Shown here: positions 1 to 64,000 of the stretch, piece by piece | Layout of the letters: every line of letters starts with the position of its first letter | Numbering within the stretch: position 1 is the stretch's first letter | Source: Paenibacillus sp. | GTDB taxonomy: Bacteria > Bacillota > Bacilli > Paenibacillales > Paenibacillaceae | Length of the DNA: 64,000 nt | Assembly: GCA_017512705.1 (NCBI GenBank) | Contig: JAFWEX010000105.1 | Span: 1 to 64,000 of the forward strand | Reading direction: 5' to 3' | Made by a program: the position numbers and the translations under genes | Notes under the pieces: generated by a model | The model's input: the letters and a program-made list of their open reading frames with translations, nothing else | What the model was told of the DNA's origin: nothing | The model's database searches: none

Positions 1-17
1 ACCGCACCAATCATATT

Positions 18-92
18 GCGGAAGTGGCTCAGCGGTAGAGCATCGCCTTGCCAAGGCGAGGGTCGCGGGTTCGATTCCCGTCTACCGCTCCA
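18..92 (+). tRNA. tRNA-Gly (GCC anticodon)
   Basis: Full cloverleaf with anticodon loop TTGCCAA (anticodon GCC), a T-arm with GGTTCGATTCC, and an encoded CCA end. The acceptor arms GCGGAAG and CTACCGC pair except for one A-A opposition at the fifth pair (positions 22 and 84). First gene of a four-tRNA cluster. Confidence 0.95.
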
Positions 93-98
93 ATATTT

Positions 99-175
99 GC
101 GCCCTTAGCTCAGCTGGATAGAGCGTTTGACTACGAATCAAAAGGCCGGGAGTTCGAATCTCTCAGGGCGCGCCA
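99..175 (+). tRNA. tRNA-Arg (ACG anticodon)
   Basis: Cloverleaf with a seven-pair acceptor stem (GCGCCCT with AGGGCGC), anticodon loop CTACGAA giving ACG, a GTTCGAATC T-loop and an encoded CCA. The wobble A is expected to be edited to inosine, so it would read CGU, CGC and CGA codons. Confidence 0.95.
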
Positions 176-191
176 TTATTACTTTTTATAT

Positions 192-265
192 CGGGATGTA
201 GCTCAGCTTGGTAGAGCACCTGGTTTGGGACCAGGGGGTCGCATGTTCAAATCGTGTCATCCCGA
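192..265 (+). tRNA. tRNA-Pro (TGG anticodon)
   Basis: Acceptor stem CGGGATG with CATCCCG, anticodon stem CCTGG/CCAGG around loop TTTGGGA (anticodon TGG), discriminator A. CCA is not encoded; TATTG follows the discriminator, so the end must be added by the nucleotidyltransferase. Confidence 0.95.
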
Positions 266-276
266 TATTGTTTTAT

Positions 277-347
277 GCGGGTGTAGTTCAATGGTAGAAC
301 TTTAGCCTTCCAAGCTAATAGCGTGGGTTCGATTCCCATCACCCGCT
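277..347 (+). tRNA. tRNA-Gly (TCC anticodon)
   Basis: Acceptor stem GCGGGTG with CACCCGC, anticodon loop CTTCCAA (TCC), short D-arm as usual for tRNA-Gly. CCA is not encoded. Last gene of the cluster; a strong terminator follows within ten bases. Confidence 0.95.
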
Positions 348-355
348 TACAATTA

Positions 356-390
356 AAAGAGTTCTTGCATAATGCAAGAACTCTTTTTTT
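356..390 (+). terminator. Rho-independent terminator of the tRNA cluster
   Basis: Perfect inverted repeat of about 13 pairs (AGAGTTCTTGCAT and its complement) with a minimal loop, followed by a run of seven T. It ends the tRNA transcript. Confidence 0.9.
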
Positions 391-518
391 GTTAAGTTAT
401 TTATGAATGTATTGATAAATACGGTGATACGGTGGGCTCGAAGAAATCAATTATATTATAAGTATATGTATCTATGTTAATCTAAATCTTAAAGAGAAAA
501 TGTATTGGAGGGAGTTCA

Positions 519-956
519 GTGGGTCCTATTATTATCATGATCATCGTTATTGTAGCTCTACTTGTTTTTGGAATGGGACAAATAGACAAATCGAATAGGC
601 TGAAGAGGGAGTTCGGTGCAAGATTGCACTCGGTCGGGATCCATCAATACGGGTTACCCCAAGTCTCAGAAGGTAAGATAATAGATGTACTATTAGGGAA
701 TGAAAAAATATTCATTAAAACGAATCACCAAATATTTGAGCTTTACCTTCATAAAGTGAGAGGAATCCATTCTTCGATCCCCAAAAACAGGATGACATCC
801 AAAAGTGTTCTTCTTACCATTAGTTATGATATGAATGGTAGATTCCGTGAAATAGGAATAGTGTTTATGAAGCCTTCGATCGCCAAACAATTTCTATGGG
901 AGATTGAGGGGAGATTGTTCACTACGAACTCCAGAAATGGCGTTACCAGACTGTAA
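519..956 (+). CDS. Hypothetical single-pass membrane protein
   Basis: A 145-residue protein that I do not recognise. Residues 3-20 are a strongly hydrophobic Ile/Val-rich segment, predicted as an N-terminal anchor. The rest is soluble and basic with mixed alpha/beta character. The GTG start is chosen because GGAGGGAG lies 5 bases upstream. It stands alone after the tRNA terminator, and about 130 bases further a hairpin could end the transcript. A membrane-tethered cytosolic domain is an inference from the hydrophobic N-terminus; no catalytic motif is visible. Confidence 0.7.
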   Translation: MGPIIIMIIVIVALLVFGMGQIDKSNRLKREFGARLHSVGIHQYGLPQVSEGKIIDVLLGNEKIFIKTNHQIFELYLHKVRGIHSSIPKNRMTSKSVLLTISYDMNGRFREIGIVFMKPSIAKQFLWEIEGRLFTTNSRNGVTRL

Positions 957-1089
957 TCGTAGACTCTAATGTAAGGCGCTAGCTTATACATACCTTTTAT
1001 TATTCTCTGTTGTACTGCTACAGTAGTTTCAAGTAAAATTTGTGCTAAGAGCATCCAGTGAGTGTTATCAAAAATCCTATTCACAATGG

Positions 1090-1132
1090 AAAGCTCCTTC
1101 TTTCCGTCTCAGAACTGGAAAGAGGAGCTTTT
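1090..1132. terminator. Bidirectional hairpin terminator
   Basis: Inverted repeat AAAGCTCC-TTCTTTCC with GGAAAGA-GGAGCTTT around an 11-base loop, with T-rich flank on the plus side and A-rich flank on the other. It sits between two convergent genes and can serve both. Confidence 0.65.
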
Positions 1133-1211
1133 CATTGTTTAAGGTGCTATTTTTACTATTTTTAAAATGAAGTTGATTCTATAATAAATTTAATAAAATT
1201 ATTTCCTGAGT

Positions 1212-2078
1212 TTAATATCGTTCCAGAATCGCCTGTGTCTTCAGGCCGTCGGCAGGGATTAGCCAGTTTTTGTTCTGAAGCAATTGCATCAACTGATTAC
1301 GTAGACCAGAAACGACTGCCGAGTCATCTGTTTTGAATGAAACTTCAACGATATTCTCAACACCTGTACCTGCTTCATTGCGGATAGGCCATACCTCTAG
1401 GGTAAGCTCTTGACCATTCCACGTTCCTTCGTAGCGCTGGAAGGTGATTGGGCCGTAGGCGCGAGATTGTGTGAGTTGTTGTTTGCCCCAGTTGGAGGCA
1501 GACCAGTTTTTCAATTTACCTGGAAGCTTGTCCAGCAGCAGGTTCAAGGCATCTTTTTCAGAAGGTAGCTGTAGGCCTGATGTTTTGGTATCTACCTTTT
1601 TCGTATTAGAGAAGCTCAGGGTCTGTTTGCCATATCCCCAATCAATCTCAGCCTCGTAGTTATCATCGGATTGATCGAAGCCTTCCTGGTTTGCGAGCGT
1701 TAGTGCTGCATTGATATCTCCGTTAATGACAGGGTAACGTTTTTTGTAAGTCAGCTCGTAGTTATTTTTGTCATCTTTTTTGCGAAAACGAACATTCCAT
1801 CCTTCTGCATCCAGTCCAAGAGCATTCGTATCGAAGTACTCCACATTGATGTTTCGTGCTGTGGCGTTCAGGCCAAGGCTCTGGATGACCTCACTGCGCG
1901 GTGTTCCCTCGGTGTTTAGGACCAGCTCCGGCTTCGCGAGGAACTTCACTTCATAAGCAGGAACGGCGTTGGCAGCGGCAGAAGCCGGCGGCGTATCCAG
2001 AAATGTCAGTCCACTTCCCAGGGTGATGATGCTCAGCATCAACGAGGCAGTTACCTTTTTCCACTTCTTCAAAACCAA
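1212..2078 (-). CDS. Secreted CYTH-like domain protein
   Basis: A 288-residue exported protein. Residues 1-34 form a classical signal peptide (basic start, hydrophobic core, ASAAA cleavage region). The mature part carries an EVKFL element near residue 42, then YFDT, a V-R-F-R-K-K-D strand and an ELTYKKR strand. That order resembles the CYTH (triphosphate tunnel) fold, which binds phosphate-rich or metal-bound ligands inside a barrel. The TTG start is preferred because GGAGAG lies just upstream. It is monocistronic with its own promoter region facing the LysR gene. The CYTH assignment rests on pattern only; catalytic activity outside the cell is not established. Confidence 0.7.
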   Translation of the reverse strand: MVLKKWKKVTASLMLSIITLGSGLTFLDTPPASAAANAVPAYEVKFLAKPELVLNTEGTPRSEVIQSLGLNATARNINVEYFDTNALGLDAEGWNVRFRKKDDKNNYELTYKKRYPVINGDINAALTLANQEGFDQSDDNYEAEIDWGYGKQTLSFSNTKKVDTKTSGLQLPSEKDALNLLLDKLPGKLKNWSASNWGKQQLTQSRAYGPITFQRYEGTWNGQELTLEVWPIRNEAGTGVENIVEVSFKTDDSAVVSGLRNQLMQLLQNKNWLIPADGLKTQAILERY

Positions 2079-2209
2079 TCACTCTCCAATCTGAATTAAC
2101 GTACAGACCCCACTTTACCGTCCAAGTTTCTGAATGCGATTAACGGGAAGCGCACATTACGTTAACCCTGCATAGATTTGATGAATGGCAAGCGATAGTT
2201 TTTATCGGT

Positions 2210-3139
2210 TCATCCAATAGGTTCGTGCAATGGAGGAGGATCGGCAGGAACGGCCCCACGCAACACGGCTATGAATCGATCAACCTGAACCGAAGGGTGG
2301 CGATCTTTGTTGTGTACAGTATAGATATGGCGCGGTGCCTGCTCTCCCGGAATGGGAAGCACTTGTATAAAACCTTGCTGTTCCTCCCACTGTACGGCCA
2401 TTCGCGACATGAAGGAGATATGACCGCCAAGTAACACGAGTTGTTTGATCGCTTCCAGGGAATCCATCTCCACCGTACTGCGTAGCCGAATACCATGTTG
2501 TGCAAGCCATTGATTGGTCAGCCTCCGGGTACTGGACTCATTACCATGTAACGCGAAGGGGATCTGTGCGATATCTTCAGGCCGCAACGATTCTTTCTGA
2601 GTCAGTGCATGTTGTGGAGCGCAGATTAACACGAGATCGTCTTTGCACAGCGTCTCCGCATGCAATATCGGGCCAACAAACGGTTCAGATGAGATGATAC
2701 CCAGATCAAGCTGATGACGGACTACCATCTCGCGGATGACAGGGGCGGGTTTGACGGATAAGACCATCTGAATGCCAGGAAACTCCTGCGAAAAGGAATG
2801 TAGCATGGGCGGAAGTAGATATGTAGCTGGAACGTAACTTGCTCCAATATGGAGCGTGCCCCGATACAGACTTTCGTATTCTTTGACTACACGGCGTGCC
2901 TCTTGGGTCAAGGCGTTGATTTTGACGCTATAATGAAGCAAAGCTTGTCCAGCTTCAGTCAGAAATGTTTTTCCACTGCGCGATTCGAACAAACGCACTC
3001 CCATCTCTTCCTCTAATGACTTCATATGAAAAGTAACGGTAGGCTGCTTGATGCCCAGGATCTCGGCCACGCTTGTCATATGGTGATGTTTGTCGATCAA
3101 TTCGACAATGTGCAACTTGATCAGGTTCAACTTGTCCAC
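2210..3139 (-). CDS. LysR-family transcriptional regulator
   Basis: A 309-residue regulator with an N-terminal winged HTH (residues 3-60; the recognition region includes IKQPTVTFHMKSLE and GVRLFESRSG) and a C-terminal type-2 periplasmic-binding-like effector domain from about residue 90. It is divergent from the ABC importer operon, the usual LysR geometry. The 150-base gap holds an ATAGATT-type palindrome, so control of the importer and of its own gene is likely. The ligand is not evident; because it neighbours a transporter, the transported compound is the natural guess. Confidence 0.9.
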   Translation of the reverse strand: MDKLNLIKLHIVELIDKHHHMTSVAEILGIKQPTVTFHMKSLEEEMGVRLFESRSGKTFLTEAGQALLHYSVKINALTQEARRVVKEYESLYRGTLHIGASYVPATYLLPPMLHSFSQEFPGIQMVLSVKPAPVIREMVVRHQLDLGIISSEPFVGPILHAETLCKDDLVLICAPQHALTQKESLRPEDIAQIPFALHGNESSTRRLTNQWLAQHGIRLRSTVEMDSLEAIKQLVLLGGHISFMSRMAVQWEEQQGFIQVLPIPGEQAPRHIYTVHNKDRHPSVQVDRFIAVLRGAVPADPPPLHEPIG

Positions 3140-3166
3140 ACTCCTCTACGTTCTACATCCTCTTCT

Positions 3167-3181
3167 ATAGATTTAATCTAT
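3167..3181. promoter_or_regulatory. Palindrome, candidate LysR operator
   Basis: ATAGATT-T-AATCTAT, a perfect 7+7 inverted repeat with a one-base centre, lies between the LysR gene and the divergent ABC operon. It agrees with the T-N11-A dyads that LysR proteins bind. No direct proof. Confidence 0.5.
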
Positions 3182-3289
3182 GAACATCAACAGAATTCAT
3201 CTAAAAAGTTAATTCCCATTTTACAAACTCAATAAACAACTCTTGAAGGCGAGCGTTAGACTGAGATCAGTACAAGAGGACAGGCAGGG

Positions 3290-4366
3290 ATGCGTATGAA
3301 ACTGGAGTTAACGGGAGTTCAAAAATCATTTCATCAAACGCCTGCACTATTGCCCACCGATCTGACGCTTGAACACGGAAAATTCACTACCTTGCTGGGC
3401 CCTTCAGGCTGTGGCAAAACGACTCTGCTTCGCATGATTGCCGGGCTGGAACAGCCGGATGCGGGAGAGATTCGTGCGGATGGGGAATACATCTACTCTG
3501 CAGTAAAGCGGATCGATACACCAACACACAAGCGCAATCTGGGCATGGTGTTTCAGGATTTTGCATTATGGCCGCATATGACGGTATACGAAAATGTAGC
3601 TTTTGGTCTGAAAGCAGGCAAACAGAAGTCGGATCTGCGCCAGAAGGTGAATGAAGCACTGGATATGGTTCGCCTGCAAGGCATGGAGGATCGTTATCCT
3701 CATCAGCTGTCAGGTGGACAGCAGCAGCGAGTTGCTTTTGCCAGAGCGGTAGCTGTGAAGCCGGGTATGATCTTGTTTGATGAGCCACTGAGTGCACTGG
3801 ATGCGGTACTTCGAGAAGAGATGCGAATTGAGATGATGTCACTGGTACGGGACATGGGATTAACGGCCCTGTATGTGACGCATGATCAGATTGAGGCAAT
3901 GTCCATGTCGGATGAGATTGTGGTGATGCAGAAAGGACGAATTTTGCAAAAGGGTACGCCCGAAATGATCTATTCTGCGTCGAGTGATCCTTATGTCGCC
4001 TCGTTTATCGGGAAATCCAATTGGCTTACGCCAAACGAATCTATGATTCGTCCGGAACATGTGACCTGGTACAAAGCAGGCCATGATGATCTGGGTTACC
4101 CTGGAAGAATCCTCAGCGTTAGTTATGTGGGAGAACGTTATGAGGTACGTGTACAGATGGAAGGTCTGGGCGTGTGGACAGCGTATGCGAACGAAAGGGT
4201 GCGCGTTGGGGAGAGAGTGCAGCTACATGTATCGCCAGAACGAATCTGCCGCATGCATGATCCACAGGGCCAGAATAGAAGTTCGAATGCAGATTCAGAT
4301 TTGCAGCTCCATCTGAATCAGGAGACGGGTGGAAAGCAGAGGGAAGTGATTGCTGCCGCAAACTAA
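3290..4366 (+). CDS. ABC importer ATP-binding protein (FbpC/PotA/PhnT type)
   Basis: A 358-residue ATPase that energises the adjacent importer. Walker A GPSGCGKT is at residues 37-44, the Q-loop is FQDFALWP, the signature LSGGQQQR, and Walker B ILFDEPLSALD. A C-terminal TOBE-like region follows from about residue 255, as in ferric-ion, spermidine and 2-aminoethylphosphonate importers. AGAGGA lies 9 bases before the ATG. It is the first gene of a four-gene operon (ATPase, binding lipoprotein, fused permease, MBL-fold protein) and is divergent from the LysR gene. The substrate class is unresolved between Fe(III), thiamine and phosphonate. Confidence 0.9.
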   Translation: MRMKLELTGVQKSFHQTPALLPTDLTLEHGKFTTLLGPSGCGKTTLLRMIAGLEQPDAGEIRADGEYIYSAVKRIDTPTHKRNLGMVFQDFALWPHMTVYENVAFGLKAGKQKSDLRQKVNEALDMVRLQGMEDRYPHQLSGGQQQRVAFARAVAVKPGMILFDEPLSALDAVLREEMRIEMMSLVRDMGLTALYVTHDQIEAMSMSDEIVVMQKGRILQKGTPEMIYSASSDPYVASFIGKSNWLTPNESMIRPEHVTWYKAGHDDLGYPGRILSVSYVGERYEVRVQMEGLGVWTAYANERVRVGERVQLHVSPERICRMHDPQGQNRSSNADSDLQLHLNQETGGKQREVIAAAN

Positions 4367-4487
4367 CAGGTTCGCCACAGGTAACTTAAGAGGATCTAGA
4401 ATGAACTAAAACGTGAAGTGGATCAAATGATGTGCAGAACAATACAAGGCGTAGTAGCTTACCTAATACGAATCTAAGGGAGATGGC

Positions 4488-5570
4488 ATGAACATGTTCG
4501 GTATGAAGTCACGTAAAAAGAGTGCAATACTTCTATTAACAGCAGTGATGAGTCTCAGTCTGTTCGGATGCAGCACGGGCAACACTACGAATTCTAATGC
4601 AGCACAGCCTGCGGGGGATGGAAATACAGCGGCAGCAGCGGAAACACCGACAAAAGAAGCAGGTGGCAAACTGGTATTGTACAGTGCAGGGCCACAGAAG
4701 CTGGCAGATAATATCGTAAGTGGTTTTACAGCGAAAACAGGCATTGAAGTGGAGATGTTCCAAGGTACGACAGGCAAAATTCTAGCTCGTATGGAAGCAG
4801 AGAAATCTAACCCGGTAGCAGACGTCGTTATTCTGGCATCTTTGCCTTCGGCACAGGCGCTAAAGGCGGAGGGTCTCACGTTGCCTTATCCGGAAGCTGC
4901 CAATGCGGACAAGCTGAACAAAGATTGGTCGGATGCAGAAGGCAACTATTTTAGCAGTAGTGCATCTGCGCTGGGCATTGTATATAACAGCAAACTGGTG
5001 ACGACGCCGCCCAAAAGCTGGGCAGATCTGGCAACACCGGCATGGAAAGATGTTGTGAACATTCCTGATCCGACATTGTCTGGTTCTGCACTCGATTTCA
5101 TTACAGGTTACCTAAGTGCTAATGGGGATAAAGGATGGGATCTGCTGAGTGCCTACAAAGCGAACGGTGTAGCTATGACAGGAGCGAACCAGGAAGCATT
5201 AGATCCGGTCATTACGGGTGCCAAAAGCATTGTGGCAGCAGGTGTAGACTACATGGCCTACTCTGCCAAAGCCAAAGGGGAACCACTGGATATCGTTTAC
5301 CCTGAAGAAGGTACAGTCATTAGCCCGAGACCAGCAGCCATTTTAAAATCGAGTCCCAATGTAGCGAATGCCAAAGCATTTATTGACTATCTGTTGTCGG
5401 ACGAGGCACAGAAGCTGGTAACAGATGCATATCTGATTCCGGGACGTGAGGATATTGAAGCAACGAATCGTGCCAATGTGAAGGATATCCCTCAACTGAA
5501 AGTGGACTGGGCATGGATGAGTGAGCATGGTGATGAGACTGCAGCACGTTTCTCCGAAACTTTTAAATAA
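4488..5570 (+). CDS. Extracellular solute-binding lipoprotein (ferric/phosphonate family)
   Basis: A 360-residue binding protein. A lipoprotein signal ends in SLFGC (lipid-carrying Cys28), followed by an Ala/Thr/Asn-rich linker. The mature part starts with KLVLYSAG and continues with family-1 periplasmic-binding features typical of FbpA/AfuA and 2-aminoethylphosphonate-binding PhnS proteins (DVVILASLP, ALGIVYNSKLV, STVISPRPAAI-like region). AAGGGAG sets the start. It should capture the ligand outside the membrane and deliver it to the downstream permease. I cannot name the ligand from residues alone. Confidence 0.85.
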   Translation: MNMFGMKSRKKSAILLLTAVMSLSLFGCSTGNTTNSNAAQPAGDGNTAAAAETPTKEAGGKLVLYSAGPQKLADNIVSGFTAKTGIEVEMFQGTTGKILARMEAEKSNPVADVVILASLPSAQALKAEGLTLPYPEAANADKLNKDWSDAEGNYFSSSASALGIVYNSKLVTTPPKSWADLATPAWKDVVNIPDPTLSGSALDFITGYLSANGDKGWDLLSAYKANGVAMTGANQEALDPVITGAKSIVAAGVDYMAYSAKAKGEPLDIVYPEEGTVISPRPAAILKSSPNVANAKAFIDYLLSDEAQKLVTDAYLIPGREDIEATNRANVKDIPQLKVDWAWMSEHGDETAARFSETFK

Positions 5571-5839
5571 GTGAACGTATGAGTGCTATGGATAAGTTGG
5601 ACAAAAGATTTACAAGGAAACGGAGAGGACAGAAAAAACCTGGAGAAACAAAGTGTTCGCCTTTATCACCGGATTTTCCCTTTAAAAGGGATAAAAAAAA
5701 TCTGGGGATAACAGCGATCGGAAGGTTATTCTGTCATCGGAGTGTGAATGTTCCAACGTGTGGAAGAACAAATACAAAAAACGGTAGGCAACAGGGAGAT
5801 CTGCTGTCTTGACGTGGAATGTCATGTGAGGTGAGCGTA

Positions 5840-7525
5840 GTGAAACCTGTTGTTATGGATAACAACCGTATATTTCGGAGAGTGGGCGTGGTGTTAGCCC
5901 TCTTTCTGCTGACGATTAGTATTGGAATGCCGCTACTATTGATATTCTGGCAAAGTGTTTATCCAGATGGGCAATGGGACTGGATGGCGCCAATTCGTAC
6001 GATTACCGGTCATCATCTGTCGAGTGTGCTGCTGAATTCCATCTGGCTAGGGATCTGCGTGGTAGCATTGACAACATTGCTGTCGTTACCCCTCGCGTGG
6101 ATGATGTCCAAAACCCGGATGGGAGAGAACCGCTGGGTTGATGTGATACTGATGATCCCGTTCATGACCCCGCCGTATATCGGCTCGATGGGCTGGATTT
6201 TGTTTATGCAAAAAGGGGGATACCTGCAGCAATGGGTTCCTTCATCTGCGAACTGGACGGAGCTGTTCTTTAGCTTCTGGGGCATGGTCTTGATCATGAG
6301 TCTGCACCTGTTTCCATTCCTCTATCTGCTGCTGCGAGATGCATTGATCCGCATCGGTGGCAATCTGGAGGAAGCAGGGGCCGTGCACGGGGCACGTGCA
6401 GGATACCGCTTCAGACGTATTATTCTCCCCCTACTGCTGTCGTCTTACGGAATGGGGATTATGCTTGTTTTTGTTAAAACGATTGCAGAGTTCGGCACCC
6501 CAGCTACCTTTGGTCGCAAGATCGGTTATTATGTGATGACTTCTGAGATTCACAAGTACATCTCCAGTTGGCCGATTGACTTTGGTAAGGCTACTTCGCT
6601 GGCATCTGTACTGCTGTCCGTCTGTCTGGTCATGTGGTACATGCAGTCGGCGATCAGCCGGAAGTTCACGTATCGTCTGGTAGGTGGCAAAGGCCAGCGT
6701 TCGAAGCGTTATTCTCTACGTGGCTGGACAGGATGGTTGTGCGGTGCGTATCTGGCTGTTCTATTGATTCTGTCGATCGGCATTCCGTATTTCTCCATCA
6801 TTGCAGCCTCCACGATGAAACTGCGGGGAGCAGGGCTGGCATTGGATAATCTGACACTGGAGCATTATCGGGAGCTATTATCTTGGGGCTCCGTAAGCAT
6901 GAAGGCCATTGGGAACTCTCTTGGGCTGTCTCTGGCAGCTTCCACGGTGGCGGTGGTTATAGGTACAGGTTTTGCACTGGCGATTGGCAAGTCTTCATCG
7001 TTCATGCAGCGGATCATCGATCTGTTCAGTCTGCTGCCCAATACGGTGCCAGGCATTGTAATGGTCGTAGGACTGATTCTATTCTGGAACTCGCCGTGGA
7101 TGCCCGTGACACTATATAACACGTACGGTATGGTGGTGCTCACCTATGTTGTGCTGTTCCTGCCATACACCGTGCAATATGTAAAATCTAGCTTCACCCA
7201 GATTGACGGCACGTTGTTCCAGGCGGGTCAAGTGTTTGGCGGTAAGCCGCTGTATATTCTGCGGCGTATCCTTGTTCCGCTGATCCTGCCCGGCATGCTG
7301 GCGGGCTGGATGATGACATTTACGATTGCGACCCGTGAATTGGTTGGTTCGCTTCTGATTCTTCCGCCGTCGATGCAGACGTCGGCGACGTATATTTTTG
7401 CCCAGTTTGAACAGGGTCAGGTGTCGCTTGGTATGGCAATGGCTGTGGTGACCGTAGGTATGACGGTGCTGATGCTGCTGGGAATTGAAATGCTGAATTC
7501 AAAGAGAAAGTGGAATGCATCATGA
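5840..7525 (+). CDS. Fused ABC importer permease (FbpB type)
   Basis: About 561 residues with roughly twelve hydrophobic segments in two homologous halves. Each half has an EAA-type loop (LEEAGAVHGARAGYRFRRIILP near residue 195; LFQAGQVFGGKPLYILRRILVP near residue 470), so both permease domains sit in one chain, as in FbpB and PhnU-like proteins. GTG at 5840 is chosen over an upstream ATG because GAGGTGAGC precedes it at good spacing. About 270 non-coding bases separate it from the binding protein. The stop codon overlaps the next gene's start. Confidence 0.85.
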   Translation: MKPVVMDNNRIFRRVGVVLALFLLTISIGMPLLLIFWQSVYPDGQWDWMAPIRTITGHHLSSVLLNSIWLGICVVALTTLLSLPLAWMMSKTRMGENRWVDVILMIPFMTPPYIGSMGWILFMQKGGYLQQWVPSSANWTELFFSFWGMVLIMSLHLFPFLYLLLRDALIRIGGNLEEAGAVHGARAGYRFRRIILPLLLSSYGMGIMLVFVKTIAEFGTPATFGRKIGYYVMTSEIHKYISSWPIDFGKATSLASVLLSVCLVMWYMQSAISRKFTYRLVGGKGQRSKRYSLRGWTGWLCGAYLAVLLILSIGIPYFSIIAASTMKLRGAGLALDNLTLEHYRELLSWGSVSMKAIGNSLGLSLAASTVAVVIGTGFALAIGKSSSFMQRIIDLFSLLPNTVPGIVMVVGLILFWNSPWMPVTLYNTYGMVVLTYVVLFLPYTVQYVKSSFTQIDGTLFQAGQVFGGKPLYILRRILVPLILPGMLAGWMMTFTIATRELVGSLLILPPSMQTSATYIFAQFEQGQVSLGMAMAVVTVGMTVLMLLGIEMLNSKRKWNAS

Positions 7526-9165
7526 TCAAACTGAACGTATGGGGCGGTGCGGGCGAGCACGGACGTTCCGCCTATTTGCTCAGCGGGAGCCTTTACCGCC
7601 TGCTGCTGGATTGTGGTGTGAAAAAAGAGGGCAACGGCGAATATCCGCTCATTGAACCAGCGGTTGTACCACAACTGGATGCGGTGCTGTTATCCCATGC
7701 CCATGAGGATCACTCCGTTGCCATCCCGCTGCTCTACAAGCTAGGGTACACGGGCGAAGTATGGACAACACGCGAGACAAAAGATCAGCTGACAACGTAT
7801 TTTCGAGCATGGAGACGCAATATGGAACGTGTGGGTCAATCCTTGCCCTATGGAGAATCGGATGAGCAGCTTATTCGCTACCGCTTTTTGGAGGATGAGG
7901 CTGAACGTGAGTGCTGGTTTGAATTGTTACCCGGTGTGTCAGTGATCTGGGGGCGCAGCGGACATTTGGCTGGATCCGTCTGGTTTGGACTGGAGATGCA
8001 AGGCAGGCGAATACTGTACTCGGGTGATTACACATCGGAGTCGATGTTGCTGCAAGCGGACGATGTGGCTGACGGTTTCAGGAAAGCGGACCTGGAGCGT
8101 CAGAGTAGAACGTGGACAGAGCCACATTCAGTCTCAATAGGAGGAATTCAAGGTCTGTCAGGCAGAAATCATGTGACGTACAAAAGAATGACTGGGCAGC
8201 GGGCATATGTTAAAGCTCATGCTTTTGAGGCTACAGGTGCTGAAGGAGCAACGATCGGTTCTTCTGCTTCTCTGGAATGGGAGAGAGAACCACGTATTCA
8301 TACTCCCGTGCCTACAGATGAGCATTCCTCTGCAGACTACAGCTACAAGGATGAACGAACTAGCGAAAACATGGTTACCACGTCTCTATCTACAGTTCAA
8401 CTTGACCTTGCTATTATAGATGCTGCGTATGGCACAGACCGGGACACACAGGTCGATAAATTGCGACAACTGGGGCAGGTCATATCCAGAACCCTTGGAT
8501 GTGGGGGCAAGGTGCTTCTCCCAATGCCAGCGGTAGGCCGAGGGCAGGAATTGATTCTGTGGGCACAGCAGCACTTCCCTGATGTGCCATTGATTGTAGA
8601 AGAGAAGCTTGTAGAAGGTATGCAGCAATTGCAGGGAGCATCTGGCTGGCTTAGAGAACAGAAGGAACAAATGCTTGGCAGCAGCAGGTCTGTACACAGA
8701 ATTTCAGGGTTTCTACATGGGACGGACTGGGATAGAGTCGGTACGGAAGAGGAGCGTTTGAGATTGCTTGCGAAGTATGGGGCTTCACTTTGGTTTATCC
8801 CAGATGGCATGATGCAATCTGCTTTGGCACGCTGGTATTATGGAGAGTGGGCATCTGATGGAAACAACCTTGTTCTGCTCACTGGACATGCGGGCGGTGG
8901 TACATTTGCTCATCAACTGCTCGACATGCCAGAGCGATACGGCATGTGCAGGGTGGAGAAGGTTCGTTACAAGGTACATCAAGGTTGGCTTGACGTTGAG
9001 CTGATGTTAAAGCGGGTGTCTGCCCGGCACAACGTACTTGTGCATACCGATTATGCCGAGACAGAACGACTGCGGCAAGGGCTGCTTAGGGAGCATCTTC
9101 AACGAGAATCAGAGATTGATCTAGAGATTGATCTGTTGTCTCCTGGAGATGAATTAATCATTTGA
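7522..9165 (+). CDS. MBL-fold (beta-CASP/RNase-like) metallohydrolase in transporter operon
   Basis: A 547-residue protein with the metallo-beta-lactamase signature HAHEDH at residues 59-64, a later GHLAGS histidine and a YSGDYTSES element, which together build the di-metal site. The arrangement resembles RNase J/CPSF-like proteins. Between the MBL core and a second conserved region (LAIIDAAYGTDRDTQ, then LLPMPAVGRGQE) lies a roughly 100-residue, low-conservation, hydrophilic insert (residues ~185-285). The ATG overlaps the permease stop (ATGA), so translation is coupled. A hydrolase acting on the imported compound is an inference; an RNase is the alternative. Confidence 0.75.
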   Translation: MIKLNVWGGAGEHGRSAYLLSGSLYRLLLDCGVKKEGNGEYPLIEPAVVPQLDAVLLSHAHEDHSVAIPLLYKLGYTGEVWTTRETKDQLTTYFRAWRRNMERVGQSLPYGESDEQLIRYRFLEDEAERECWFELLPGVSVIWGRSGHLAGSVWFGLEMQGRRILYSGDYTSESMLLQADDVADGFRKADLERQSRTWTEPHSVSIGGIQGLSGRNHVTYKRMTGQRAYVKAHAFEATGAEGATIGSSASLEWEREPRIHTPVPTDEHSSADYSYKDERTSENMVTTSLSTVQLDLAIIDAAYGTDRDTQVDKLRQLGQVISRTLGCGGKVLLPMPAVGRGQELILWAQQHFPDVPLIVEEKLVEGMQQLQGASGWLREQKEQMLGSSRSVHRISGFLHGTDWDRVGTEEERLRLLAKYGASLWFIPDGMMQSALARWYYGEWASDGNNLVLLTGHAGGGTFAHQLLDMPERYGMCRVEKVRYKVHQGWLDVELMLKRVSARHNVLVHTDYAETERLRQGLLREHLQRESEIDLEIDLLSPGDELII

Positions 9166-9212
9166 AGGATAGCTGAGTACCGAACAGGAAGAACGGCATG
9201 CATAAATACAAA

Positions 9213-9246
9213 GAAGCGTCTATCAAGATCGATAGATGCTTTTTTG
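9213..9246 (+). terminator. Terminator of the ABC-MBL operon
   Basis: Inverted repeat AGCGTCTATC with GATAGATGCT around a short loop, followed by six T. Confidence 0.85.
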
Positions 9247-9257
9247 TATGACCACGT

Positions 9258-9923
9258 TTATTGAATAATGATATTGCCTGATCTCGTTGATACGTTAACC
9301 TGATATGTTCCCTGACCTGTTATCCCTTGTGATATATGTTTCTTCTCGTCGGATTGCTGCCAATTGAGAGCATGAGAGCGCCTGCCGCTTCGGGACTCCA
9401 GAATCCAGCTCACATCAGGTGCGGCTTCAGCAATCCGAAGTGTGACATTGCCGCTGGTTGATGCAAGGCGAATATCCGAAACAATACGATCGGCCGTCAG
9501 CTCAATAGAGCCACTGGCTCCGTCGACTGAAAGTCCAGATTGGATCTGGTTGATCTTTACTGCTCCTGAAGAACTGTTGATACCCAGATTGCCTTCATAA
9601 TTGGCAGGTATTCTGACCGTAATCGCGGGCTTGTTCGCCAGATTGAAGATACGAAACAGATGATTGCTGGCTGCAATCCGGATCTCGTTTTGAGCACGTT
9701 CAATGGAAAAGGCAGGTTTGCGATCATGAGCTGTACTGGATACCTCCAGTGACTCAAGGCCGGATATAGCTTCTACGGTGACAGGGGTGCTGCCGTTATC
9801 AATAGATATGACTTGGACTGAATCAAGCGGCACCGTTCGGGTATCCGTAACAGGAGTATTAGCGGGATTGCAGGATGTGAGAATGACAAGCATACATAGC
9901 CATACAGACAGATATTTTTTCAT
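9258..9923 (-). CDS. DUF4097-like lipoprotein
   Basis: A 221-residue protein starting at the ATG preceded by AGAGGTGAT; an in-frame upstream extension lacks a ribosome site. The lipoprotein signal ends in ILTSC (Cys18). The rest is repeating short beta strands with many GNV/SGA-type turns (NSSSGAVKINQI, GASGSIELTADRI, STSGNVTLRI, TRSGNIIIQ), the right-handed beta repeat of DUF4097 putative adhesins. It is convergent with the ABC operon and monocistronic. Function unknown; members often lie near envelope-stress genes. Confidence 0.75.
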   Translation of the reverse strand: MKKYLSVWLCMLVILTSCNPANTPVTDTRTVPLDSVQVISIDNGSTPVTVEAISGLESLEVSSTAHDRKPAFSIERAQNEIRIAASNHLFRIFNLANKPAITVRIPANYEGNLGINSSSGAVKINQIQSGLSVDGASGSIELTADRIVSDIRLASTSGNVTLRIAEAAPDVSWILESRSGRRSHALNWQQSDEKKHISQGITGQGTYQVNVSTRSGNIIIQ

Positions 9924-10118
9924 CGGATCACCTCTGAATAAGAAATAGAGTAGAAAGATTTCGCATAATGCCATCGTACAAGCTGACGCTGCGTCAGGAT
10001 CAAGGTTTGTTTTGCACAGAGTAAAAGAGGGGTTGAAGCTGACGTTACGTCATTATATATAATGGTCACAAGTCACCATTGCATCATTATTCGCTACAGA
10101 CAGAAGGAGGAGGAATAC

Positions 10119-10277
10119 GTGAAATCCGGAGACATCCTTATATATAGTTGTGTTATCATCGGGGCAGGTATTGGATTAATGATGGATTATGTATTTCCAG
10201 GTGTATTAATCGGCTTAGGGGCGGGATATCTGCTGAAATATGCATGGTCTGGCGAACAGAAAAACAAAGATACGTAA
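10119..10277 (+). CDS. Small two-helix membrane protein
   Basis: A 52-residue protein from a GTG preceded by AAGGAGGAGG. It has two hydrophobic segments (residues ~6-18 and ~24-38) with a short polar turn and a charged tail, GEQKNKDT. It lies just upstream of the MerR gene and is probably cotranscribed with it (27-base gap). No family recognised. Confidence 0.6.
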   Translation: MKSGDILIYSCVIIGAGIGLMMDYVFPGVLIGLGAGYLLKYAWSGEQKNKDT

Positions 10278-10304
10278 GCGGAGTAGAGGGAGGTGTTCCA
10301 ACGG

Positions 10305-11069
10305 TTGTACATTCATATCCATGAGCTCGCACGCAAGACAGATATCACCGTTAGAACGCTGCGTTACTATGATTCAATCGGTCTGTTCAAGCCGTCCTCC
10401 AAGACAGAGGGGGGGCATCGCCTGTACACAGAGGAGGATCTCAAGAAGCTGCAACAGATTCAATTTCTCAAAAATATGGGATATGCCCTTAAAAATATTC
10501 AAGAGATGTTATCGGACCCATCCTGGAATTGGGAGCAATCTCTTCGCAAACAGCTAGATTATATTGTGGAGGAACAGCAACGCCTGAAGTCAATGGAGTT
10601 ATCGGTCAGGGAGATGCTGCACAGCCTTGTCTTGGAGCAAGGAGATCAGCACGAAGCGATTGAGAAATTGATTCAGCTCTCCAGACCCAAGGCAGCCAAG
10701 CTGAAGTCGTTAAAAGAAGATCTATTCAGCCAGGATGAATTGGGATTATGGGAGAAGCTTCCGCGGATGCAGGGCAATGATCCTCACTCGTTGGAATGGA
10801 TTGCTCTGCTTGGGCAGCTTAAGAGTCATATGCATGAATCGCCTGGGTGTGACAAGGTTCAGAACATTATTCGGCGGATGATGGAGAAGCAGCAAGAGGA
10901 CTTTGGAGGGCAGGATGACTTTCTGAACAAATTATGGGACGCGAGGAAATCGACTGAAACTTCCGATGAACTTGGATTTTACCCTTTGGAGCCTGAACTT
11001 CTGGACTATATGGAAGCGGCATATGACATTTTTATATCCAATGAAAGTGAACAAAATGATGAATATTGA
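10305..11069 (+). CDS. MerR-family transcriptional regulator
   Basis: About 254 residues. The N-terminal MerR winged HTH has the diagnostic DITVRTLRYYDSIGLFKPS, followed by GGHRLYTEEDLKKLQQI. A coiled coil (residues ~75-120, EEQQRLKSMELSVREML) and an acidic C-terminal effector region follow. TTG at 10305 is preferred because GGGAGGTG lies 10 bases upstream and the MerR fold begins directly after it. The 3' end overlaps the following membrane protein gene, which is probably its target. The inducer is unknown; no metal-binding cysteine cluster is seen. Confidence 0.85.
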   Translation: MYIHIHELARKTDITVRTLRYYDSIGLFKPSSKTEGGHRLYTEEDLKKLQQIQFLKNMGYALKNIQEMLSDPSWNWEQSLRKQLDYIVEEQQRLKSMELSVREMLHSLVLEQGDQHEAIEKLIQLSRPKAAKLKSLKEDLFSQDELGLWEKLPRMQGNDPHSLEWIALLGQLKSHMHESPGCDKVQNIIRRMMEKQQEDFGGQDDFLNKLWDARKSTETSDELGFYPLEPELLDYMEAAYDIFISNESEQNDEY

Positions 11070-11721
11070 AATACTCATTTATGTTGGAGGACTTGCACTT
11101 CTGGATATGTTAAGCCCGACGATGTTTGGTGTGACGGTGTATCTGATGACATTGGGGCGGAAGCAGTTTGGTTCGCGTCTGATAGTGTACGTGCTGACCG
11201 TAGGCGTACTGTATTTCCTGCTCGGCTGTGCATTGATGCTTGCGCTGGACTTGGTGCAGGAGACAGTGAGTTCTTTTTTTCATAACCAATTCGTCAGCTG
11301 GTCGATCTTCGGTGTAGGTGCTCTATTATTTACAGGAAGCTTCTGGATTAAATCCAATCCCCAAAAAAAGAAACCACGACGTCCTCCACGCTCCGCAAGC
11401 ACAGCAGGACTAGTCATGATGGGAGTAACTACGTTCGTTCTGGAAGCAGGCACAGCTCTGCCGTATTTCGGTGCAGTGAGTCTTATGACGAGCAGAGACC
11501 TTCTGTGGATGGAATGGCTGCCTTTGCTTGTAGTTTATAATGTACTGATGATTATGCCGCCACTGCTGATCTACCTGCTCTACGCCTGTATTGGAGCTTC
11601 CATTCAACTCAGCGTGGAGAGATGGCATGAGAAGTTAGCTAAGCATTCAGGCTCTATGCTGTCCTGGGTGATATGTATTGCCGGACTTATTCTGATGTTT
11701 AATGTGCTGGACTATTTGTAG
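11056..11721 (+). CDS. GAP-family (Sap-like) multi-pass membrane protein
   Basis: About 221 residues with six hydrophobic segments. The first reads GGLALLDMLSPTMFGVTVYLM, and a proline/arginine-rich cytosolic loop (KKKPRRPPRSAS) sits midway. This topology matches the GAP/Sap (sulfolipid-addressing) family, related to LysE-type exporters. The ATG lies inside the end of the MerR gene (14-base overlap), so the two are translationally coupled and probably form a regulator-exporter unit. The start is uncertain between 11041, 11056 and 11059. Substrate unknown. Confidence 0.7.
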   Translation: MMNIEILIYVGGLALLDMLSPTMFGVTVYLMTLGRKQFGSRLIVYVLTVGVLYFLLGCALMLALDLVQETVSSFFHNQFVSWSIFGVGALLFTGSFWIKSNPQKKKPRRPPRSASTAGLVMMGVTTFVLEAGTALPYFGAVSLMTSRDLLWMEWLPLLVVYNVLMIMPPLLIYLLYACIGASIQLSVERWHEKLAKHSGSMLSWVICIAGLILMFNVLDYL

Positions 11722-11949
11722 AGGGGGAGTATTGGATTGTAGAGTTAGTTTGTTGTATGAGGCCTACTGTAGGAATTTATCTGAAAACATGAATATATCC
11801 TCTCATCGATTTGATTAAATTCGACGAGAGGATACGTTAAAAGGTTTATGATTGGATACCCTTTTGAAGTATCGGTTGAAGTATAAAATAAGGATCACAT
11901 CCCACGGATATATTCTTTCAGATGAAAATTAGGGATATGCCAGTGATTC

Positions 11950-13371
11950 TTATAATTTCAATGCTTTAGCTGTCCTGTTCTCAATCTCATTCAGAAGTGA
12001 GGTCATGTCCATCCCCGCATGATTCCCGAGCAAAATAATCGTCACATCGTCGGATAGATTCCGTGAAAATGCGGTAGAGAACCCTCCACCACTACCATTG
12101 TGGAAGACCGTTTGTTTAGATCCTTTTTCTTTAAGAATCCAGGCATAACCGTAATTCTTATCGGAGTAAGGCGTATACATGGTTTCAATCGTTTCTGGAC
12201 TAAGAATCTGATCCGTGTATAGTGCCCGATCCCATTTGAGCAGATCATCCACGGTAGAATAGATCGTTCCTGAACCAGATTGTGAAACATAGTATGGTGC
12301 AGGTTCCCACTGTTCGTCTTGCAGAACAAAGCCGCTGTTCGTATGCACCTCGCGGGATGCTTCTCCCGAATTCTTCATGCCGAGTGGACCCCAAATGGTT
12401 TCTTGTATATATTCCGCGTAGCTCATGCCGGATACTTGCTCGACAACGTATGCGAGTAAAACGTAACCGCTGTTGCTGTATAAGTATTCACTGCCAGGCT
12501 CAAACTTCAACGTTTTGTGACGTATCTCCTCTACAGTCTCTTCAAGTGTAACGCCTTCCCCACGACCGAAGGCGGAGGGCAGCCCCGAAGTCTGGGACAG
12601 TAACATATGCAGTGTAATTTGATCTCCCTTCGGGATACCCGAAATGTATTTAGAGATAGGATCTTGAACGTCCAGTTTGCCTGCTTCTGCTAAACTCAGG
12701 ATGGAAGCTGCCGTGAATGATTTGCTTAAGGATGCAATGCGGGTCTTCTGATCGGGACGATTCAGTGTATGTTGATCTGCAAGGCCGTACCCCTGCCTTA
12801 ATAGTACTTTACCGTCACGTGCAATAAGAGCCATCCCAGGGTAGTTAATCTCACGCAAATAGGTATCCACGCTCGCTACTTCAGGGTGCAACAAGCTGAC
12901 CTGATCGGTGATGATACCCACTTTCATCTGACCTGTAGTTGTTCGCGTGACCTTGATATCCGCTTTTAGCGCACTCGCCATAGCACGAACAGGGATCATT
13001 AGTGATCCGTTAACATTGCGCGATTCTACTATAGTAGATAGAGACACTTGGTTTACTTTGATGAAGTTACTGCCAGCTTGATGAACCAGCTTGTCTCTGC
13101 CAACAATGATAGTGGCTGTCTTAGTACGGGCATCCCATTTCAAGTCCCCTTTGAGAGATTGAACGACATCCCTTAAAGGAACAAACGTTGTTCCTTTATA
13201 AATAAGCGGAGCATTTTTCCAGGATTGCTGCTCTCCGTTGACTTCAATATGGACGTTTTGCGTACTCTGCGCAGCAGAAGCGGTTAGGTTACCCGCCTGT
13301 CCGAGTATTGGTCCTGCACATAGAATGAGTGCTAGAAAGATACGGAGCATAGATGAACGAATAGTAGACAT
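11950..13371 (-). CDS. Serine beta-lactamase-family hydrolase with copper-amine-oxidase-like N-domain
   Basis: A 473-residue secreted protein: signal peptide (residues 1-34), a CuAO_N1-like domain (residues ~40-150, with VPLRDVVQSL and MIPVRAMASAL repeats) and a class-C beta-lactamase/D-aminopeptidase domain. Active-site motifs are visible: S214-L-S-K217, Y298-S-N300 and a C-terminal HNGSGG. The N-domain is usually a cell-wall anchoring module in Paenibacillus. No good ribosome site precedes the ATG; a GGGGGGAGAGG run lies about 40 bases upstream, so the true start may be further upstream with a rare codon. A cell-wall peptide hydrolase role is as likely as antibiotic hydrolysis. Confidence 0.85.
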   Translation of the reverse strand: MSTIRSSMLRIFLALILCAGPILGQAGNLTASAAQSTQNVHIEVNGEQQSWKNAPLIYKGTTFVPLRDVVQSLKGDLKWDARTKTATIIVGRDKLVHQAGSNFIKVNQVSLSTIVESRNVNGSLMIPVRAMASALKADIKVTRTTTGQMKVGIITDQVSLLHPEVASVDTYLREINYPGMALIARDGKVLLRQGYGLADQHTLNRPDQKTRIASLSKSFTAASILSLAEAGKLDVQDPISKYISGIPKGDQITLHMLLSQTSGLPSAFGRGEGVTLEETVEEIRHKTLKFEPGSEYLYSNSGYVLLAYVVEQVSGMSYAEYIQETIWGPLGMKNSGEASREVHTNSGFVLQDEQWEPAPYYVSQSGSGTIYSTVDDLLKWDRALYTDQILSPETIETMYTPYSDKNYGYAWILKEKGSKQTVFHNGSGGGFSTAFSRNLSDDVTIILLGNHAGMDMTSLLNEIENRTAKALKL

Positions 13372-13540
13372 CGATTGCTGCGTGTGAAGCTTGTGTAAAA
13401 TGTAAATCCTCTCCCCCCAAATGTTTCATAAAAAACCAACATATTAGCATTGTAATCGATCTCAACTAGAGGGTCAAAACGGAGTGACTTCAAGTAAACA
13501 GGTCAAGATATTAAAATTATGAATATTTAGTATGGATACA

Positions 13541-13568
13541 TAATGATTTGAGGTGAATTTTCCGATAA
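13541..13568 (+). promoter_or_regulatory. Candidate sigma-D promoter of the chemotaxis receptor
   Basis: TAAT, 16 bases, then TCCGATAA, close to the B. subtilis sigma-D consensus TAAA-N15-GCCGATAT. It lies 33 bases before the receptor start, a fitting place for motility-regulon control. Confidence 0.5.
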
Positions 13569-13600
13569 AGAAAGTTGAACATAATGATGGGGGATAGACA

Positions 13601-15610
13601 ATGAGAAACAGGATTCAGATTCAAACCAGTCATACAATGAAGAAAAGACTTCAGAACTGGTTCACTTTGACAGTGAAAAAACGATTGGTTGCCGCACTGC
13701 TTTTATTTTTGATTGTACCCAGTCTTAGTGTAGGCTGGTTGGCTTACCTGAAGGCAGCAGATCAGGTTAAACTGGAGATCATTCGTTCTGCACAGGCCAA
13801 AATGGAAATGCTCAGTCTGCAGATCGATCAGATGCTTGATATGGAGAAAGATAACGTTGCACAGATAGCATCAGGCTTGACGTCGGAGGAGATTATTAAC
13901 AAGTCTCCTGAAGTTCAGGCACAGATGGATCGAATGTCACAGAGTCATAAAGAGCTGGGTGTACTCACTGTTGGAGCGGAGGATGGAAGCTGGATGAAGT
14001 CTCCAGATACGGGAGACCAGATCTATGACCCTCGTGATCGGTCATGGTATAAGATGGCGATGTCCCAGTCTGAGCCAATCATCTCGGATACATTTCAATC
14101 TGCAACGACAGGGGAATGGGTGGTCACAGCAGCAGCCAAACTGGCGGATGGACAAGGTGCTTTTGGCGCCAATGTCAATCTGAATCATTTAAAAGAAACA
14201 GTTGAACAGATACATATTGGCAAAGAAGGAAAACTGTATATGTTGGATAATGGGGGGAAATTCCTTTTCCATTACAACATCGAATCTGGTACACAGTCAG
14301 ATCAAAGTTATATTAATGAGATGTATACGAAGGATCGAGGAACCGTATCATATACATACGATGGTCAACCGATGGAGGCTGTATTCTATACGAATGAAGC
14401 AACGGGCTGGAAAATTGTCGGTGAGATGATTCCTTCCGAAGCAAATGAGGCTGTTGAGCCGATTATGATCCGTACCATCACCCTTGTAGGGGTAGCAGTT
14501 ATTGTAGGTATTGTGCTGTTAATCTTCATTATCCGCAGCATTCATCGTCCATTGCAGCAACTGACAAAGGCGGCAGCACAGGTAAGTGCAGGGGATCTGA
14601 CAGTTAGGGTAGGGCTACAGCGTAAGGATGAGTTTGGACAGCTGGGAGACAGCTTTGATACGATGACCACTTCATTACGTAAAGTATTGGGTGAGGTGCA
14701 TGATACCTCCAGCCAGCTCGCAGCATCGTCCGAAGAGTTGATGGCAAGCTCCGAACAGACTTCCAAAGCAACAGAGCAGGTAGCTGAATTGATGCAAGAT
14801 GCAGCTTCAGGAACAACTATGCAAAATGAAAGTCTTGCCGCTACGGAGCAGCTTGTCGGTGAGATGTCACTGGGTGTTAAAGAGATTTCTTCACGAGTGG
14901 AACATACCGAGAAGATTGCCATGGAAGCTTCCAAAAAATCAGAAGCTGGTCTGGTCACCGTTCAGGAGGCCGTATCCCATATTCAACAGGTAAATGATGA
15001 GAGTAAAGCGATGAAGGCAGTGATTGATGAACTGCGAGCGAAAAATGATGAAATTCTGGAGATCGTGGCAGAGATTACAGTCATCGCCAAGCAGACGAAC
15101 ATCCTGGCACTGAATGCCTCTATTGAGGCTTCGAGGGCAGGGCAGCATGGGCGTGGATTCGCTGTAGTTGCCAATGAAGTGAAGATGCTTGCCAACAGTT
15201 CAGGTGCTTCAGCGGAGCGAATCAATGAGCTTATGCGAGAGATGCATGAGAAGACGGAAGCGGTCCAGTCTACCTTTGCACGTACAGGGGAAGGCATGGT
15301 TACAAGTTCACAAATGATCTCGGAGGCCGGTGAAGCCTTCCAGATGATCCGAGATGCGGTGCAGACAGTAGCGGCACAAGCAGAGGAGGCAGCTGCAGCT
15401 TCCCGCCAGATCGATCAGGGAATGGGACATGTAAACAAAGCCGTAAACGATACAATGGTTTTGTCCAACCAGATTGCCGCAGGAACCGAGGATGGTTCCG
15501 CAGCTGCTCAGGAGCAGCTTGCTACAATGGAAGAGGTTGCGGCATCTTCCGCAGCCTTGTCACGGATGGCTGAGGATCTGCAGAGTATCATTGAACGTTT
15601 TAAACTATAA
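13601..15610 (+). CDS. Methyl-accepting chemotaxis protein (dCache type)
   Basis: A 669-residue receptor. Transmembrane helix 1 is at ~31-51, followed by an extracellular double-Cache sensor (residues ~55-285, with [11 protein letters not shown] and GAFGANVNL), helix 2 at ~290-312, and a HAMP domain ([12 protein letters not shown] to about 365). The long cytoplasmic coiled coil has the hairpin tip [27 protein letters not shown] precedes the ATG. It senses a small ligand (often amino acids or carboxylates in this class) and signals to CheA. Monocistronic, with its own terminator and a sigma-D-like promoter. Confidence 0.93.
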
Positions 15611-15626
15611 TTGATGAATATTGAGA

Positions 15627-15665
15627 CGAAGACTGTCGGGTAATCATACCCGCAGTCTTTTTCTC
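15627..15665 (+). terminator. Terminator of the chemotaxis receptor gene
   Basis: Inverted repeat AAGACTGTCGGGTA with TACCCGCAGTCTT, followed by a T-rich run. Confidence 0.85.
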
Positions 15666-15730
15666 TTTTTATTGCTCTTCAACATTCTCCTGTTTATTCT
15701 CTTGTTTATTGCTCATCCTTGTCATTTTGA

Positions 15731-15768
15731 TTTGTTTGTTTGACAAATAACAAACAAAAATATATTAT
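15731..15768 (+). promoter_or_regulatory. Sigma-A promoter overlapped by TTTGTTTGTT inverted-repeat operator
   Basis: A perfect 10-base inverted repeat, TTTGTTTGTT (15731-15740) and AACAAACAAA (15749-15758), brackets the -35 box TTGACA (15740-15745). TATTAT at 15763-15768 gives an ideal 17-base spacer. A third copy, AAACAAACAAAG, lies at 15779-15790. Repression, perhaps by the downstream HTH protein itself, is inferred. Confidence 0.6.
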
Positions 15769-15886
15769 GTCTATAAATAAACAAACAAAGAACGGTGATT
15801 TATTTATATTTTGTGATTTAGGAAAAGATAAGGGTTAACTTGTAGACTGGAATACATTGACTGAATATAAGAGAGGAAGGCGACTC

Positions 15887-17164
15887 ATGAAGGCATCGGA
15901 ATCAAGACTGCAAACCGCTTCTCTGGAGGAGATTAAACGCGGCTATGTGGAGGAAGGGTTATCGTACTCGTGCATCTGCTGTGGTTATACAACAGAAGCG
16001 GGAATTATATATCCCGAAGAGGGAGTGCTCTATGATGCGGTTCGTTACATGCATGTTCATATAGAAAAGGCACATGGCTCCGTATTCGAGTACCTGCTAG
16101 AACTGGATAAAAGTGTGACGGGTCTGTCCGATGTACAGCGAGGTTTGCTGGCACAGTTCTATGAAGGGAAGAAGGATGCCGAAGTGCAGAAAGCCCTGGG
16201 CATTGGTAGTGCATCGACGATTCGTAATCATCGGTTTGTTTTGAAGGAAAAAGAGAGGCAGGCCAAGATTTTCCTCGCATTGATGGAGCTACTGAAAACG
16301 AAGGATCTTCATGCTCCGGCAGCATGGGTGTCGCCGATTATGAAACAAGGACATACGATCGATCAGCATTCATTCGACATATCCGAAGAGGAACGGGATC
16401 ATGTGCTGCGTAAATATTTTCCGGAAGGCCCAACAGGCCCTATGACTTCGTTCCAAATGCAACAAAAGCATAAATATATCGTACTCACAGAGATCGCTAA
16501 ACAATTCGAACCGGAACGACATTATACCGAAAAACAGGTGAACGCAATTCTGAAGAACATACATGATGACTATGTGGAAATGCGGAGGTATCTGGTGGAT
16601 TACGGTCTATTGGAGCGGGAAGAGGATGGCAGTGCATATTGGCTGGGTAGCAGTTCTTCAGAGGAAAAAGATCGCGGCAGAGGGCAGAAGGAGCAATCGT
16701 CGGAAGAATCAATACAAGCATCTTCACGAGAATGGAGTACAGATCTAGGCACAGAGCCTCATTCTTCAGTAAAGAGTTCAGGTAAAGGGGAGAAGCAGAT
16801 GAATCGGCGTAAAGAATTACAGGAGCAGGCCAAAGAAGTCAAGATTGAAGCTGGGGTATACCAGATCCGGAATGAACGTAACGGTAAAGTGTTTATCGAT
16901 AGCACGCTGAATTTGAAGACCATTAATGGCCAGCAATTTATGTTACAGATGGGAAGTCACTTGAATCGCCGTTTGCAGGCTGAATGGAACGAATACGGTG
17001 AGAATGCCTTCGTCATTGAGGTGCTGGAAGTGTTGAAAAAGGATGATAATCCCTTCGCAGACCCGAAGGACGCACTGGCCAAATGTCTCAATCGCTGGTT
17101 CGAAAAGCTGGAGCCATACGGAGATCGAGGCTACCACAGAGAACCGAAGTCATCCGAACAATAG
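15887..17164 (+). CDS. HTH / DUF2087 / GIY-YIG-like multidomain protein
   Basis: A 425-residue protein from an ATG preceded by GGAAGG. In order: an N-terminal region with CICC and paired histidines (residues ~25-60; possible metal site), a LuxR-like HTH (GLSDVQRGLLAQFYEGKKDAEV then STIRNHRF), a DUF2087 domain (RKYFPEGP ... YGLLEREEDGSAYWLG), a Ser/Glu-rich linker, and a C-terminal GIY-YIG-like domain (AGVYQIRNERNGKVF ... LQAEWNEYGENAF). The YIG element reads FID, so nuclease activity may be altered. It probably acts as a transcription regulator. Its promoter carries a conspicuous inverted repeat that would suit autoregulation. Confidence 0.75.
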   Translation: MKASESRLQTASLEEIKRGYVEEGLSYSCICCGYTTEAGIIYPEEGVLYDAVRYMHVHIEKAHGSVFEYLLELDKSVTGLSDVQRGLLAQFYEGKKDAEVQKALGIGSASTIRNHRFVLKEKERQAKIFLALMELLKTKDLHAPAAWVSPIMKQGHTIDQHSFDISEEERDHVLRKYFPEGPTGPMTSFQMQQKHKYIVLTEIAKQFEPERHYTEKQVNAILKNIHDDYVEMRRYLVDYGLLEREEDGSAYWLGSSSSEEKDRGRGQKEQSSEESIQASSREWSTDLGTEPHSSVKSSGKGEKQMNRRKELQEQAKEVKIEAGVYQIRNERNGKVFIDSTLNLKTINGQQFMLQMGSHLNRRLQAEWNEYGENAFVIEVLEVLKKDDNPFADPKDALAKCLNRWFEKLEPYGDRGYHREPKSSEQ

Positions 17165-17262
17165 ATGATCCCTGTATCCGAAGTGAACAACTGAGAATGC
17201 AGTGTATAAATAAGACATGATCCATTAGATGCTATCCAAATAATAGTCATTGCCCCAACGAG

Positions 17263-17299
17263 AAAGTCCCGTTGCCATGGAACCCGGCAACGGGACTTT
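17263..17299. terminator. Strong hairpin, terminator-like
   Basis: A perfect 14-base inverted repeat, AAAGTCCCGTTGCC with its complement, around a 9-base loop. Only a short T-rich flank follows. It probably ends the HTH/DUF2087 gene transcript. Confidence 0.6.
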
Positions 17300-17521
17300 A
17301 CTTTGAATCAACCTGCTTTGAAAGCTTGATGTTATGAAGCTGTTAAAGTTTAAATTGATCTATGTGCCTCTCCCGAACTGATATGAAATGTGATATATTT
17401 CTATGTTAATGCGCGAACCGGTCCACGTTCAATGATTGGATTGTTTATCTAACACAGCATGATATGTATCTGATATATATCGGCTGGCATTATTTAAAAT
17501 TAGAGAGGAGTTGTACCTGAT

Positions 17522-18262
17522 TTGAATCAAAATATCTTACAATCAACCGCATCTGAAAAGGGTATGCTCCAAGATGATGCGACTTTTATGCAAGGAGTTC
17601 GTGATTGTGTACCTACACTGCTCGGATATTTAAGTATTGGCTTTGCGGCAGGGGTTATCGAGATGACTGCCGGTTTGAGTTATGCCGAGATCGCATTACT
17701 AAGTCTTATTCTGTATGCAGGTTCTGCTCAGTTTATTGCAGCAGGTATGCTGGCTTCCAATGGCTCGGCATTAGCAATCATATTTACGATATTCTTTTTG
17801 AATCTCCGTCATCTGCTTCTCAGTGCAGCGGTATCTCCTTATTTCAAACATCTGACACCGCTAAGAAATATGTGGATCGGCTCACTGCTTACGGATGAGT
17901 CATTCGGCGTAGCAATGACCCGTGCCATCGGCAGAAAAACACTTAGTGAACGCTGGATGCACGGGCTGAATATTACCGCGTATTTGAACTGGTTTGTCGC
18001 TAATATGGCAGGAGCCTACTTTGGACGATGGATCACGGACCCCGACCGGCTTGGTCTTGATTATGCATTGCCAGCTATGTTTATTGGTCTGATCGTGCTT
18101 CAACTGGTACACCGCAAAAGCAGAAAAATACATATTAATGTAGCGATCATTGCAGTAGTGTGTGTCATTTTAGCAAGCATGGCTTCACTGGGCAGTCTGA
18201 GTATTATCATAGCAGCGGTTGTTGCGGCAACGATGGGAGTGTTGATGGAACGATGGAAGTAA
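17522..18262 (+). CDS. azlC: AzlC-family branched-chain amino-acid exporter subunit
   Basis: A 246-residue multi-pass membrane protein with AzlC hallmarks: LLGYLSIGFAAGVIE near the start, LYAGSAQFIAAGML and FFLNLRHLLLSAAVSPYF. With AzlD it forms a two-component exporter of branched-chain amino acids or analogues such as 4-azaleucine. TTG start with GAGAGGAG upstream. The last ten bases overlap azlD. No Lrp-type regulator is adjacent, unlike B. subtilis azlBCD. The 350-base upstream gap has an AT-rich promoter region but no recognisable T-box. Confidence 0.9.
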   Translation: MNQNILQSTASEKGMLQDDATFMQGVRDCVPTLLGYLSIGFAAGVIEMTAGLSYAEIALLSLILYAGSAQFIAAGMLASNGSALAIIFTIFFLNLRHLLLSAAVSPYFKHLTPLRNMWIGSLLTDESFGVAMTRAIGRKTLSERWMHGLNITAYLNWFVANMAGAYFGRWITDPDRLGLDYALPAMFIGLIVLQLVHRKSRKIHINVAIIAVVCVILASMASLGSLSIIIAAVVAATMGVLMERWK

Positions 18263-18582
18263 GATGGGATGTGTTTTGGATCATTATGGGCTGTGCGCTG
18301 TTAACATTTATCCCACGGGTGTTGCCGCTCATGCTCTTCAGTAAAATACAGATTCCGGTGTGGCTTATGCGCTGGCTTGAGTATGTGCCAGTCGCCGTGA
18401 TGGCCTCCCTGATCGGTCAAGAGTTGTTTATGTCGGGTAATCAGTTTGTGCCTATTACGGAAAATGCTGCGTTGTGGGCAGCACTGCCAACAATAGCTAT
18501 TGCCATCTGGACACGCAGTCTGCTGGGCACAGTGCTGGTGGGTATCGTATCGATGATGATATTACGTTACCTCATGGGATAG
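18253..18582 (+). CDS. azlD: AzlD-family exporter subunit
   Basis: A 109-residue protein with four hydrophobic segments and the AzlD pattern LTFIPRVLPLMLF, then a C-terminal LPTIAIAIWTRSLLGTVLVG. It starts at an ATG inside the end of azlC, so the two chains are made in step. It is the small partner of AzlC. Confidence 0.88.
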   Translation: MEVRWDVFWIIMGCALLTFIPRVLPLMLFSKIQIPVWLMRWLEYVPVAVMASLIGQELFMSGNQFVPITENAALWAALPTIAIAIWTRSLLGTVLVGIVSMMILRYLMG

Positions 18583-18727
18583 AGGGAGATATAAGTTCCT
18601 TGAAAACTCTATTTTCTAATGAGCGAAAAAGGGATAAGATGGAAATGGTGACAGTGGGTAGTTTACTTTAGAAATAGATGATACAGGATTGAGTAGTATA
18701 TTCTGATCAAAAGGAGCGATATCTCAG

Positions 18728-19384
18728 ATGAAACCAAGTCCATCCACGATCTTGTTTCAAGGAGATTCCATTACAGACGGGGGGAGATCACGCGATGAGG
18801 ATTTGAATCATGTCCTCGGTCACGGTTATGCTTATCTGATCTCTAGCAGGCTGGGTCTGGAGCTGGCAAGCAAATCAAAAAAGTTCTATAACCGAGGCAT
18901 CAGCGGAAACCGGGCATCGGATCTGTATGCACGTTGGAATGAAGATGCTTTTAGTTTGCAACCAGACCTGATCAGTATTCTGATTGGGGTTAACGATGTC
19001 TGGCGTTCCATGAACAGCGAGCCTAGAGGGTACACCGATCGTTTTGCCCGTGCATATCGTCACTTGCTAGAGGAAACGCGGGAAGTACTGCCGGATACAG
19101 GTCTCGTTCTGATTGAACCGTTTATTCTAAAGACTGGGGCAACGTTGGATAAATGGGAAGCTTGGGAAAAACGTATGACAGAGTACCAGCATCAAGTTCG
19201 TGAGATGGCGGAGCACTTCGGAGCGGTGTGGGTGCCGATGCAGCACACGTTCAATGCAGCTCTGGAGCATGCTGATGCTGCCTACTGGTTGTGGGATGGT
19301 GTGCATCCAACCGCCGCAGGTCATGAATTAATTGCTCGCCAGTGGCTGTCTGTTGTGCAGCAATCCCCATTAGCTATTGAATAA
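18728..19384 (+). CDS. SGNH/GDSL esterase, probable carbohydrate deacetylase
   Basis: A 218-residue cytoplasmic hydrolase. Block I is FQGDSITDGG with nucleophile Ser14, block III is GVNDVWR, and block V is DGVHPTAAGH with catalytic Asp and His. The family includes rhamnogalacturonan and xylan acetylesterases. AAGGAGCGAT precedes the ATG. It heads a four-gene set (esterase, heparinase-like, DUF2264, GH88), all without signal peptides, so it probably removes acetyl groups from imported acidic oligosaccharides. Confidence 0.88.
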   Translation: MKPSPSTILFQGDSITDGGRSRDEDLNHVLGHGYAYLISSRLGLELASKSKKFYNRGISGNRASDLYARWNEDAFSLQPDLISILIGVNDVWRSMNSEPRGYTDRFARAYRHLLEETREVLPDTGLVLIEPFILKTGATLDKWEAWEKRMTEYQHQVREMAEHFGAVWVPMQHTFNAALEHADAAYWLWDGVHPTAAGHELIARQWLSVVQQSPLAIE

Positions 19385-19420
19385 CGGTAAGGCAGAAAGT
19401 CGGATTTCCATCGTTGAACT

Positions 19421-21685
19421 ATGCAGTGGCTTTTTTATGATTACCGTACTACATTCCTTCGACGAAGCGTGGTGAACCCTATGCAAGGCTCTAATCACGA
19501 AATCGGAAATGAATATAAATACAGAGATTCACGTTCAAGTCAGCCTGAGGAAGACCCTGAAACGCTCAGCTGGCCGGATGACAATGATCTTCTGCAAGTC
19601 ATTCATCAGAAGCAGCATCCCTGGCGAAGTACTCGCATCCTAAGAGCAGATAGAATACAAGAGGCATTGCGTCAACCTGCGTTTGCCGGGTTGCTTGCAG
19701 ACCTGCAAGTATATGGAGAACGGGCACAAAATGAACCGTTTCCTTGCCTAACATTTGAACTGTTCCGACAATTCGGCAGGACAGGGGAACGAAAAGCTTA
19801 TGAGCAAGTGTACTTCGATCGACGCGGCAGAGTAGCAGCAGTAGCGATGGTTGCGCTCAATACTGACTCTCCTCATGTCCTGCATGCTCTTGAAGAGATG
19901 CTGTGGACATTGTGTGATGAATATACGTGGTGTCTTCCTGCACATCTGGGAACGGGAGAAGCCCAGCAGGTGGAGTATAATATCGACCTCTTTGCCGCAG
20001 AGACGGTTCATATGCTTGCTGAGGTTATAGCACTTCATGGTCAACGTCTAGACCCGCTGGTGGTGGAACGGGTCGTAATGGAGGCCGAGCGGCGTATTTT
20101 TACACCGTTATACATGGAAAAGCGAACCTATCACTGGCAGACGGCAGATCATAACTGGTCCGCCGTCTGTGGCGGATGCTGCGGTATGGCGGCCATGCTG
20201 CTACTTGAGGAAGAGACAATCCTGCAAGAGTCTATCAAGCAGACAATCCGTTGTATGGAAGCTTTCCTGAGCGGTTATGGCGAGGATGGCGGTTGTGCGG
20301 AAGGGATCAGGTATTGGGTATATGGCTTCGGTTATTTCATCTACTATGCCGAGATGTTAATGGATTACAGTGATGGAGCCTTGAATCTGCTGACAGATCC
20401 CAAGATAGCCGCTATAGCTGCCTTCCCGAATCGAATTCATCTGTCAGGCGGCACATATGTTAACTATTCGGATAGCGCGGAGTGCGAAGAAATACCATCA
20501 GGACTACTGTCTCGGTTAGCAGCAAGATTCAGACTGCCTGTGGACATACCCTTGCAAGTTCCTCGTCTTACAGACGATCCTTGTCGTCGCTGGGCACACA
20601 TGCTGCGGAACATCATGTGGAGTGATTCAGCAATATATGAACATGAGCATGAACAAAAGGCTGTGCAGGTCAATGATGGCTTTATTTTTCATCAGCTGGA
20701 TTGGATGGTCGTTAAGCATGCCCTTCAAATGTCTGAAATGTCTGATGCATGTAATGAACCAGATAGATTGGGCTCCATCCGGGAGTGGGTTCAAGCGGCA
20801 TGTTCGTTTAAAGGGGGCCATAATGATGAACCTCACAACCATAACGACCTGGGACAAGTGATTATTCATTGCGGCGGCGAAAATATACTGTGTGATCCGG
20901 GAGCAGGAGTGTACACGCAGGCGTACTTTTCCCCAGAACGTGAGCAGTATCTTCACATTTCGTCCTCTGGGCATAATGTACCTCTCATTGAAGGATATGA
21001 GCAGAGCTCTGGCAGAGAGGTCAAAGCTAAACTGCTGGAGTGTACATTGGAACTAGATGGCAGTGAGATGCGGGCAGCTCTCGATCTGACGTGTGCCTAT
21101 CCGAAGGCAGCATCCTTGCATCAGTATATACGGCAGATGTGGTGGAGGATCGAAAAGGATGGCACTCGAATAAGCAGAATGAACACATGTGCAGATGGAG
21201 AAGTAGAGATGGAATTGGCAGCCTTTCGGGTCGTAGATCGATTTCAATGGAAGTTGAGCACCGAGGCCAATGCTAGGAAACACTGCGTGGATGAGCCATA
21301 TGTCGGGCCCCCGTGTGTGGTAGAGCGCTGGATGAGCCGGACACGTCCGGTGTTGGAAAAGGAAGGGCGGCTTCAATGGCGGGCTACGCAGGCCAACATG
21401 TACATGATATATGATGCATCTCTCTGGCGAGCAGAGACAGAGGCTGTGCACACCGTAGATCATGACCAGGTTGCAGTCACATTCTATCGTACATCTCTTG
21501 TATGGCAGGGAGACGATGTTGAGGCCTTCAAAAGAAACGAATGTATGAGTTCTGGGGGAGATGCTGTAGGTTTTGCTGGTGTTCAGACGGGGCAGAAGGT
21601 TGAGCATGAGATGCTGGAGATCGTATGTCAGGTTGATTTTATTATTGAACCGCATTACGGGAGAGACCGAGGTGAGTCAACGTGA
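19421..21685 (+). CDS. Heparinase II/III-like polysaccharide lyase
   Basis: A 754-residue protein: an (alpha/alpha)-toroid N-domain (residues ~60-400, with NWSAVCGGCCGMAAMLL) and a C-terminal beta-sandwich heparinase II/III domain with HNHNDLGQVIIH and SSGHNVPLIEGYEQ, typical of oligo-uronate lyases. No signal peptide. The start is uncertain: the ATG at 19421 has no clear ribosome site, and an ATG at 19481 would still leave all domains intact. Its 3' end overlaps the DUF2264 gene by 4 bases. It probably cleaves uronate-containing oligosaccharides by beta-elimination, making the unsaturated ends that the GH88 enzyme removes. Confidence 0.8.
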   Translation: MQWLFYDYRTTFLRRSVVNPMQGSNHEIGNEYKYRDSRSSQPEEDPETLSWPDDNDLLQVIHQKQHPWRSTRILRADRIQEALRQPAFAGLLADLQVYGERAQNEPFPCLTFELFRQFGRTGERKAYEQVYFDRRGRVAAVAMVALNTDSPHVLHALEEMLWTLCDEYTWCLPAHLGTGEAQQVEYNIDLFAAETVHMLAEVIALHGQRLDPLVVERVVMEAERRIFTPLYMEKRTYHWQTADHNWSAVCGGCCGMAAMLLLEEETILQESIKQTIRCMEAFLSGYGEDGGCAEGIRYWVYGFGYFIYYAEMLMDYSDGALNLLTDPKIAAIAAFPNRIHLSGGTYVNYSDSAECEEIPSGLLSRLAARFRLPVDIPLQVPRLTDDPCRRWAHMLRNIMWSDSAIYEHEHEQKAVQVNDGFIFHQLDWMVVKHALQMSEMSDACNEPDRLGSIREWVQAACSFKGGHNDEPHNHNDLGQVIIHCGGENILCDPGAGVYTQAYFSPEREQYLHISSSGHNVPLIEGYEQSSGREVKAKLLECTLELDGSEMRAALDLTCAYPKAASLHQYIRQMWWRIEKDGTRISRMNTCADGEVEMELAAFRVVDRFQWKLSTEANARKHCVDEPYVGPPCVVERWMSRTRPVLEKEGRLQWRATQANMYMIYDASLWRAETEAVHTVDHDQVAVTFYRTSLVWQGDDVEAFKRNECMSSGGDAVGFAGVQTGQKVEHEMLEIVCQVDFIIEPHYGRDRGEST

Positions 21686-23673
21686 GTCATTATACAGCCA
21701 CAACGACATATCCATGGGCAAATGAACTTGAACAGTATCGTATGATGGCAGCCGAGGCTGGTCCTGCACCGGGGGATGGCTGGCATCGGGAGCGCAAGCT
21801 GGAACTCGTCAGACAAATTGTTTGCGCTTACAAAAAGATTCAGAGCAGTGACGGAGCAATTATCGATCCGTATTCTGGAATAGAAAGGTATTATTCCACG
21901 CCAGCTTACGCTATGGCAGCGGCCGTTCTAGTGGATGCAGGGCAAATGGAGCTGTTAGAGTCGGCGTCAGCCGCTCTCACACAGAGCATTGATGCGGTGG
22001 TCAAAGGACGTACGCCCGACAATCATCCTGACTTCTATCCTGTGCTGATGATGCGGGCTTATATGCTGCTCCGGCCCCTTCGTCCTGAACAGGCAACGAT
22101 CTGGGCTGAGGCTCTGAGCACGATCAATCCTGAGAACGATTATGTATTCACAATGAGCAAGATGAACAATGCCAATCGGATGATTAACTGGAATGCCATC
22201 ATGATCTCAGGAGAGTTCTTGCGGTGGAAGGAACAGCTTGCGAGTGATGATCCAGCTTGGATGAATCGTTATCTCGAAGCCTATCATCTGCCGCGGTTCA
22301 CCGGGCTTGGACTGTATCAGGACGGTCCGCTGGATCGACCCAATTGCCCATTTTCCTATGATATTGCTACCCGCTATCACCTTGAAGTGATGATAGACGC
22401 AGGATACAGAGGGGCGATCGCAGATATCTTGCGAGAGAAGCTCCGTCAAGGCGCGTTCAGCTCCTTGCTGATGTTGTCACCCCTGGGAGAAATACCACCA
22501 CGTGGCCGCAGCTCCCAACACCAATGGAATGAAGCTGCGCTGGCATACATATGCTCAGTACACGCTGAGCTGGCGATGCAAGCGGGAGATCCTGTGATGG
22601 CGGGTGCGTTTGCACGAGCGGCGAATCGATGTTTTGAGGCGATAGAGCGCTGGCTGATGCCGGATGGACGTTTGAAGATTGTACGCAATGAATATGCACC
22701 GGAGAAGCGTCACGGATACGAAATCTACACGAATCATACCTGTTACAATCTCTGGACAGCAGCAGCGCTGGCTCATGCTTGCCTCTGTGACTCAGACAAG
22801 GATATCGCTCATTACTATCTTCCTTCGGAGGTGGGAAGCAGGGTGTTACAAACAGACGGCTGGTTCGAAACGGTGCTGGCTTCCGTCCCAGGTCAGCAAT
22901 TGGTGCTGCATACCGCACTGAATGATCCCTATACCATTCCTGGACTGGTACGGATACAGCAGGTGGGGCTGCCGGGGTTGATTGGGCCTTCTGCTGCTAG
23001 CCATGGGCAGGCAGGATTCACAGAATTCGCAGAAGGGCTTGTTCAGCCTTTGAGTTATTCTCCTGCCTGGAAGACAAGCGATGGGGTATGGCACATGCTG
23101 GCCGAGGGCATCCCGTCGGGTAATGAATATGACCGGGATGCGGGCATAGACCCTGCAAGTGGCGGTGGGAAGGTCGTGTTCTCGAAGATGGGTCCATTGG
23201 TGGGATCTGAGGCTCAACGTAAGATGAATGAAACGGTGTCAACAACAGGTACGAAGGTTGGAGAGGGTGTTATGCGCAACACTGCGGAGAATATTTTTGA
23301 TATAACCTGGACGGGACCTTTATCCGGAATAAGCTCTGTGACGGCCCGTTATGTACAACGTGAGGATGAACTTACGGTGACGTATACATTTGAAGGTGAG
23401 CTTGAGGCAGTGGGAGCACAGATTCCACTTATGTTCAGCGACGGTCAGGAACAGGCTGTAATTACTCATACCAAGCAATGTGTGCGTACAACCTATCGGG
23501 GAGCGTACGTTGAATCAACGATACATGATGCAGGAGCAATAATACAGCTTGATGAGCAAGAGATAGCATCACGAAACGGGCTGTTGAAGCAGGCACGAAT
23601 GGAAGTGTACGGCGCAGAGCAGTTGACATTCACAGTACGGCTGGGACGCATGGCAAGAGATGAAATTAGATGA
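21682..23673 (+). CDS. DUF2264 domain protein
   Basis: A 663-residue protein of the DUF2264 family. The N-terminal toroid-like part has the typical MNNANRMINWNAIMISGEF, QDGPLDRPNCPFSYD and GRSSQHQWNEAALAY, and a beta-rich C-terminal part follows. Family members sit almost always in loci for acidic plant or host polysaccharides; their reaction is not well established. The GTG start overlaps the upstream stop, so translation is coupled. No signal peptide. Confidence 0.8.
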   Translation: MSHYTATTTYPWANELEQYRMMAAEAGPAPGDGWHRERKLELVRQIVCAYKKIQSSDGAIIDPYSGIERYYSTPAYAMAAAVLVDAGQMELLESASAALTQSIDAVVKGRTPDNHPDFYPVLMMRAYMLLRPLRPEQATIWAEALSTINPENDYVFTMSKMNNANRMINWNAIMISGEFLRWKEQLASDDPAWMNRYLEAYHLPRFTGLGLYQDGPLDRPNCPFSYDIATRYHLEVMIDAGYRGAIADILREKLRQGAFSSLLMLSPLGEIPPRGRSSQHQWNEAALAYICSVHAELAMQAGDPVMAGAFARAANRCFEAIERWLMPDGRLKIVRNEYAPEKRHGYEIYTNHTCYNLWTAAALAHACLCDSDKDIAHYYLPSEVGSRVLQTDGWFETVLASVPGQQLVLHTALNDPYTIPGLVRIQQVGLPGLIGPSAASHGQAGFTEFAEGLVQPLSYSPAWKTSDGVWHMLAEGIPSGNEYDRDAGIDPASGGGKVVFSKMGPLVGSEAQRKMNETVSTTGTKVGEGVMRNTAENIFDITWTGPLSGISSVTARYVQREDELTVTYTFEGELEAVGAQIPLMFSDGQEQAVITHTKQCVRTTYRGAYVESTIHDAGAIIQLDEQEIASRNGLLKQARMEVYGAEQLTFTVRLGRMARDEIR

Positions 23674-23805
23674 GATGAGTTGTTGAGTTGTCTACTACGA
23701 TCTTCACGAATGTGTCTGGTGTGAGGCATTATGATGAGAGGCCGGAATTCCAGAGAAACCGATCGAAAATGCGTCAACTCGCATAGGAATAGGAGGAACA
23801 AGATC

Positions 23806-24942
23806 ATGACCATCCCAACATCGGCAACATGGCTGGAGGATGCATGGCAACAAGGGGTAAGTAAGACCATTCGGAATGCGAAACGAATCAAGGATACCTT
23901 CCCTCATATTTCAGTGCAGGGTGTGTACGACAAGAATGATCCGGAATGGTGGACAGCTGGCTTCTGGCCGGGATTATTATGGCTGGTGTACAGAGCTGCT
24001 CCGGAGAGTGAAGCGGCTCCTTCTCTACGACGGATCAACGACAGCTGCGAACGGCAACTCGAGGGCTGTCTGCGTGATCCTGACTCGGTGGATCACGATC
24101 TGGGATTCATCTGGCTGCTTAGCGGCGTAGTAAGCTATCGCCAGACGGGCAGTGAGGATGGGCGGCGGCGTGGCTTGCTCGCCGCGAATCTGCTCGCTGC
24201 CCGCTTTCATGTGCGCGGTCAGTTCATCCGCGCATGGAACTTCAGCTCGTCCATGATGGACACACGCGGTGTCGCCATCATGGACAGCATGATGAACCTG
24301 CCGCTGCTCTACTGGGCCTCTGAGCAGAGCGGCGATCCGCGCTTCCGATGGCTGGCGGAAGCGCATGCGGACACCGTGGCGCGCGAATTCGTTCGCGCAG
24401 ACGGGTCCGTCTGCCACGTGGTGGAATTCGATCCACACACGGGGCAGAAGCTGCGGGAGCATGGCGGCCAAGGCCATGCTCCCGGGTCCGCCTGGGCGAG
24501 GGGCACCGCCTGGGCGCTGTACGGGTTCGCGCTGTCCTTCCGGTATACGGGCGAAGCCCGATATCTGGGGACAGCGGAGCGAACGGCCGATTTCTTCCTC
24601 GCCATGCTTGGCGAAGATATCGTGCCGTTGTGGGATTTCCGCGCACCTGCGGAGCATCAGGTGGCGTGGGACTCGTCCGCTGCGGCGATTACTGCGAGCG
24701 GCCTGCTTGAGCTCGCGAAGCTGTCGCCGCGCGGGCATATCTACGCTGCCGCCGGAGAGCGTATCGTCCGCGGCCTGTACGAGCACTATAGCTCCGGTGA
24801 ACTGGCAGCGGAGGAAGGACTGATTATGCAGGGAACGGTACACTACCCGGAAGGCCGGGGGATCAATGTACCGATTATCTATGGTGATTATTTTTATATG
24901 GAGGCTCTGGCAAAGCTACGCGGAAGTGAGGGTTTATTTTAA
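23806..24942 (+). CDS. GH88 unsaturated glucuronyl hydrolase-like protein
   Basis: A 378-residue (alpha/alpha)6 barrel enzyme starting at an ATG behind AGGAGGAAC. Family marks include WWTAGFWPGLLWL, VDHDLGFIWLLSGV (conserved Asp), TRGVAIMDSMMNLPLLYWA (second conserved Asp), GSAWARGTAWALYGFA and WDSSAAAITASGL. It hydrates and releases the 4,5-unsaturated uronic acid left by the upstream lyase. Bases ~24150-24790 are strikingly GC-rich compared with both ends of the gene and its neighbours, suggesting a recombined segment. Last gene of the set. Confidence 0.88.
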   Translation: MTIPTSATWLEDAWQQGVSKTIRNAKRIKDTFPHISVQGVYDKNDPEWWTAGFWPGLLWLVYRAAPESEAAPSLRRINDSCERQLEGCLRDPDSVDHDLGFIWLLSGVVSYRQTGSEDGRRRGLLAANLLAARFHVRGQFIRAWNFSSSMMDTRGVAIMDSMMNLPLLYWASEQSGDPRFRWLAEAHADTVAREFVRADGSVCHVVEFDPHTGQKLREHGGQGHAPGSAWARGTAWALYGFALSFRYTGEARYLGTAERTADFFLAMLGEDIVPLWDFRAPAEHQVAWDSSAAAITASGLLELAKLSPRGHIYAAAGERIVRGLYEHYSSGELAAEEGLIMQGTVHYPEGRGINVPIIYGDYFYMEALAKLRGSEGLF

Positions 24943-24998
24943 TGAGAGACTGTCAGAACAAAAACATCTAAAATGTTTTATCCAACGCAGCAGATATT

Positions 24999-25604
24999 TC
25001 ACTTCACAGGCAAACGTTTCAGGATGACAAAGTCCGCGGAAGATTGTTCAGGGTAGCGCTGCCGAATAATCTCATATACTTTGAACTCGGGGTAATCAAA
25101 CAGATAGTGGAACAGATTGCGGTCCTGTATGGTCTGCACTCCAGGATCGCCCTGTTCCTTCAATCTGGTGTAGAGCACGACCCAACTGGTTGAAGCATAT
25201 AACACATCTCTGAGGGTGGTGCGGAAATCTGCTTCATCTGTAATATGGTACAGAACATCCAAACACACCGTCAGGTCAGCTTGAAGAAAACCGCGATTGA
25301 TCCATAGGCCCGGTGTGTATACCATAAAGCTTTTGGAGGGATCGCTCGCATACAGCGACACACATTGTTTTATGGAGGAGACCGCTACATCCATTCCGAG
25401 ATACTGCTCATAATTCATATATTGCAGCTGGTTACCGTCCCCACAGCCAAATTCTATAACTCGACGAATCTGCTCTCGCTGTATTAGTTTATTAACAATC
25501 TCAGCTTTGAACTCAGCCAAAACGCCGTATGAACCTCTGCCGGACGTCTCACCCGAACGATAGGTCTGTTCCCAATAGTCAATGTAATCAAACGACTTAT
25601 CCAT
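24999..25604 (-). CDS. SAM-dependent methyltransferase-like protein
   Basis: About 201 residues, class I fold. Motif I is VIEFGCGDGNQ, an acidic end of strand 2 reads YLGMDVAVSSI, and LTVCLDVLYHI fits motif IV. The inner ATG is preferred, with GGGGGAG upstream; an in-frame extension of 12 residues lacks support. It is convergent with the GH88 gene and stands alone. The substrate cannot be told; similar short proteins modify small molecules. Confidence 0.75.
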   Translation of the reverse strand: MDKSFDYIDYWEQTYRSGETSGRGSYGVLAEFKAEIVNKLIQREQIRRVIEFGCGDGNQLQYMNYEQYLGMDVAVSSIKQCVSLYASDPSKSFMVYTPGLWINRGFLQADLTVCLDVLYHITDEADFRTTLRDVLYASTSWVVLYTRLKEQGDPGVQTIQDRNLFHYLFDYPEFKVYEIIRQRYPEQSSADFVILKRLPVK

Positions 25605-25868
25605 TCCAATCTCCCCCGATCCTAAAAATGAAAGGTGCATATCATCCTTCCAAATTAAGGGATTTTATACAACACAAGCATGTTATGCTGGACTTGATCG
25701 TGACCACTGGGCGCCATAATATATATACGCTTAATAGAACGTTTATTAGCATTATTTTCCATTATAAAATCTTAAAATTACCTTAAAATTACCTGAAAGT
25801 CTAAACATATGGAAAGTCTCTGCCGACATTAAGTATAGTATGAATAAATCGACGAATATCGGAGGGAA

Positions 25869-28244
25869 ATGATGTTAAAGCCAAGATTGACCAAGTACAT
25901 GGTGATGATGCTGGTATTGATGCTGAGTATTTCCAACGTAGGCTTGGCTGCTGCGGCAGAGAAAGATCTGTATAAAGTTGTAGTTTCCAAGAATGAAATG
26001 TCGCTCGAAGTTGGCGAATCCGGATCAGTAACTGTAGCGGGGGTATACTCGGATAATACCTCAAGTAACATTACACTTAGCACGTCCTGGACGAGTAATG
26101 ATCCTTTAGTAGCAACTGCATATAACGGTACAATTACAGCCAAGGGAGAAGGTACAGCAACGCTTACGGCGACGTACAAGGGGCTGAGTCAAGACGTCCA
26201 AGTCAACGTAACGAAGAAAGTTAAAGCTCTCTCGAAAAATGTGCAAAGTCTAGAACTGCGCATGGGAGAAACAAAAGACATTATATTGACTGCTACATAT
26301 AATGACAATACGACGGACACAAACGCTGCCAACACAGCTGTATGGACAACCAGTGATGAGAAGGTTGCCACGGTGGTAAACGGTAAAGTTACCGGTCAAA
26401 AAGCAGGTACGGCAACACTCACTGCCAAACTGGGCAGTCAGAGTGTAACGGTAGAAGTGAATGTGGAAGTGGTCAAACGTGTTGATGCAGATAAGAGCAA
26501 AGTGAATTTGCTACTTAAACAAAAAGAAAGTGTAAAATTAACAGCAACCTATCCAGATGGTACTACCAAGGATGTAACAGATCTTGCAGAGTGGACATCG
26601 AGCAATGAGAAGGTAGCTGACGTACTGAAAGGCAACATTACAGGATATTCAGCAGGGTCTGCCATAATTACAGGTAAATACGGAACCAAGTCCGTATCAG
26701 TAAGTGTTGATGTGGACTTGACAAGTAAGCTGAGCGTGAATGAACAGAGTATCTTCTTCCGTTCGAGCGAAACTGGTAAAACGGCCAATGTGGTCGTTAT
26801 GGCTTCATATCCGAACAGCAGTGATGTAGATGTAACCAGTAAGGCAATTTGGTCATCAAGTAATGAACAAGTAGCTACCGTATTCAAAGGCCAAATTACA
26901 CCTGTAGGCGCAGGATCAGCAACGATCAAGGCAACTTATAGTGGTAAAACAGTTGAAATTGCTGTTGATGTAGATACGGCGAGATATCTGGATATCAATG
27001 ATGTCAAAGATACACTGGCTATGAGTGTCACGGGCAATAATAAAACAAAAACACTGACGTTGAACGCAGAGTATATTGATTCGAGCAAGGAAGATGTAAC
27101 ATCCAAAGCGACTTGGACATCCAGCAATGAGGATGTTGTGTATGTATCTAATGGGGAACTCGTCGCTTACCAATCCGGTACAGCTACAATCACTGCTGCA
27201 TATGGCGGAAAAACTGTGAAATTCACGGTAAGTGTAGATGTTCCTGACAAGTATGAGATGGACAAGAAGAAAGCCACGGTTGGTGTTGGTGAGACTACTT
27301 CTGTCAAAGTGCTTGCAATATACGGCGATACCTCGAAGGATGTATCCGAAAATGCAACTTGGAGCAGTAGCAGTGAGAAAGTTGCAGAAGTAGACAGCAA
27401 AGGTATTATTACGGGTGTAGCAACAGGGAAAGCGACGATCACTGCCAAAATTGAAGGTAAAACGTTGACTATTCCTGTAGAAGTGGGCTTGGTTAGTAGT
27501 CTAGAGGCTGATACAGAATTTGTAGTTCTGTCGGCCAAAGAAACACAAACGGTCATCCTCACAGGTACGGATGGGGACGGTAATGTCAAAGACGTCACAG
27601 CAGATGCAATCTGGAAATCAAGCAATTCTCGTGTAGCAGACGTAAAAAAAGGTGTAATTACAGGGAACAACAGTGGTAAAGCCAATATCACAGCTGAATA
27701 CGGCTCCCAGAAAATTACGATTAAAGTTGAAGTCGATGTGATTTCACGCATTGTCGCGTCTGAACAGGCCATTTCTTTGAAATCTGGTGAATCTGTTGAT
27801 CTGAAGGTAACAGCTACTTTAAGTGATGGCAGTGAGCGGGATGTTACGGATAAAGCAGAATGGAAAACAAGTAGTTACAAAGTCGCTCAAGTGAGCAAAG
27901 GTAAAGTGAAAGCTTTGAACTCAGGTAAAGCCAAAATCACAGCGAAGTATGGTAGCAAAACGGTTACGATTGCGCTAGATGTAGATACACTGAAATATCT
28001 GCAGACAGATAAAGTAACGTTGACTATGAAAGTGGGAGATAAGGCAACCGTTGCAGCAATCGCAACGTATGTGGATGGAAGCGAGTCCAATGTATCTAAG
28101 CCGGCACTCTGGAAATCCTCCCGCATCACAACGGCTTCCGTGAAAGATGGCGTGATTCAAGCGAATGGTAAAGGGAAAGCAACCATTACCGTTTCCTATG
28201 CAGGGGTAAAAACGAAGGTTAACGTCGTGGTTGAGGCCAAATAA
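25869..28244 (+). CDS. Secreted protein of nine bacterial Ig-like (Big_2) repeats
   Basis: A 791-residue protein with a signal peptide (cleavage near AAA at ~28) and then nine consecutive repeats of about 82-88 residues. Each has the pattern hydrophobic strand, VGE/SGE-type turn, TATY-x-DG, DVT, W-x-SSN-E-KVA, G-x-ITG, GTATITA-x-YGGKT. They match Big_2 domains of surface adhesins and cell-wall proteins. No SLH, LPXTG or catalytic domain is present, so retention at the surface is unexplained. CGGAGGGAA sets the start. Monocistronic, with a bidirectional terminator behind. Confidence 0.88.
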   Translation: MMLKPRLTKYMVMMLVLMLSISNVGLAAAAEKDLYKVVVSKNEMSLEVGESGSVTVAGVYSDNTSSNITLSTSWTSNDPLVATAYNGTITAKGEGTATLTATYKGLSQDVQVNVTKKVKALSKNVQSLELRMGETKDIILTATYNDNTTDTNAANTAVWTTSDEKVATVVNGKVTGQKAGTATLTAKLGSQSVTVEVNVEVVKRVDADKSKVNLLLKQKESVKLTATYPDGTTKDVTDLAEWTSSNEKVADVLKGNITGYSAGSAIITGKYGTKSVSVSVDVDLTSKLSVNEQSIFFRSSETGKTANVVVMASYPNSSDVDVTSKAIWSSSNEQVATVFKGQITPVGAGSATIKATYSGKTVEIAVDVDTARYLDINDVKDTLAMSVTGNNKTKTLTLNAEYIDSSKEDVTSKATWTSSNEDVVYVSNGELVAYQSGTATITAAYGGKTVKFTVSVDVPDKYEMDKKKATVGVGETTSVKVLAIYGDTSKDVSENATWSSSSEKVAEVDSKGIITGVATGKATITAKIEGKTLTIPVEVGLVSSLEADTEFVVLSAKETQTVILTGTDGDGNVKDVTADAIWKSSNSRVADVKKGVITGNNSGKANITAEYGSQKITIKVEVDVISRIVASEQAISLKSGESVDLKVTATLSDGSERDVTDKAEWKTSSYKVAQVSKGKVKALNSGKAKITAKYGSKTVTIALDVDTLKYLQTDKVTLTMKVGDKATVAAIATYVDGSESNVSKPALWKSSRITTASVKDGVIQANGKGKATITVSYAGVKTKVNVVVEAK

Positions 28245-28287
28245 TATTAATCCCAAATTTTAGTGTAATCTATTATGTATAATCTAC

Positions 28288-28325
28288 AAAAAACGGTGTT
28301 GCCAATATAGGCAGCACCGTTTTTT
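28288..28325. terminator. Bidirectional terminator
   Basis: A near-perfect repeat, AAAAAACGGTGTTGCC with GGCAGCACCGTTTTTT, between two convergent genes. The A-run and T-run serve opposite strands. Confidence 0.88.
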
Positions 28326-28341
28326 GTATGAAAACATATAG

Positions 28342-28887
28342 TCACATCGTATGAGACAGCACCAGAGCACCATAAGCAAATGCAATAAGAATCAGAATCG
28401 CTGGATGCAGCTTGGTTTTGGTCATAACCCAGAGCGAGATGCCTGCAATAATGAGTGTTTGCCAGATGCCAATCGAACCCGAGGATACTTGGCCGAATTC
28501 CCATGTGAGCAGAATCATGAGCACAGCGATCACTGGCTGCACAAGCAGAGTCATGCCTTTGACTCTAGGTGAGGTCCGATGTTTGTTTAACAAACGAAGC
28601 AACAGAATCAGTGCAGCTGCTGACGGTACAATGGTTGCGAAGCTGGCAATCAAGGCTCCAAACCAGCCTGCAACGTGATATCCCACAAATGCAGCAATTT
28701 TCGTAGCAATAGGCCCCGGGAGCGCATTGCCAATCGCTAGCACATCACCAAACTGTTCGGTTGTCATCCAGTGATAGTGGTTCACAATCTCTTCTTGCAT
28801 CAATGGAATGGAAGCAGGACCGCCGCCGTATCCGAGGATGTTAGCTACGAAAAACCCCCAAAATAATTCCCACCATGTCTGGATCAT
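28342..28887 (-). CDS. Chromate transporter, C-terminal-type half (YwrA/Chr3C-like)
   Basis: A 181-residue short-chain CHR protein. It carries the family signatures NILGYGGGPASIPLMQEEIV near the start and GDVLAIGNALPGPIATKIAAFVGYH, then three or four more hydrophobic segments. The ATG follows the upstream stop by one base (TAG-C-ATG), so the two halves are coupled. Heterodimeric short ChrA proteins export chromate; B. subtilis YwrB/YwrA is the known pair and has the same order behind ywrC. Confidence 0.85.
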   Translation of the reverse strand: MIQTWWELFWGFFVANILGYGGGPASIPLMQEEIVNHYHWMTTEQFGDVLAIGNALPGPIATKIAAFVGYHVAGWFGALIASFATIVPSAAALILLLRLLNKHRTSPRVKGMTLLVQPVIAVLMILLTWEFGQVSSGSIGIWQTLIIAGISLWVMTKTKLHPAILILIAFAYGALVLSHTM

Positions 28888-28888
28888 G

Positions 28889-29476
28889 CTACGATACCTC
28901 CTTATCGGAGTTACCTTTGGAGCGGAAATGCTGAACCAGACCAAAATGGAAGAAGCCATAAACAAGGAACACTGTAATGACTAATCCAGGATGGATATGC
29001 AGCAGCTGTAATGCTACGAAGGCCATGACGCCAAATAAAATGGCAAACCATTTACCTAGGCCTTTCCATGCTTTCATCGCAAATTCATAGGCCATCATGC
29101 CGAGCATCACAAAAATAACAGGCCGAACGGCTGCGACCATGCCTGCTACAATTTTGGATTCGCGCAGCGCGTACATCGAGCCCAGTAGCGCAATAATCGC
29201 AATACTTGTCGGCAAAATGTGAGCAAGTACGGCGACAATAGCGCCCAGTACCCCTTTCGTTTTATACCCGAGATAGGCAGCCATCTTGGTTGCAATCGGC
29301 CCCGGCAGGGCATTGGCAATTGCCAGAATCTCACCGAATTCATCGTCGCTGACCCACTCGTAACGGGTGACGGCCTCATAACGGATTAATGGAATAACTG
29401 AAGGACCGCCGCCGTATCCCAGAATTCCAGTCCGTATCATACCGATGACGAGCCCTTTGTAATCTTTCCAACTCAT
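28889..29476 (-). CDS. Chromate transporter, N-terminal-type half (YwrB/Chr3N-like)
   Basis: A 195-residue short-chain CHR protein with GILGYGGGPSVIPLIRYEAV and GEILAIANALPGPIATKMAAYLGY, and about six hydrophobic segments. It is the upstream partner of the second half and lies 12 bases downstream of the Lrp-type regulator. The two paralogues are expected to insert in opposite membrane orientation. Confidence 0.85.
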   Translation of the reverse strand: MSWKDYKGLVIGMIRTGILGYGGGPSVIPLIRYEAVTRYEWVSDDEFGEILAIANALPGPIATKMAAYLGYKTKGVLGAIVAVLAHILPTSIAIIALLGSMYALRESKIVAGMVAAVRPVIFVMLGMMAYEFAMKAWKGLGKWFAILFGVMAFVALQLLHIHPGLVITVFLVYGFFHFGLVQHFRSKGNSDKEVS

Positions 29477-29488
29477 GCTGACACCCTC

Positions 29489-29983
29489 CTAGAGTCTCAT
29501 ACCCATGCGGCTTTTATAACGTTTCAAGAGCAGTTGAGATTCCACCTTGACAATGCCGGGCATCTGGTAGAGCTTCTCCAGCAAGAACTGTTCCATCTCT
29601 TCCATATCTGCAAAAATGCCATGCATATGCAGGGTGCTTGGGCCTGTCATATGATAGAGGCTGGTCACAGCCGGCTCTTCGTCTAGCAACTGGGCAACTT
29701 CGTCCAGAAAGCGTGGTTCTACATCTACATTAAAAAAGGCAGAGACTTGCAGTCCTACCTTGCCAGGGTTAATGACAACGGTGAAGCGTTCAATGATTCC
29801 TTTTTCGGACAATGCATTGATGCGAGCTTGAACGGCCACACGTGATAATCCGATCTGTGTACCGATGTCTGTATATGATATCCGGCTATTCTCGTGAAGG
29901 GCGGCGATAATTTTACGATCCATCTCGTCTAGATTATACATTTCCGGTATTTCCCTGCCTTTGGAGGGACGTTTATATGACAT
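29489..29983 (-). CDS. Lrp/AsnC-family regulator (YwrC/ChrS-like)
   Basis: A 164-residue regulator. The N-terminal HTH is [37 protein letters not shown], followed by a RAM ligand-binding domain ([15 protein letters not shown] ... [17 protein letters not shown]). First gene of a three-gene operon with the chromate transporter halves. In B. subtilis, YwrC (ChrS) represses this operon and chromate relieves it; the same role is inferred from order and family. A second in-frame ATG at 29941 is possible. Confidence 0.88.
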
Positions 29984-30125
29984 GTTGGAATCATCCTTTT
30001 CGTTTTCCTGTATGCATTATCATTGCAGCATTCATAGTTTAATGACGAAACGTAATCAGCGTCAACTGATTTCATGTGAATTGTTCAAAATAGATACGGG
30101 AGAGCTTCCATTTTGTCTATTATGA

Positions 30126-30161
30126 ATGAAAAAGACCACTCGCTGTATGCGGGTAGTCTGC
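30126..30161 (-). terminator. Terminator of the response regulator-kinase operon
   Basis: On the minus strand, AGACTACCCGC, loop, GCGAGTGGTCT, then five T. It lies about 140 bases beyond the kinase stop. The rest of 29984-30299 holds promoter-like AT-rich sequence for the Lrp-type gene and no gene. Confidence 0.7.
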
Positions 30162-30299
30162 ACTTCATCGTTGACAAACATTTGATGATGAATCTGTATC
30201 TTCAAAGGAAAAATTTTCTAAAGATTAATAGCAAGAAGAATATAGAAGGTGTTGCTATGTTATTGAGTCTGATGTCAGTTCGCTGGTAGCACAAGCCCA

Positions 30300-31415
30300 T
30301 TACATGTTCACGGATTTCGGCAGCAGCAGTGTCACAGTGGTTCCCTCACCAGGTTCGGAAGAGATGCGTAATGTCCCGCCTGCTCCGCGTGCACGTTCTT
30401 CCATGCTGAATAATCCTACCCCATTCCCGGCAGTAGCTTCGTTAAAACCAGCACCTTGATCTTCAATAACAACGAGAGTGAGATCTTCGCTGTCTTCCAC
30501 AGTTACACGAGCCTCTGCAACGTCAGCATATTTGGCCACATTCGTTAAGGCTTCTTGGATTATACGATAAATAGCAATCTCTTTGTTCATATCCAGTCGC
30601 TTACGCAAGCTGCACTCCAGAGCAATCTCGATGCCGTAATGGCGGGTATAGTTCTCAATATAGGTTCGAATTGCAGGAACAACACCGAGGTCATCCAGCA
30701 CGGATGGGCGAAGTTCCCAAGCCATACCCCGTACATCCTCCATAATACCAGTAACCTGTTTTCGCAGTGCTTCTACACCTGGATTCGCTTGTTCTGCCAG
30801 CAGGCGGTCCATCTGAATCACGAGAGAGAAGAGGCTTTGTCCTATGCCATCATGGAGTTCACGAGAGATGCGGCGCCGCTCTTCCTCCTGAATGTTCATC
30901 ACTTGGGACATCATCTGCTGCAGTTCAGCCTCTACTTCTTTAAGCTTGGTTACTTCACTGCGCACAGCTAGGTACTGATAAGGCTCACCGTCATTATCGA
31001 GAAAAGGCACGATTGTTGTATTGACCCAATAGTAACTGCCATCTTTCGCGCGATTCCGAATCTCGCCATGCCACACCTTACCTGAAGAAATCGTATCCCA
31101 TAACGTCTTCATAAAGGTTTTACCGTGGTACCCCGAGTTAATAATCCGGTGATCCTGACCAATGAGTTCTTCGCGGCTATATTGTGAAATCTCGCAGAAT
31201 TTATCGTTGACGTATTGGATCTTCCCTAAATGATTTGTCAGCGCTACAATCGAGGATTCATCAAGTGCAAATTTCAGGTCACTGAGCTGATGCAGCGAAC
31301 CCTTCAGTTTGCTGCGGAATTCATTGTCCGAGATATGCTCGTCAATTTCTTTCAGCAGCAGCTGAACGGGCTGGTCCGCTAATCCGCTAAGTCGGTTTTT
31401 GTGTGGTTTACTCAA
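30300..31415 (-). CDS. PAS-domain sensor histidine kinase (NarX/NreB-type)
   Basis: A 371-residue cytoplasmic kinase. A PAS domain (residues ~55-165, with GKIQYVNDKFCEISQYSREELIGQDHRI and a PAC-like YYWVNTTIVPF) is followed by a HisKA_3 box (EEERRRISRELHDGIGQSLFSL, phospho-His) and a HATPase with LTNVAKYADV and EDQGAGF ... GVGLFSMEERA. It partners the preceding response regulator; the TTG start overlaps that gene's stop by 8 bases. The four cysteines that hold the Fe-S cluster in staphylococcal NreB are absent (one Cys in PAS), so an oxygen-labile cluster is not supported. The GAF and Fnr-like neighbours still suggest redox or nitrate control. Confidence 0.88.
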   Translation of the reverse strand: MSKPHKNRLSGLADQPVQLLLKEIDEHISDNEFRSKLKGSLHQLSDLKFALDESSIVALTNHLGKIQYVNDKFCEISQYSREELIGQDHRIINSGYHGKTFMKTLWDTISSGKVWHGEIRNRAKDGSYYWVNTTIVPFLDNDGEPYQYLAVRSEVTKLKEVEAELQQMMSQVMNIQEEERRRISRELHDGIGQSLFSLVIQMDRLLAEQANPGVEALRKQVTGIMEDVRGMAWELRPSVLDDLGVVPAIRTYIENYTRHYGIEIALECSLRKRLDMNKEIAIYRIIQEALTNVAKYADVAEARVTVEDSEDLTLVVIEDQGAGFNEATAGNGVGLFSMEERARGAGGTLRISSEPGEGTTVTLLLPKSVNM

Positions 31416-32058
31416 AGTTCAACAACCCCTTTTTCATCGCAAACTTCACCAGTTCCGGTCTGGTGCGTAGACCAAGTTTTTCCATCAGATTGCTCTTGTG
31501 CGATTCCACGGTTTTGACACTAATGACCAGATGCTCGGCAATTTCTTTATTGGCGTATCCTTTGGCAATCCAGGACAAAATCTCTTTCTCCCGATCCGAG
31601 AGCGTATCGTAGGGCCCGGCATTTTCCTGTTTGGCTTTGTCGAGATACTCGCTCATCAATCGTTTGGTTGCACTTGGATAGAGGTAGGCGCTTCCATCTG
31701 CTACGGAACGAATAGCTGCTAGCAACTCCTCATGGGGTGCGCTTTTGAGAATATACCCTGACGCTCCTGCATGGATTGCGCGGAACAGGTATTCCTCATC
31801 ATCGTGCATCGTTAGAATTAAAATCGATAGATCCGGCATTAATTTTTTCAACTCCGCCGTAGCGGTCAATCCATCCTTGCCGGGGGGCATACTGAAATCC
31901 ATCAGAACCACATCAGGCTTCAGCTCCTGTGCTTTGGCAATGGCCTCGTCGCCATCCGCTGCATCTCCAACAATATGTATATCATTCTTACCTTCAAGCA
32001 AGGCGATCAGCCCAGAACGTACAACTACATGGTCGTCTACAACTAACAGTCGAATCAC
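31408..32058 (-). CDS. NarL/LuxR-family response regulator
   Basis: A 216-residue regulator from a GTG with GGGGGAAA upstream. The receiver has LLVVDDHVVVRSGL, phospho-acceptor Asp in VVLMDFSMPPG, and the conserved Lys in GYILKSAPHEEL. The C-terminal LuxR HTH reads LSDREKEILSWIAKGYANKEIAEHL. Length and architecture match NreC/LiaR-type partners of HisKA_3 kinases. It is cotranscribed with the kinase. A terminator lies just upstream, so it needs a promoter between about 32103 and 32058 or readthrough from the GAF gene. Confidence 0.9.
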   Translation of the reverse strand: MIRLLVVDDHVVVRSGLIALLEGKNDIHIVGDAADGDEAIAKAQELKPDVVLMDFSMPPGKDGLTATAELKKLMPDLSILILTMHDDEEYLFRAIHAGASGYILKSAPHEELLAAIRSVADGSAYLYPSATKRLMSEYLDKAKQENAGPYDTLSDREKEILSWIAKGYANKEIAEHLVISVKTVESHKSNLMEKLGLRTRPELVKFAMKKGLLNFE

Positions 32059-32103
32059 AATCGTTTCCCCCTGTCCGCTTCCTTCATCTACCCCTATCAT
32101 ACC

Positions 32104-32143
32104 AAAAAAAAGACTTCTCAGAGGTTAATCTCTGAAAAGTCTC
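32104..32143 (-). terminator. Terminator/attenuator between GAF gene and response regulator
   Basis: On the minus strand: AGACTTTTCAGAG, loop ATTAAC, CTCTGAGAAGTCT and a run of eight T. It lies about 90 bases past the GAF gene stop and about 45 bases before the response regulator start. Confidence 0.85.
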
Positions 32144-32230
32144 ACTTTCTAAGCCCTCCACGTATCAGATGTATACAAGTCGTAACATAGTATATGGCGC
32201 GGGGTGTCTCATTTTACCTATCTCTCTTGC

Positions 32231-32656
32231 TTATGCATATTGTTCTAATTGTCTTGCCGTTTGTTCGGTTTGCATCACTATCTCGGGGGAAAACGTGCGA
32301 GGGGTTCTGCTTCCCACAAGCAATACACCGTCTGGCAGGCTGCCTTGCTTGAACAGAGGCACGGCTATCGCACACACCAGTCGTTCAGCAAGCATAAGCG
32401 GGCAGCGATCTGGAGTGTATTCTCCCCTGGATTGCTCATCCAGCATAACCGTGCGGCCCGTTCTGAGCGCTGTGCCAACCAGATCTTGTCCAGGGCGCAT
32501 AGCCATTCGTTGCACACGTTGATTCGTTGCCCCATAGGTATATTTCCAGCGTAACATCGATCCAGATACACAAGCCATTCCGCAAAAATCGCCGGCGGTG
32601 ATCTGACACAGGCCGCTGATCATCTCCTGAACGGTAGATGAGACTTCATCATGCAT
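32231..32656 (-). CDS. GAF-domain protein (NreA-like)
   Basis: A 141-residue single GAF domain (CGMACVSGSMLRWKYTYGATN, VGTALRTGRTVMLDE, AIAVPLFKQGSLPDGVLLVGS). The inner ATG is chosen, since AAGGAAG sits 8 bases before it. In staphylococci a stand-alone GAF protein, NreA, binds nitrate and restrains the NreB kinase. Its place upstream of a NarL-type regulator and PAS kinase is the same set of partners in different order. Ligand not provable here. Confidence 0.75.
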   Translation of the reverse strand: MHDEVSSTVQEMISGLCQITAGDFCGMACVSGSMLRWKYTYGATNQRVQRMAMRPGQDLVGTALRTGRTVMLDEQSRGEYTPDRCPLMLAERLVCAIAVPLFKQGSLPDGVLLVGSRTPRTFSPEIVMQTEQTARQLEQYA

Positions 32657-33035
32657 GAGGGACACTTCCTTTTTTATGGATCATATAGACGATTCGCACG
32701 TCACTCAGTATGTTTACTTCCTTATCACGATTGTTATCGCAACATATGGGTAACCTTAAACACAAGGCTCGTAGGATTGAAAAAAGTTGTACAATTAATT
32801 TATTCCGATGTTAGTTCTATTGTAGACTGTTTTGTCAGCCTTGTAATTCAGGGAAAACCCCTATTTCACTTCTGGAAATTACTGAACGTGGGCACCGGAA
32901 CACTCCGAGAAGCTTAAGAATGAAAAAAACAGCTGGAAATCTGCGCCAACTGTCTCGTTTAAATGTGTATTCTGGAAAGAGTGTATATTTAGGAAGACTC
33001 TCCTGCAGGTTAGCAATGTACACGTTTCTATTTTT
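32657..33035. other. Gene-free stretch upstream of the GAF gene
   Basis: About 380 bases, AT-rich, that should hold the GAF promoter and the 3' end of the CxxC-protein transcript. I see no convincing open frame and no strong hairpin. Two copies of an ACGTTTAC/ACGTGTAC-like element occur at 33018-33050. Confidence 0.4.
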
Positions 33036-33869
33036 CTACATTGTAAACGTGCTCAGTAATGCTGGCCATACTGAGATATTCTCATGGCAAGAGGGGCATG
33101 TTGTTTTGCCTGCCAGATAGGGCAGATATGCGGCTAGTGTCTGTTCTCCGATCCGTGCTGTCCGCTCTGCTAGAACTTGTGTCTCCTCATCTGTCCATGA
33201 AGAAGCGGGAATGATGGCCTGAGCTTCCTGATCAGGTTGAAAAACAGGATCTTGTTCATAAGCTTTCAGAGGCACAGCATGATGTTCATCGGGCCATATG
33301 TACAATTCATTTGCGCAAGCTGGGCATTCAGCTACATACTCATCTCCTTCTGTAAATGTCATCAGCATATTCGCGACAGGATAGGATTCGCGGAATGCGG
33401 CATCCGCAATGAGGATGTAACGTTTCTCCATATCATCTGTGGATGATACAGCGACATCATTCAGTACTTGTTCTGTCAGCGATTTAAGCTGGTCGATAGC
33501 TTCTACATAATCATTGTACATCTCCGTGCAGACAGTACTCCCCACCACATCGGCCAGCTCAGTCCAGGATGGTGGATATGGCGTTTGGTGCTGCTCATCG
33601 CGGCTTGCTTCAATAATACCGCAGTGGATAAACAGTTCTTTGCGTACCGCTGCATCGGATGTCGTACAAGCGAGATGTGCTAGAAATGGCATGGCGGCGT
33701 AGGTAGCTGTATAGATTGTATTTTGATGAAACAGATATTCCTGAAACAGATTTTCAAAAACTTCTTGGCTGAACTCCTGCTCTAGCTGCTGCAATAAGCT
33801 GGGTACATGTATTGCTGATCCATACGGGCCAGATAACCTTTTCCAAACATCACGATCATGGGATAACAT
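33036..33869 (-). CDS. HEAT-like helical protein with two CxxC knuckles
   Basis: A 278-residue protein from an ATG behind AGGAGG. The N-terminal half is helical (LFQEYLFHQNTIYTATYAAMPFLAHLA), a pattern I know from widespread uncharacterised HEAT-repeat-like proteins. A middle region has NDVAVSSTDDMEKRYIL. Two zinc-knuckle-like pairs, CPAC and CPSC, each followed by xxLYIWP or xxISVWP, lie about 85 residues apart near the C-terminus and could together bind one zinc. Function unknown. Single gene. Confidence 0.65.
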   Translation of the reverse strand: MLSHDRDVWKRLSGPYGSAIHVPSLLQQLEQEFSQEVFENLFQEYLFHQNTIYTATYAAMPFLAHLACTTSDAAVRKELFIHCGIIEASRDEQHQTPYPPSWTELADVVGSTVCTEMYNDYVEAIDQLKSLTEQVLNDVAVSSTDDMEKRYILIADAAFRESYPVANMLMTFTEGDEYVAECPACANELYIWPDEHHAVPLKAYEQDPVFQPDQEAQAIIPASSWTDEETQVLAERTARIGEQTLAAYLPYLAGKTTCPSCHENISVWPALLSTFTM

Positions 33870-34031
33870 ATGATTTCCTCCTGTTCTGGAGAGATGCATA
33901 AGTAAAAGAATTATAAATTTGAAGATTCACATGATTGAATACTTATAAGGGTTTAACTGTATGCTAGCATGATCGCTAGAAATGGACAATTTAAGATTGG
34001 ACTACTCCCAATGAGGCCTTAATAAGGGACG

Positions 34032-34047
34032 TGTGACTTTTCTCACA
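34032..34047. promoter_or_regulatory. Fnr/Crp-type operator TGTGA-N6-TCACA
   Basis: A perfect dyad, TGTGA CTTTTC TCACA, identical in form to the B. subtilis Fnr box (TGTGA-N6-TCACT). It lies 110 bases upstream of the Fnr-like gene, so autoregulation is likely. A TATGAT at 34115-34120 is a possible -10 box of the gene. Confidence 0.7.
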
Positions 34048-34156
34048 GCGAATTGGGGGAGTTTCCCCGCAAAGATCAGGTGATCCCCCGATAACCTTCC
34101 AGATCCTTTCACGATATGATGGAATCATAAGGAAGTAACCGAGGGGGACGAAATTT

Positions 34157-34933
34157 ATGGGTACAGTATTTGTGGAAAGAATCACTCAAAAAGAAGAGCG
34201 GACACAGACGGAGGCGGGCAACATGACTCAAAGAACAGGTGGGATTCTGTCTTTTGTTACAGCGGAGCAATGGAATCAGATTGAAGAGAAAATGCAGCCT
34301 AAAAAGGTGAAGTCAGGATACAGTCTCTTTTTGGAAGGTGATGAAGCCGGATATCTGTACTACATTCGTTCCGGGCGCGTGAAGCTGACCAAATCGACGG
34401 AGGATGGCAAAGAAATCATTCTGTCGATTCAGCAGAGTGGTGATCTGATCGGTGAATTTGGCGGCGTTGGCGGACAGAATCACAGTTACAGTGCTGAGAT
34501 GGCGGAAAAGGGCGAACTGGCTATTATCTCGCTGAGTGATCTTGAAGGTGTGTTAAGTAAAAATGGAGATTTGGCGCTTAAATTTCTGCAATGGATGGCG
34601 CTTGCGCAACGGATTACGCAGTCCAGATTCCGTGATCTGCTGCTCTATGGCAAAGCAGGTGCACTTGCTTCGACACTGATCCGTGCCAGCAATACGTATG
34701 GCAAGATCATCCCTGACGGTATTGTGCTGGAGATGAAGCTGAATCATACTGAACTCGCTGAGATGATCGGAGCGACTCGAGAGAGTGTTACTCGTATGCT
34801 TGGGGCTTGGAAGGAGCAAGGTACGTTGGACATGATGGACGGCAAATTAATGATTCGGGACATGGCGGCGCTACGTTGCATGTGTGGATGCCCATCGTTT
34901 CCAAGCTGCCCGAAGGAACTGTGCCGATTGTAG
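34157..34933 (+). CDS. Crp/Fnr-family regulator with C-terminal cysteine cluster
   Basis: A 258-residue regulator: cyclic-nucleotide-like beta-roll (residues ~35-145), dimer helix and HTH with HTELAEMIGATRESVTRML, whose E-x-x-T-R contact pattern is Fnr-like. The C-terminus has Cys241, 243, 245, 251 and 256. B. subtilis Fnr holds its [4Fe-4S] cluster through C-terminal cysteines, so an oxygen-sensing cluster at this end is a reasonable inference; E. coli Fnr uses N-terminal cysteines, absent here. GGGGGA precedes the ATG. A TGTGA-N6-TCACA box lies upstream. Confidence 0.88.
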   Translation: MGTVFVERITQKEERTQTEAGNMTQRTGGILSFVTAEQWNQIEEKMQPKKVKSGYSLFLEGDEAGYLYYIRSGRVKLTKSTEDGKEIILSIQQSGDLIGEFGGVGGQNHSYSAEMAEKGELAIISLSDLEGVLSKNGDLALKFLQWMALAQRITQSRFRDLLLYGKAGALASTLIRASNTYGKIIPDGIVLEMKLNHTELAEMIGATRESVTRMLGAWKEQGTLDMMDGKLMIRDMAALRCMCGCPSFPSCPKELCRL

Positions 34934-34953
34934 TAAGAGAGCAGGACGTAAAG

Positions 34954-34988
34954 AGGACGAAGCAGCTTGTACTGTTTCGTCCTTTTTT
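34954..34988 (+). terminator. Terminator of the Fnr-like gene
   Basis: AGGACGAAGCAG with CTGTTTCGTCCT (one wobble), followed by six T. Confidence 0.88.
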
Positions 34989-35006
34989 GTGTTGATCTGA
35001 TTTGAT

Positions 35007-35534
35007 CTAATCTAACTCCCGATCGAGTATGGAGTAGAGCACAGAGTCATGATACCTGCCCTTGTAGAACCAATGCTCGCGCAACACACCCTCACGCTGC
35101 ATTCCGATGCGCTGCATGACTCGTACGGATGCGGGATTCTCCGGGCGACACTTTGCATAGATTCGGTGAACACCAAGTTCCCGGAATCCAAACTGAAGCA
35201 GTGCACGGCAGGCCTCGGTGACATAGCCATTCCCCTGATGAGCAGGGTGCAGGACATAGCCGATCTCGGCATTCGTTTGTTCTGTGAGGTGTAGTCCTGC
35301 ACCACCAATAAGCAGATCTTCCTTTTTCAAAACAATCGCGAACTCATACCCTTCTCTCGGCTCAGTCAGCTGCATACGCATGACATCCTGTACATAAGCC
35401 TTTGTATCCTCTTCTGTGTTGGGTCCCCAAGCGGTATGCACTGTAACCTCAGGCATCGAAGTATATGCATGTATGTACGGCCAGTCACGTTCTACAATAT
35501 CACGGATTAGTAATCTTTCGGTCTCCAGCTGCAT
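35007..35534 (-). CDS. GNAT acetyltransferase (RimJ/RimL type)
   Basis: A 175-residue acetyltransferase: LETERLLIRDIVERDWPYI at the start, then AEIGYVLHPAHQGNGYVTEACRALLQFGF (acetyl-CoA motif A with Q-G-N-G) and NPASVRVMQRIGMQREG. GAAGGAG stands 9 bases before the ATG. Members acetylate protein N-termini or small amines; the target is not evident. Monocistronic and convergent with the Fnr-like gene. Confidence 0.88.
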   Translation of the reverse strand: MQLETERLLIRDIVERDWPYIHAYTSMPEVTVHTAWGPNTEEDTKAYVQDVMRMQLTEPREGYEFAIVLKKEDLLIGGAGLHLTEQTNAEIGYVLHPAHQGNGYVTEACRALLQFGFRELGVHRIYAKCRPENPASVRVMQRIGMQREGVLREHWFYKGRYHDSVLYSILDRELD

Positions 35535-35701
35535 GGCGCCCAGCTCCTTCACCCATTTTCTCCCTATTATAATGTATAACGGGCGTGGCACAACCGAAAA
35601 AAGCCCAAGATTGAATTCAATACCATGAATCCCTCAAGGGCAATTTTTATATGGAAGCATGCATTCATGCCTCGTATTTGAAGTGACTTGATCTATGTGT
35701 T

Positions 35702-35857
35702 TTATTGTGGTTGCTTGCAAGCCGTTGCAGGATACGTGTAGGACAGTTTGCGAATAATCTCCTTTTGCCATCTCGTGTCACCTAGGTTGGTTGCTAGGTT
35801 CAGAAGATCCAAATAATCGTCCAGCTGCAGATCAGCCTTTTGCAGAGTTGTGTTCAT
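35702..35857 (-). CDS. Small Fur-box-controlled protein
   Basis: A 51-residue protein, MNTTLQKADLQ followed by a helical acidic-basic segment (DDYLDLLNLATNLGDTRWQ) and a cysteine near the end. The inner ATG is chosen; AGGGGAACG lies upstream, though at 12-base spacing. The promoter (TTGCAT-N17-GATAAT) is covered by a Fur box, so it should be made under iron starvation. B. subtilis makes small Fur-controlled proteins (FbpA, FbpB) that work with the FsrA RNA; sequence similarity to them is not evident to me. Confidence 0.6.
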   Translation of the reverse strand: MNTTLQKADLQLDDYLDLLNLATNLGDTRWQKEIIRKLSYTYPATACKQPQ

Positions 35858-35938
35858 TTGATGTTCGTTCCCCTTTATCGATAAAGTCGTATGCATGGTC
35901 ATGGTCATAGAACTGACAACATGACAGTAAACAAGCTC

Positions 35939-35957
35939 AATAATGATAATCATTATC
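35939..35957 (-). promoter_or_regulatory. Fur box over the -10 region
   Basis: AATAATGATAATCATTATC matches the 19-base Fur consensus at 18 positions. Read on the minus strand, TTGCAT-N17-GATAAT places the -10 inside the box, ideal for iron-dependent repression of the small gene downstream. Confidence 0.85.
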
Positions 35958-36019
35958 ATACATATGTTTTTATTATGCAACGAACATGGATAAAATGCAA
36001 TGCTTAACCTGGGGAGTAA

Positions 36020-36310
36020 TCAATTTTTTTCGGTAAAAAGCCTTATCCACAGCATGTACGGAATATATACACCTAGGTAAGCAGCGGGGATCAGGAACCA
36101 GCCGTTCAGCAAAAAGTGATGAATTTCCGTTGTGAACGTCGTCATATGAGCATTCGTTGCATACACATCGCTGGCGATTACAGTTGCTGCACTGTAGAAG
36201 CACAGGATGGCCAGCACGTGGAAAACCCAGCGGATTGGTTTGAATCGAAGTGCTGCATAAGCCATGACAAGTGGAACAATAATCAGAAGTAACAGAAATA
36301 TAATCTTCAT
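36020..36310 (-). CDS. Small integral membrane protein (three helices)
   Basis: A 96-residue protein from an ATG behind GAAGGAG. Hydrophobic segments lie at residues ~2-18, ~28-45 and ~68-88 (FLIPAAYLGVYIPYMLWI). I do not recognise the family. Monocistronic, with the start of a divergent secreted protein gene 250 bases away. It ends shortly upstream of the Fur-box promoter, so iron-related coregulation is not implied. Confidence 0.65.
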   Translation of the reverse strand: MKIIFLLLLIIVPLVMAYAALRFKPIRWVFHVLAILCFYSAATVIASDVYATNAHMTTFTTEIHHFLLNGWFLIPAAYLGVYIPYMLWIRLFTEKN

Positions 36311-36560
36311 ATGAGATTCTCCTTCATAACGAGAGATAAGATCTACTCGGTCTAATCTTCTTAACAATAGCCAGTATCGACGAAAGAGAGTTCATACAAA
36401 CTTTTTTCAAAAATTTTACATAATCAAAGAGGAATTCATCATATGAAGTATTAAATTAAAGAGGAGACAGCTTGCAGCAAGACATTTTTCAGGCGACAGA
36501 CATGTCAACTTGATACAGCACGTACAGACATCCATCGATATGAAGGAGGAGAAGAGGATT

Positions 36561-38138
36561 ATGAAAAAGGCGTTAAGGCAGCACTGGATCGGGGCATTCC
36601 TGGTCTTTATAATGATGGCAGCAACATTACTTGCTCCGGGGTATCTGGCTCCGGTTCAAGCAGCAGCACCACTTACTGTATCACAGGCTATTGCTGCCCA
36701 GAGCAGTGGAGGCACGACAACGGTTGAAGGTTACGTTGTGGGACATGCCACCGGGTCACTGACGGCTAAATTCACCTCTCCGTATGCCAATGATTTCAAT
36801 GTGTTGATTGCAGATTCGGCATCTGAGCGCGAGAACGCCAAACTGCTTGATGTGCAGGTCTCTTCATCTTTCCGTACTCAATTCGGACTGGCTTCGAACC
36901 CTGGTCTGGTCGGCAAAAAAATTATCGTGACCGGAACACTTGGCGCGTATAACAGTTATGCCGGTATCAAAAACCCTACGTCCATCTCTCTTTCTTCTGG
37001 AACCACCAACCCTGACCCGGAGCCGAACCCGAACCCAAATCCAGGGACAACCCTGCCGGATGGTACAGGCAAAAAAGTGTTGTTTGACAATACCCATGCC
37101 CAAACCGCAGGTGCGGCGGACTGGATTATCGATGGAGCCTTTTCAGATTTTGCTAATGGTTTGCGAAACGCAGGCTTTACCGTGGATCAGCTGGAACGCA
37201 GCATCCCCTATACATTTGGTGAGCAAGCTTACACCTATAACAAATTGAAAGACTATGACGTGTTTGTCATTGGCGAAGCCAACGTCCCATTCAAGGCCAC
37301 GGAGCAAGCTGCGCTCCTGCAATACGTACAGAATGGCGGAAGTGTCTTCTTCATCTCGGATCACTATAATGCAGACCGCAACAAAAACCGTTGGGATTCC
37401 TCTGAAGTGTTCAACGGCTATCGCCGCGGTGCTTTTCTGAATCCGGCCAAAGGCATGTCCTCTGCTGAAGCCGAATCACCAGCCATGCAGGGGGTAATTA
37501 GCTCCGACTGGCTTGGAACGAACTTTGGTGTTCGTTTCCGCTATAACGCTTTGGGGGATGTGAATGCCACAGATATCGTGGCACCGACTCAATCTTTTGG
37601 TATTACAACAGGTGTACAAGCTGTAGCGATGCATGCCGGATCAACGATTGCAATCATGGACCCGAACAAAGCCAAAGGTTTGGTGTATGTTCCAACGGGT
37701 GTGTCCAAGTGGAATAACGCTGTAGATCAGGGCGTATACAGTGGTGGTGGACGAGCGGAAGGAGCATACGCTGCGATTGCCAAGGTAGGTGCTGGAAAAG
37801 CGGCATTCATCGGGGATTCCTCTCCGGTTGAAGATGCAACGCCGAAGTATCTGCGTGAAGAAAATGGAGCAACCAAAAAGACCTATGACGGATTCAAAGA
37901 GGTGAACGATGCGACCTTCCTGGTGAATACAGTGAAATGGCTGGCTGTCAAAGAAAGCTACACCAGTCTGTCTCAAGTGCCAGGACTGACTCTGGATACC
38001 GCGACCAGCTTGCTGCCGATGGAGACACCGGCGAGTTCCACGGAGCCACAGCTTGAGCCTTGGGCTGCTCCGGCCACAGGATACAAGTGGTACGATCCAA
38101 CAACGTTCAAAGCAGGTTCATACGGCAAAGCGCAGTAA
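36561..38138 (+). CDS. Secreted YhcR-type OB-fold and GATase-like protein
   Basis: A 525-residue exported protein from an ATG behind AAGGAGGAG. Signal peptide (cleavage near VQAAA), an OB-fold domain (residues ~38-135, starting LTVSQAIAAQSSGGTTTVEGYVVG) of the type found in YhcR nucleases, a linker of DPEPNPNPNPG repeats, then a DUF4350/GATase-like domain (KKVLFDNTHAQTAGAADWIIDG ... YDVFVIGEANVPF ... GGSVFFISDHYNADRNKNRWD ... AFIGDSSPVED). Nuclease catalytic residues are not obvious, so I call the domains, not the activity. Followed by a strong terminator. Confidence 0.75.
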   Translation: MKKALRQHWIGAFLVFIMMAATLLAPGYLAPVQAAAPLTVSQAIAAQSSGGTTTVEGYVVGHATGSLTAKFTSPYANDFNVLIADSASERENAKLLDVQVSSSFRTQFGLASNPGLVGKKIIVTGTLGAYNSYAGIKNPTSISLSSGTTNPDPEPNPNPNPGTTLPDGTGKKVLFDNTHAQTAGAADWIIDGAFSDFANGLRNAGFTVDQLERSIPYTFGEQAYTYNKLKDYDVFVIGEANVPFKATEQAALLQYVQNGGSVFFISDHYNADRNKNRWDSSEVFNGYRRGAFLNPAKGMSSAEAESPAMQGVISSDWLGTNFGVRFRYNALGDVNATDIVAPTQSFGITTGVQAVAMHAGSTIAIMDPNKAKGLVYVPTGVSKWNNAVDQGVYSGGGRAEGAYAAIAKVGAGKAAFIGDSSPVEDATPKYLREENGATKKTYDGFKEVNDATFLVNTVKWLAVKESYTSLSQVPGLTLDTATSLLPMETPASSTEPQLEPWAAPATGYKWYDPTTFKAGSYGKAQ

Positions 38139-38223
38139 AGAAGATGTGCTTGGAGTGGTGAAAAAATGGTTCTTATTTAACTAGTAGAGCTGCATCCTCT
38201 TTCTTGCCGTGTGTTCAATACGT

Positions 38224-38262
38224 AAAGGGCTATAACCGTTGTGATCGGTTATAGCCCTTTTG
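38224..38262 (+). terminator. Terminator of the OB-fold protein gene
   Basis: A perfect 15-base repeat, AAAGGGCTATAACCG, with its complement around a 7-base loop, ending in four T. Confidence 0.85.
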
Positions 38263-38408
38263 GATGCTTACTCATGCATCAGAAGACGGTTTATGACCTG
38301 GGCTCCATGGGAGTATTAAACATAGCGTAGAACAAAGAATGTAGAGCACCATGGGCGGGTGTTTGCCCCGTTTGAATTTTTTCTGAACAGCCGTAACCAT
38401 TTATTTTG

Positions 38409-38645
38409 CTAGCGTGTATATTTTTCTATATCGTCTATGTACGATTGTGACTCTCTTCTATAATGATCTTCATATTGACGAACGTCATTCTTTAACTTGG
38501 CTATGAATCCCCACCCCGTGAAGACGAATAGAAGCACGGTGATTAGAGCATAAGCAAAACTGAATTGATTCATGTAAAAGTTAATAAAGATTGCAGCCAA
38601 CAACATTCCTAAGATCCACAATACCCACTTTGTACCCTTTTTCAA
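38409..38645 (-). CDS. Small two-helix membrane protein
   Basis: A 78-residue protein with hydrophobic segments at residues ~6-22 and ~28-45 and a charged C-terminal helix (KLKNDVRQYEDHYRRESQ). TTG at 38645 is chosen because AAGGAGG lies 8 bases upstream. Unknown family; single gene. Confidence 0.6.
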   Translation of the reverse strand: MKKGTKWVLWILGMLLAAIFINFYMNQFSFAYALITVLLFVFTGWGFIAKLKNDVRQYEDHYRRESQSYIDDIEKYTR

Positions 38646-38789
38646 AACAACATCCTCCTTGAACAATTTCCTTATTTCCCCTGTAATGTATCATAATACG
38701 TACGATGCAACTAATAAATGGTTTCTATTCGAGAATTTTAATAACGATGACCTTTAATCTCATCGTTCAAAGCTTCACGGAAGGTCTCT

Positions 38790-38819
38790 GCATAAGGTTT
38801 CTCTCCTGCGGACAAGATA
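38790..38819 (+). promoter_or_regulatory. Possible sigma-G promoter of cdaS
   Basis: GCATA, 18 bases, CAAGATA resembles the forespore sigma-G pattern (GHATR-N17/18-CATnnTA) with the third -10 base off. B. subtilis cdaS is sigma-G dependent. Offered with low confidence. Confidence 0.35.
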
Positions 38820-38898
38820 TGGGTAATCATGAAATTCGACCCTAGAGACTGACCAGTTCAAGAGCAGAAGAGTAACAGGGAGAGAGAGGCGGCACAAG

Positions 38899-39534
38899 AT
38901 GAATCAGCATATCAGACAAGCGGACTGTGACAGTTCCCTGATGAAGCAAAAGTTAAAGGCAGACCTGCACCGTGTAGCCGAGCGAATGAATCTGACGTTA
39001 TCACGTTTTGACCATGACAGTGTCTGCTTGCTCGGGCAGTTTGCGGAGATTCGTGCCGAGATCAAGCATATTGAAGTGCTTGCTTCTTCGTTTTATCTTG
39101 ACTGCTACCTGTCACCATTCACCGAGAAGTTTGCAGAACTGACAACCAGCGTGCAGCACCTATCCGATCGCAGGTACGGAGCCTTGATTGTGATTGAACG
39201 AGAGGTTTCGCTGGAGTCAGTGATTCATTCCGGTGTAGCGGTAGATGCCAAGGTAACTCACGCGCTGCTCGAATCGCTCTTCATTCCTGGTGCGCCATTG
39301 CATGACGGGGCCGTGCTGATTCGCGGAAATCAGATTGTATCTGCTGGCAATGTGTTACCGTTATCGCAGGTTCAGACCCATGAGAAAAAGCTGGGCACAC
39401 GTCATCGGGCGGCAATTGGACTAAGCGAACAGACCGATGCGGTCGTACTGGTGGTCTCAGAAGAGACGGGACAGGCTTCTTTTGCCGTGGAGGGAGCGTT
39501 ACACCCGATCAATGTGGTCGAAACGCTGGTCTAA
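38899..39534 (+). CDS. cdaS: Sporulation-type diadenylate cyclase CdaS
   Basis: A 211-residue enzyme making c-di-AMP from two ATP. The N-terminal ~70 residues form the two-helix YojJ-type autoinhibitory region; the DAC domain follows with RYGALIVIERE, the DGA motif (GAPLHDGAVLIRGNQI) and the RHR motif (LGTRHRAAIGLSEQTD). Length and layout match B. subtilis CdaS rather than DisA (no DNA-binding part) or CdaA (no membrane helices). Single gene ended by a hairpin. Expression in the forespore is inferred by analogy. Confidence 0.92.
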   Translation: MNQHIRQADCDSSLMKQKLKADLHRVAERMNLTLSRFDHDSVCLLGQFAEIRAEIKHIEVLASSFYLDCYLSPFTEKFAELTTSVQHLSDRRYGALIVIEREVSLESVIHSGVAVDAKVTHALLESLFIPGAPLHDGAVLIRGNQIVSAGNVLPLSQVQTHEKKLGTRHRAAIGLSEQTDAVVLVVSEETGQASFAVEGALHPINVVETLV

Positions 39535-39583
39535 AGCGCGATGGAGTATACTAACCTGACCAAGCATCAGTGATGAGTTGATG

Positions 39584-39628
39584 GAGGTTCTGACCTGTCA
39601 CCAGTGACAGGTGGAATCTTTTTTTATT
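39584..39628 (+). terminator. Terminator of cdaS
   Basis: ACCTGTCAC with GTGACAGGT around a 2-base centre, extended by weaker pairs, then seven T. Confidence 0.85.
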
Positions 39629-39765
39629 AGCGAACAGGTTGATGTGATTTTGCACAAACTGGTTCGATATGGGTAGAATAGTAGATGGATCATATCATTA
39701 GTTTCATAAGGCAGTTAAGAAGGATGCGTTTATCGCAAAAATGGTTTAGAGGAGACGGTTAGCAC

Positions 39766-40872
39766 ATGAGTTGGTTTGATGCAATGGAGCAGCATGATTA
39801 TGAGGAACTGGTTCTGTGTCAGGATCGGAATTCAGGTTTGAAGGCCATCATCGCTATACACGATACGACACTCGGACCTGCGCTTGGCGGTACACGGATG
39901 TGGACATATGCTTCAGAGGAAGCGGCCATTGAAGATGCACTGCGTCTGGCTCGGGGCATGACATATAAAAACGCAGTATCCGGCCTCAATCTGGGCGGGG
40001 GAAAAACGGTAATCATCGGAGATCCGCGTAAGGACAAAAATGAAGCGATGTTTCGTGCCTTCGGCCGCTACATTGAAGGTCTGAATGGCCGTTATATTAC
40101 CGCCGAGGATGTGGGAACGACGGAAGAGGACATGAATCTGATCTATCAGGAGACGGATTATGTCACGGGGATCTCCGCAAGCTATGGTTCATCCGGTAAT
40201 CCCTCGCCTGCAACAGCTTGGGGTGTGTACAGAGGAATCAAGGCTACTGCGAAGGAAGCTTTCGGCACCGATATGCTGGAGGGCAAAACGATTGCTGTCC
40301 AAGGTGTAGGAAACGTAGCCATGAACTTGTGCAAATATCTGTACGAAGAAGGCGCGCAGCTTATTGTAACGGATATTCATAAGGATGCCGTGAAGCTGGC
40401 GGTAGAGCGTTTTGGAGCCAAGGCGGTTGATCCGGCAGACATTACAAGCGTGGAATGCGATATCTATGCGCCATGTGCGCTCGGCGGTACGATTAACGAT
40501 GATACGCTCAAGACACTAAAAGCCAAAGTTGACGCAGGTTGTGCAAACAATCAGTTGTTGGAACCTCGCCATGGGGATGAGTTGTATCAGAGGGGAATCG
40601 TGTACGCACCGGATTATGTCATTAATGCTGGCGGCGTGATTAACATTGCCGATGAGTTGAATGGATATCATGCGGAGCGAGCATGGGCGAAGATCGGAGA
40701 GATCTACACCACACTGGAGAAAATATTCGAAAGCTCCCGTTCCGAAGGCATCGCAACTTATGTTGCTGCGGATCGGCTTGCAGAGCAGCGAATCGAGATG
40801 ATGAAGAACACGCGTAGCACCTTTTTGAATAATGATTATCATGCATTAAGTGCACGTAGATTGCGTAAATAA
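39766..40872 (+). CDS. bcd: Leucine dehydrogenase
   Basis: A 368-residue NAD-dependent amino-acid dehydrogenase of the Glu/Leu/Phe/Val family. The substrate domain has [12 protein letters not shown] and the catalytic lysines Lys68 and Lys80 ([18 protein letters not shown]), as in Bacillus leucine dehydrogenases. The Rossmann motif [13 protein letters not shown] is present, and CALGGTIND and [10 protein letters not shown] are conserved. It interconverts branched-chain amino and 2-oxo acids, which feeds branched fatty-acid synthesis and sporulation metabolism. GAGGAGAC precedes the ATG. Monocistronic. Confidence 0.93.
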
Positions 40873-41145
40873 ACCCTTCCAGCGGAACATCCGAAAAGCT
40901 GGATTCATGTAAGACAAAGCGTAAGACGATATGTAAGACGCAGTGTTAGGCGGAATGGCTTAGCAGAACAAGCAATTAACTAAAGGGACAATCCTGAAGA
41001 TTTGGTCCAATGAGCGTAGTTACATCCAAAAAACACATTTTTGGAGGCTCCTCGTGCAGACCTAATTCAGTATTGTCCCGTTTTTGTATTGCTCGTTTTC
41101 GTTTTACCATAAGCAGCAGAAGCTCTTATACACTGAGGCTAAGAT
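40873..41145. other. Intergenic region with short GTAAGAC repeats
   Basis: About 270 bases between two convergent genes. GTAAGAC occurs three times within 40 bases (about 40908-40945), and a CCAAAAA-ACACA-TTTTTGG hairpin lies at about 41026-41044. No gene supported. Confidence 0.45.
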
Positions 41146-42540
41146 TTAGACACTTTTCGAGTAATCAGGTGATTCGATTCCACGGTTATTTGTGGCGTTT
41201 TTTTCAATATACCAAAGAAGAACCATACACAGTGCATAGAACAGACTGATACCCAGAATAATGATCCATACACTCTCCATATCCACGCTTCGAATGAACA
41301 GGCCCGTCAAATAAGGGCTAAGGGTATACCCCAGACAACCTACAAACAACAGCAAGCCGTTAAATCTCCCCTGATGCGTGTCGGGCACGCGGGATGCAAT
41401 ATACAGATTGATATTGGTCTGCACCAGAATCTCTCCAATCGTCCAGAGCACTGTGGATACCACAACGATAGCAAATTGAGGCCAATCCCCGAGCAGGTAT
41501 AGCGCACCCAATCCGATGCCATAAAAGAGAGCGCCTGCCGCGATCGAGTTTAGAGCCGTGAAGTTACGGGTAGCGGACAGCACCAGCGTGGTCAGAAGGA
41601 TGACACTGATTGCATTAATGGTCATGACAGATCCATAGTAAGCTGCTCCATGTTCACCGAACGTCTGATTCATCTGCAGGGGCAGGCTGAACGAGTACTG
41701 CATGTAAATAAAATAGTTAAGGAATGATACTACGATGAAAAATATAACGAGTGGATTCTTCAGCAACATAGGGAACAACGGCGAAGGCAGAGATTCTGAT
41801 CCTTGTTGCTGCCTGGATGGATAGCTACCCGGTTTATGTTTTTGCTGTCCCGGCTGCTGGTCTTGGTGTTGTTGCTTCCCATGTGGCTGTTGTTCCCCCT
41901 GTGGTTGCTGTGTGTGATGTCCCCGTTCCCCAGTCGTAGTCTGTGTTGCCTGGTCGCTCACACCAACATGAACCTTTTTCCAAATGATAAAGGTAGAGAT
42001 CAGAAATACCGTACCGATACTGAGAAAGACGATATGCACGTAATCCTTGATAAAAAATCCGGCAATCAATGGCCCAAGCGCTATACCGAGATTGGCTCCA
42101 AGATACATCAGGGAAAAGGCTGATTTCCGCTCCTTCTCATCTGGGCATAATTGGATAATTAAGGAATTATACGCCGGGCGTGTAATACTGATGAAGAACA
42201 TGACCGCAATCAGAAGGTAACCGATGATTATCGTGCCTGACCAGAAGGAGCAACTCATGATCATAAGGGCGGACAACACCTGCCCGGAGACAATAATCGT
42301 TTTTTTGCCAATCAGATCACTTAAATAACCCCCAAGCAGTACACCGGGGCCGCTAATCAGAGCTGCCATGGATACAAAAATACCCGCACTGACTACACTC
42401 ATGCCCATCTGCAGAGTAAGCACCAAGGTGATCAGGGAGAAAATAAAATCCCCCGTGCTGTTAATGGTTCTTGCCAAACAGAGATAATAGATATCACGGC
42501 TGAGTCCCGCGTATGTTTTGAATAAAGACAATCGTTTCAT
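41146..42540 (-). CDS. MFS transporter with Gln/His-rich cytosolic loop
   Basis: About 464 residues and 12 hydrophobic helices, MFS drug/peptide exporter type (GGYLSDLIGKKTIIVSGQ near helix 2-3). Between helices 6 and 7 a ~60-residue loop is unusually rich in Gln and His (GEQQPHGKQQHQDQQPGQQ). It lies 72 bases downstream of the ATP-grasp ligase on the same strand, so it is probably the exporter of that enzyme's product, as BacE is for bacilysin. The start is uncertain between ATG 42540 (very close to GGGGGAGG) and TTG 42531 (better spacing). Confidence 0.85.
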   Translation of the reverse strand: MKRLSLFKTYAGLSRDIYYLCLARTINSTGDFIFSLITLVLTLQMGMSVVSAGIFVSMAALISGPGVLLGGYLSDLIGKKTIIVSGQVLSALMIMSCSFWSGTIIIGYLLIAVMFFISITRPAYNSLIIQLCPDEKERKSAFSLMYLGANLGIALGPLIAGFFIKDYVHIVFLSIGTVFLISTFIIWKKVHVGVSDQATQTTTGERGHHTQQPQGEQQPHGKQQHQDQQPGQQKHKPGSYPSRQQQGSESLPSPLFPMLLKNPLVIFFIVVSFLNYFIYMQYSFSLPLQMNQTFGEHGAAYYGSVMTINAISVILLTTLVLSATRNFTALNSIAAGALFYGIGLGALYLLGDWPQFAIVVVSTVLWTIGEILVQTNINLYIASRVPDTHQGRFNGLLLFVGCLGYTLSPYLTGLFIRSVDMESVWIIILGISLFYALCMVLLWYIEKNATNNRGIESPDYSKSV

Positions 42541-42612
42541 TCCTCCCCCAAAAAACACATTTCCAGTGAAAAAACAGAGGTTAAGCTCAATCTCTGCTAC
42601 TTATTCGTGATC

Positions 42613-43854
42613 TTATACGTTTTCGTGCATCGCTACCTCAATGACGAATCGATCATACATATCCAGCAATGTCTGGCGTAATTCCTCGAACGAATCCCCT
42701 TCCACAATGGCGAACCCTGAGCGTGTCATCGTGTCGTTTACATCTCCTGCCTGCTGCCCTACTTCATAGGAGACGTTAAATTCAATGATGCCTGGAACAT
42801 CCTTATAATCGTCTCTCGCGGAGATGTGCTGGATCACTCCTGCACGGGAGGGGAAACAGACCATACCCGTGAATTTGTTATTGGTCTCCTGCTGCGTGAA
42901 GGTATATGTACCGAGTTCCAGATCTGTAACTGCTTCAAAGAAATCCACACCATGCGTGTTCTTAATGCAAGGCGGCATCACATGAGAACCCCCGATTCTG
43001 GCCCCGATCTCTCCAAATACGACTTCTCCTTCTGGCGTGAGGAACAGCTCCGCATGGGTCACCGATTGATTGATGCCAAGCGCGGCAATAACTTGTCTAT
43101 TCATGTCCTGAATACGCTGGATAAAATCTGCTTCTGTTCCTTTGGGGAAAGTAATGCTAGCTGGAGGCTTCTGTTGCGTTGCGATGTCCAAACAGTTGTA
43201 GAGGTACTGGGACACGGAAGCAAAGACCACTTCTCCCTTGCACACAATGGAGTCACAGTGGAACTCTGTGCCATGAATGAATTCTTCCAGCAAATCTCGT
43301 TGCTGTTCTTGTCTTGTATGTTGCAGATAATGGAGGAGTTCCTCCATGCTAGACAGCTTGAACGTGTTGATGCTGCCGTAACCGCTGAGCGGCTTCACAA
43401 TGATGGGGAACCCATACGTAGCAGAGAAACGAAGATAGTCCTGTTGCTGGAGCGCAATGGCCGTTCTGGACGTACGAATTCCGCGCTGATGTAACATTTG
43501 TTTCATAATCCACTTGTTCCGAACCGCCTCGGCTTGATTGCGCTGCATGCCCGGAATGCCGAACTCTGAACGGAGTTGTCCGCCGATCTCAATGGCATTC
43601 TCACCCGGAGTTAACAAAGCCATGATGGAGTGTGATTGCAGTATTTGCTGGATGTGTGCCCGGATGGCATCCACAGATTCGAGATGATCAACGTATCGTA
43701 TTTCATCAAAATACGCTTCAAGCCGTTCGGGATGATGTAATTGATGACGTTCAATAATCAGAATCTTTCGGCAGTCTGTATACTTGGTTAAGGGTTTTAC
43801 GAAGTTTAAACCAAAGGGAAGCCTGAAATCAGATATGTATACGATTGTTTTCAT
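42613..43854 (-). CDS. ATP-grasp ligase (BacD/carboxylate-amine ligase-like)
   Basis: A 413-residue ATP-grasp enzyme starting behind AGGAGG. The N-domain is followed by YGFPIIVKPLSGYGSINTF (ATP loop), LLEEFIHGTEFHCDSIV and HAELFLTPEGEVVFGEIGARIGGSHV, the Mg/ATP E-x-GAR-GG motif shared with L-amino-acid ligases such as BacD. It joins a carboxylate to an amine through an acyl phosphate. It is transcribed with the MFS gene and divergent from a BacA-like gene, so dipeptide or amide formation is the best inference. Substrates are not predictable here. Confidence 0.85.
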   Translation of the reverse strand: MKTIVYISDFRLPFGLNFVKPLTKYTDCRKILIIERHQLHHPERLEAYFDEIRYVDHLESVDAIRAHIQQILQSHSIMALLTPGENAIEIGGQLRSEFGIPGMQRNQAEAVRNKWIMKQMLHQRGIRTSRTAIALQQQDYLRFSATYGFPIIVKPLSGYGSINTFKLSSMEELLHYLQHTRQEQQRDLLEEFIHGTEFHCDSIVCKGEVVFASVSQYLYNCLDIATQQKPPASITFPKGTEADFIQRIQDMNRQVIAALGINQSVTHAELFLTPEGEVVFGEIGARIGGSHVMPPCIKNTHGVDFFEAVTDLELGTYTFTQQETNNKFTGMVCFPSRAGVIQHISARDDYKDVPGIIEFNVSYEVGQQAGDVNDTMTRSGFAIVEGDSFEELRQTLLDMYDRFVIEVAMHENV

Positions 43855-43988
43855 AGGTCCTCCTGGATAAAAATTGAAATAATGAATGGTTTTCACAACA
43901 TTATAGCTCATTCTTTTCTGTTTTCAATACATTTTATGTAAAAATTTTATGAACAACCATACATATTTTTGTTGCGTTGAAGTGTTAA

Positions 43989-44017
43989 TTGACAGCAGGA
44001 TTTTTTTGGTATAGTAT
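43989..44017 (+). promoter_or_regulatory. Promoter of the BacA-like gene
   Basis: TTGACA with TAGTAT at 17-base spacing (a TATAGT at 15 bases is an alternative), about 40 bases upstream of the GTG start. The divergent ligase gene starts 200 bases to the left. Confidence 0.55.
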
Positions 44018-44057
44018 CGTACCGAATTGGAAATTAAATGGGAGGTAATGGATAAAA

Positions 44058-44621
44058 GTGGATATAAAAAAAGAGAAATATGCCATACTGGGCACATTGG
44101 GTGACGATGAAGGATTCCTGACTTGCAGCATGCATATTGCGAAAAAAATGGATAATTCTGATATGATTAAGCCATACCCTGAGTTCGAAGCAGCTGCAGA
44201 AGACCTGAAATCCGGTGAGATTTCCTGTCTGCTGGTGCCTGGAGCGTATCCCAAGCTGAACAGCTTCATTATGGATTCAGACCTGGTCGTGTCTGAAAGT
44301 TTTGTAGAGAAGATTCCTGCACTGGTGCTGTCCGGCTTCCACGCCTCATGTCCAGAGCAGATTGATACGATTTTTCATCATCCGGCGACTACATACTTGT
44401 TATCTGAACTCAATATTGACTATAGAGAGAACCACACGGTATCTTCCAACCCGGAGGCCTGCAGGCAGGTTATGCTGAACACAGAGACCTCCATTGCACT
44501 GACGAACCAGCTCTGTGCGGAACATTATGGACTGGTCACGTATAAAGTAATGCGTGAAGGAATTCAAATGCCATGGGTATGTTTTACGAAAAAACCACAG
44601 AGGGTGAATGCACTCGTATGA
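44058..44621 (+). CDS. BacA-like (prephenate decarboxylase/dehydratase-fold) protein
   Basis: A 187-residue protein of the prephenate-dehydratase-like fold. Its layout follows B. subtilis BacA closely: GTLGDDEGF at the start (GTLGPEG in the family), CLLVPGAYPKLNSFIMDSDL in place of the IVPHAYDGIKHFYMRPDL segment, ETSIALTNQLCAEHYGL against DIALTNELARQKYGL, and PMSW/MPWVCF near the end. BacA decarboxylates prephenate without aromatising it, the first step to anticapsin. GTG start, GGGAGG upstream. It overlaps the next gene by 4 bases. Activity not proven; a true dehydratase lacking its ACT domain is the alternative. Confidence 0.7.
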   Translation: MDIKKEKYAILGTLGDDEGFLTCSMHIAKKMDNSDMIKPYPEFEAAAEDLKSGEISCLLVPGAYPKLNSFIMDSDLVVSESFVEKIPALVLSGFHASCPEQIDTIFHHPATTYLLSELNIDYRENHTVSSNPEACRQVMLNTETSIALTNQLCAEHYGLVTYKVMREGIQMPWVCFTKKPQRVNALV

Positions 44622-45028
44622 AGAGAATTGCAATTATACTGGATAAAAATCTGGAGCAAGGAGCCGCAGCCAATGTGGCAGCATTGCTCATGGGACAAGC
44701 TGCCCTGAACGAACCGGAGTTGTATTCGGATCAGCCTGTATTGGATCAGAGTGGGGTCCAGCATGCAGGTATCCGATACAGCACCGTTATTCTGAAGGCA
44801 GGGGAGAATCAACTGATCAATCTGGCCAAATCCTGTACTGAGAATCAGGGCGGATTGAAACATCTTGTTTTTACACAGACAGGACAGTCCTTGAATAATG
44901 CTTTTGAGGAATATGCAAGTGAAATTGCATCAATGACATTGGAAGAGACCAAAGTCGTAGGTGTCATTGTATGGGGAGAAGACGAGTCCGTTCGGGCGAC
45001 GACCAAGAAGTTCAGTGTGATGAAATAA
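44618..45028 (+). CDS. DUF2000-family protein
   Basis: A 136-residue protein beginning at the ATG that overlaps the upstream stop (ATGA). DUF2000 pattern: RIAIILDKNLEQGAAANVAALL, DQSGVQHAGI, STVILKAGENQL, ASMTLEETKVVGVIVWGEDE. The fold is peptidyl-tRNA-hydrolase-like; the biochemical role of the family is unknown. Translational coupling to the BacA-like gene suggests a joint task. Confidence 0.75.
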   Translation: MKRIAIILDKNLEQGAAANVAALLMGQAALNEPELYSDQPVLDQSGVQHAGIRYSTVILKAGENQLINLAKSCTENQGGLKHLVFTQTGQSLNNAFEEYASEIASMTLEETKVVGVIVWGEDESVRATTKKFSVMK

Positions 45029-45393
45029 TGCAGGTCTGGGGATACGCTTCAAAAAGATACAGCTAAGGTACAGCAATCAGGGTGTCGCGACTGGCTGGAA
45101 CAGAGCAGAGTAGCGCTGAATAGAACAGAACGACTTGTCGATGCGGGGTACGAACATAACGAGAAGGGCAGAAGCAATCCTATGGATGGCCTCTGCCCTT
45201 ACTTTGTATAAGAAGATTTTAGATGAATGTTCTGTATATGGTGATGGTGATCCAGACAAAACTGCCCTTGGGATGCCATTGGGCAGATTAATTATAGACT
45301 AAACAAGGGGAACTTCGTTGAACATACTCCTTGCCTATATAAACGTTTATTTCCGTTTTGCATAAAAATGTAAACTTATTGCCACGATTGTTA
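45029..45393. other. Gene-free stretch with a hairpin
   Basis: No supported gene. AAGGGCAGA and TCTGCCCTT (45164-45200) form a hairpin that can end the BacA-like/DUF2000 transcript, although the T-run is weak. Base composition turns AT-rich toward the right. Confidence 0.5.
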
Positions 45394-45422
45394 TTGACCA
45401 CTGTAAAATTTAGGATTAAAAT
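45394..45422 (+). promoter_or_regulatory. Promoter P1 of the XRE-TPR array, with conserved spacer
   Basis: TTGACC-N17-TAAAAT. The spacer contains TGTAAAAT-N2-AGGAT, which recurs at the same place in the promoter at 47033. A conserved spacer between otherwise diverged promoters points to a shared operator. Confidence 0.7.
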
Positions 45423-45475
45423 TGGTGTAATCATATAAATTCAAATTTCTGGATTTTAATTGTGGAGGTGGATAC

Positions 45476-46861
45476 ATGGAACCTACAACTACGATCCGCT
45501 CAACGATTGAGGATTACATCAGGAAACAGGGATATACCCTTCAGTACTTTGCAGATATATCGGGCGTGAACGCTGGGACGCTCAGTGCAATCATTAAGGG
45601 AACTCGCCCCATTGCCATGGCACAGCTTGATCTGATCACACAGGGCATGAATCTGGAGGAGGGCCACTTCTACGAGACATACGGTGCAGAGTGCTTCGTG
45701 GAATCGGCTCCCCACTGGCGAAGGCTTGAGCCATTCCTGCAGCGCTGTGCAGAATTGGACAAGCTCGACTGCATCCAGCGAGTGATTCAGCAGGTGACGG
45801 ATGATCGCTCCTATATCTCGGAACTATTTGAAATGGCCGAAGGTATGCTGGAACGTGGTCAGCAACAAGCAGCCCGCATGTTATATGAATGCGTAGCAGA
45901 GTGCGAGAAATACCAGCATTCCGAGCGCCTGGCCTTGTGCCAGTATCGGATATTCACTCTATCGCTAGGTCAGAATCAGCATGATAACCTCCGGGCAGCC
46001 GTGCACTTTGAGCCTTATATTAATCGGCTGGATGAGGAGAGGCAGCTGGATGCGATTAAGGATTTGGCGAATACGTATGCTTCACTTCGATATCGGGACA
46101 AGGTATTTGATCTAGCTGACGAATTAGATCAGAAAACAAAAATTTTACAATCGTATACAAAGAAGAAAATAGATAAAAGAGATAGACTCACTGCCTACCC
46201 TTTATTCGTATATAGAGCTTATTCCAATTTGCTTAAATCATCGGCATGTGAGAAGCAGGGACGTTATGAAGAAGCTTTGCTATATACAGAAGTCTATGCC
46301 AAGCTTGCTAAAGTCTCTGAACCGGATGAAGAGGATCAAATATTTATTGATAAATTTGCTGGTTGGGCAGAAGCCAATACTTATTTATATAAATTAATGA
46401 TGGGTGACTTAAGTGTTTTACCTGTTTATGTTGAATTTATTGAACAAAATGAAGATGAAGTTTTACCTGCAATGATTAATATTTTGGAGGCAGCTAATAA
46501 GTTTGAACAAAATGTTGATGATATTATAAAGAAGTTTAGCGATCGAATTAACTCGGAAATTAACTGTTTAAAAGGATACACTGAGCAGATGAAAAATGAA
46601 GTTTATGCTAGATTCTTGTTGGAGCGTTCTCTCTATCACTTAAATCGTCTTGAATATCGAGAGGGTCTGAAGCAACTTATGCACAGTCTAGCAGAGTCTG
46701 TAAGATTAAATAATCAAACAGATATTATTCGTTGTATTTCCTTATATGAGAAGTACAAAAACATGGGCAACATTGAAATTGAGCATCAATACAAAATTAT
46801 AATGATGGAGGTTCAGAAATCTTATGAAAAAAAAGAAAATCTACTATATAATCTTGCTTAG
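45476..46861 (+). CDS. XRE-TPR regulator 1 (RRNPP-like)
   Basis: A 461-residue cytoplasmic regulator. The N-terminal XRE HTH (residues ~18-60, with YTLQYFADISGVNAGTLSAIIKGTRP) is followed by an all-helical TPR-like region (residues ~75-450, e.g. ARMLYECVAECEKYQHSERLA, EEALLYTEVYAKLA). This layout and length fit NprR/PlcR-type peptide receptors. GGAGG sits 7 bases before the ATG. The first ~640 bases have host-like composition and the remainder is clearly AT-rich, as if the gene were a mosaic. Its 3' end overlaps a small peptide gene in another frame. Confidence 0.8.
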   Translation: MEPTTTIRSTIEDYIRKQGYTLQYFADISGVNAGTLSAIIKGTRPIAMAQLDLITQGMNLEEGHFYETYGAECFVESAPHWRRLEPFLQRCAELDKLDCIQRVIQQVTDDRSYISELFEMAEGMLERGQQQAARMLYECVAECEKYQHSERLALCQYRIFTLSLGQNQHDNLRAAVHFEPYINRLDEERQLDAIKDLANTYASLRYRDKVFDLADELDQKTKILQSYTKKKIDKRDRLTAYPLFVYRAYSNLLKSSACEKQGRYEEALLYTEVYAKLAKVSEPDEEDQIFIDKFAGWAEANTYLYKLMMGDLSVLPVYVEFIEQNEDEVLPAMINILEAANKFEQNVDDIIKKFSDRINSEINCLKGYTEQMKNEVYARFLLERSLYHLNRLEYREGLKQLMHSLAESVRLNNQTDIIRCISLYEKYKNMGNIEIEHQYKIIMMEVQKSYEKKENLLYNLA

Positions 46862-46955
46862 TATTATGATCATTAATGTAAGTCAATTAGCTAATTTTGA
46901 TGGCGATGAAATATTGCAAATAATGGGTATTACGCATGGAGAGGGAAAATTATAA
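46824..46955 (+). CDS. Candidate exported signalling propeptide
   Basis: A 43-codon frame overlapping the last 38 bases of XRE-TPR regulator 1 in a different frame. It begins MKKKKIYYIILL, a basic start with a ~17-residue hydrophobic core, then ends in a hydrophilic tail (NFDGDEILQ, then GITHGEGKL). GGAGG lies 13 bases before the ATG. Size, export signal and position match Phr/PapR/NprX propeptides of RRNPP systems, where a C-terminal fragment is released and re-imported by Opp. A terminator follows at once. The mature peptide cannot be named from sequence. Confidence 0.65.
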   Translation: MKKKKIYYIILLSIMIINVSQLANFDGDEILQIMGITHGEGKL

Positions 46956-46981
46956 CAGTGGGGATATTTTAAAGAGTCAAT

Positions 46982-47018
46982 GAGGTTTACTTTCAAGTAT
47001 TGAGAGTAAGCTTTTTTT
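46982..47018 (+). terminator. Terminator after regulator 1 and its peptide
   Basis: GGTTTACTTTC, loop, GAGAGTAAGC with wobble pairs, then a run of eight T. Confidence 0.75.
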
Positions 47019-47032
47019 TGTATTTTCATAGA

Positions 47033-47061
47033 TTGACCAATGTAAAATACAGGATTAAGAT
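47033..47061 (+). promoter_or_regulatory. Promoter P2 of the XRE-TPR array, same conserved spacer
   Basis: TTGACC-N17-TAAGAT with TGTAAAAT-N2-AGGAT in the spacer, matching P1 at 45394. It would drive regulators 2 to 4. Confidence 0.7.
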
Positions 47062-47122
47062 AACATTTATTATTCTTTATTGAATTATAAGTTATTTATA
47101 TGATGGAGGTGTGATAGTAGAA

Positions 47123-48490
47123 TTGATACATACAATAAGAGTACATATTGAAAAATATATGAGAGAACAAAATCTCAAGTTGCAGCATTTTTCCGATATT
47201 ACAGGAATTAACGTTGGAACATTAAGTGCCATTCTTAAAGGCAACCGGCCGATGTCTATGAACCAACTGGATCAGATCACTTCTGCAATGGGACTAGAAA
47301 AGGGTTTTTTTTATGAAATTTACGGAGTAGAATCCTTCATAGAATCTGCGCCCCACTGGAGACGATTGGAACCATATCTATACGAGTGTGCTGGACTTGG
47401 TAAGCTGGATAGTATACAACAAGTTATTACTCATGTGACGGACGATCGCTCTTATATTGATGAATTATTTGACGTAGCTGAAAGTTTTTTTGCCAGAGGA
47501 TTAAAAGAAGCAGCTCTTATTTTATATGAGTGTGTGGCACACAGTGAGAAGTATCAGCACTCGGAACGATTGGCCTTATGCCAGTACCGCATTTTCCTGC
47601 TCCATAAAACAATCAATAAATTCAATAACCTGAATGCCGCGGTAAAGTTCGAACCCTTTATCGAAAAGTTGAATGAGGAAATACAGCTGGATGCGATTAA
47701 AGATTTAGCTAATTTGTATGGCACGATAAATCTATGGGATAAGGTTTTTGAACTGGCTAATGAATTGATTCTAAGAACTGAATTCCAAGTTCAACTTCAA
47801 TCTATGAGACGAAAAAGAAAAACAAGAATAGCCGCATATCCTTTATTTACTTATAAAGCTTATGCTAATCTGCTCATGGCAAATGTATCTGAAGAACGTA
47901 AGCAATATATGAAAGCTTTGGAGTACACAGATGTTTATGAGGATATTATGGATGGGATTGAGAATCCAACAGAGGAAGAGCAAGAATTAATAGATCGCTT
48001 CAAGGGCTGGGCTGAGGGTAATCGATATTTATACAAAATACTATCAGGTAACTTCGAAGTCTTAAATCGTTACTTGGATTACCTAGATGTTAACCATGAA
48101 GAAATTACAATAGCGTGCACATACATTGTACAGGCGGCTAATCAGTTCTCTTTCAATATTGACCATGCACTAAATAGATATGAAAATTACATTGTACAAA
48201 TTAAAATAGAGAGACATGTAGAAGGTATATATAACGAACAAGCCTCCAATTTTAGATATATACGCTTATTCTACGAATTGGCAAAATATAGATTAAATCA
48301 AAACCAGATCTATCAAGGAATTGATCATCTAATCACTAGTCTTAAACGGTGTGTCTCAAGTAATGACTATATGATGTGTATCAAATGCATTGATTTATAC
48401 GGAAAATATAGAGATCGCGCCAGTAAGACTCAGAAAGAGCAGTATACAAAACTAATAGATAAATTAGGTGTACCGACTTTTCGTTCGTGA
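47123..48490 (+). CDS. XRE-TPR regulator 2
   Basis: About 455 residues, paralogue of regulator 1 over its whole length (HTH LKLQHFSDITGINVGTLSAI; block SAPHWRRLEPYLYECAGL; helical TPR-like body). TTG at 47123 is chosen because alignment with regulators 1 and 4 puts the first residues at IHTIR; a GTG at 47111 lies too close to GGAGG. Composition is AT-rich throughout. Only about 20-30 bases separate it from regulator 3, and no peptide gene is evident there. Confidence 0.78.
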   Translation: MIHTIRVHIEKYMREQNLKLQHFSDITGINVGTLSAILKGNRPMSMNQLDQITSAMGLEKGFFYEIYGVESFIESAPHWRRLEPYLYECAGLGKLDSIQQVITHVTDDRSYIDELFDVAESFFARGLKEAALILYECVAHSEKYQHSERLALCQYRIFLLHKTINKFNNLNAAVKFEPFIEKLNEEIQLDAIKDLANLYGTINLWDKVFELANELILRTEFQVQLQSMRRKRKTRIAAYPLFTYKAYANLLMANVSEERKQYMKALEYTDVYEDIMDGIENPTEEEQELIDRFKGWAEGNRYLYKILSGNFEVLNRYLDYLDVNHEEITIACTYIVQAANQFSFNIDHALNRYENYIVQIKIERHVEGIYNEQASNFRYIRLFYELAKYRLNQNQIYQGIDHLITSLKRCVSSNDYMMCIKCIDLYGKYRDRASKTQKEQYTKLIDKLGVPTFRS

Positions 48491-48517
48491 ATTATCTGGG
48501 AGAGGACGATGAAGACG

Positions 48518-49873
48518 ATGTCCAAAATACGTTTCTATATTGAGAATCACTTAAAGGATAAGGGATATAAACTACAGCAATTTTCTGAAATCGCTGACAT
48601 TAATGTTGGTACATTAAGTGCTATCATCAGAGGAACCAGACTTATTTCAATGAACCAACTAGACCAAATCACCTCTGCGATGGGATTAGAACAGGGATAC
48701 TTTTACGAGATGTACGGTGTTGAATGTTTTATTGAGTCTCCGCCTCATTGGAGAAGATTAGAACCGTATATACACCGTTGCGCTGAGCTTGACAAGCTGG
48801 ATATTATTCAACAAGTCATTATTCATGTGACAGATGATCAATCCTATACTGATGAGCTATTTGATGTAGCAGAGAGTCTTTATAATAAAGGCATGAATGA
48901 ATCTGCACTCATTATATATGAATGTGTGGCAGACAGTGAAAAGTATCAACACTCGGAGCGGTTGGCCCTTTGCCAATACCGTATTTTCCTGCTTCATAAA
49001 ACACTGAGTAAATTTGATAATTTTAATGCCTCAGTAAAGTTTGAACCGTATATTGATAAATTAAATGAGGAAGTGCAATTGGATGCAATTAAAGACTTAG
49101 CCAATGTTTATTGTGCGATACATTTGTGGGACAAGGTCGATGTGTGGTCACGGGAACTAGAACGAAAAGCAGAATTTCAATTGAAATTTCAATCCCGTAG
49201 GCGGAAAAATAAAAAAAGGCTAACAGCCTATCCTCTTTTTACCTATGCAGCTTATGCAAATTTATTAATATCATGCGTTTATGAAGCACGTAAGGAATAT
49301 GAAAAAGCCCTAAAGTATATAGAAAAATACCTGAAGATAATTGAGATTCAGAATCCTACACAAGAAGATCAAAAATTAATAGATTTGTTCCGAATATGGG
49401 GAGAAGGAAGTCAATATGCCTTCGGATTATTGCTTGGTCAGGAGAATTTAATCTCCCCCTATTTGGATTATATTGAAAACAACCCGTTAGAAATATTATC
49501 CGGATTCATAACTATTTTGCAATCGGCTAACCGGTATTCCTTCAACATTGATTATGCTTTGAATAGATTCGAAAATCAGATTAACTTATTCAATACAAAC
49601 ATGCAAATTAAAAGTGGTTATAACGATCAAATGTTAAACTCCATGTATCAAGAATTTTACTATGAATTGGCAAGTTATCAAATAAAAAAACGTAATTATT
49701 CAATTGGAATTGATGCCTTACTTATATGTTTAGATCTCACTTCTTCAAGTAAAGATGATCTGATGTGCGTTAAATGTTTAGATTTATACGGGGAGTATCG
49801 GAGTGAAGCCAATGAAACACAGATGAAAAACTACAAAAATGTAATAGAAAAGTTAAGTTTGCCGACTTTTTGA
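48518..49873 (+). CDS. XRE-TPR regulator 3
   Basis: A 451-residue paralogue (HTH YKLQQFSEIADINVGTLSAI; SPPHWRRLEPYIHRCAELDK; NEEVQLDAIKDLANVY). An ATG nine bases earlier is possible, but alignment with regulator 4 and spacing to GGGAGAGG favour this one. Its middle part is the closest match to the degraded copy at 57518. AT-rich. Cotranscribed with regulators 2 and 4. Confidence 0.78.
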   Translation: MSKIRFYIENHLKDKGYKLQQFSEIADINVGTLSAIIRGTRLISMNQLDQITSAMGLEQGYFYEMYGVECFIESPPHWRRLEPYIHRCAELDKLDIIQQVIIHVTDDQSYTDELFDVAESLYNKGMNESALIIYECVADSEKYQHSERLALCQYRIFLLHKTLSKFDNFNASVKFEPYIDKLNEEVQLDAIKDLANVYCAIHLWDKVDVWSRELERKAEFQLKFQSRRRKNKKRLTAYPLFTYAAYANLLISCVYEARKEYEKALKYIEKYLKIIEIQNPTQEDQKLIDLFRIWGEGSQYAFGLLLGQENLISPYLDYIENNPLEILSGFITILQSANRYSFNIDYALNRFENQINLFNTNMQIKSGYNDQMLNSMYQEFYYELASYQIKKRNYSIGIDALLICLDLTSSSKDDLMCVKCLDLYGEYRSEANETQMKNYKNVIEKLSLPTF

Positions 49874-49907
49874 TAATGATATATCTGGGGAGAGACGGTG
49901 AGAAACG

Positions 49908-51255
49908 ATGTCCAATATACGTTCCTATATTGATAATCACTTGAAAGACAATGGGTATAAACTGCAGCAGTTTTCAGAAATTGTTGACATTAATGTGGGT
50001 ACATTAAGTGCGATCATCAGAAAGAGCCAGACTTATTTCAATGAACCAACTAGACCAGATTACCTCTGCAATGGGTTTGGAACAGGGGTGCTTTTATGAT
50101 ATGTATGGTGTGGAGGGTTTTATTGAATCTGCACCCCATTGGAGACGTTTAGAACCGTTTATATATCGTTGCGCTGAGCTTGATAAGCTGGATATTATAC
50201 AAAAAGTCATTACTCATGTGACAGATGATCATTCATATATAGATGAGTTGTTTGAAGTAGCCGAAGATTTGTATAACAAAGGAATGAAGCAAGCAGCAAT
50301 TATTCTGTATGAATGTGTGTCTGAATGCGAAAAATATCAGCACTCTGAACGCTTGGCTATGTGTCAGTATCGTATATTTTTGATTAGTATGGGATCTGAC
50401 CAAAAAGAAAATATAAGAATTATTTCAAAATTTGAACCTTTTATAGAGCGATTAGATTATGACTATCAATTGGATGCAATTAAGGATTTGGCCAATGCTT
50501 ACTGGGGCTTGCATGAGTGGGATAAAATGAAAGATTTATCTCAAGAACTTGAGAGACGAGCTGACCTGGCTATGAAACAAACTAAAAAGCGTGTATATAA
50601 ATCTCAGTATCCCTTCTTCGTATACAAAGCCTATGCCAACCTACTTTTTTCTAATTATTATGATTACACTAAAAATTATGAAAAAGCCTTAAAATATACT
50701 GATATATATGAGGAATTCATTGAGAATCAAGCAAAAGTTTATGAGGACTATGAAGTTCATCATAAATTTAGAGAATGGGCGAAATTAAACAAATGTTTGT
50801 ATAAAGTCATGATGGGAAAAAAAGAGGTAATCCCTGAATACATTAAATGCATTGAACATCGTGAAGAGGAAATTCTCCATGCGATGGTCAAAATTCTTCA
50901 ATCAGCAAATAGATATCAATATAATATAGATGAATTACTGATTAGGTTTAAAGCTCAGATTGATGATAAATTCAGTGATGAGCGTTCACGAGGAAGATAT
51001 ACTCTACGAAGTTGGTATTATCGAAGAGTAGTGTTATTCTATGAACTGGCCTTTTACTATTCTAACAAGAGGGAGTTTGAACTCGGAGCTGTTTCTCTGT
51101 TAGTAAGTTTAGAGTTAAGTGTTTTTGTCAAAGATGATGTTTTGATCTCAAAATGTGTAAATCTCTATGGGCAGCTTAAGGAGTATTTATCTAATCAAGT
51201 TCATGAAAAATATAAAATCATAATAGATAATATTTATATAAAAGCGAGTTTATAG
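49908..51255 (+). pseudogene. XRE-TPR regulator 4, frameshifted
   Basis: Paralogue interrupted by one extra base near 50021-50027. There the other copies read ATCAGAGGAACCAGA but this one reads ATCAGAAAGAGCCAGA, and the frame shifts inside the HTH. The first frame stops at 50099; the second continues intact from the HTH end to 51255 (PHWRRLEPFIYRCAELDK ... LESQVHEKYK-like end). It may be a sequencing error, a recent inactivation, or a TPR-only product from an internal start. Confidence 0.8.
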
Positions 51256-51258
51256 TTT

Positions 51259-51287
51259 AGCCTACTGCAATCAGTAGGCTTTTTTTA
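51259..51287 (+). terminator. Terminator of the XRE-TPR array
   Basis: AGCCTACTG-CAAT-CAGTAGGCT perfect hairpin followed by seven T. Confidence 0.92.
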
Positions 51288-51451
51288 TTTTTACTTTCTT
51301 AAAAGATAGAGCGCAATGCCTTTTCTAAAGATATGTTTTTACAATATTATGCAAAACATATTATCTTCTAAAAAGCACTTGTAGTCATTAGCCAAACCAA
51401 TAGCTACTCATATTAAATGTTTTTCTAGAATGTCCTAGAGGGGTACATGCC

Positions 51452-51625
51452 ATGAGAGAACTGAGTATCTTGAAAGACCAGATCGAGCAAGGTCGGCAAG
51501 AGTTAAGTCGCTTGGTAGATCAATATGGGATCCCGAATGTAAAAGTGCTTGAGCAATCTATGGCGTTAGATGAGCTAATTAACGAATATAATCGATTTAC
51601 TTTAGGAATGAGCATGAGGAAATGA
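51452..51625 (+). CDS. Spo0E-family aspartyl-phosphate phosphatase-like peptide
   Basis: A 57-residue helical hairpin protein: KDQIEQGRQELSRLVDQYG, then VLEQSMALDELINEYNRF, the S-x-x-LD motif of Spo0E, YnzD and YisI. Such proteins dephosphorylate Spo0A~P and delay sporulation. AGAGGGG precedes the ATG. It stands between the regulator array terminator and the RiPP genes and has a close relative at 58382. Confidence 0.85.
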   Translation: MRELSILKDQIEQGRQELSRLVDQYGIPNVKVLEQSMALDELINEYNRFTLGMSMRK

Positions 51626-51805
51626 GTGATATGTAGTTAAGTTTAATTAAATATTTATATGTCCTTATTTGTGAAATTATTCAAATGATTTAAATATAAT
51701 GTTTTTATGCAAAATATTATATTTTAAAAAAGGGATCAAAATAATAGATTGAATTTTGGAAAAGATTAAATCAATTTTATCTATATTAAACAAGGAGGTG
51801 AATAT

Positions 51806-52021
51806 ATGAAACCAAGTAAACCTGGTAAAGGCAGTAATAAATATCCCGAGTTGAGTAGCGGTGATTTTGGTGTTGGAGCAATCAGATTTCAAAATCCTCC
51901 AAATTCAGGCGGGGGAACAGGGAACACTGGTAGCTGTGGTGTCAATATAAGCTGTGTACTTTGCTGTTGTTGTGGCAAAGGTGGTGGAGCGGATAATGTA
52001 CAAAAACAAATTAAACTATAG
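51806..52021 (+). CDS. RiPP precursor peptide, azole (LAP/TOMM) type
   Basis: A 71-residue peptide behind AAGGAGGTG. The N-terminal leader is charged and ends near RFQNPP (residues 27-32). The core is Gly-, Ser- and Cys-rich (GGGTGNTG, then Cys44, Cys50 and Cys53-56 as four consecutive cysteines, then GKGGG). A short follower, ADNVQKQIKL, closes it. Candidate cyclised residues are the six Cys and Ser43, Ser49, Thr38, Thr41. The adjacent McbB-, McbC- and YcaO-like genes make conversion to thiazoles and oxazoles the likely fate. Length and Gly/Cys core recall microcin B17; sequence identity does not. Confidence 0.85.
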   Translation: MKPSKPGKGSNKYPELSSGDFGVGAIRFQNPPNSGGGTGNTGSCGVNISCVLCCCCGKGGGADNVQKQIKL

Positions 52022-52051
52022 GACTTTTTTTGATTCCCAATAATTTATTGA

Positions 52052-52097
52052 TTCGAGTGCGGCAATATGCGTATTTAGGATATTAGCCGCACTTGAA
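52052..52097 (+). promoter_or_regulatory. Hairpin between precursor and processing genes
   Basis: TTCGAGTGCGGC with GCCGCACTTGAA, 12 pairs (one G-T), 22-base loop, no T-run behind. The place and lack of T-run fit a transcript-stabilising or partial-attenuation element giving excess precursor over enzymes. Confidence 0.6.
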
Positions 52098-52123
52098 GTT
52101 TAAAGCGGAGGTGCCATATCACT

Positions 52124-53017
52124 TTGATTACAGAAGAGTACACTACGTATACATTGAATAACTTTGTCATCTATGAAATAAACTCAAATGAACTAGTTTT
52201 AATGCATAACTATGGGATAGTGAAAATAAAAGAAGCAAGATTAATAGAAGAAATTAAGAAATGGGATAACAATAATATTAAATCAGTCCATGAAAAAGAA
52301 CTTATAGATGTTTTTCAAGAAGATTATTCAAATGCTATAGCATTTTTAGAGAATAATTACATCTTCATTACTAAAGAAGATGTGAACTTCTCAATAGAAA
52401 AATGCGTTTTCTTAAGTAACAATGATGAAATACTTAAAGTGTCCCAAGAGTTTCTTTTTGAGAACCAAAATATGAAAAATTCCATTGTAAATCTTAATGA
52501 AGAAGCGAATAGCACGCTACTTTCAGAGAAGAATAGTAATACTTTATATGTAGTATTTATGAATCCTTACAGTAAAGAAATGGCCAATAAGATTACTTCA
52601 CTTGTAAGAAAGAGTGAGAATTCAATTTTATTGATGAGTTACACGTATAACAACAATTTTTATATTGATTCTCTTTATAGCCCTCAAGCATCTAATCCAT
52701 GTCATTTTTGCCACATAGGTCACATTGAATCACAATTGCGTGTAGATTCTACTGGGAATATCTCTTACCAGCAAATTATCGATTCGATTTATAAAGATGA
52801 ACCCAAATTCAAGGTTCATACTCCTCTTAACAAAAATAATATTTTGAATATACTCTCGTTATTAAGTAATAAAATAAGTAAATATTTCACTTTAAAAAAT
52901 GGTAGAATAATCCATAATGAAGAGTTGCATGAATGTTCTGTATTTGATCTCCAAACAAATAATTACTATACAGATTATTCATTACATTGGGAGCTATGTG
53001 ATTGCTATGAAAAATAA
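52124..53017 (+). CDS. McbB-like leader-binding/E1-type cyclodehydratase partner
   Basis: A 297-residue protein. The N-terminal ~85 residues have the small winged-HTH-like pattern of a RiPP recognition element. The remainder resembles the adenylate-less E1-like part of McbB. Cysteine pairs C193-x2-C196 (NPCHFCHIGH) and C292-x-C294 near the end would form the structural zinc site. It should hold the precursor leader and present the core to the YcaO protein. TTG start with GCGGAGG upstream. It overlaps the next gene by 11 bases. Confidence 0.75.
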   Translation: MITEEYTTYTLNNFVIYEINSNELVLMHNYGIVKIKEARLIEEIKKWDNNNIKSVHEKELIDVFQEDYSNAIAFLENNYIFITKEDVNFSIEKCVFLSNNDEILKVSQEFLFENQNMKNSIVNLNEEANSTLLSEKNSNTLYVVFMNPYSKEMANKITSLVRKSENSILLMSYTYNNNFYIDSLYSPQASNPCHFCHIGHIESQLRVDSTGNISYQQIIDSIYKDEPKFKVHTPLNKNNILNILSLLSNKISKYFTLKNGRIIHNEELHECSVFDLQTNNYYTDYSLHWELCDCYEK

Positions 53018-53834
53018 ATATGTAAGTCTAGAACATAACACAGTGGAAAGGTCATTCACTGATTACATTTACTCTTCTTATATACCAAAGAAAGTTGAGA
53101 ACTATATTCTTAAATTTCATCAAAGCAGTACTTTGCTAAAGTTGCCTGATTCCAAGCACCAATCCATCGATGATAACGTTATCCCATGGCTTGAATATGC
53201 GCAGTACACAGATATCACTCCTGATTATTACGAACAGAAAATTAATCTTAATACAAGCACAGAAGTGAATGTAATCGGAAGTTACAGATCATTTAACAAA
53301 GAGAGACTGTTCAATTTTGCAGAGTTATCCCAATTATTAAATGATGCTTTTATAAGAGATAAACAAAAGGGGTCTAAAAAATATGGTTCTGCTGGTGCTC
53401 TCTATCCCATAGTTCCGTTGGTACTCGTGTTCCAAGATCATGATACTTTAACAAGAGGTGTTTACGTATATGATGGGATAGAACAAACATTGTTAAAAAT
53501 AAAGTCTTGGGCCAAGGACGAAGCGCATCATATCAAAAAGTATGTCTGTCATGATGCAATGGATCTACCGGAAATTTGTATCGCATATGCAGCAGACCTA
53601 CGCAGATCAATAATCAAATATCATATCAGAGGGTACAGACATGCTCTAATAGAGGTAGGAGCCATGAGCCAAGTGTTTAAAAATTCTCTCCATAAAATGA
53701 GTAAAGGTGTCGGAGAGGTGAGTTGGTCTGGATTCAATGATAACGAACTAACTAAACGATGTGGTCTTAATGTGAGATTGTGTCCAATAGTGATGCTTCA
53801 ATGGTTTGGATATACGGATTCAACAGGAAAATGA
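53007..53834 (+). CDS. SagB/McbC-like FMN azoline dehydrogenase
   Basis: A 276-residue nitroreductase-fold enzyme. GSAGALYPIVPLVLVF is the typical SagB/ThcOx element, ELSQLLNDAF precedes it, and the C-terminal half has the conserved IRGYRHALIEVGAMSQ helix. It oxidises azolines to azoles using FMN. The inner ATG is chosen; it lies within the end of the McbB-like gene, so translation is coupled. Confidence 0.82.
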   Translation: MKNKYVSLEHNTVERSFTDYIYSSYIPKKVENYILKFHQSSTLLKLPDSKHQSIDDNVIPWLEYAQYTDITPDYYEQKINLNTSTEVNVIGSYRSFNKERLFNFAELSQLLNDAFIRDKQKGSKKYGSAGALYPIVPLVLVFQDHDTLTRGVYVYDGIEQTLLKIKSWAKDEAHHIKKYVCHDAMDLPEICIAYAADLRRSIIKYHIRGYRHALIEVGAMSQVFKNSLHKMSKGVGEVSWSGFNDNELTKRCGLNVRLCPIVMLQWFGYTDSTGK

Positions 53835-53844
53835 GGTCGATATC

Positions 53845-54885
53845 ATGTTGTATTTAACAAATCCTCTTCACTTTAATATACCGGAGCAAAAATTTATTAC
53901 TGACGACATATACACATCCTTCTCAAGGATTGGGAACTTTCTTAAAAATGGTTATTTAGGGCCGGATAGTTCCACTGCAATAGATTTTAATAAGCAACAG
54001 TCTCTAATCAAAGCTTTTTCAGAAATGATCGAGAGAAGGGCAATATCTGCCGGGGGCATCCCTTTTGATGAGAAGAGTGTGTACGCTATTAATATGGTGA
54101 ATTCAAGTAGTGTACTTATTGATAAGAAATACTCAACGTATTCATTATCAGGAGAATTCCCAATTGATACTACAGGAACCTCTAGTCATATTTCGTCACA
54201 AAAAGCAATTGTTAGTTCTCTCCGAGAAATTATTGAAAAAAATGCCTTGTATCTATTTTGGTATGGTAAACAAGGCTCTAAAATTAAACTCGATGTATCT
54301 CTGATAAACAAACATAAAATGTTATCTGGATTAATGTATCAAAAAAATAAAGAAGTTCTTTTTTTTATCAATGAATATTTCTATCCCTTAAAGGTAGTAT
54401 TTTGTTTTATTCTTTACAAAAATTTCGTATGTTCTTCTGGGGTGGGTAGCTCTTTTTCCATTGAAGAGGCTATCCTTAAATCCACACAAGAAGCCGTTTT
54501 ATTACAGTGGAAAGAAGAAAGTAATGAACTCGTTGCTATGTCACGCCAAGTGTTCAAGAAAAAATATGAAAATCAATCTGGGATTATTGATTACTTATCT
54601 GTAGGGTACGGAAGTATCTCAACTAGTGATTATGAAAAAACGATGAAAGAATTAACAATCTCCAATTTGTTGAATATACTTCCTGCTTGGGTGGCTGAGG
54701 TATATATGATTCCGCTAAAACAAACGGTAACTACAAAAATTAAATGTATAAAAATATACTCTCCTTATCTTTTTAATCATATTCCTTTAAAAGAGTACAT
54801 TAACCTAAGAAACCCTATGAATGTAAATACGATAAATCTTAACGAGCAAAGCATGTTGAAAATACCTAACTGTATTGTAGTGTGA
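53845..54885 (+). CDS. YcaO-family cyclodehydratase 1
   Basis: A 346-residue YcaO protein starting behind GAGGT. ATP-site elements: AIDFNKQQSLIKAFSEMIERR, SSQKAIVSSLREIIEKNALYLFW and GVGSSFSIEEAILKSTQEAVL, in the family order. YcaO enzymes activate backbone amides with ATP so that Cys, Ser or Thr side chains close into azolines. Gap to the dehydrogenase is 10 bases. A second YcaO follows directly, so division of labour (for example Cys versus Ser/Thr, or thioamide or amidine formation) is possible. Confidence 0.85.
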   Translation: MLYLTNPLHFNIPEQKFITDDIYTSFSRIGNFLKNGYLGPDSSTAIDFNKQQSLIKAFSEMIERRAISAGGIPFDEKSVYAINMVNSSSVLIDKKYSTYSLSGEFPIDTTGTSSHISSQKAIVSSLREIIEKNALYLFWYGKQGSKIKLDVSLINKHKMLSGLMYQKNKEVLFFINEYFYPLKVVFCFILYKNFVCSSGVGSSFSIEEAILKSTQEAVLLQWKEESNELVAMSRQVFKKKYENQSGIIDYLSVGYGSISTSDYEKTMKELTISNLLNILPAWVAEVYMIPLKQTVTTKIKCIKIYSPYLFNHIPLKEYINLRNPMNVNTINLNEQSMLKIPNCIVV

Positions 54886-54905
54886 TAGAGAGGAGAGAAT
54901 ACGCT

Positions 54906-56006
54906 TTGATAAATAATCCAGTTAACGGCACACCTTTTATGATTGAAAGGTTTCATATCAAACAAAATTCATTTCTCCTTGACTATTTTCAGAGTGATGT
55001 TATTACGTATTCTGAGAATGGCCCGCCTGCAAGCGCAATTGATTTTGATAAAAGAAAATCAATCAAAGCAGCAATAGGAGAGCATATAGAGAGGGTATCT
55101 GTTTTTAACAATTATCATAGATTCAGGGATCAGTTAGTAGAGGGAGTCAACATGCTGAATGGTACAATAGAACAATTTCCTCTACATCGTATTTTGTTGA
55201 ACTGGAATGATCCTATACTTAACAAATTAAATTTAGATAATATATATAGCGATACCTGCGGAATGGCCTCTCATGTTAGTTCCTATCAGTCAATAAATTC
55301 TGCATTTTTAGAATTCTTTGAAAGGCAAAGCTTGCTCTTTAGTTGGTTCACTAAATCTCCTGCTAAAAAGATTAATATTGAAGATATAAAATTTATAAAT
55401 TTTCAATCAATTATCCAGATGTCTCGGATACATGTAGATGAGATTTTTATGTACGATATATCGTTGTGTAATGAGGTCAAGGTAGTAATTACAATCGCCT
55501 TTGGAGAAAAAACTAAAGGTGTTGGGATAAGTGCTGATTGGGACTACCAAAGTGCAATAACAGGCAGTTTAAAAGAGCTATTCCAATATATAACTGTGGA
55601 GCAGCCTATAAAAAAATCAAATTATCAAAATACGGAAAACTCGGTTGATCCCTTACTTTACTCTCATTATTTTATGGAGATACTTGGTGTAGATGAATTA
55701 AAAAGCGAGTTCCAATACCTAGAGAAATCAGACCAAGTGCGTGGTGAACTAATAAATGGAGACAAAGCTGATCCTAATGAATTTTATAATACAGTTAAGA
55801 AAATCTCTTTAAAATTGGCAATGGATTTTAATCTTTGTTATATACCAGCTCTTGATAGAGAGTTAAATACAAAAATTGTTAAAATCATTACAAATAAGGG
55901 CTTCCATCACATGTATGCTGCAAAAATAGACCCAACTCAAGTCGAAATCTTGAAGCCTTATAAGAATCGATTGCACAATATTGGGAAAATGCTCCCGTTT
56001 GGATAA
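54906..56006 (+). CDS. YcaO-family protein 2
   Basis: A 366-residue YcaO protein from a TTG with GAGAGGAG 8 bases upstream; an in-frame GTG overlapping the previous stop is less well placed. Family elements are recognisable (AIDFDKRKSIKAAIGEHIERVS, SSYQSINSAFLEFFERQSLLFSWF, GISADWDYQSAITGSLKELFQY), but the sequence is clearly diverged from YcaO 1. No TfuA-like partner is present in the window, which argues against simple thioamidation. Confidence 0.82.
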   Translation: MINNPVNGTPFMIERFHIKQNSFLLDYFQSDVITYSENGPPASAIDFDKRKSIKAAIGEHIERVSVFNNYHRFRDQLVEGVNMLNGTIEQFPLHRILLNWNDPILNKLNLDNIYSDTCGMASHVSSYQSINSAFLEFFERQSLLFSWFTKSPAKKINIEDIKFINFQSIIQMSRIHVDEIFMYDISLCNEVKVVITIAFGEKTKGVGISADWDYQSAITGSLKELFQYITVEQPIKKSNYQNTENSVDPLLYSHYFMEILGVDELKSEFQYLEKSDQVRGELINGDKADPNEFYNTVKKISLKLAMDFNLCYIPALDRELNTKIVKIITNKGFHHMYAAKIDPTQVEILKPYKNRLHNIGKMLPFG

Positions 56007-56021
56007 ATTGGAGGTTGTATT

Positions 56022-56783
56022 TTGAAAATAACTCGTGAATACTTCCGGCTGTTTACTAAAATGATGTTAAGCAACAAAGTAGCATTCGTATGGTATCTGT
56101 TATTTCCCCTCATTGCATTTTTTATTTTTAACTACCAATGGTTTACTCAGGTGCCTGAGATTAATGAGTTCTACATCCAAACGAGTGTATTTGTTTCATA
56201 TATTATCTTTGTCATGTCCATCGATGTGACGACCAATCTGATCTCTTTAAGGGAGAGCGGTTTTTTCAAGATGTTCAAATTTATCTCGGGTAGTAAATAT
56301 CCTATTATTTGGGGAAAAGCTCTCAACCAGATGGTATTTCTATTCCTGACCATTCTTCTGTTCTCGCTAGTATCGGGAGTGATATTCTTGGGTAGCTTTG
56401 GACAGGTTGTTTTATTTCTCGCCGTTGCTTTAACAAGCTGTATATTGGGGTCTGCAATGGTAATTTTATTAACGCTTGTCCTCATGCTTCTTCCAGTAAG
56501 GCAAGAGTCGCTGAATGCGGTGGTCAGTATGAGTTTACTGGTCATGTTTTTTCTATCTGCAAAGGGGCTGGCGTATTCAACAGAGTATGGTCTGTATCTG
56601 GTGTTTATTAATCCAATGGATTATGTTCGGAATTTAACCTTCTTAATAGCAGAATGGTTTATGGAAAGTCCTTTTCCACATTTGAGTCTGATCAATATGA
56701 GCTTTATTACACTTTTTTATGTTACCTGCGGACTCATCGCACTTAAGTTTGTGAAAGTCATATCCAGAACACATCGAACATAG
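56022..56783 (+). CDS. ABC-2-type exporter permease
   Basis: A 253-residue protein with six hydrophobic segments of the ABC-2 class (start KITREYFRLFTKMMLSNKVAFVWYLLFPL). TTG start with TTGGAGG upstream, 15 bases after YcaO 2. Together with the next gene it should export the modified peptide or protect the producer. Note that GC content rises compared with the YcaO genes. Confidence 0.82.
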   Translation: MKITREYFRLFTKMMLSNKVAFVWYLLFPLIAFFIFNYQWFTQVPEINEFYIQTSVFVSYIIFVMSIDVTTNLISLRESGFFKMFKFISGSKYPIIWGKALNQMVFLFLTILLFSLVSGVIFLGSFGQVVLFLAVALTSCILGSAMVILLTLVLMLLPVRQESLNAVVSMSLLVMFFLSAKGLAYSTEYGLYLVFINPMDYVRNLTFLIAEWFMESPFPHLSLINMSFITLFYVTCGLIALKFVKVISRTHRT

Positions 56784-56794
56784 TAGGAGGATCT

Positions 56795-57502
56795 ATGATT
56801 AAAATTGAAGATTTGAGCTTTTCTTATCACAAAGCTTCTCGTCAAAATCTGGATCATTTACATGTGCAGTTTCCCGAAGGAACAATTAATATGATCATTG
56901 GCAAAAATGGTTCTGGCAAAACGACTTTATTTGATCTAATCGCTGGTGTGATCAAGCGCCCACCAGAAATACAAGGTATTCCTGATGAGAAGGAAATCAT
57001 ATACCAGTTGCAGGGTTTGTTATTTCCTCTAACCTTAAAGGCCAAGGATCTTTTTCGTTTTTTTCTGTACTCTGATCACTCCAACCGTATTGAAGTGAAC
57101 AATGAACCTTATGTAGATGATGATATGAGTCCAGCTGAGGTTGATTTGGTACAGCGTGTATGGAACATGGAGTTTGGGCAACTATCTGTAGGGGAAAGGC
57201 GCTACATTTGCATTCTGGCCATCACATTAATGAAGAGAAAGTTGTACATCTTCGACGAGCCGCTAGCGGGAATTGATCCTGAAATGCGTTATCATATTTT
57301 GAAAAGAATTGAAAAGCTGGCACTTCATAATGATTGCACTGTACTGGTCTCGAACCATCACTTGCAGGATATTGCAAATATCCAGTGTATGATGCATTTC
57401 ATTCATCAAGGTAAAATAACCTTTAGTGGGTCATATGAGACATTTATTGAAATGGGAGATGGAGTGAACCCTGACTTAGCGTTTCTGAAGCAGGTGAAAT
57501 AG
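56795..57502 (+). CDS. ABC exporter ATPase
   Basis: A 235-residue ATPase: Walker A IGKNGSGKTTLFDLIAG, a variant signature LSVGERRY (usual LSGGQ), Walker B LYIFDEPLAGIDPE, and H-loop VLVSNHHLQDI. It starts behind AGGAGG, 11 bases after the permease. The last ~110 bases occur again, degraded, at 58024. It is the last gene of the azole-peptide operon. Confidence 0.88.
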   Translation: MIKIEDLSFSYHKASRQNLDHLHVQFPEGTINMIIGKNGSGKTTLFDLIAGVIKRPPEIQGIPDEKEIIYQLQGLLFPLTLKAKDLFRFFLYSDHSNRIEVNNEPYVDDDMSPAEVDLVQRVWNMEFGQLSVGERRYICILAITLMKRKLYIFDEPLAGIDPEMRYHILKRIEKLALHNDCTVLVSNHHLQDIANIQCMMHFIHQGKITFSGSYETFIEMGDGVNPDLAFLKQVK

Positions 57503-57517
57503 GGATGGGCGTCTCTT

Positions 57518-57675
57518 CATTTTGCCTTACCGTGTTTTTTGCTTCGTAAAACACTAAATAAATACAATATCTTTAATGCCACAGTAAAGTTAGAACCCTT
57601 TATCGATAAATTGAGTGAGGAAGTACAACTGGATGCGATTAAAGATTTAGCAAACTTTTATGCGCAATACATACT
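57518..57675 (+). pseudogene. Fragment of a fifth XRE-TPR regulator
   Basis: It starts 15 bases after the exporter ATPase stop and reads as an internal piece of the regulator family: LRKTLNKYNIFNATVKLEPFIDK, then LSEEVQLDAIKDLANFYAQY, aligned with LHKTLSKFDNFNASVKFEPYIDK of regulator 3. Neither HTH nor C-terminus is present. Confidence 0.85.
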
Positions 57676-57760
57676 TATACTACTTCCCTTCTACTCAAAC
57701 CGGGCGACAATAATTACCAGTAAAGAGTTAACTTGTGCCAACAAAGTGTGCTAATCTGGA

Positions 57761-57890
57761 TATAATAAAAAAGAGCAAGGATGCGCAAACATCCCTACTC
57801 TATACAACAGCCGCTTCTAAGGACGGTGGCTGTGCATAGGTAGCTGAAATAGACTTTACCTTAGCGGGGGCGGTCTATTTCTTTTTGTTT
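57761..57890 (+). ncRNA. Putative antisense antitoxin RNA
   Basis: TATAAT at 57761-57766 (no good -35), then about 115 bases with an ACAGCC/GGCTGT hairpin and a terminator GAAATAGAC/GTCTATTTC (57846-57881) followed by T-rich sequence. On the other strand, 57766-57802 forms a terminator for the toxin message, so the two RNAs would overlap at their 3' ends, as in TxpA/RatA-type modules. Confidence 0.55.
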
Positions 57891-58021
57891 TGATTATTTA
57901 AGGCAATGACAATAGTTACAATCAGTCCAATCAAGGTTACAATGAACCCCGCAAAACTGATCATCAATGTCAATACCGTTTCAATCGCCCGATTGATATG
58001 ACTAGCGATTGCATTCGACAT
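57875..58021 (-). CDS. Holin-like type I toxin peptide
   Basis: A 48-residue peptide too short for routine calling: one strongly hydrophobic helix (VLTLMISFAGFIVTLIGL and on to VIAL) and a basic tail, NNQNKKK. It fits the putative holin-like/TxpA-type toxins of Firmicutes. No ribosome site is evident before the ATG at 58021, and the upstream sequence is the ATPase remnant, so the 5' end may be damaged or the start may lie further inside. Confidence 0.6.
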   Translation of the reverse strand: MSNAIASHINRAIETVLTLMISFAGFIVTLIGLIVTIVIALNNQNKKK

Positions 58022-58023
58022 CA

Positions 58024-58131
58024 ATGGGTTTTATTCATCAAGGTAAAATAACCTATAGCGGATCGTATGAGAGTTTTATTAAAATGGGAGATGGAGTGAA
58101 TCCTGACTCGGCGTTTCTGAAATAGGTGAAA
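58024..58131 (+). pseudogene. Duplicated 3' fragment of the exporter ATPase
   Basis: About 108 bases matching the last ~110 bases of the gene ending at 57502 (FIHQGKITYSGSYESFIKMGDGVNPDSAFLK) with roughly one change in six, including AAATAG in place of AAGCAG, which brings the stop forward. It shows that a second exporter copy once stood here. Confidence 0.85.
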
Positions 58132-58381
58132 ACATAAGGGTATCCTGAATTAGTGATAGTTTGTGATTTTCAGTGAGATATGGATGGAGCACGATATATA
58201 GCTTTACTAAAAAATAGCTCATCCATATGTTGTAGGAGATTGTGAATATTGAACAATTTCCAAAATGCTAAACTTATGAAACTATACTTTTGCAAACAAT
58301 CATTTTGATTTTGCAAAGGAATAAATTATGAATTTTTTGGCAATGTATCCTAAAATAATATAAAAAGAGGGGGTGCATGCT

Positions 58382-58570
58382 ATGGGTGAACCGATGCAGA
58401 TCAAAGATCGAATTGAGCGGGATAGGCAGAAGTTACGTCAGTTGGCGGAAAATCATGGCATGCAGGACGACAAAGTCCTCAAACAGTCCATGATCTTGGA
58501 CGAATTAATCAATGAATATTATCGATTCCAATATAAAAAACATATTATGAATAGACAGCCGATTGCTTGA
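58382..58570 (+). CDS. Spo0E-family phosphatase-like peptide, second copy
   Basis: A 62-residue relative of the 51452 protein (RIERDRQKLRQLAENHG, VLKQSMILDELINEYYRF), with the S-x-x-LD motif. ATG at 58382 has AGAGGGGG 8 bases upstream; a GTG nine bases earlier overlaps that site. The terminator follows inside and past the stop. Confidence 0.85.
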   Translation: MGEPMQIKDRIERDRQKLRQLAENHGMQDDKVLKQSMILDELINEYYRFQYKKHIMNRQPIA

Positions 58571-58585
58571 TGCAGTCGGTTTTTT
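58559..58585 (+). terminator. Terminator of the second Spo0E-like gene
   Basis: CCGATTGC-TTGAT-GCAGTCGG hairpin followed by six T, starting inside the last codons of the gene. Confidence 0.8.
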
Positions 58586-58951
58586 GATGCGACAATTTCT
58601 TTTTAGAAGATTAGAAGATTAGAAGAATCATAGAGTCTATTAAGAAACAACGATCTCCATAAAACTCCCTAATTTAGGTTGTACTAATTAAATGTAAAAA
58701 ATGAAGTCGGCCATTACTATGTGGTCGGCTTTTTGAGGTTCTCCCGAACGATATGCCAAACCTCCCCCGATCTCTCCCCCAGAACTCCCCATCCATCCAT
58801 CTTTGTCCTAAAATTCCATACCAAATCCATAGCTTACAGTATAGCGAGCGCGACTCTACACTGGATATGATGACCTCAATTGAACGGTGGATTTCATGGA
58901 ATTATCGCGGGGTCACATACAATGATTTTAACGAAGGAGGGACACAGGAGA
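58586..58951 (+). other. Gene-free leader region with a second hairpin
   Basis: Contains AGTCGGCCA/TGGTCGGCT (58705-58730) followed by five T, a further terminator, and then the presumed promoter and 5' leader of the kinase gene. Composition returns from AT-rich to the host level here, marking the right edge of the island. No supported gene. Confidence 0.5.
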
Positions 58952-60895
58952 ATGATAAAAAGGGTGCGGGACTACATCTGGAGGTTTTGTTCTATTGGTT
59001 CTAGGTATGAGTTCCATTCTACGCGTGATTGGCGATCTATCCGAGATTTCATTGGTTTCCATTCAATTCGAAAAAGGATGAATCTGCGCTCCAAGCTACT
59101 GCTGCTCTTCCTGGCACTGACGCTGTTGCCGCTCAGCTTGCAGGGAGTGATGGGATACGCCCATTTCTCACGGACGCTGGATCATAAGACGGAGCAGTTC
59201 ACCATTGATATGGTGCGGCAGATCAATACCAATCTGAACCGGATGCTGAAAGACTTCGAGCGTCTGTCGCTCTTGCCACTCTATGACCAGATGGTGCTGG
59301 GTATCCTGGGCGAGTACGATGGGACGATGGGTTCGGGGACGTGGGCGAAGTCGGATGATTATCTGAAAATGAAGCTGTATACGTCTGCCCAAGCCTATGA
59401 CCGGCCGGAGATTCGAGGGATTCATCTGATCAGCAATAGTGGCATCCTGTTCTCCAATCTGGACTCGCTAGCAGTGAAACCCGTCTGGGATGGGAGCCAA
59501 GAGCCATGGTTTGCCGAGCTGAGAGGTACGGAAGGGATGTGGCGCTTGCTTCCTCCCCATGTTCCTGGCTATTACGTGGATGAACAGGAAGGGGAATACA
59601 TTACTGTAGCCAGAGAGCTACGTGATCCGGGTACGCTTCAGCGGCTGGGTTACATCTTGATTGATATCCGGCCGGAGGCCTTTGGACAGTTGCTGTCTAA
59701 CCTGAATTTTGAGCAGAAGGCAAGTCTGATGATTGTGGACAGCCAGCAACGTCTTATTTTTGAACGAGTTTCCACGGAAGGGTTATCTGCTTACGCTCCT
59801 TTGTTATCCCACGGGAAGCTCTGGGATTATGAAGAGAACCAAAAGGTAGAACTGGAAGGACAGCCCTACCTCCATGTACGAAGTCTTTCGGGATATTCCG
59901 GGTTGTCGGTGATCAGTCTGACACCCATTACGGTCATTCAAAAGGAATCGGGAGAGATGCTCGCCTTCACTATGGGGCTAGCACTGCTGTGTATGGCGGC
60001 CGTAGTGACTCTCGCCGTCTTGGTATCTTACAGGATAACCCGTCCACTCATTCGCTTGAAACACCATATGATCCGGGTGGAACAGGGCGATTTCAGCCAG
60101 CGGGTTACTCAGTACAGTAACGATGAACTAGGGCAAATTAGCCGAGGGTTTAACCGCATGATGGAGGAGATTCACCGCCTATTCCATGAGGTGTATTTAC
60201 TTGAAATTCAGGAACGTGAGGCCGAGCTTTCGGCACTACAGAGCCAGATCAATCCTCATTTTATATACAACACATTAGAGTCTATTAACATGATGGCTGT
60301 TCGCCAGAGGCATGGTGAGGTGTCTTCCATGGTTACGGCGCTTGGCAAGCTGCTACGATACACGATTGATCGAGCAGATCGGATGGTGACTTTACGGGAA
60401 GAGCTGGCGTTTGTCGATTCCTATGTGCGCATTCAACAGGTGCGTTACAGCGGTGAACTGGAGATTGTTTATGACATCGAGGAAGAGGTTAACGACTATC
60501 TCATTCCCAAGTTGATGTTACAGCCACTAGTGGAAAATGCGATATGCCACGGGATCGAAGGACAGCTAGCGGGTAGTAAAGCAAGCGGTACGATCTGGGT
60601 GTCTGCGGTTTTGTTCGAGCAGGAGCTGCTCATTAGTGTACGAGATAACGGCAAGGGGCTGGATCAGGATGAGCTGGATCGGTTAAATGCTTCTGTCTCT
60701 GGACAAAACGTGGATCACTCCCAATCCAATAATCCTATTCTGCACCGTCACGCCGGGGATAGTCTGGGTCTGCACAATATTGCTCAAAGGCTTCGTTTGA
60801 TATATGGAAAAGACAGCGGACTGAGCGTTGATGGCAGCCCAGGACAAGGACTGGCTGTAACTTTATCTATTCATCTTCATCCGAGAGGAGAATGA
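58952..60895 (+). CDS. YesM-type sensor histidine kinase
   Basis: About 647 residues. TM1 at ~53-73 of the chosen frame (LLLLFLALTLLPLSLQGVMG), an extracellular Cache-like sensor, TM2 (LALLCMAAVVTLAVLVSYRI), HAMP, a His_kinase box with LQSQINPHFIYNTLESINMM (phospho-His) and HATPase_c with DNGKGLDQDEL and GLHNIAQRLRLIYG. Such kinases respond to extracellular sugars or their binding proteins. The start is uncertain between 58952 and the ATG at 59079 directly before TM1. The stop overlaps the response regulator region. Confidence 0.9.
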   Translation: MIKRVRDYIWRFCSIGSRYEFHSTRDWRSIRDFIGFHSIRKRMNLRSKLLLLFLALTLLPLSLQGVMGYAHFSRTLDHKTEQFTIDMVRQINTNLNRMLKDFERLSLLPLYDQMVLGILGEYDGTMGSGTWAKSDDYLKMKLYTSAQAYDRPEIRGIHLISNSGILFSNLDSLAVKPVWDGSQEPWFAELRGTEGMWRLLPPHVPGYYVDEQEGEYITVARELRDPGTLQRLGYILIDIRPEAFGQLLSNLNFEQKASLMIVDSQQRLIFERVSTEGLSAYAPLLSHGKLWDYEENQKVELEGQPYLHVRSLSGYSGLSVISLTPITVIQKESGEMLAFTMGLALLCMAAVVTLAVLVSYRITRPLIRLKHHMIRVEQGDFSQRVTQYSNDELGQISRGFNRMMEEIHRLFHEVYLLEIQEREAELSALQSQINPHFIYNTLESINMMAVRQRHGEVSSMVTALGKLLRYTIDRADRMVTLREELAFVDSYVRIQQVRYSGELEIVYDIEEEVNDYLIPKLMLQPLVENAICHGIEGQLAGSKASGTIWVSAVLFEQELLISVRDNGKGLDQDELDRLNASVSGQNVDHSQSNNPILHRHAGDSLGLHNIAQRLRLIYGKDSGLSVDGSPGQGLAVTLSIHLHPRGE

Positions 60896-60900
60896 AATCA

Positions 60901-61677
60901 ATGTATAAAGTACTGCTTGTAGAGGACGAGACGGTTATTCGCCAAGGGCTACGGGAGCTGATTGTACAGGCCGCGCCCCAGTTTCAGGTGGTGGGGGAAG
61001 CGGCTAGCGGAGCCGAGGCGCTGGAAGTGCTGCGCTGTGAAGTGCCCGATGTCTTGATCACGGATATTCGTATGCGCGAGATGGACGGACTGTCGCTGGT
61101 TGGGTTCGCGAGAGAGATGTACCCGGACTTGCTGATGCTCATTATTAGCGGGTATGGGGAGTTTGAATATGCACGCAAGGCGATGGAGCACGGAGTGTTG
61201 AGTTATCTGCTGAAGCCAATTGAGCGTCATGAACTGGTGAAATGTCTGCAAAAAATGCAATCGCTGCTGGATCGAAGATACGGCCTCGCTACGGTTTCTG
61301 CTACAGAACGTTCTGGCGTAGAAGAGCAGGATATGGGGGATACGCGCAAAATTATTCGCAGCGTGAAGGAGCACATCCATCAGCATCCTGATGGTGATCT
61401 GCGGCTCCAGACGGTCGCTTCACTGGTCAACCTGAACCCAACGTATCTGAGCCAGTTGTTCAAAACGGAGACGGGAAACAACTACTCGGAATACATCGCG
61501 GAGACACGGATCGAGCGGGCCAAATGGCTACTGGTGAACTCGGGGCTCAAAATCTATGATGTTGCCCGGTTATCTGGATACCAGAGTCCCAAACATTTCA
61601 TGCTGGTTTTTAAGCAGCAGACAGGGCGTACAGCAGGAGAGTATCGTGACGGATACAGCAAGCAGAATGGACAGTAG
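60901..61677 (+). CDS. YesN-type AraC response regulator
   Basis: A 258-residue regulator: receiver (VLLVEDETVIRQGL, phospho-Asp in VLITDIRMREMDGL, Lys in YLLKPIERHE) and a C-terminal AraC HTH pair (LQTVASLVNLNPTYLSQLFKTETG, YDVARLSGYQSPKHFMLVFKQQTG). The second ATG is chosen since GAGAGGAG lies 10 bases before it; the ATG at 60892 overlaps that site. Partner of the upstream kinase; the downstream sugar-binding gene is the expected target. Confidence 0.92.
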   Translation: MYKVLLVEDETVIRQGLRELIVQAAPQFQVVGEAASGAEALEVLRCEVPDVLITDIRMREMDGLSLVGFAREMYPDLLMLIISGYGEFEYARKAMEHGVLSYLLKPIERHELVKCLQKMQSLLDRRYGLATVSATERSGVEEQDMGDTRKIIRSVKEHIHQHPDGDLRLQTVASLVNLNPTYLSQLFKTETGNNYSEYIAETRIERAKWLLVNSGLKIYDVARLSGYQSPKHFMLVFKQQTGRTAGEYRDGYSKQNGQ

Positions 61678-61804
61678 GGATGGAGCCACGAAACTTCTTA
61701 AAAAACCATACCATTTCTGCAACTTACGTGATTTAGAAGCAAGCAGGGCTTTCGATATACTGGGGTGGCACAGGAATACCATAACGTCCACAAGGGGGAT
61801 TTCG

Positions 61805-63100
61805 ATGAAAAAAGCAGGACTGACGCTGATTCTCGTACTTATGATTGCCGCTCTGATCGGGTGCACAAGCACCAACAAGGGCGGGGATTCTAACGCATCT
61901 GGCGGAGAGAACGACAAGGTAGAGCTGAAGTTCATGATGTGGGGCAATCAGGCACATATTGATGTGTACAACAAGCTGATCGATGGCTTTACCAAAGAGA
62001 ACCCGGGCATCAAGGTGACGATGGAATCTGTCCCATTTGCTGATTATCAGCAGAAAATATCGGTGCTTGCCGCCGGAGGTTCGCTGCCCGATCTGGCCTG
62101 GGTATCGGAACGCATGATACCACAGTTCAAGTCCAATCACATCCTGGCCGACGTGTCGGCGTTCAAGGATGATGCCGAGTTTAAGCTGGACGATTATATT
62201 CCCAGCACGCTGGATCTCTTCCGTGAGGGAGATCAACTGTTAGGCTTGCCGTTTTCCACACCGCCGGTGGTGATGTTTTATAATAAAACGCTCTTTGACA
62301 AGGCCGGGCTGACTGATCCCAATACGCTGGCTTCCAAAGGAGAATGGACGTGGGAGCAGTTCGAGGCCTCTGCCAAAGCGATAACCAGCAAGGATGCGGC
62401 AAGTCGTACCTATGGGGCTAACTTTTTCCGAGACTGGAAGACTTGGGCGGTACTCTCTTCTTACTCCTGGTCGAATGGCAGCGGGCCATTTAACGAAGAT
62501 ATGACAGCGTTTACCTGGAATGATGATTACGGTGCACAGACCTTTGCGATGCTGGACCGCATGATGTTTACGGACGAATCCCACCCGAAAGCGGGCGAGC
62601 AGGTGAGTTTTGATGCGGGGAATGTGGGCATGTTCTTCGATAACTACAGTTATGTGTCCAAAGCAAGGGAGATCAAGGACTTTGAATGGAGTATTGCACC
62701 TATGCCATCCGGCTCACAGGGCAGTGTACCGATGCTGGGGCAGGCCGGTTATGCCATGTTTAAGGACAGCAAACATCCGGAGGAAACGAAGAAACTGCTG
62801 AAGTATTTTGCGAGTGAACAGGGAACGCAGGCAACCGCTACGTATTTTGTGCCCGCTCGTACGTCGGTTCTGAACTCCGATGCCTTCATCCAACAGCCGA
62901 ACAATCCGAGCAAAGAGCATATCGTGCAGGCGGTCATTGATGAAATGCCGAAAGCACGGCTGATCCCGGGGCATATTCGCTGGCAGGATATTGATAATGT
63001 GGTGCTGCAAGGGTTTGACCGATTATTCGCCCGTACGGCCGCTCCCGAGGATAATCTGAAACAGATGCAGATGGAAGTGCAGAACATATTACAGCCGTGA
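61805..63100 (+). CDS. Sugar ABC transporter substrate-binding lipoprotein
   Basis: A 431-residue family-1 binding protein. Lipobox ALIGC (Cys20), a Ser/Gly/Asn-rich linker, then VELKFMMWGNQAHIDVYNKLIDGFTKENPGIKV at the start of the mature part, typical of CUT1 oligosaccharide-binding proteins. AAGGGGGA precedes the ATG at good spacing. It lies 130 bases behind the YesN-type regulator. The permease genes expected for CUT1 systems do not follow directly, so they may be beyond the window or elsewhere. Confidence 0.9.
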   Translation: MKKAGLTLILVLMIAALIGCTSTNKGGDSNASGGENDKVELKFMMWGNQAHIDVYNKLIDGFTKENPGIKVTMESVPFADYQQKISVLAAGGSLPDLAWVSERMIPQFKSNHILADVSAFKDDAEFKLDDYIPSTLDLFREGDQLLGLPFSTPPVVMFYNKTLFDKAGLTDPNTLASKGEWTWEQFEASAKAITSKDAASRTYGANFFRDWKTWAVLSSYSWSNGSGPFNEDMTAFTWNDDYGAQTFAMLDRMMFTDESHPKAGEQVSFDAGNVGMFFDNYSYVSKAREIKDFEWSIAPMPSGSQGSVPMLGQAGYAMFKDSKHPEETKKLLKYFASEQGTQATATYFVPARTSVLNSDAFIQQPNNPSKEHIVQAVIDEMPKARLIPGHIRWQDIDNVVLQGFDRLFARTAAPEDNLKQMQMEVQNILQP

Positions 63101-63152
63101 AGAAACAGGGGATTGAAGCTGATCGGGCAGGAGTGAGGGAAACGAGGGAGTG

Positions 63153-64000
63153 ATGAGAGGCATGGAAGAAATGAAGGAACAAAAGGAGATAGCTCAAGTA
63201 CAGGACATGTGGAATGTACAGAAGACAGGTCAGTTGAAGACGATGCTGCATCAGAAACCGTTGTCGCTTATCATCAGTCTGCCTGAGAATAGACTCGCCA
63301 TGGCTCGGGCGGCACAGGAGGAAGGTGCGGATGCACTGAAGGTTCACTATAATGTGGGCCACCGTGCGAGTGGCAATCATTTTGGTTCGCTGGCTGAATA
63401 TATCGAGATGTTTCGTACGATTCGCGCGGAGTTCGGAGGACCGTTAGGTGTTGTGCCATCCGGCAGCATCGAAGGGACACGGCGAGAGGATGTGGAGCGC
63501 TTGTCCGGTCTGGGGTTTGATTTTTACTCGATCTATGCACATCATCTGCCTTCATTTATGCTGAGCGATCTGGGGCTGGAATCTACGTTTGCGATTAACG
63601 ATACGTATGATGTGTCTCTCGTGACAGCGGCTGCGCATTTCGGTTTTACTGCACTGGAGGCCTCCATTGTACCTGGCAAAGAATACGGCACCCCGCTCAG
63701 CTTCGCGGATGTTCTTCACTATCGGCGGCTCGTCCTGCAAGCCAGAGTACCGGTATTGGTTCCTTCCCAGCGGAAGCTGGTGCCGGAGGATGTACCCGTG
63801 TTGCATCATAGCGGTATCAAAGCCATTATGCTCGGGGCGATTGTTACAGGCAAAACGGAGGATGAGCTGCGCAGAGCGGTAAGCGGTTTCCGTAACGCGA
63901 TGGATCGTCTCGGACAAAGGGAGCCTTCGGGCTTGGAAGCGTTTGTTCCGGCATCATCTTCGTCTGCAACTGGGCATTCTGATCCTTCTGAACCTTCCGA
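63153..64000 (+). CDS. TIM-barrel-like protein, truncated by window end
   Basis: At least 282 residues, open to the last base. After a helical start the chain shows beta/alpha alternation typical of a small phosphate-binding TIM barrel: LSLIISLPENRLAMARAAQEEGADALKVHYN, GPLGVVPSGSIEGTR, FDFYSIYAHHL, GIKAIMLGAIVTGKT. It recalls NanE- or HisA-like sugar-phosphate enzymes, but I cannot assign a reaction. An ATG nine bases later is an alternative start. Its place behind a sugar-binding protein suggests carbohydrate metabolism. Confidence 0.75.
   Translation, partial: MRGMEEMKEQKEIAQVQDMWNVQKTGQLKTMLHQKPLSLIISLPENRLAMARAAQEEGADALKVHYNVGHRASGNHFGSLAEYIEMFRTIRAEFGGPLGVVPSGSIEGTRREDVERLSGLGFDFYSIYAHHLPSFMLSDLGLESTFAINDTYDVSLVTAAAHFGFTALEASIVPGKEYGTPLSFADVLHYRRLVLQARVPVLVPSQRKLVPEDVPVLHHSGIKAIMLGAIVTGKTEDELRRAVSGFRNAMDRLGQREPSGLEAFVPASSSSATGHSDPSEPS

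Follow-up and report, generated by a model that had tools for sequence, protein, structure and literature searches.

Two YcaO proteins in one biosynthetic cluster are already described for lactazolicins, where, in the available part of their description, a PxP-less D1 stands beside a PxP-bearing D2 together with genes X1 and X2, and the precursors are 83-106 aa long with 8-12 Cxxx repeats (PMC7136475). Gallolytisin precursors carry a Cys4-X-Cys4 core, and the D protein of these clusters is closest to plantazolicin D in the accessible text (PMC4603692). What makes a YcaO protein form azolines rather than another change is a standing question, and a paralogous YcaO pair in one operon, of which just one member carries the azoline-type C-terminus, offers a direct test bed for it. 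The window, i.e. the whole stretch of 64,000 nucleotides that was analysed, comes from a Paenibacillus-group genome and contains an intact operon of seven genes at 51806-57502, whose order is that of E. coli mcbABCDEF plus one additional YcaO gene (Table 1).

An mcb-type operon with two YcaO genes

The original prediction of an azole-type RiPP operon that includes two clearly distinct YcaO enzymes is supported. Both proteins match PF02624 (38 and 46 bits, cut-off 25.7), and they fall in separate clades. The genes themselves are also as predicted: a precursor that has a Gly-rich stretch in addition to Cys44, 50 and 53-56, McbB, a SagB-type protein, the two YcaO proteins, a permease, and an ATPase.

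Table 1. Features of the operon in the window
Feature	Position	Strand	Basis or remarks	Sequence
Precursor peptide A, 71 aa	51806..52021	+	Leader with DFGVGA, Gly-rich linker, Cys44/50/53-56 core, C-terminal tail	GGGADNVQKQIKL
RNA hairpin, strong, between precursor and McbB gene	52052..52097	+	Folding energy	
B, McbB family protein, TTG start	52124..53017	+	TIGR04424 1.9e-68	
C, SagB/McbC-type dehydrogenase, Lys-Tyr motif present	53007..53834	+	TIGR03605 2.3e-19, below cut-off; motif alignment	
D1, second YcaO	53845..54885	+	PF02624 1.5e-9	
D2, McbD-type YcaO, C-terminus LPFG	54882..56006	+	PF02624 5.1e-12	
E, McbE-like export permease	56022..56783	+	Profile of relatives	
F, McbF-like ABC transporter ATPase	56795..57502	+	PF00005 3.8e-15	

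The start codons of C (ATG 53007) and D1 (ATG 53845) were chosen by us, and with these starts there are overlaps of a few bases between B and C and between D1 and D2; the D2 start is uncertain, being either GTG 54882 or a TTG slightly downstream. B scores 231 bits against TIGR04424 (cut-off 65), and a profile built from its relatives matches McbB of PDB 6gos at 1e-17. C reaches 69.5 bits for TIGR03605 and 23.2 bits for PF00881, each slightly under its cut-off. Its Lys-Tyr pair, which is named as catalytic in the available part of the source (PMC8442711), aligns with the KY of E. coli McbC and is retained in 29 of 31 C rows. Permease E gave no Pfam or NCBIfam match; a profile built from its Bacillota relatives picks up the McbE genes of loci L049-L051 at 42-61 bits, and the F profile picks up the McbF genes of the same loci at 131-140 bits. 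Against the nearest relative, L013, dN/dS ranged from 0.06 to 0.30 over the seven genes in this one pair (NG86), with 0.30 for the precursor, 0.15 for D1, and 0.21 for D2.

The region 52019-52125, between the precursor and McbB genes, folds at -31.2 kcal/mol (z -3.6), and its hairpin may be attenuator-like; it was not among the terminators reported by a simple terminator scan. A promoter scan gave no lead (33 versus 31.5 in shuffles). The host genome is 94.8% complete, and D1 and D2 are its sole YcaO matches at E <= 0.001.

D1 and D2 as diverged paralogues

D2, whose profile matches McbD at 4.7e-22, is the McbD counterpart, with D1 as its anciently diverged paralogue. The two form separate clades in the tree (D1 100/100 over 25 rows, D2 89/70). 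This first tree was without enterobacterial McbD rows owing to a length filter; with three such rows added, a quick-method tree gave 100 for D1 and 73 for D2. The age of the D1 clade and the dN/dS of 0.15 speak against both a recent tandem duplication and a gene in decay, and these two readings were rejected.

Joint alignment showed E, E, R, D, E, E, and E, the motif residues that presumably bind ATP/Mg, in 25/25 D1 rows and 23-24 of 24 D2 rows. ERQ is replaced by EKN in D1, with K-N in all 25 rows; at these columns D2 has R in 24/24 and Q in 23/24 rows, and McbD-type rows have R-Q in 4/4. PF[PGAS] forms the C-terminus of 22 of the 24 D2 rows, the remaining two ending in LFP and LFA; the LPFG of the window's D2 is a variant of the terminal PxP, and many relatives have IPFP. 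No D1 row ends in PF[PGAS], and two of them (L028 and L048) end in PMS. Just past the point where D2 and McbD end in PxP, a Cys near the D1 C-terminus is conserved in 23 of 25 rows, those of L009 and L030 being without it.

D1 could serve D2 in a regulatory or otherwise non-catalytic capacity, either as a pseudo-enzyme or as a complex-shaping subunit, which would agree with McbBCD having been solved as a complex, according to PDB titles, and with the groupings in the D1 and D2 trees, which are alike by eye. We consider this decidedly unlikely, as D1 has 13 invariant columns over 24 rows, all motif acids are invariant (25/25 in the joint alignment), purifying selection acts on the gene (dN/dS 0.15, one pair), and one locus, L042, manages without D1.

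An AlphaFold model of D1 (mean pLDDT 81; residues 1-46 below pLDDT 50) matches YcaO folds. Archaeal YcaOs, which we take to have a thioamide role, come slightly ahead of McbD in the fold search (best E 2.3e-11, TM about 0.6); MusD (7u58) stands at rank 11 (E 1.8e-10), and McbD is found at 7e-10 (TM 0.56) with 20% identity, the highest among the matches listed. For D1, neither the model nor this ordering decides between an azoline, a thioamide, and a peptidase function.

Relatives, the precursor tail, and the role of D1

Besides the window, 26 Bacillota loci have an McbB gene adjoined by D1 and/or D2, so the arrangement is not due to chance. They come from Paenibacillus, Brevibacillus, Bacillaceae, Sporosarcina, and lactic acid bacteria, some of them on plasmids. 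The original prediction held that microcin B17-like clusters use one YcaO. This is true of the four Gram-negative McbB loci examined, all without D1, but not of Bacillota, where D1 is present in 26 of the 27 McbB loci examined and nearly always beside D2; the D1 and D2 pair is thus a family trait. A phage origin found no support, as there was no D2 match in phages, and viral contigs gave 101 pattern matches with zero confirmed McbB relatives.

In most loci, D1 and D2 have a single B and a single C between them. Two loci, L028 and L048, have the order B-C-D2-B'-C'-D1, and their C' has lost both Lys-Tyr (LH and VD instead) and the [PG]SAG motif. Since D1 is here paired with its own B' and a motif-less C', an oxidation step may be dispensable for its reaction. 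Among the Bacillota loci, L042 alone is without D1, and just one YcaO match occurs in its genome, which is a single contig. The D2, B, and C trees all place L042 with the D1-bearing P. alvei locus L023, so its D1 was most likely lost. The B tree has long branches and gives no decision on B' as a possible deep copy.

These loci bear on the possibility that D1, too, is an azoline-forming cyclodehydratase, one that works with the B and C of D2 and differs from D2 only in the residues cyclised, such as particular Cys or the Ser runs. The D1 profile finds its best sequence match among solved structures in McbD (1.9e-11), the fact that most loci have one B and one C for both YcaOs fits the idea, and bottromycin clusters divide work between two YcaOs in the available part of the source (PMC8442711). 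We nevertheless regard it as unlikely, given that D1 is without the PF[PGAS] end, that the C' motifs are lost in both B'-C'-D1 units, and that D1-less L042 keeps a Cys/Ser core.

In 23 of the 27 loci, B is preceded by homologous precursors. The precursor profile was built from 20 of these, and its search newly found only L014, L030, L044, and extra copies. The FGxG leader motif is present in 25 of 28 precursors, and the core varies from CCCC down to one Cys beside a Ser run. The four-Cys run, called unusual in the original prediction, is rejected as the defining and novel feature, being variable within the family and having a precedent in the available gallolytisin description (PMC4603692). 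All 28 precursors tested, which represent 22 of the 26 loci with D1, have a C-terminal G-x-A...K/R tail, by a pattern that was composed after sequence inspection and widened to take in GSSQA of L027; the four D1-bearing loci outside this count are L010, L028, and L048, with different precursors, and L032, where none was found. The tail is retained in precursors with single-Cys cores (L024, L026, L029, and L044) and thus shows stronger conservation than the residues serving as azole substrates. The FGxG leader together with the tail is a better family signature than the four-Cys run. The L042 precursor has its Cys/Ser core and ends in SLGGGK, with no tail in any of the three frames read, which rules out a hidden frameshifted tail.

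The tail may instead have nothing to do with D1 and only act as a signal for export or cleavage or as a follower, its absence in L042 being a coincidence. This reading, which is compatible with the other readings of D1, is favoured by there being a single loss event and by the pattern having been defined after inspection; against it, the tail persists where the core has one Cys, and we rate it as possible, if on the unlikely side. Alternatively, D1 might act as an ATP-dependent peptidase, cleaving the tail or the leader and leaving the backbone unchanged. Its fold match MusD was deposited as 'YcaO-mediated ATP-dependent peptidase activity in ribosomal peptide biosynthesis', a PF01523 search of the host genome gave no TldD match, the window operon has no protease gene, cleavage requires no oxidation, and L042 has no tail to cleave. 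However, L011 and L012 keep D1 despite an M16-type protease gene (annotated as pitrilysin family), and the best sequence match is McbD, not MusD; a peptidase is accordingly very unlikely.

Proposed working and comparison with known systems

The window contains a complete Gram-positive counterpart of the mcb operon. Judged from sequence, its product would be an azole peptide, probably a bacteriocin, to which D1 would add a second, non-oxidised, tail-linked change, a proposal that we see as evenly balanced. B would bind the FGxG leader and hold the complex together, D2 would use ATP to cyclise the core Cys, and possibly Ser/Thr, to azolines, and C would oxidise these to azoles. McbE and McbF serve export and immunity; here, E and F would export the product and may confer immunity. 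D1 would use the ATP chemistry of D2 for a second backbone change that stays unoxidised, with the conserved tail as its substrate or docking signal, and candidate products are a thioamide, an amidine, and an unoxidised azoline. The second backbone change of the original prediction is plausible in that D1 has no azoline-type C-terminus and the dehydrogenase copy paired with it has lost its motifs. Nature offers one loss (L042) and two separations into two B-C-D units (L028 and L048) as cases for study. The link between tail and D1 hangs on that single loss. The motif-less C' may be a decaying leftover, and its motif loss is compatible with other roles.

More specifically, though we think it improbable, D1 could be the founder of an McbD-derived YcaO class that is no longer azole-making and that, with McbB, installs a thioamide or amidine in the tail. 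Its near-C-terminal Cys would possibly be used, and in two genomes D1 would work with an McbB of its own and with an McbC that is redox-dead and acts as a scaffold. If true, the product would be a hybrid peptide whose core has azoles and whose tail has a second type of backbone change.

Compared with microcin B17 (mcbABCDEFG, E. coli), the operon shares the A-B-C-D-E-F order with homologues of McbB, McbC, McbD, McbE, and McbF, an FG leader motif (EFGVVLSV in McbA, FGVGAI in the window), and a Gly linker ahead of the Cys core. It differs in having D1 between C and D2, and hence two YcaOs, in the absence of a pentapeptide-repeat or McbG-like gene among the operon proteins scanned and of a TldD match in the host genome, and in its C-terminal tail, which neither McbA sequence compared has. 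It also differs from TfuA-type thioamide systems, as no TfuA partner was found among the ten window proteins scanned (seven of the operon and three upstream); thioamidation may proceed without TfuA.

The likeness to lactazolicins is a PxP-less D1 beside a PxP-type D2, so the arrangement is not undescribed in kind, and the claim of an undescribed product family is weakened to the extent that the available description shows (PMC7136475). In the literature searched, no product was named for the Bacillales branch. As set against that same description, the window operon is filled by its seven named genes, with no X1/X2, and its 71-aa precursor with Cys44/50/53-56 has no Cxxx repeat series. L010, on an Enterococcus plasmid, has a 92-aa precursor with 8 Cxxx repeats that is not Lys/Arg-rich and two extra genes in the right places; we took it for a putative lactazolicin cluster, with X1/X2 taken from gene position, and its D1 and D2 fall in the same clades as those of the window. 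Gallolytisins share the runs of four adjacent Cys and differ in the Cys4-X-Cys4 core and plantazolicin-like D, McbB being unmentioned in the available part of their description (PMC4603692). According to the part available of a further source, the two YcaOs of bottromycin carry out different reactions, as proposed here, but act without a partner protein, and klebsazolicin, with one YcaO only, combines azoles and an amidine ring in one peptide (PMC8442711), in which it would resemble the hybrid product proposed here.

The operon and its surroundings

The window, part of a Paenibacillus-group genome, carries an intact operon of seven genes whose order, one additional YcaO apart, is that of mcbABCDEF on an E. 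coli plasmid (L049). In profile searches, the best match among solved structures was the microcin B17 synthetase McbB for protein B (1e-17) and McbD for both YcaO proteins (4.7e-22 for D2, 1.9e-11 for D1). The precursor has the cysteines that the original prediction had placed at residues 44, 50 and 53-56, and a strong hairpin lies 3' of its gene.

Features of the operon, its flanks and related loci
Feature	Position	Strand	Remarks
Seven-gene operon	window 51806-57502	+	intact
A, precursor		+	first gene of operon
B, McbB family protein		+	TIGR04424, 231 bits
C, SagB/McbC-like dehydrogenase		+	scores under family cut-offs
D1 and D2, YcaO proteins		+	PF02624
E, permease		+	
F, ABC ATPase		+	
End of ATPase gene (~103 bp)	window 57397-57499		
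Repeat of ATPase gene end	window 58029-58131		87% identity
Tandem HTH-TPR regulator genes	window 47126-51255		upstream of operon; RRNPPA-like by look; Pfam matches under cut-off
Operon-adjoining regulator copy	window 49908-50030 and 50026-51243		broken across two frames
Small Spo0E-like gene	window 51452-51625		one flank of operon; PF09388, 8.4e-12
Second small Spo0E-like gene	window 58373-58570		other flank; recognised by eye
Five tandem precursor ORFs	L027 7639-8923		Sporosarcina sp. NCCP-2222; varied cores, common GSSQAK tail
McbB-C-D set with one YcaO	L033 6110-9117		Oligoflexales metagenome-assembled contig; CCCCC precursor-like ORF
HTH-domain regulator, then small secreted-looking peptide ORF	L059 894-2271		Geobacillus plasmid pBSO1; adjoining azole precursor

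At L013, the nearest relative, an unbroken relative stands at the place of the split regulator, and the operon is likewise flanked by ORFs similar to Spo0E-like genes. G314, a genome from the same species as the host, gave no match to TIGR04424, and its only alignment over the operon span covers roughly 96 bp at the end of the ATPase gene. The repeated ATPase end, together with the ~96 bp match in L056, from a strain of that species without the operon, suggests that an earlier copy of the cluster was lost or replaced here.

Distribution and precursor family

TIGR04424 was found in 5/197 relatives and in 10/394 genomes of the family, 7/392 of the order, 8/398 of the class, 2/398 of the phylum, 1/38 from the order of G462 and 3/19 from the genus of G316, these draws overlapping. 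One scan of genome contigs yielded 16 loci and a plasmid collection 6 records, one of them from Lactiplantibacillus plantarum, whose sequence lies outside the locus comparison. With repeated contigs, recognised by their length, set aside, the comparison covered 27 loci from Bacillota, one of them that of the window, and 4 from Gram-negative bacteria (L033, L049, L050 and L051), of which L050 is without a McbB match. D1 is present in 26/27 Bacillota loci, absent from L042, and in 0/4 Gram-negative loci. D2 is likewise present in 26/27, the exception being a contig that stops after D1 (L026); it is cut by the contig end in L032, which is also without a match for C, and spread over two frames in L023. 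The permease E occurs in 18/27 Bacillota loci, and most of the others carry a larger ABC transporter ORF instead. On the Geobacillus plasmid, the regulator and small peptide ORF resemble a peptide quorum-sensing pair.

The leader motif FGxG is found in 25 of the 28 precursors of D1-bearing loci (the exceptions are L009, L030 and a single one of the five precursors in L027) and in the precursor of L042; the McbA leader reads EFGVVLSV. Downstream of the core lies a tail of G-x-A, a few residues and then Lys/Arg, a pattern drawn up after inspection and widened for the GSSQA of L027, which is present in 28/28 tested precursors from 22/26 D1-bearing loci. This count leaves out L010, L028 and L048, which have different precursors, and a precursor search found none in L032. 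Since the core ranges from CCCC to a single Cys (L024, L026, L029 and L044), conservation is higher in the tail than in the residues that would become azoles.

In the one D1-less Bacillota locus, the tail is present in 0/1 precursors: the C-terminal end reads SCSSSSCSSCSLGGGK, and no tail was found in other frames. This locus, L042 (genome G316), clusters with the P. alvei locus L023 in three trees, with support of 98/91 for D2, 98 for B and 97 for C, and its single-contig genome holds one YcaO match only.

Two YcaO proteins and the putative reaction of D1

A tree was built from 50 YcaO rows, after removal of near-identical repeats and of fragments shorter than 200 residues. In it, D1 forms a single clade (25 rows, 100/100), as does D2 (24 rows, 89/70). 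When three enterobacterial McbD rows were added, the D1, D2 and McbD groups remained separate (SH-aLRT 100, 73 and 98). The amino acids E, E, R, D, E, E and E of the YcaO motifs, which have a role in binding ATP/Mg, are common to 25/25 D1 and 23 or 24/24 D2 rows in a joint alignment. All 25 D1 rows carry EKN; the same place holds ER (24/24) and Q (23/24) in D2, and ERQ in McbD-type rows. D2 ends in PF[PGAS] in 22/24 rows and in LFP or LFA in the other two; no D1 row has the PF[PGAS] end, and two end in PMS. The C-terminal PxP has a role in azoline-forming YcaOs, according to PMC7136475. Among the last seven residues of D1 there is a Cys in 23/25 rows, the exceptions being L009 and L030. D1 is under purifying selection, with a dN/dS of 0.15 against L013 (a single pair).

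Two loci, L028 (Virgibacillus) and L048, carry B-C-D2 followed by a second unit, B'-C'-D1. L048 comes from G462, a genome of the same class as the window, and lies far from L028 in the trees; the two B' proteins cluster with SH-aLRT 95 in a quick tree with long branches. Lys-Tyr is kept in 29/31 C rows, including the C proteins of both loci, and is lost together with the [PG]SAG motif in both C' copies. From these losses we infer that McbC-type oxidation would not follow the reaction of D1. The streptamidine dehydrogenase has HY aligned with the KY of McbC (PMC8442711), so a motif change alone is no proof that every function is lost.

The sequences themselves show the gene set, the homologies, the conservation and the loss of motifs. 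Most likely, the core azoles would be made by B, C and D2, with export by E and F; D1 would alter the backbone in a second way, driven by ATP, with no oxidation step and tied to the tail. A live rival is that D1 is a peptidase acting at the tail. In Foldseek, the D1 structure predicted by AlphaFold (mean pLDDT 81, residues 1-46 poor) comes out as a plain YcaO fold, with archaeal YcaOs ranking slightly above McbD; at rank 11 stands MusD, a YcaO whose deposition names an ATP-dependent peptidase activity. As to leader removal, no TldD was found by PF01523 in the host genome, and in some relatives the operon encodes an M16-type protease (annotated in L011 and L012, recognised by eye in L042).

Comparison with known systems

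Of the characterised systems, microcin B17 comes closest; it has one YcaO where the window has two. In the literature searched, which lay mostly outside subscription papers and included parts of PMC7136475, PMC4603692, PMC8442711, PMC10676384, PMC9576775 and PMC10352776, neither an account of the Bacillales branch nor a function for D1 was found. A PxP-less D1 beside D2, as in the window, is already known from the lactazolicins of Lactobacillus, Enterococcus and Streptococcus, which also have X1 and X2 (PMC7136475). The Enterococcus locus L010 looks like such a cluster, and its D1 and D2 sit in the same clades as those of the window. The window operon differs from the lactazolicins in two features, X1/X2 and the precursor type, and is therefore a sister variant of the lactazolicins rather than a member.
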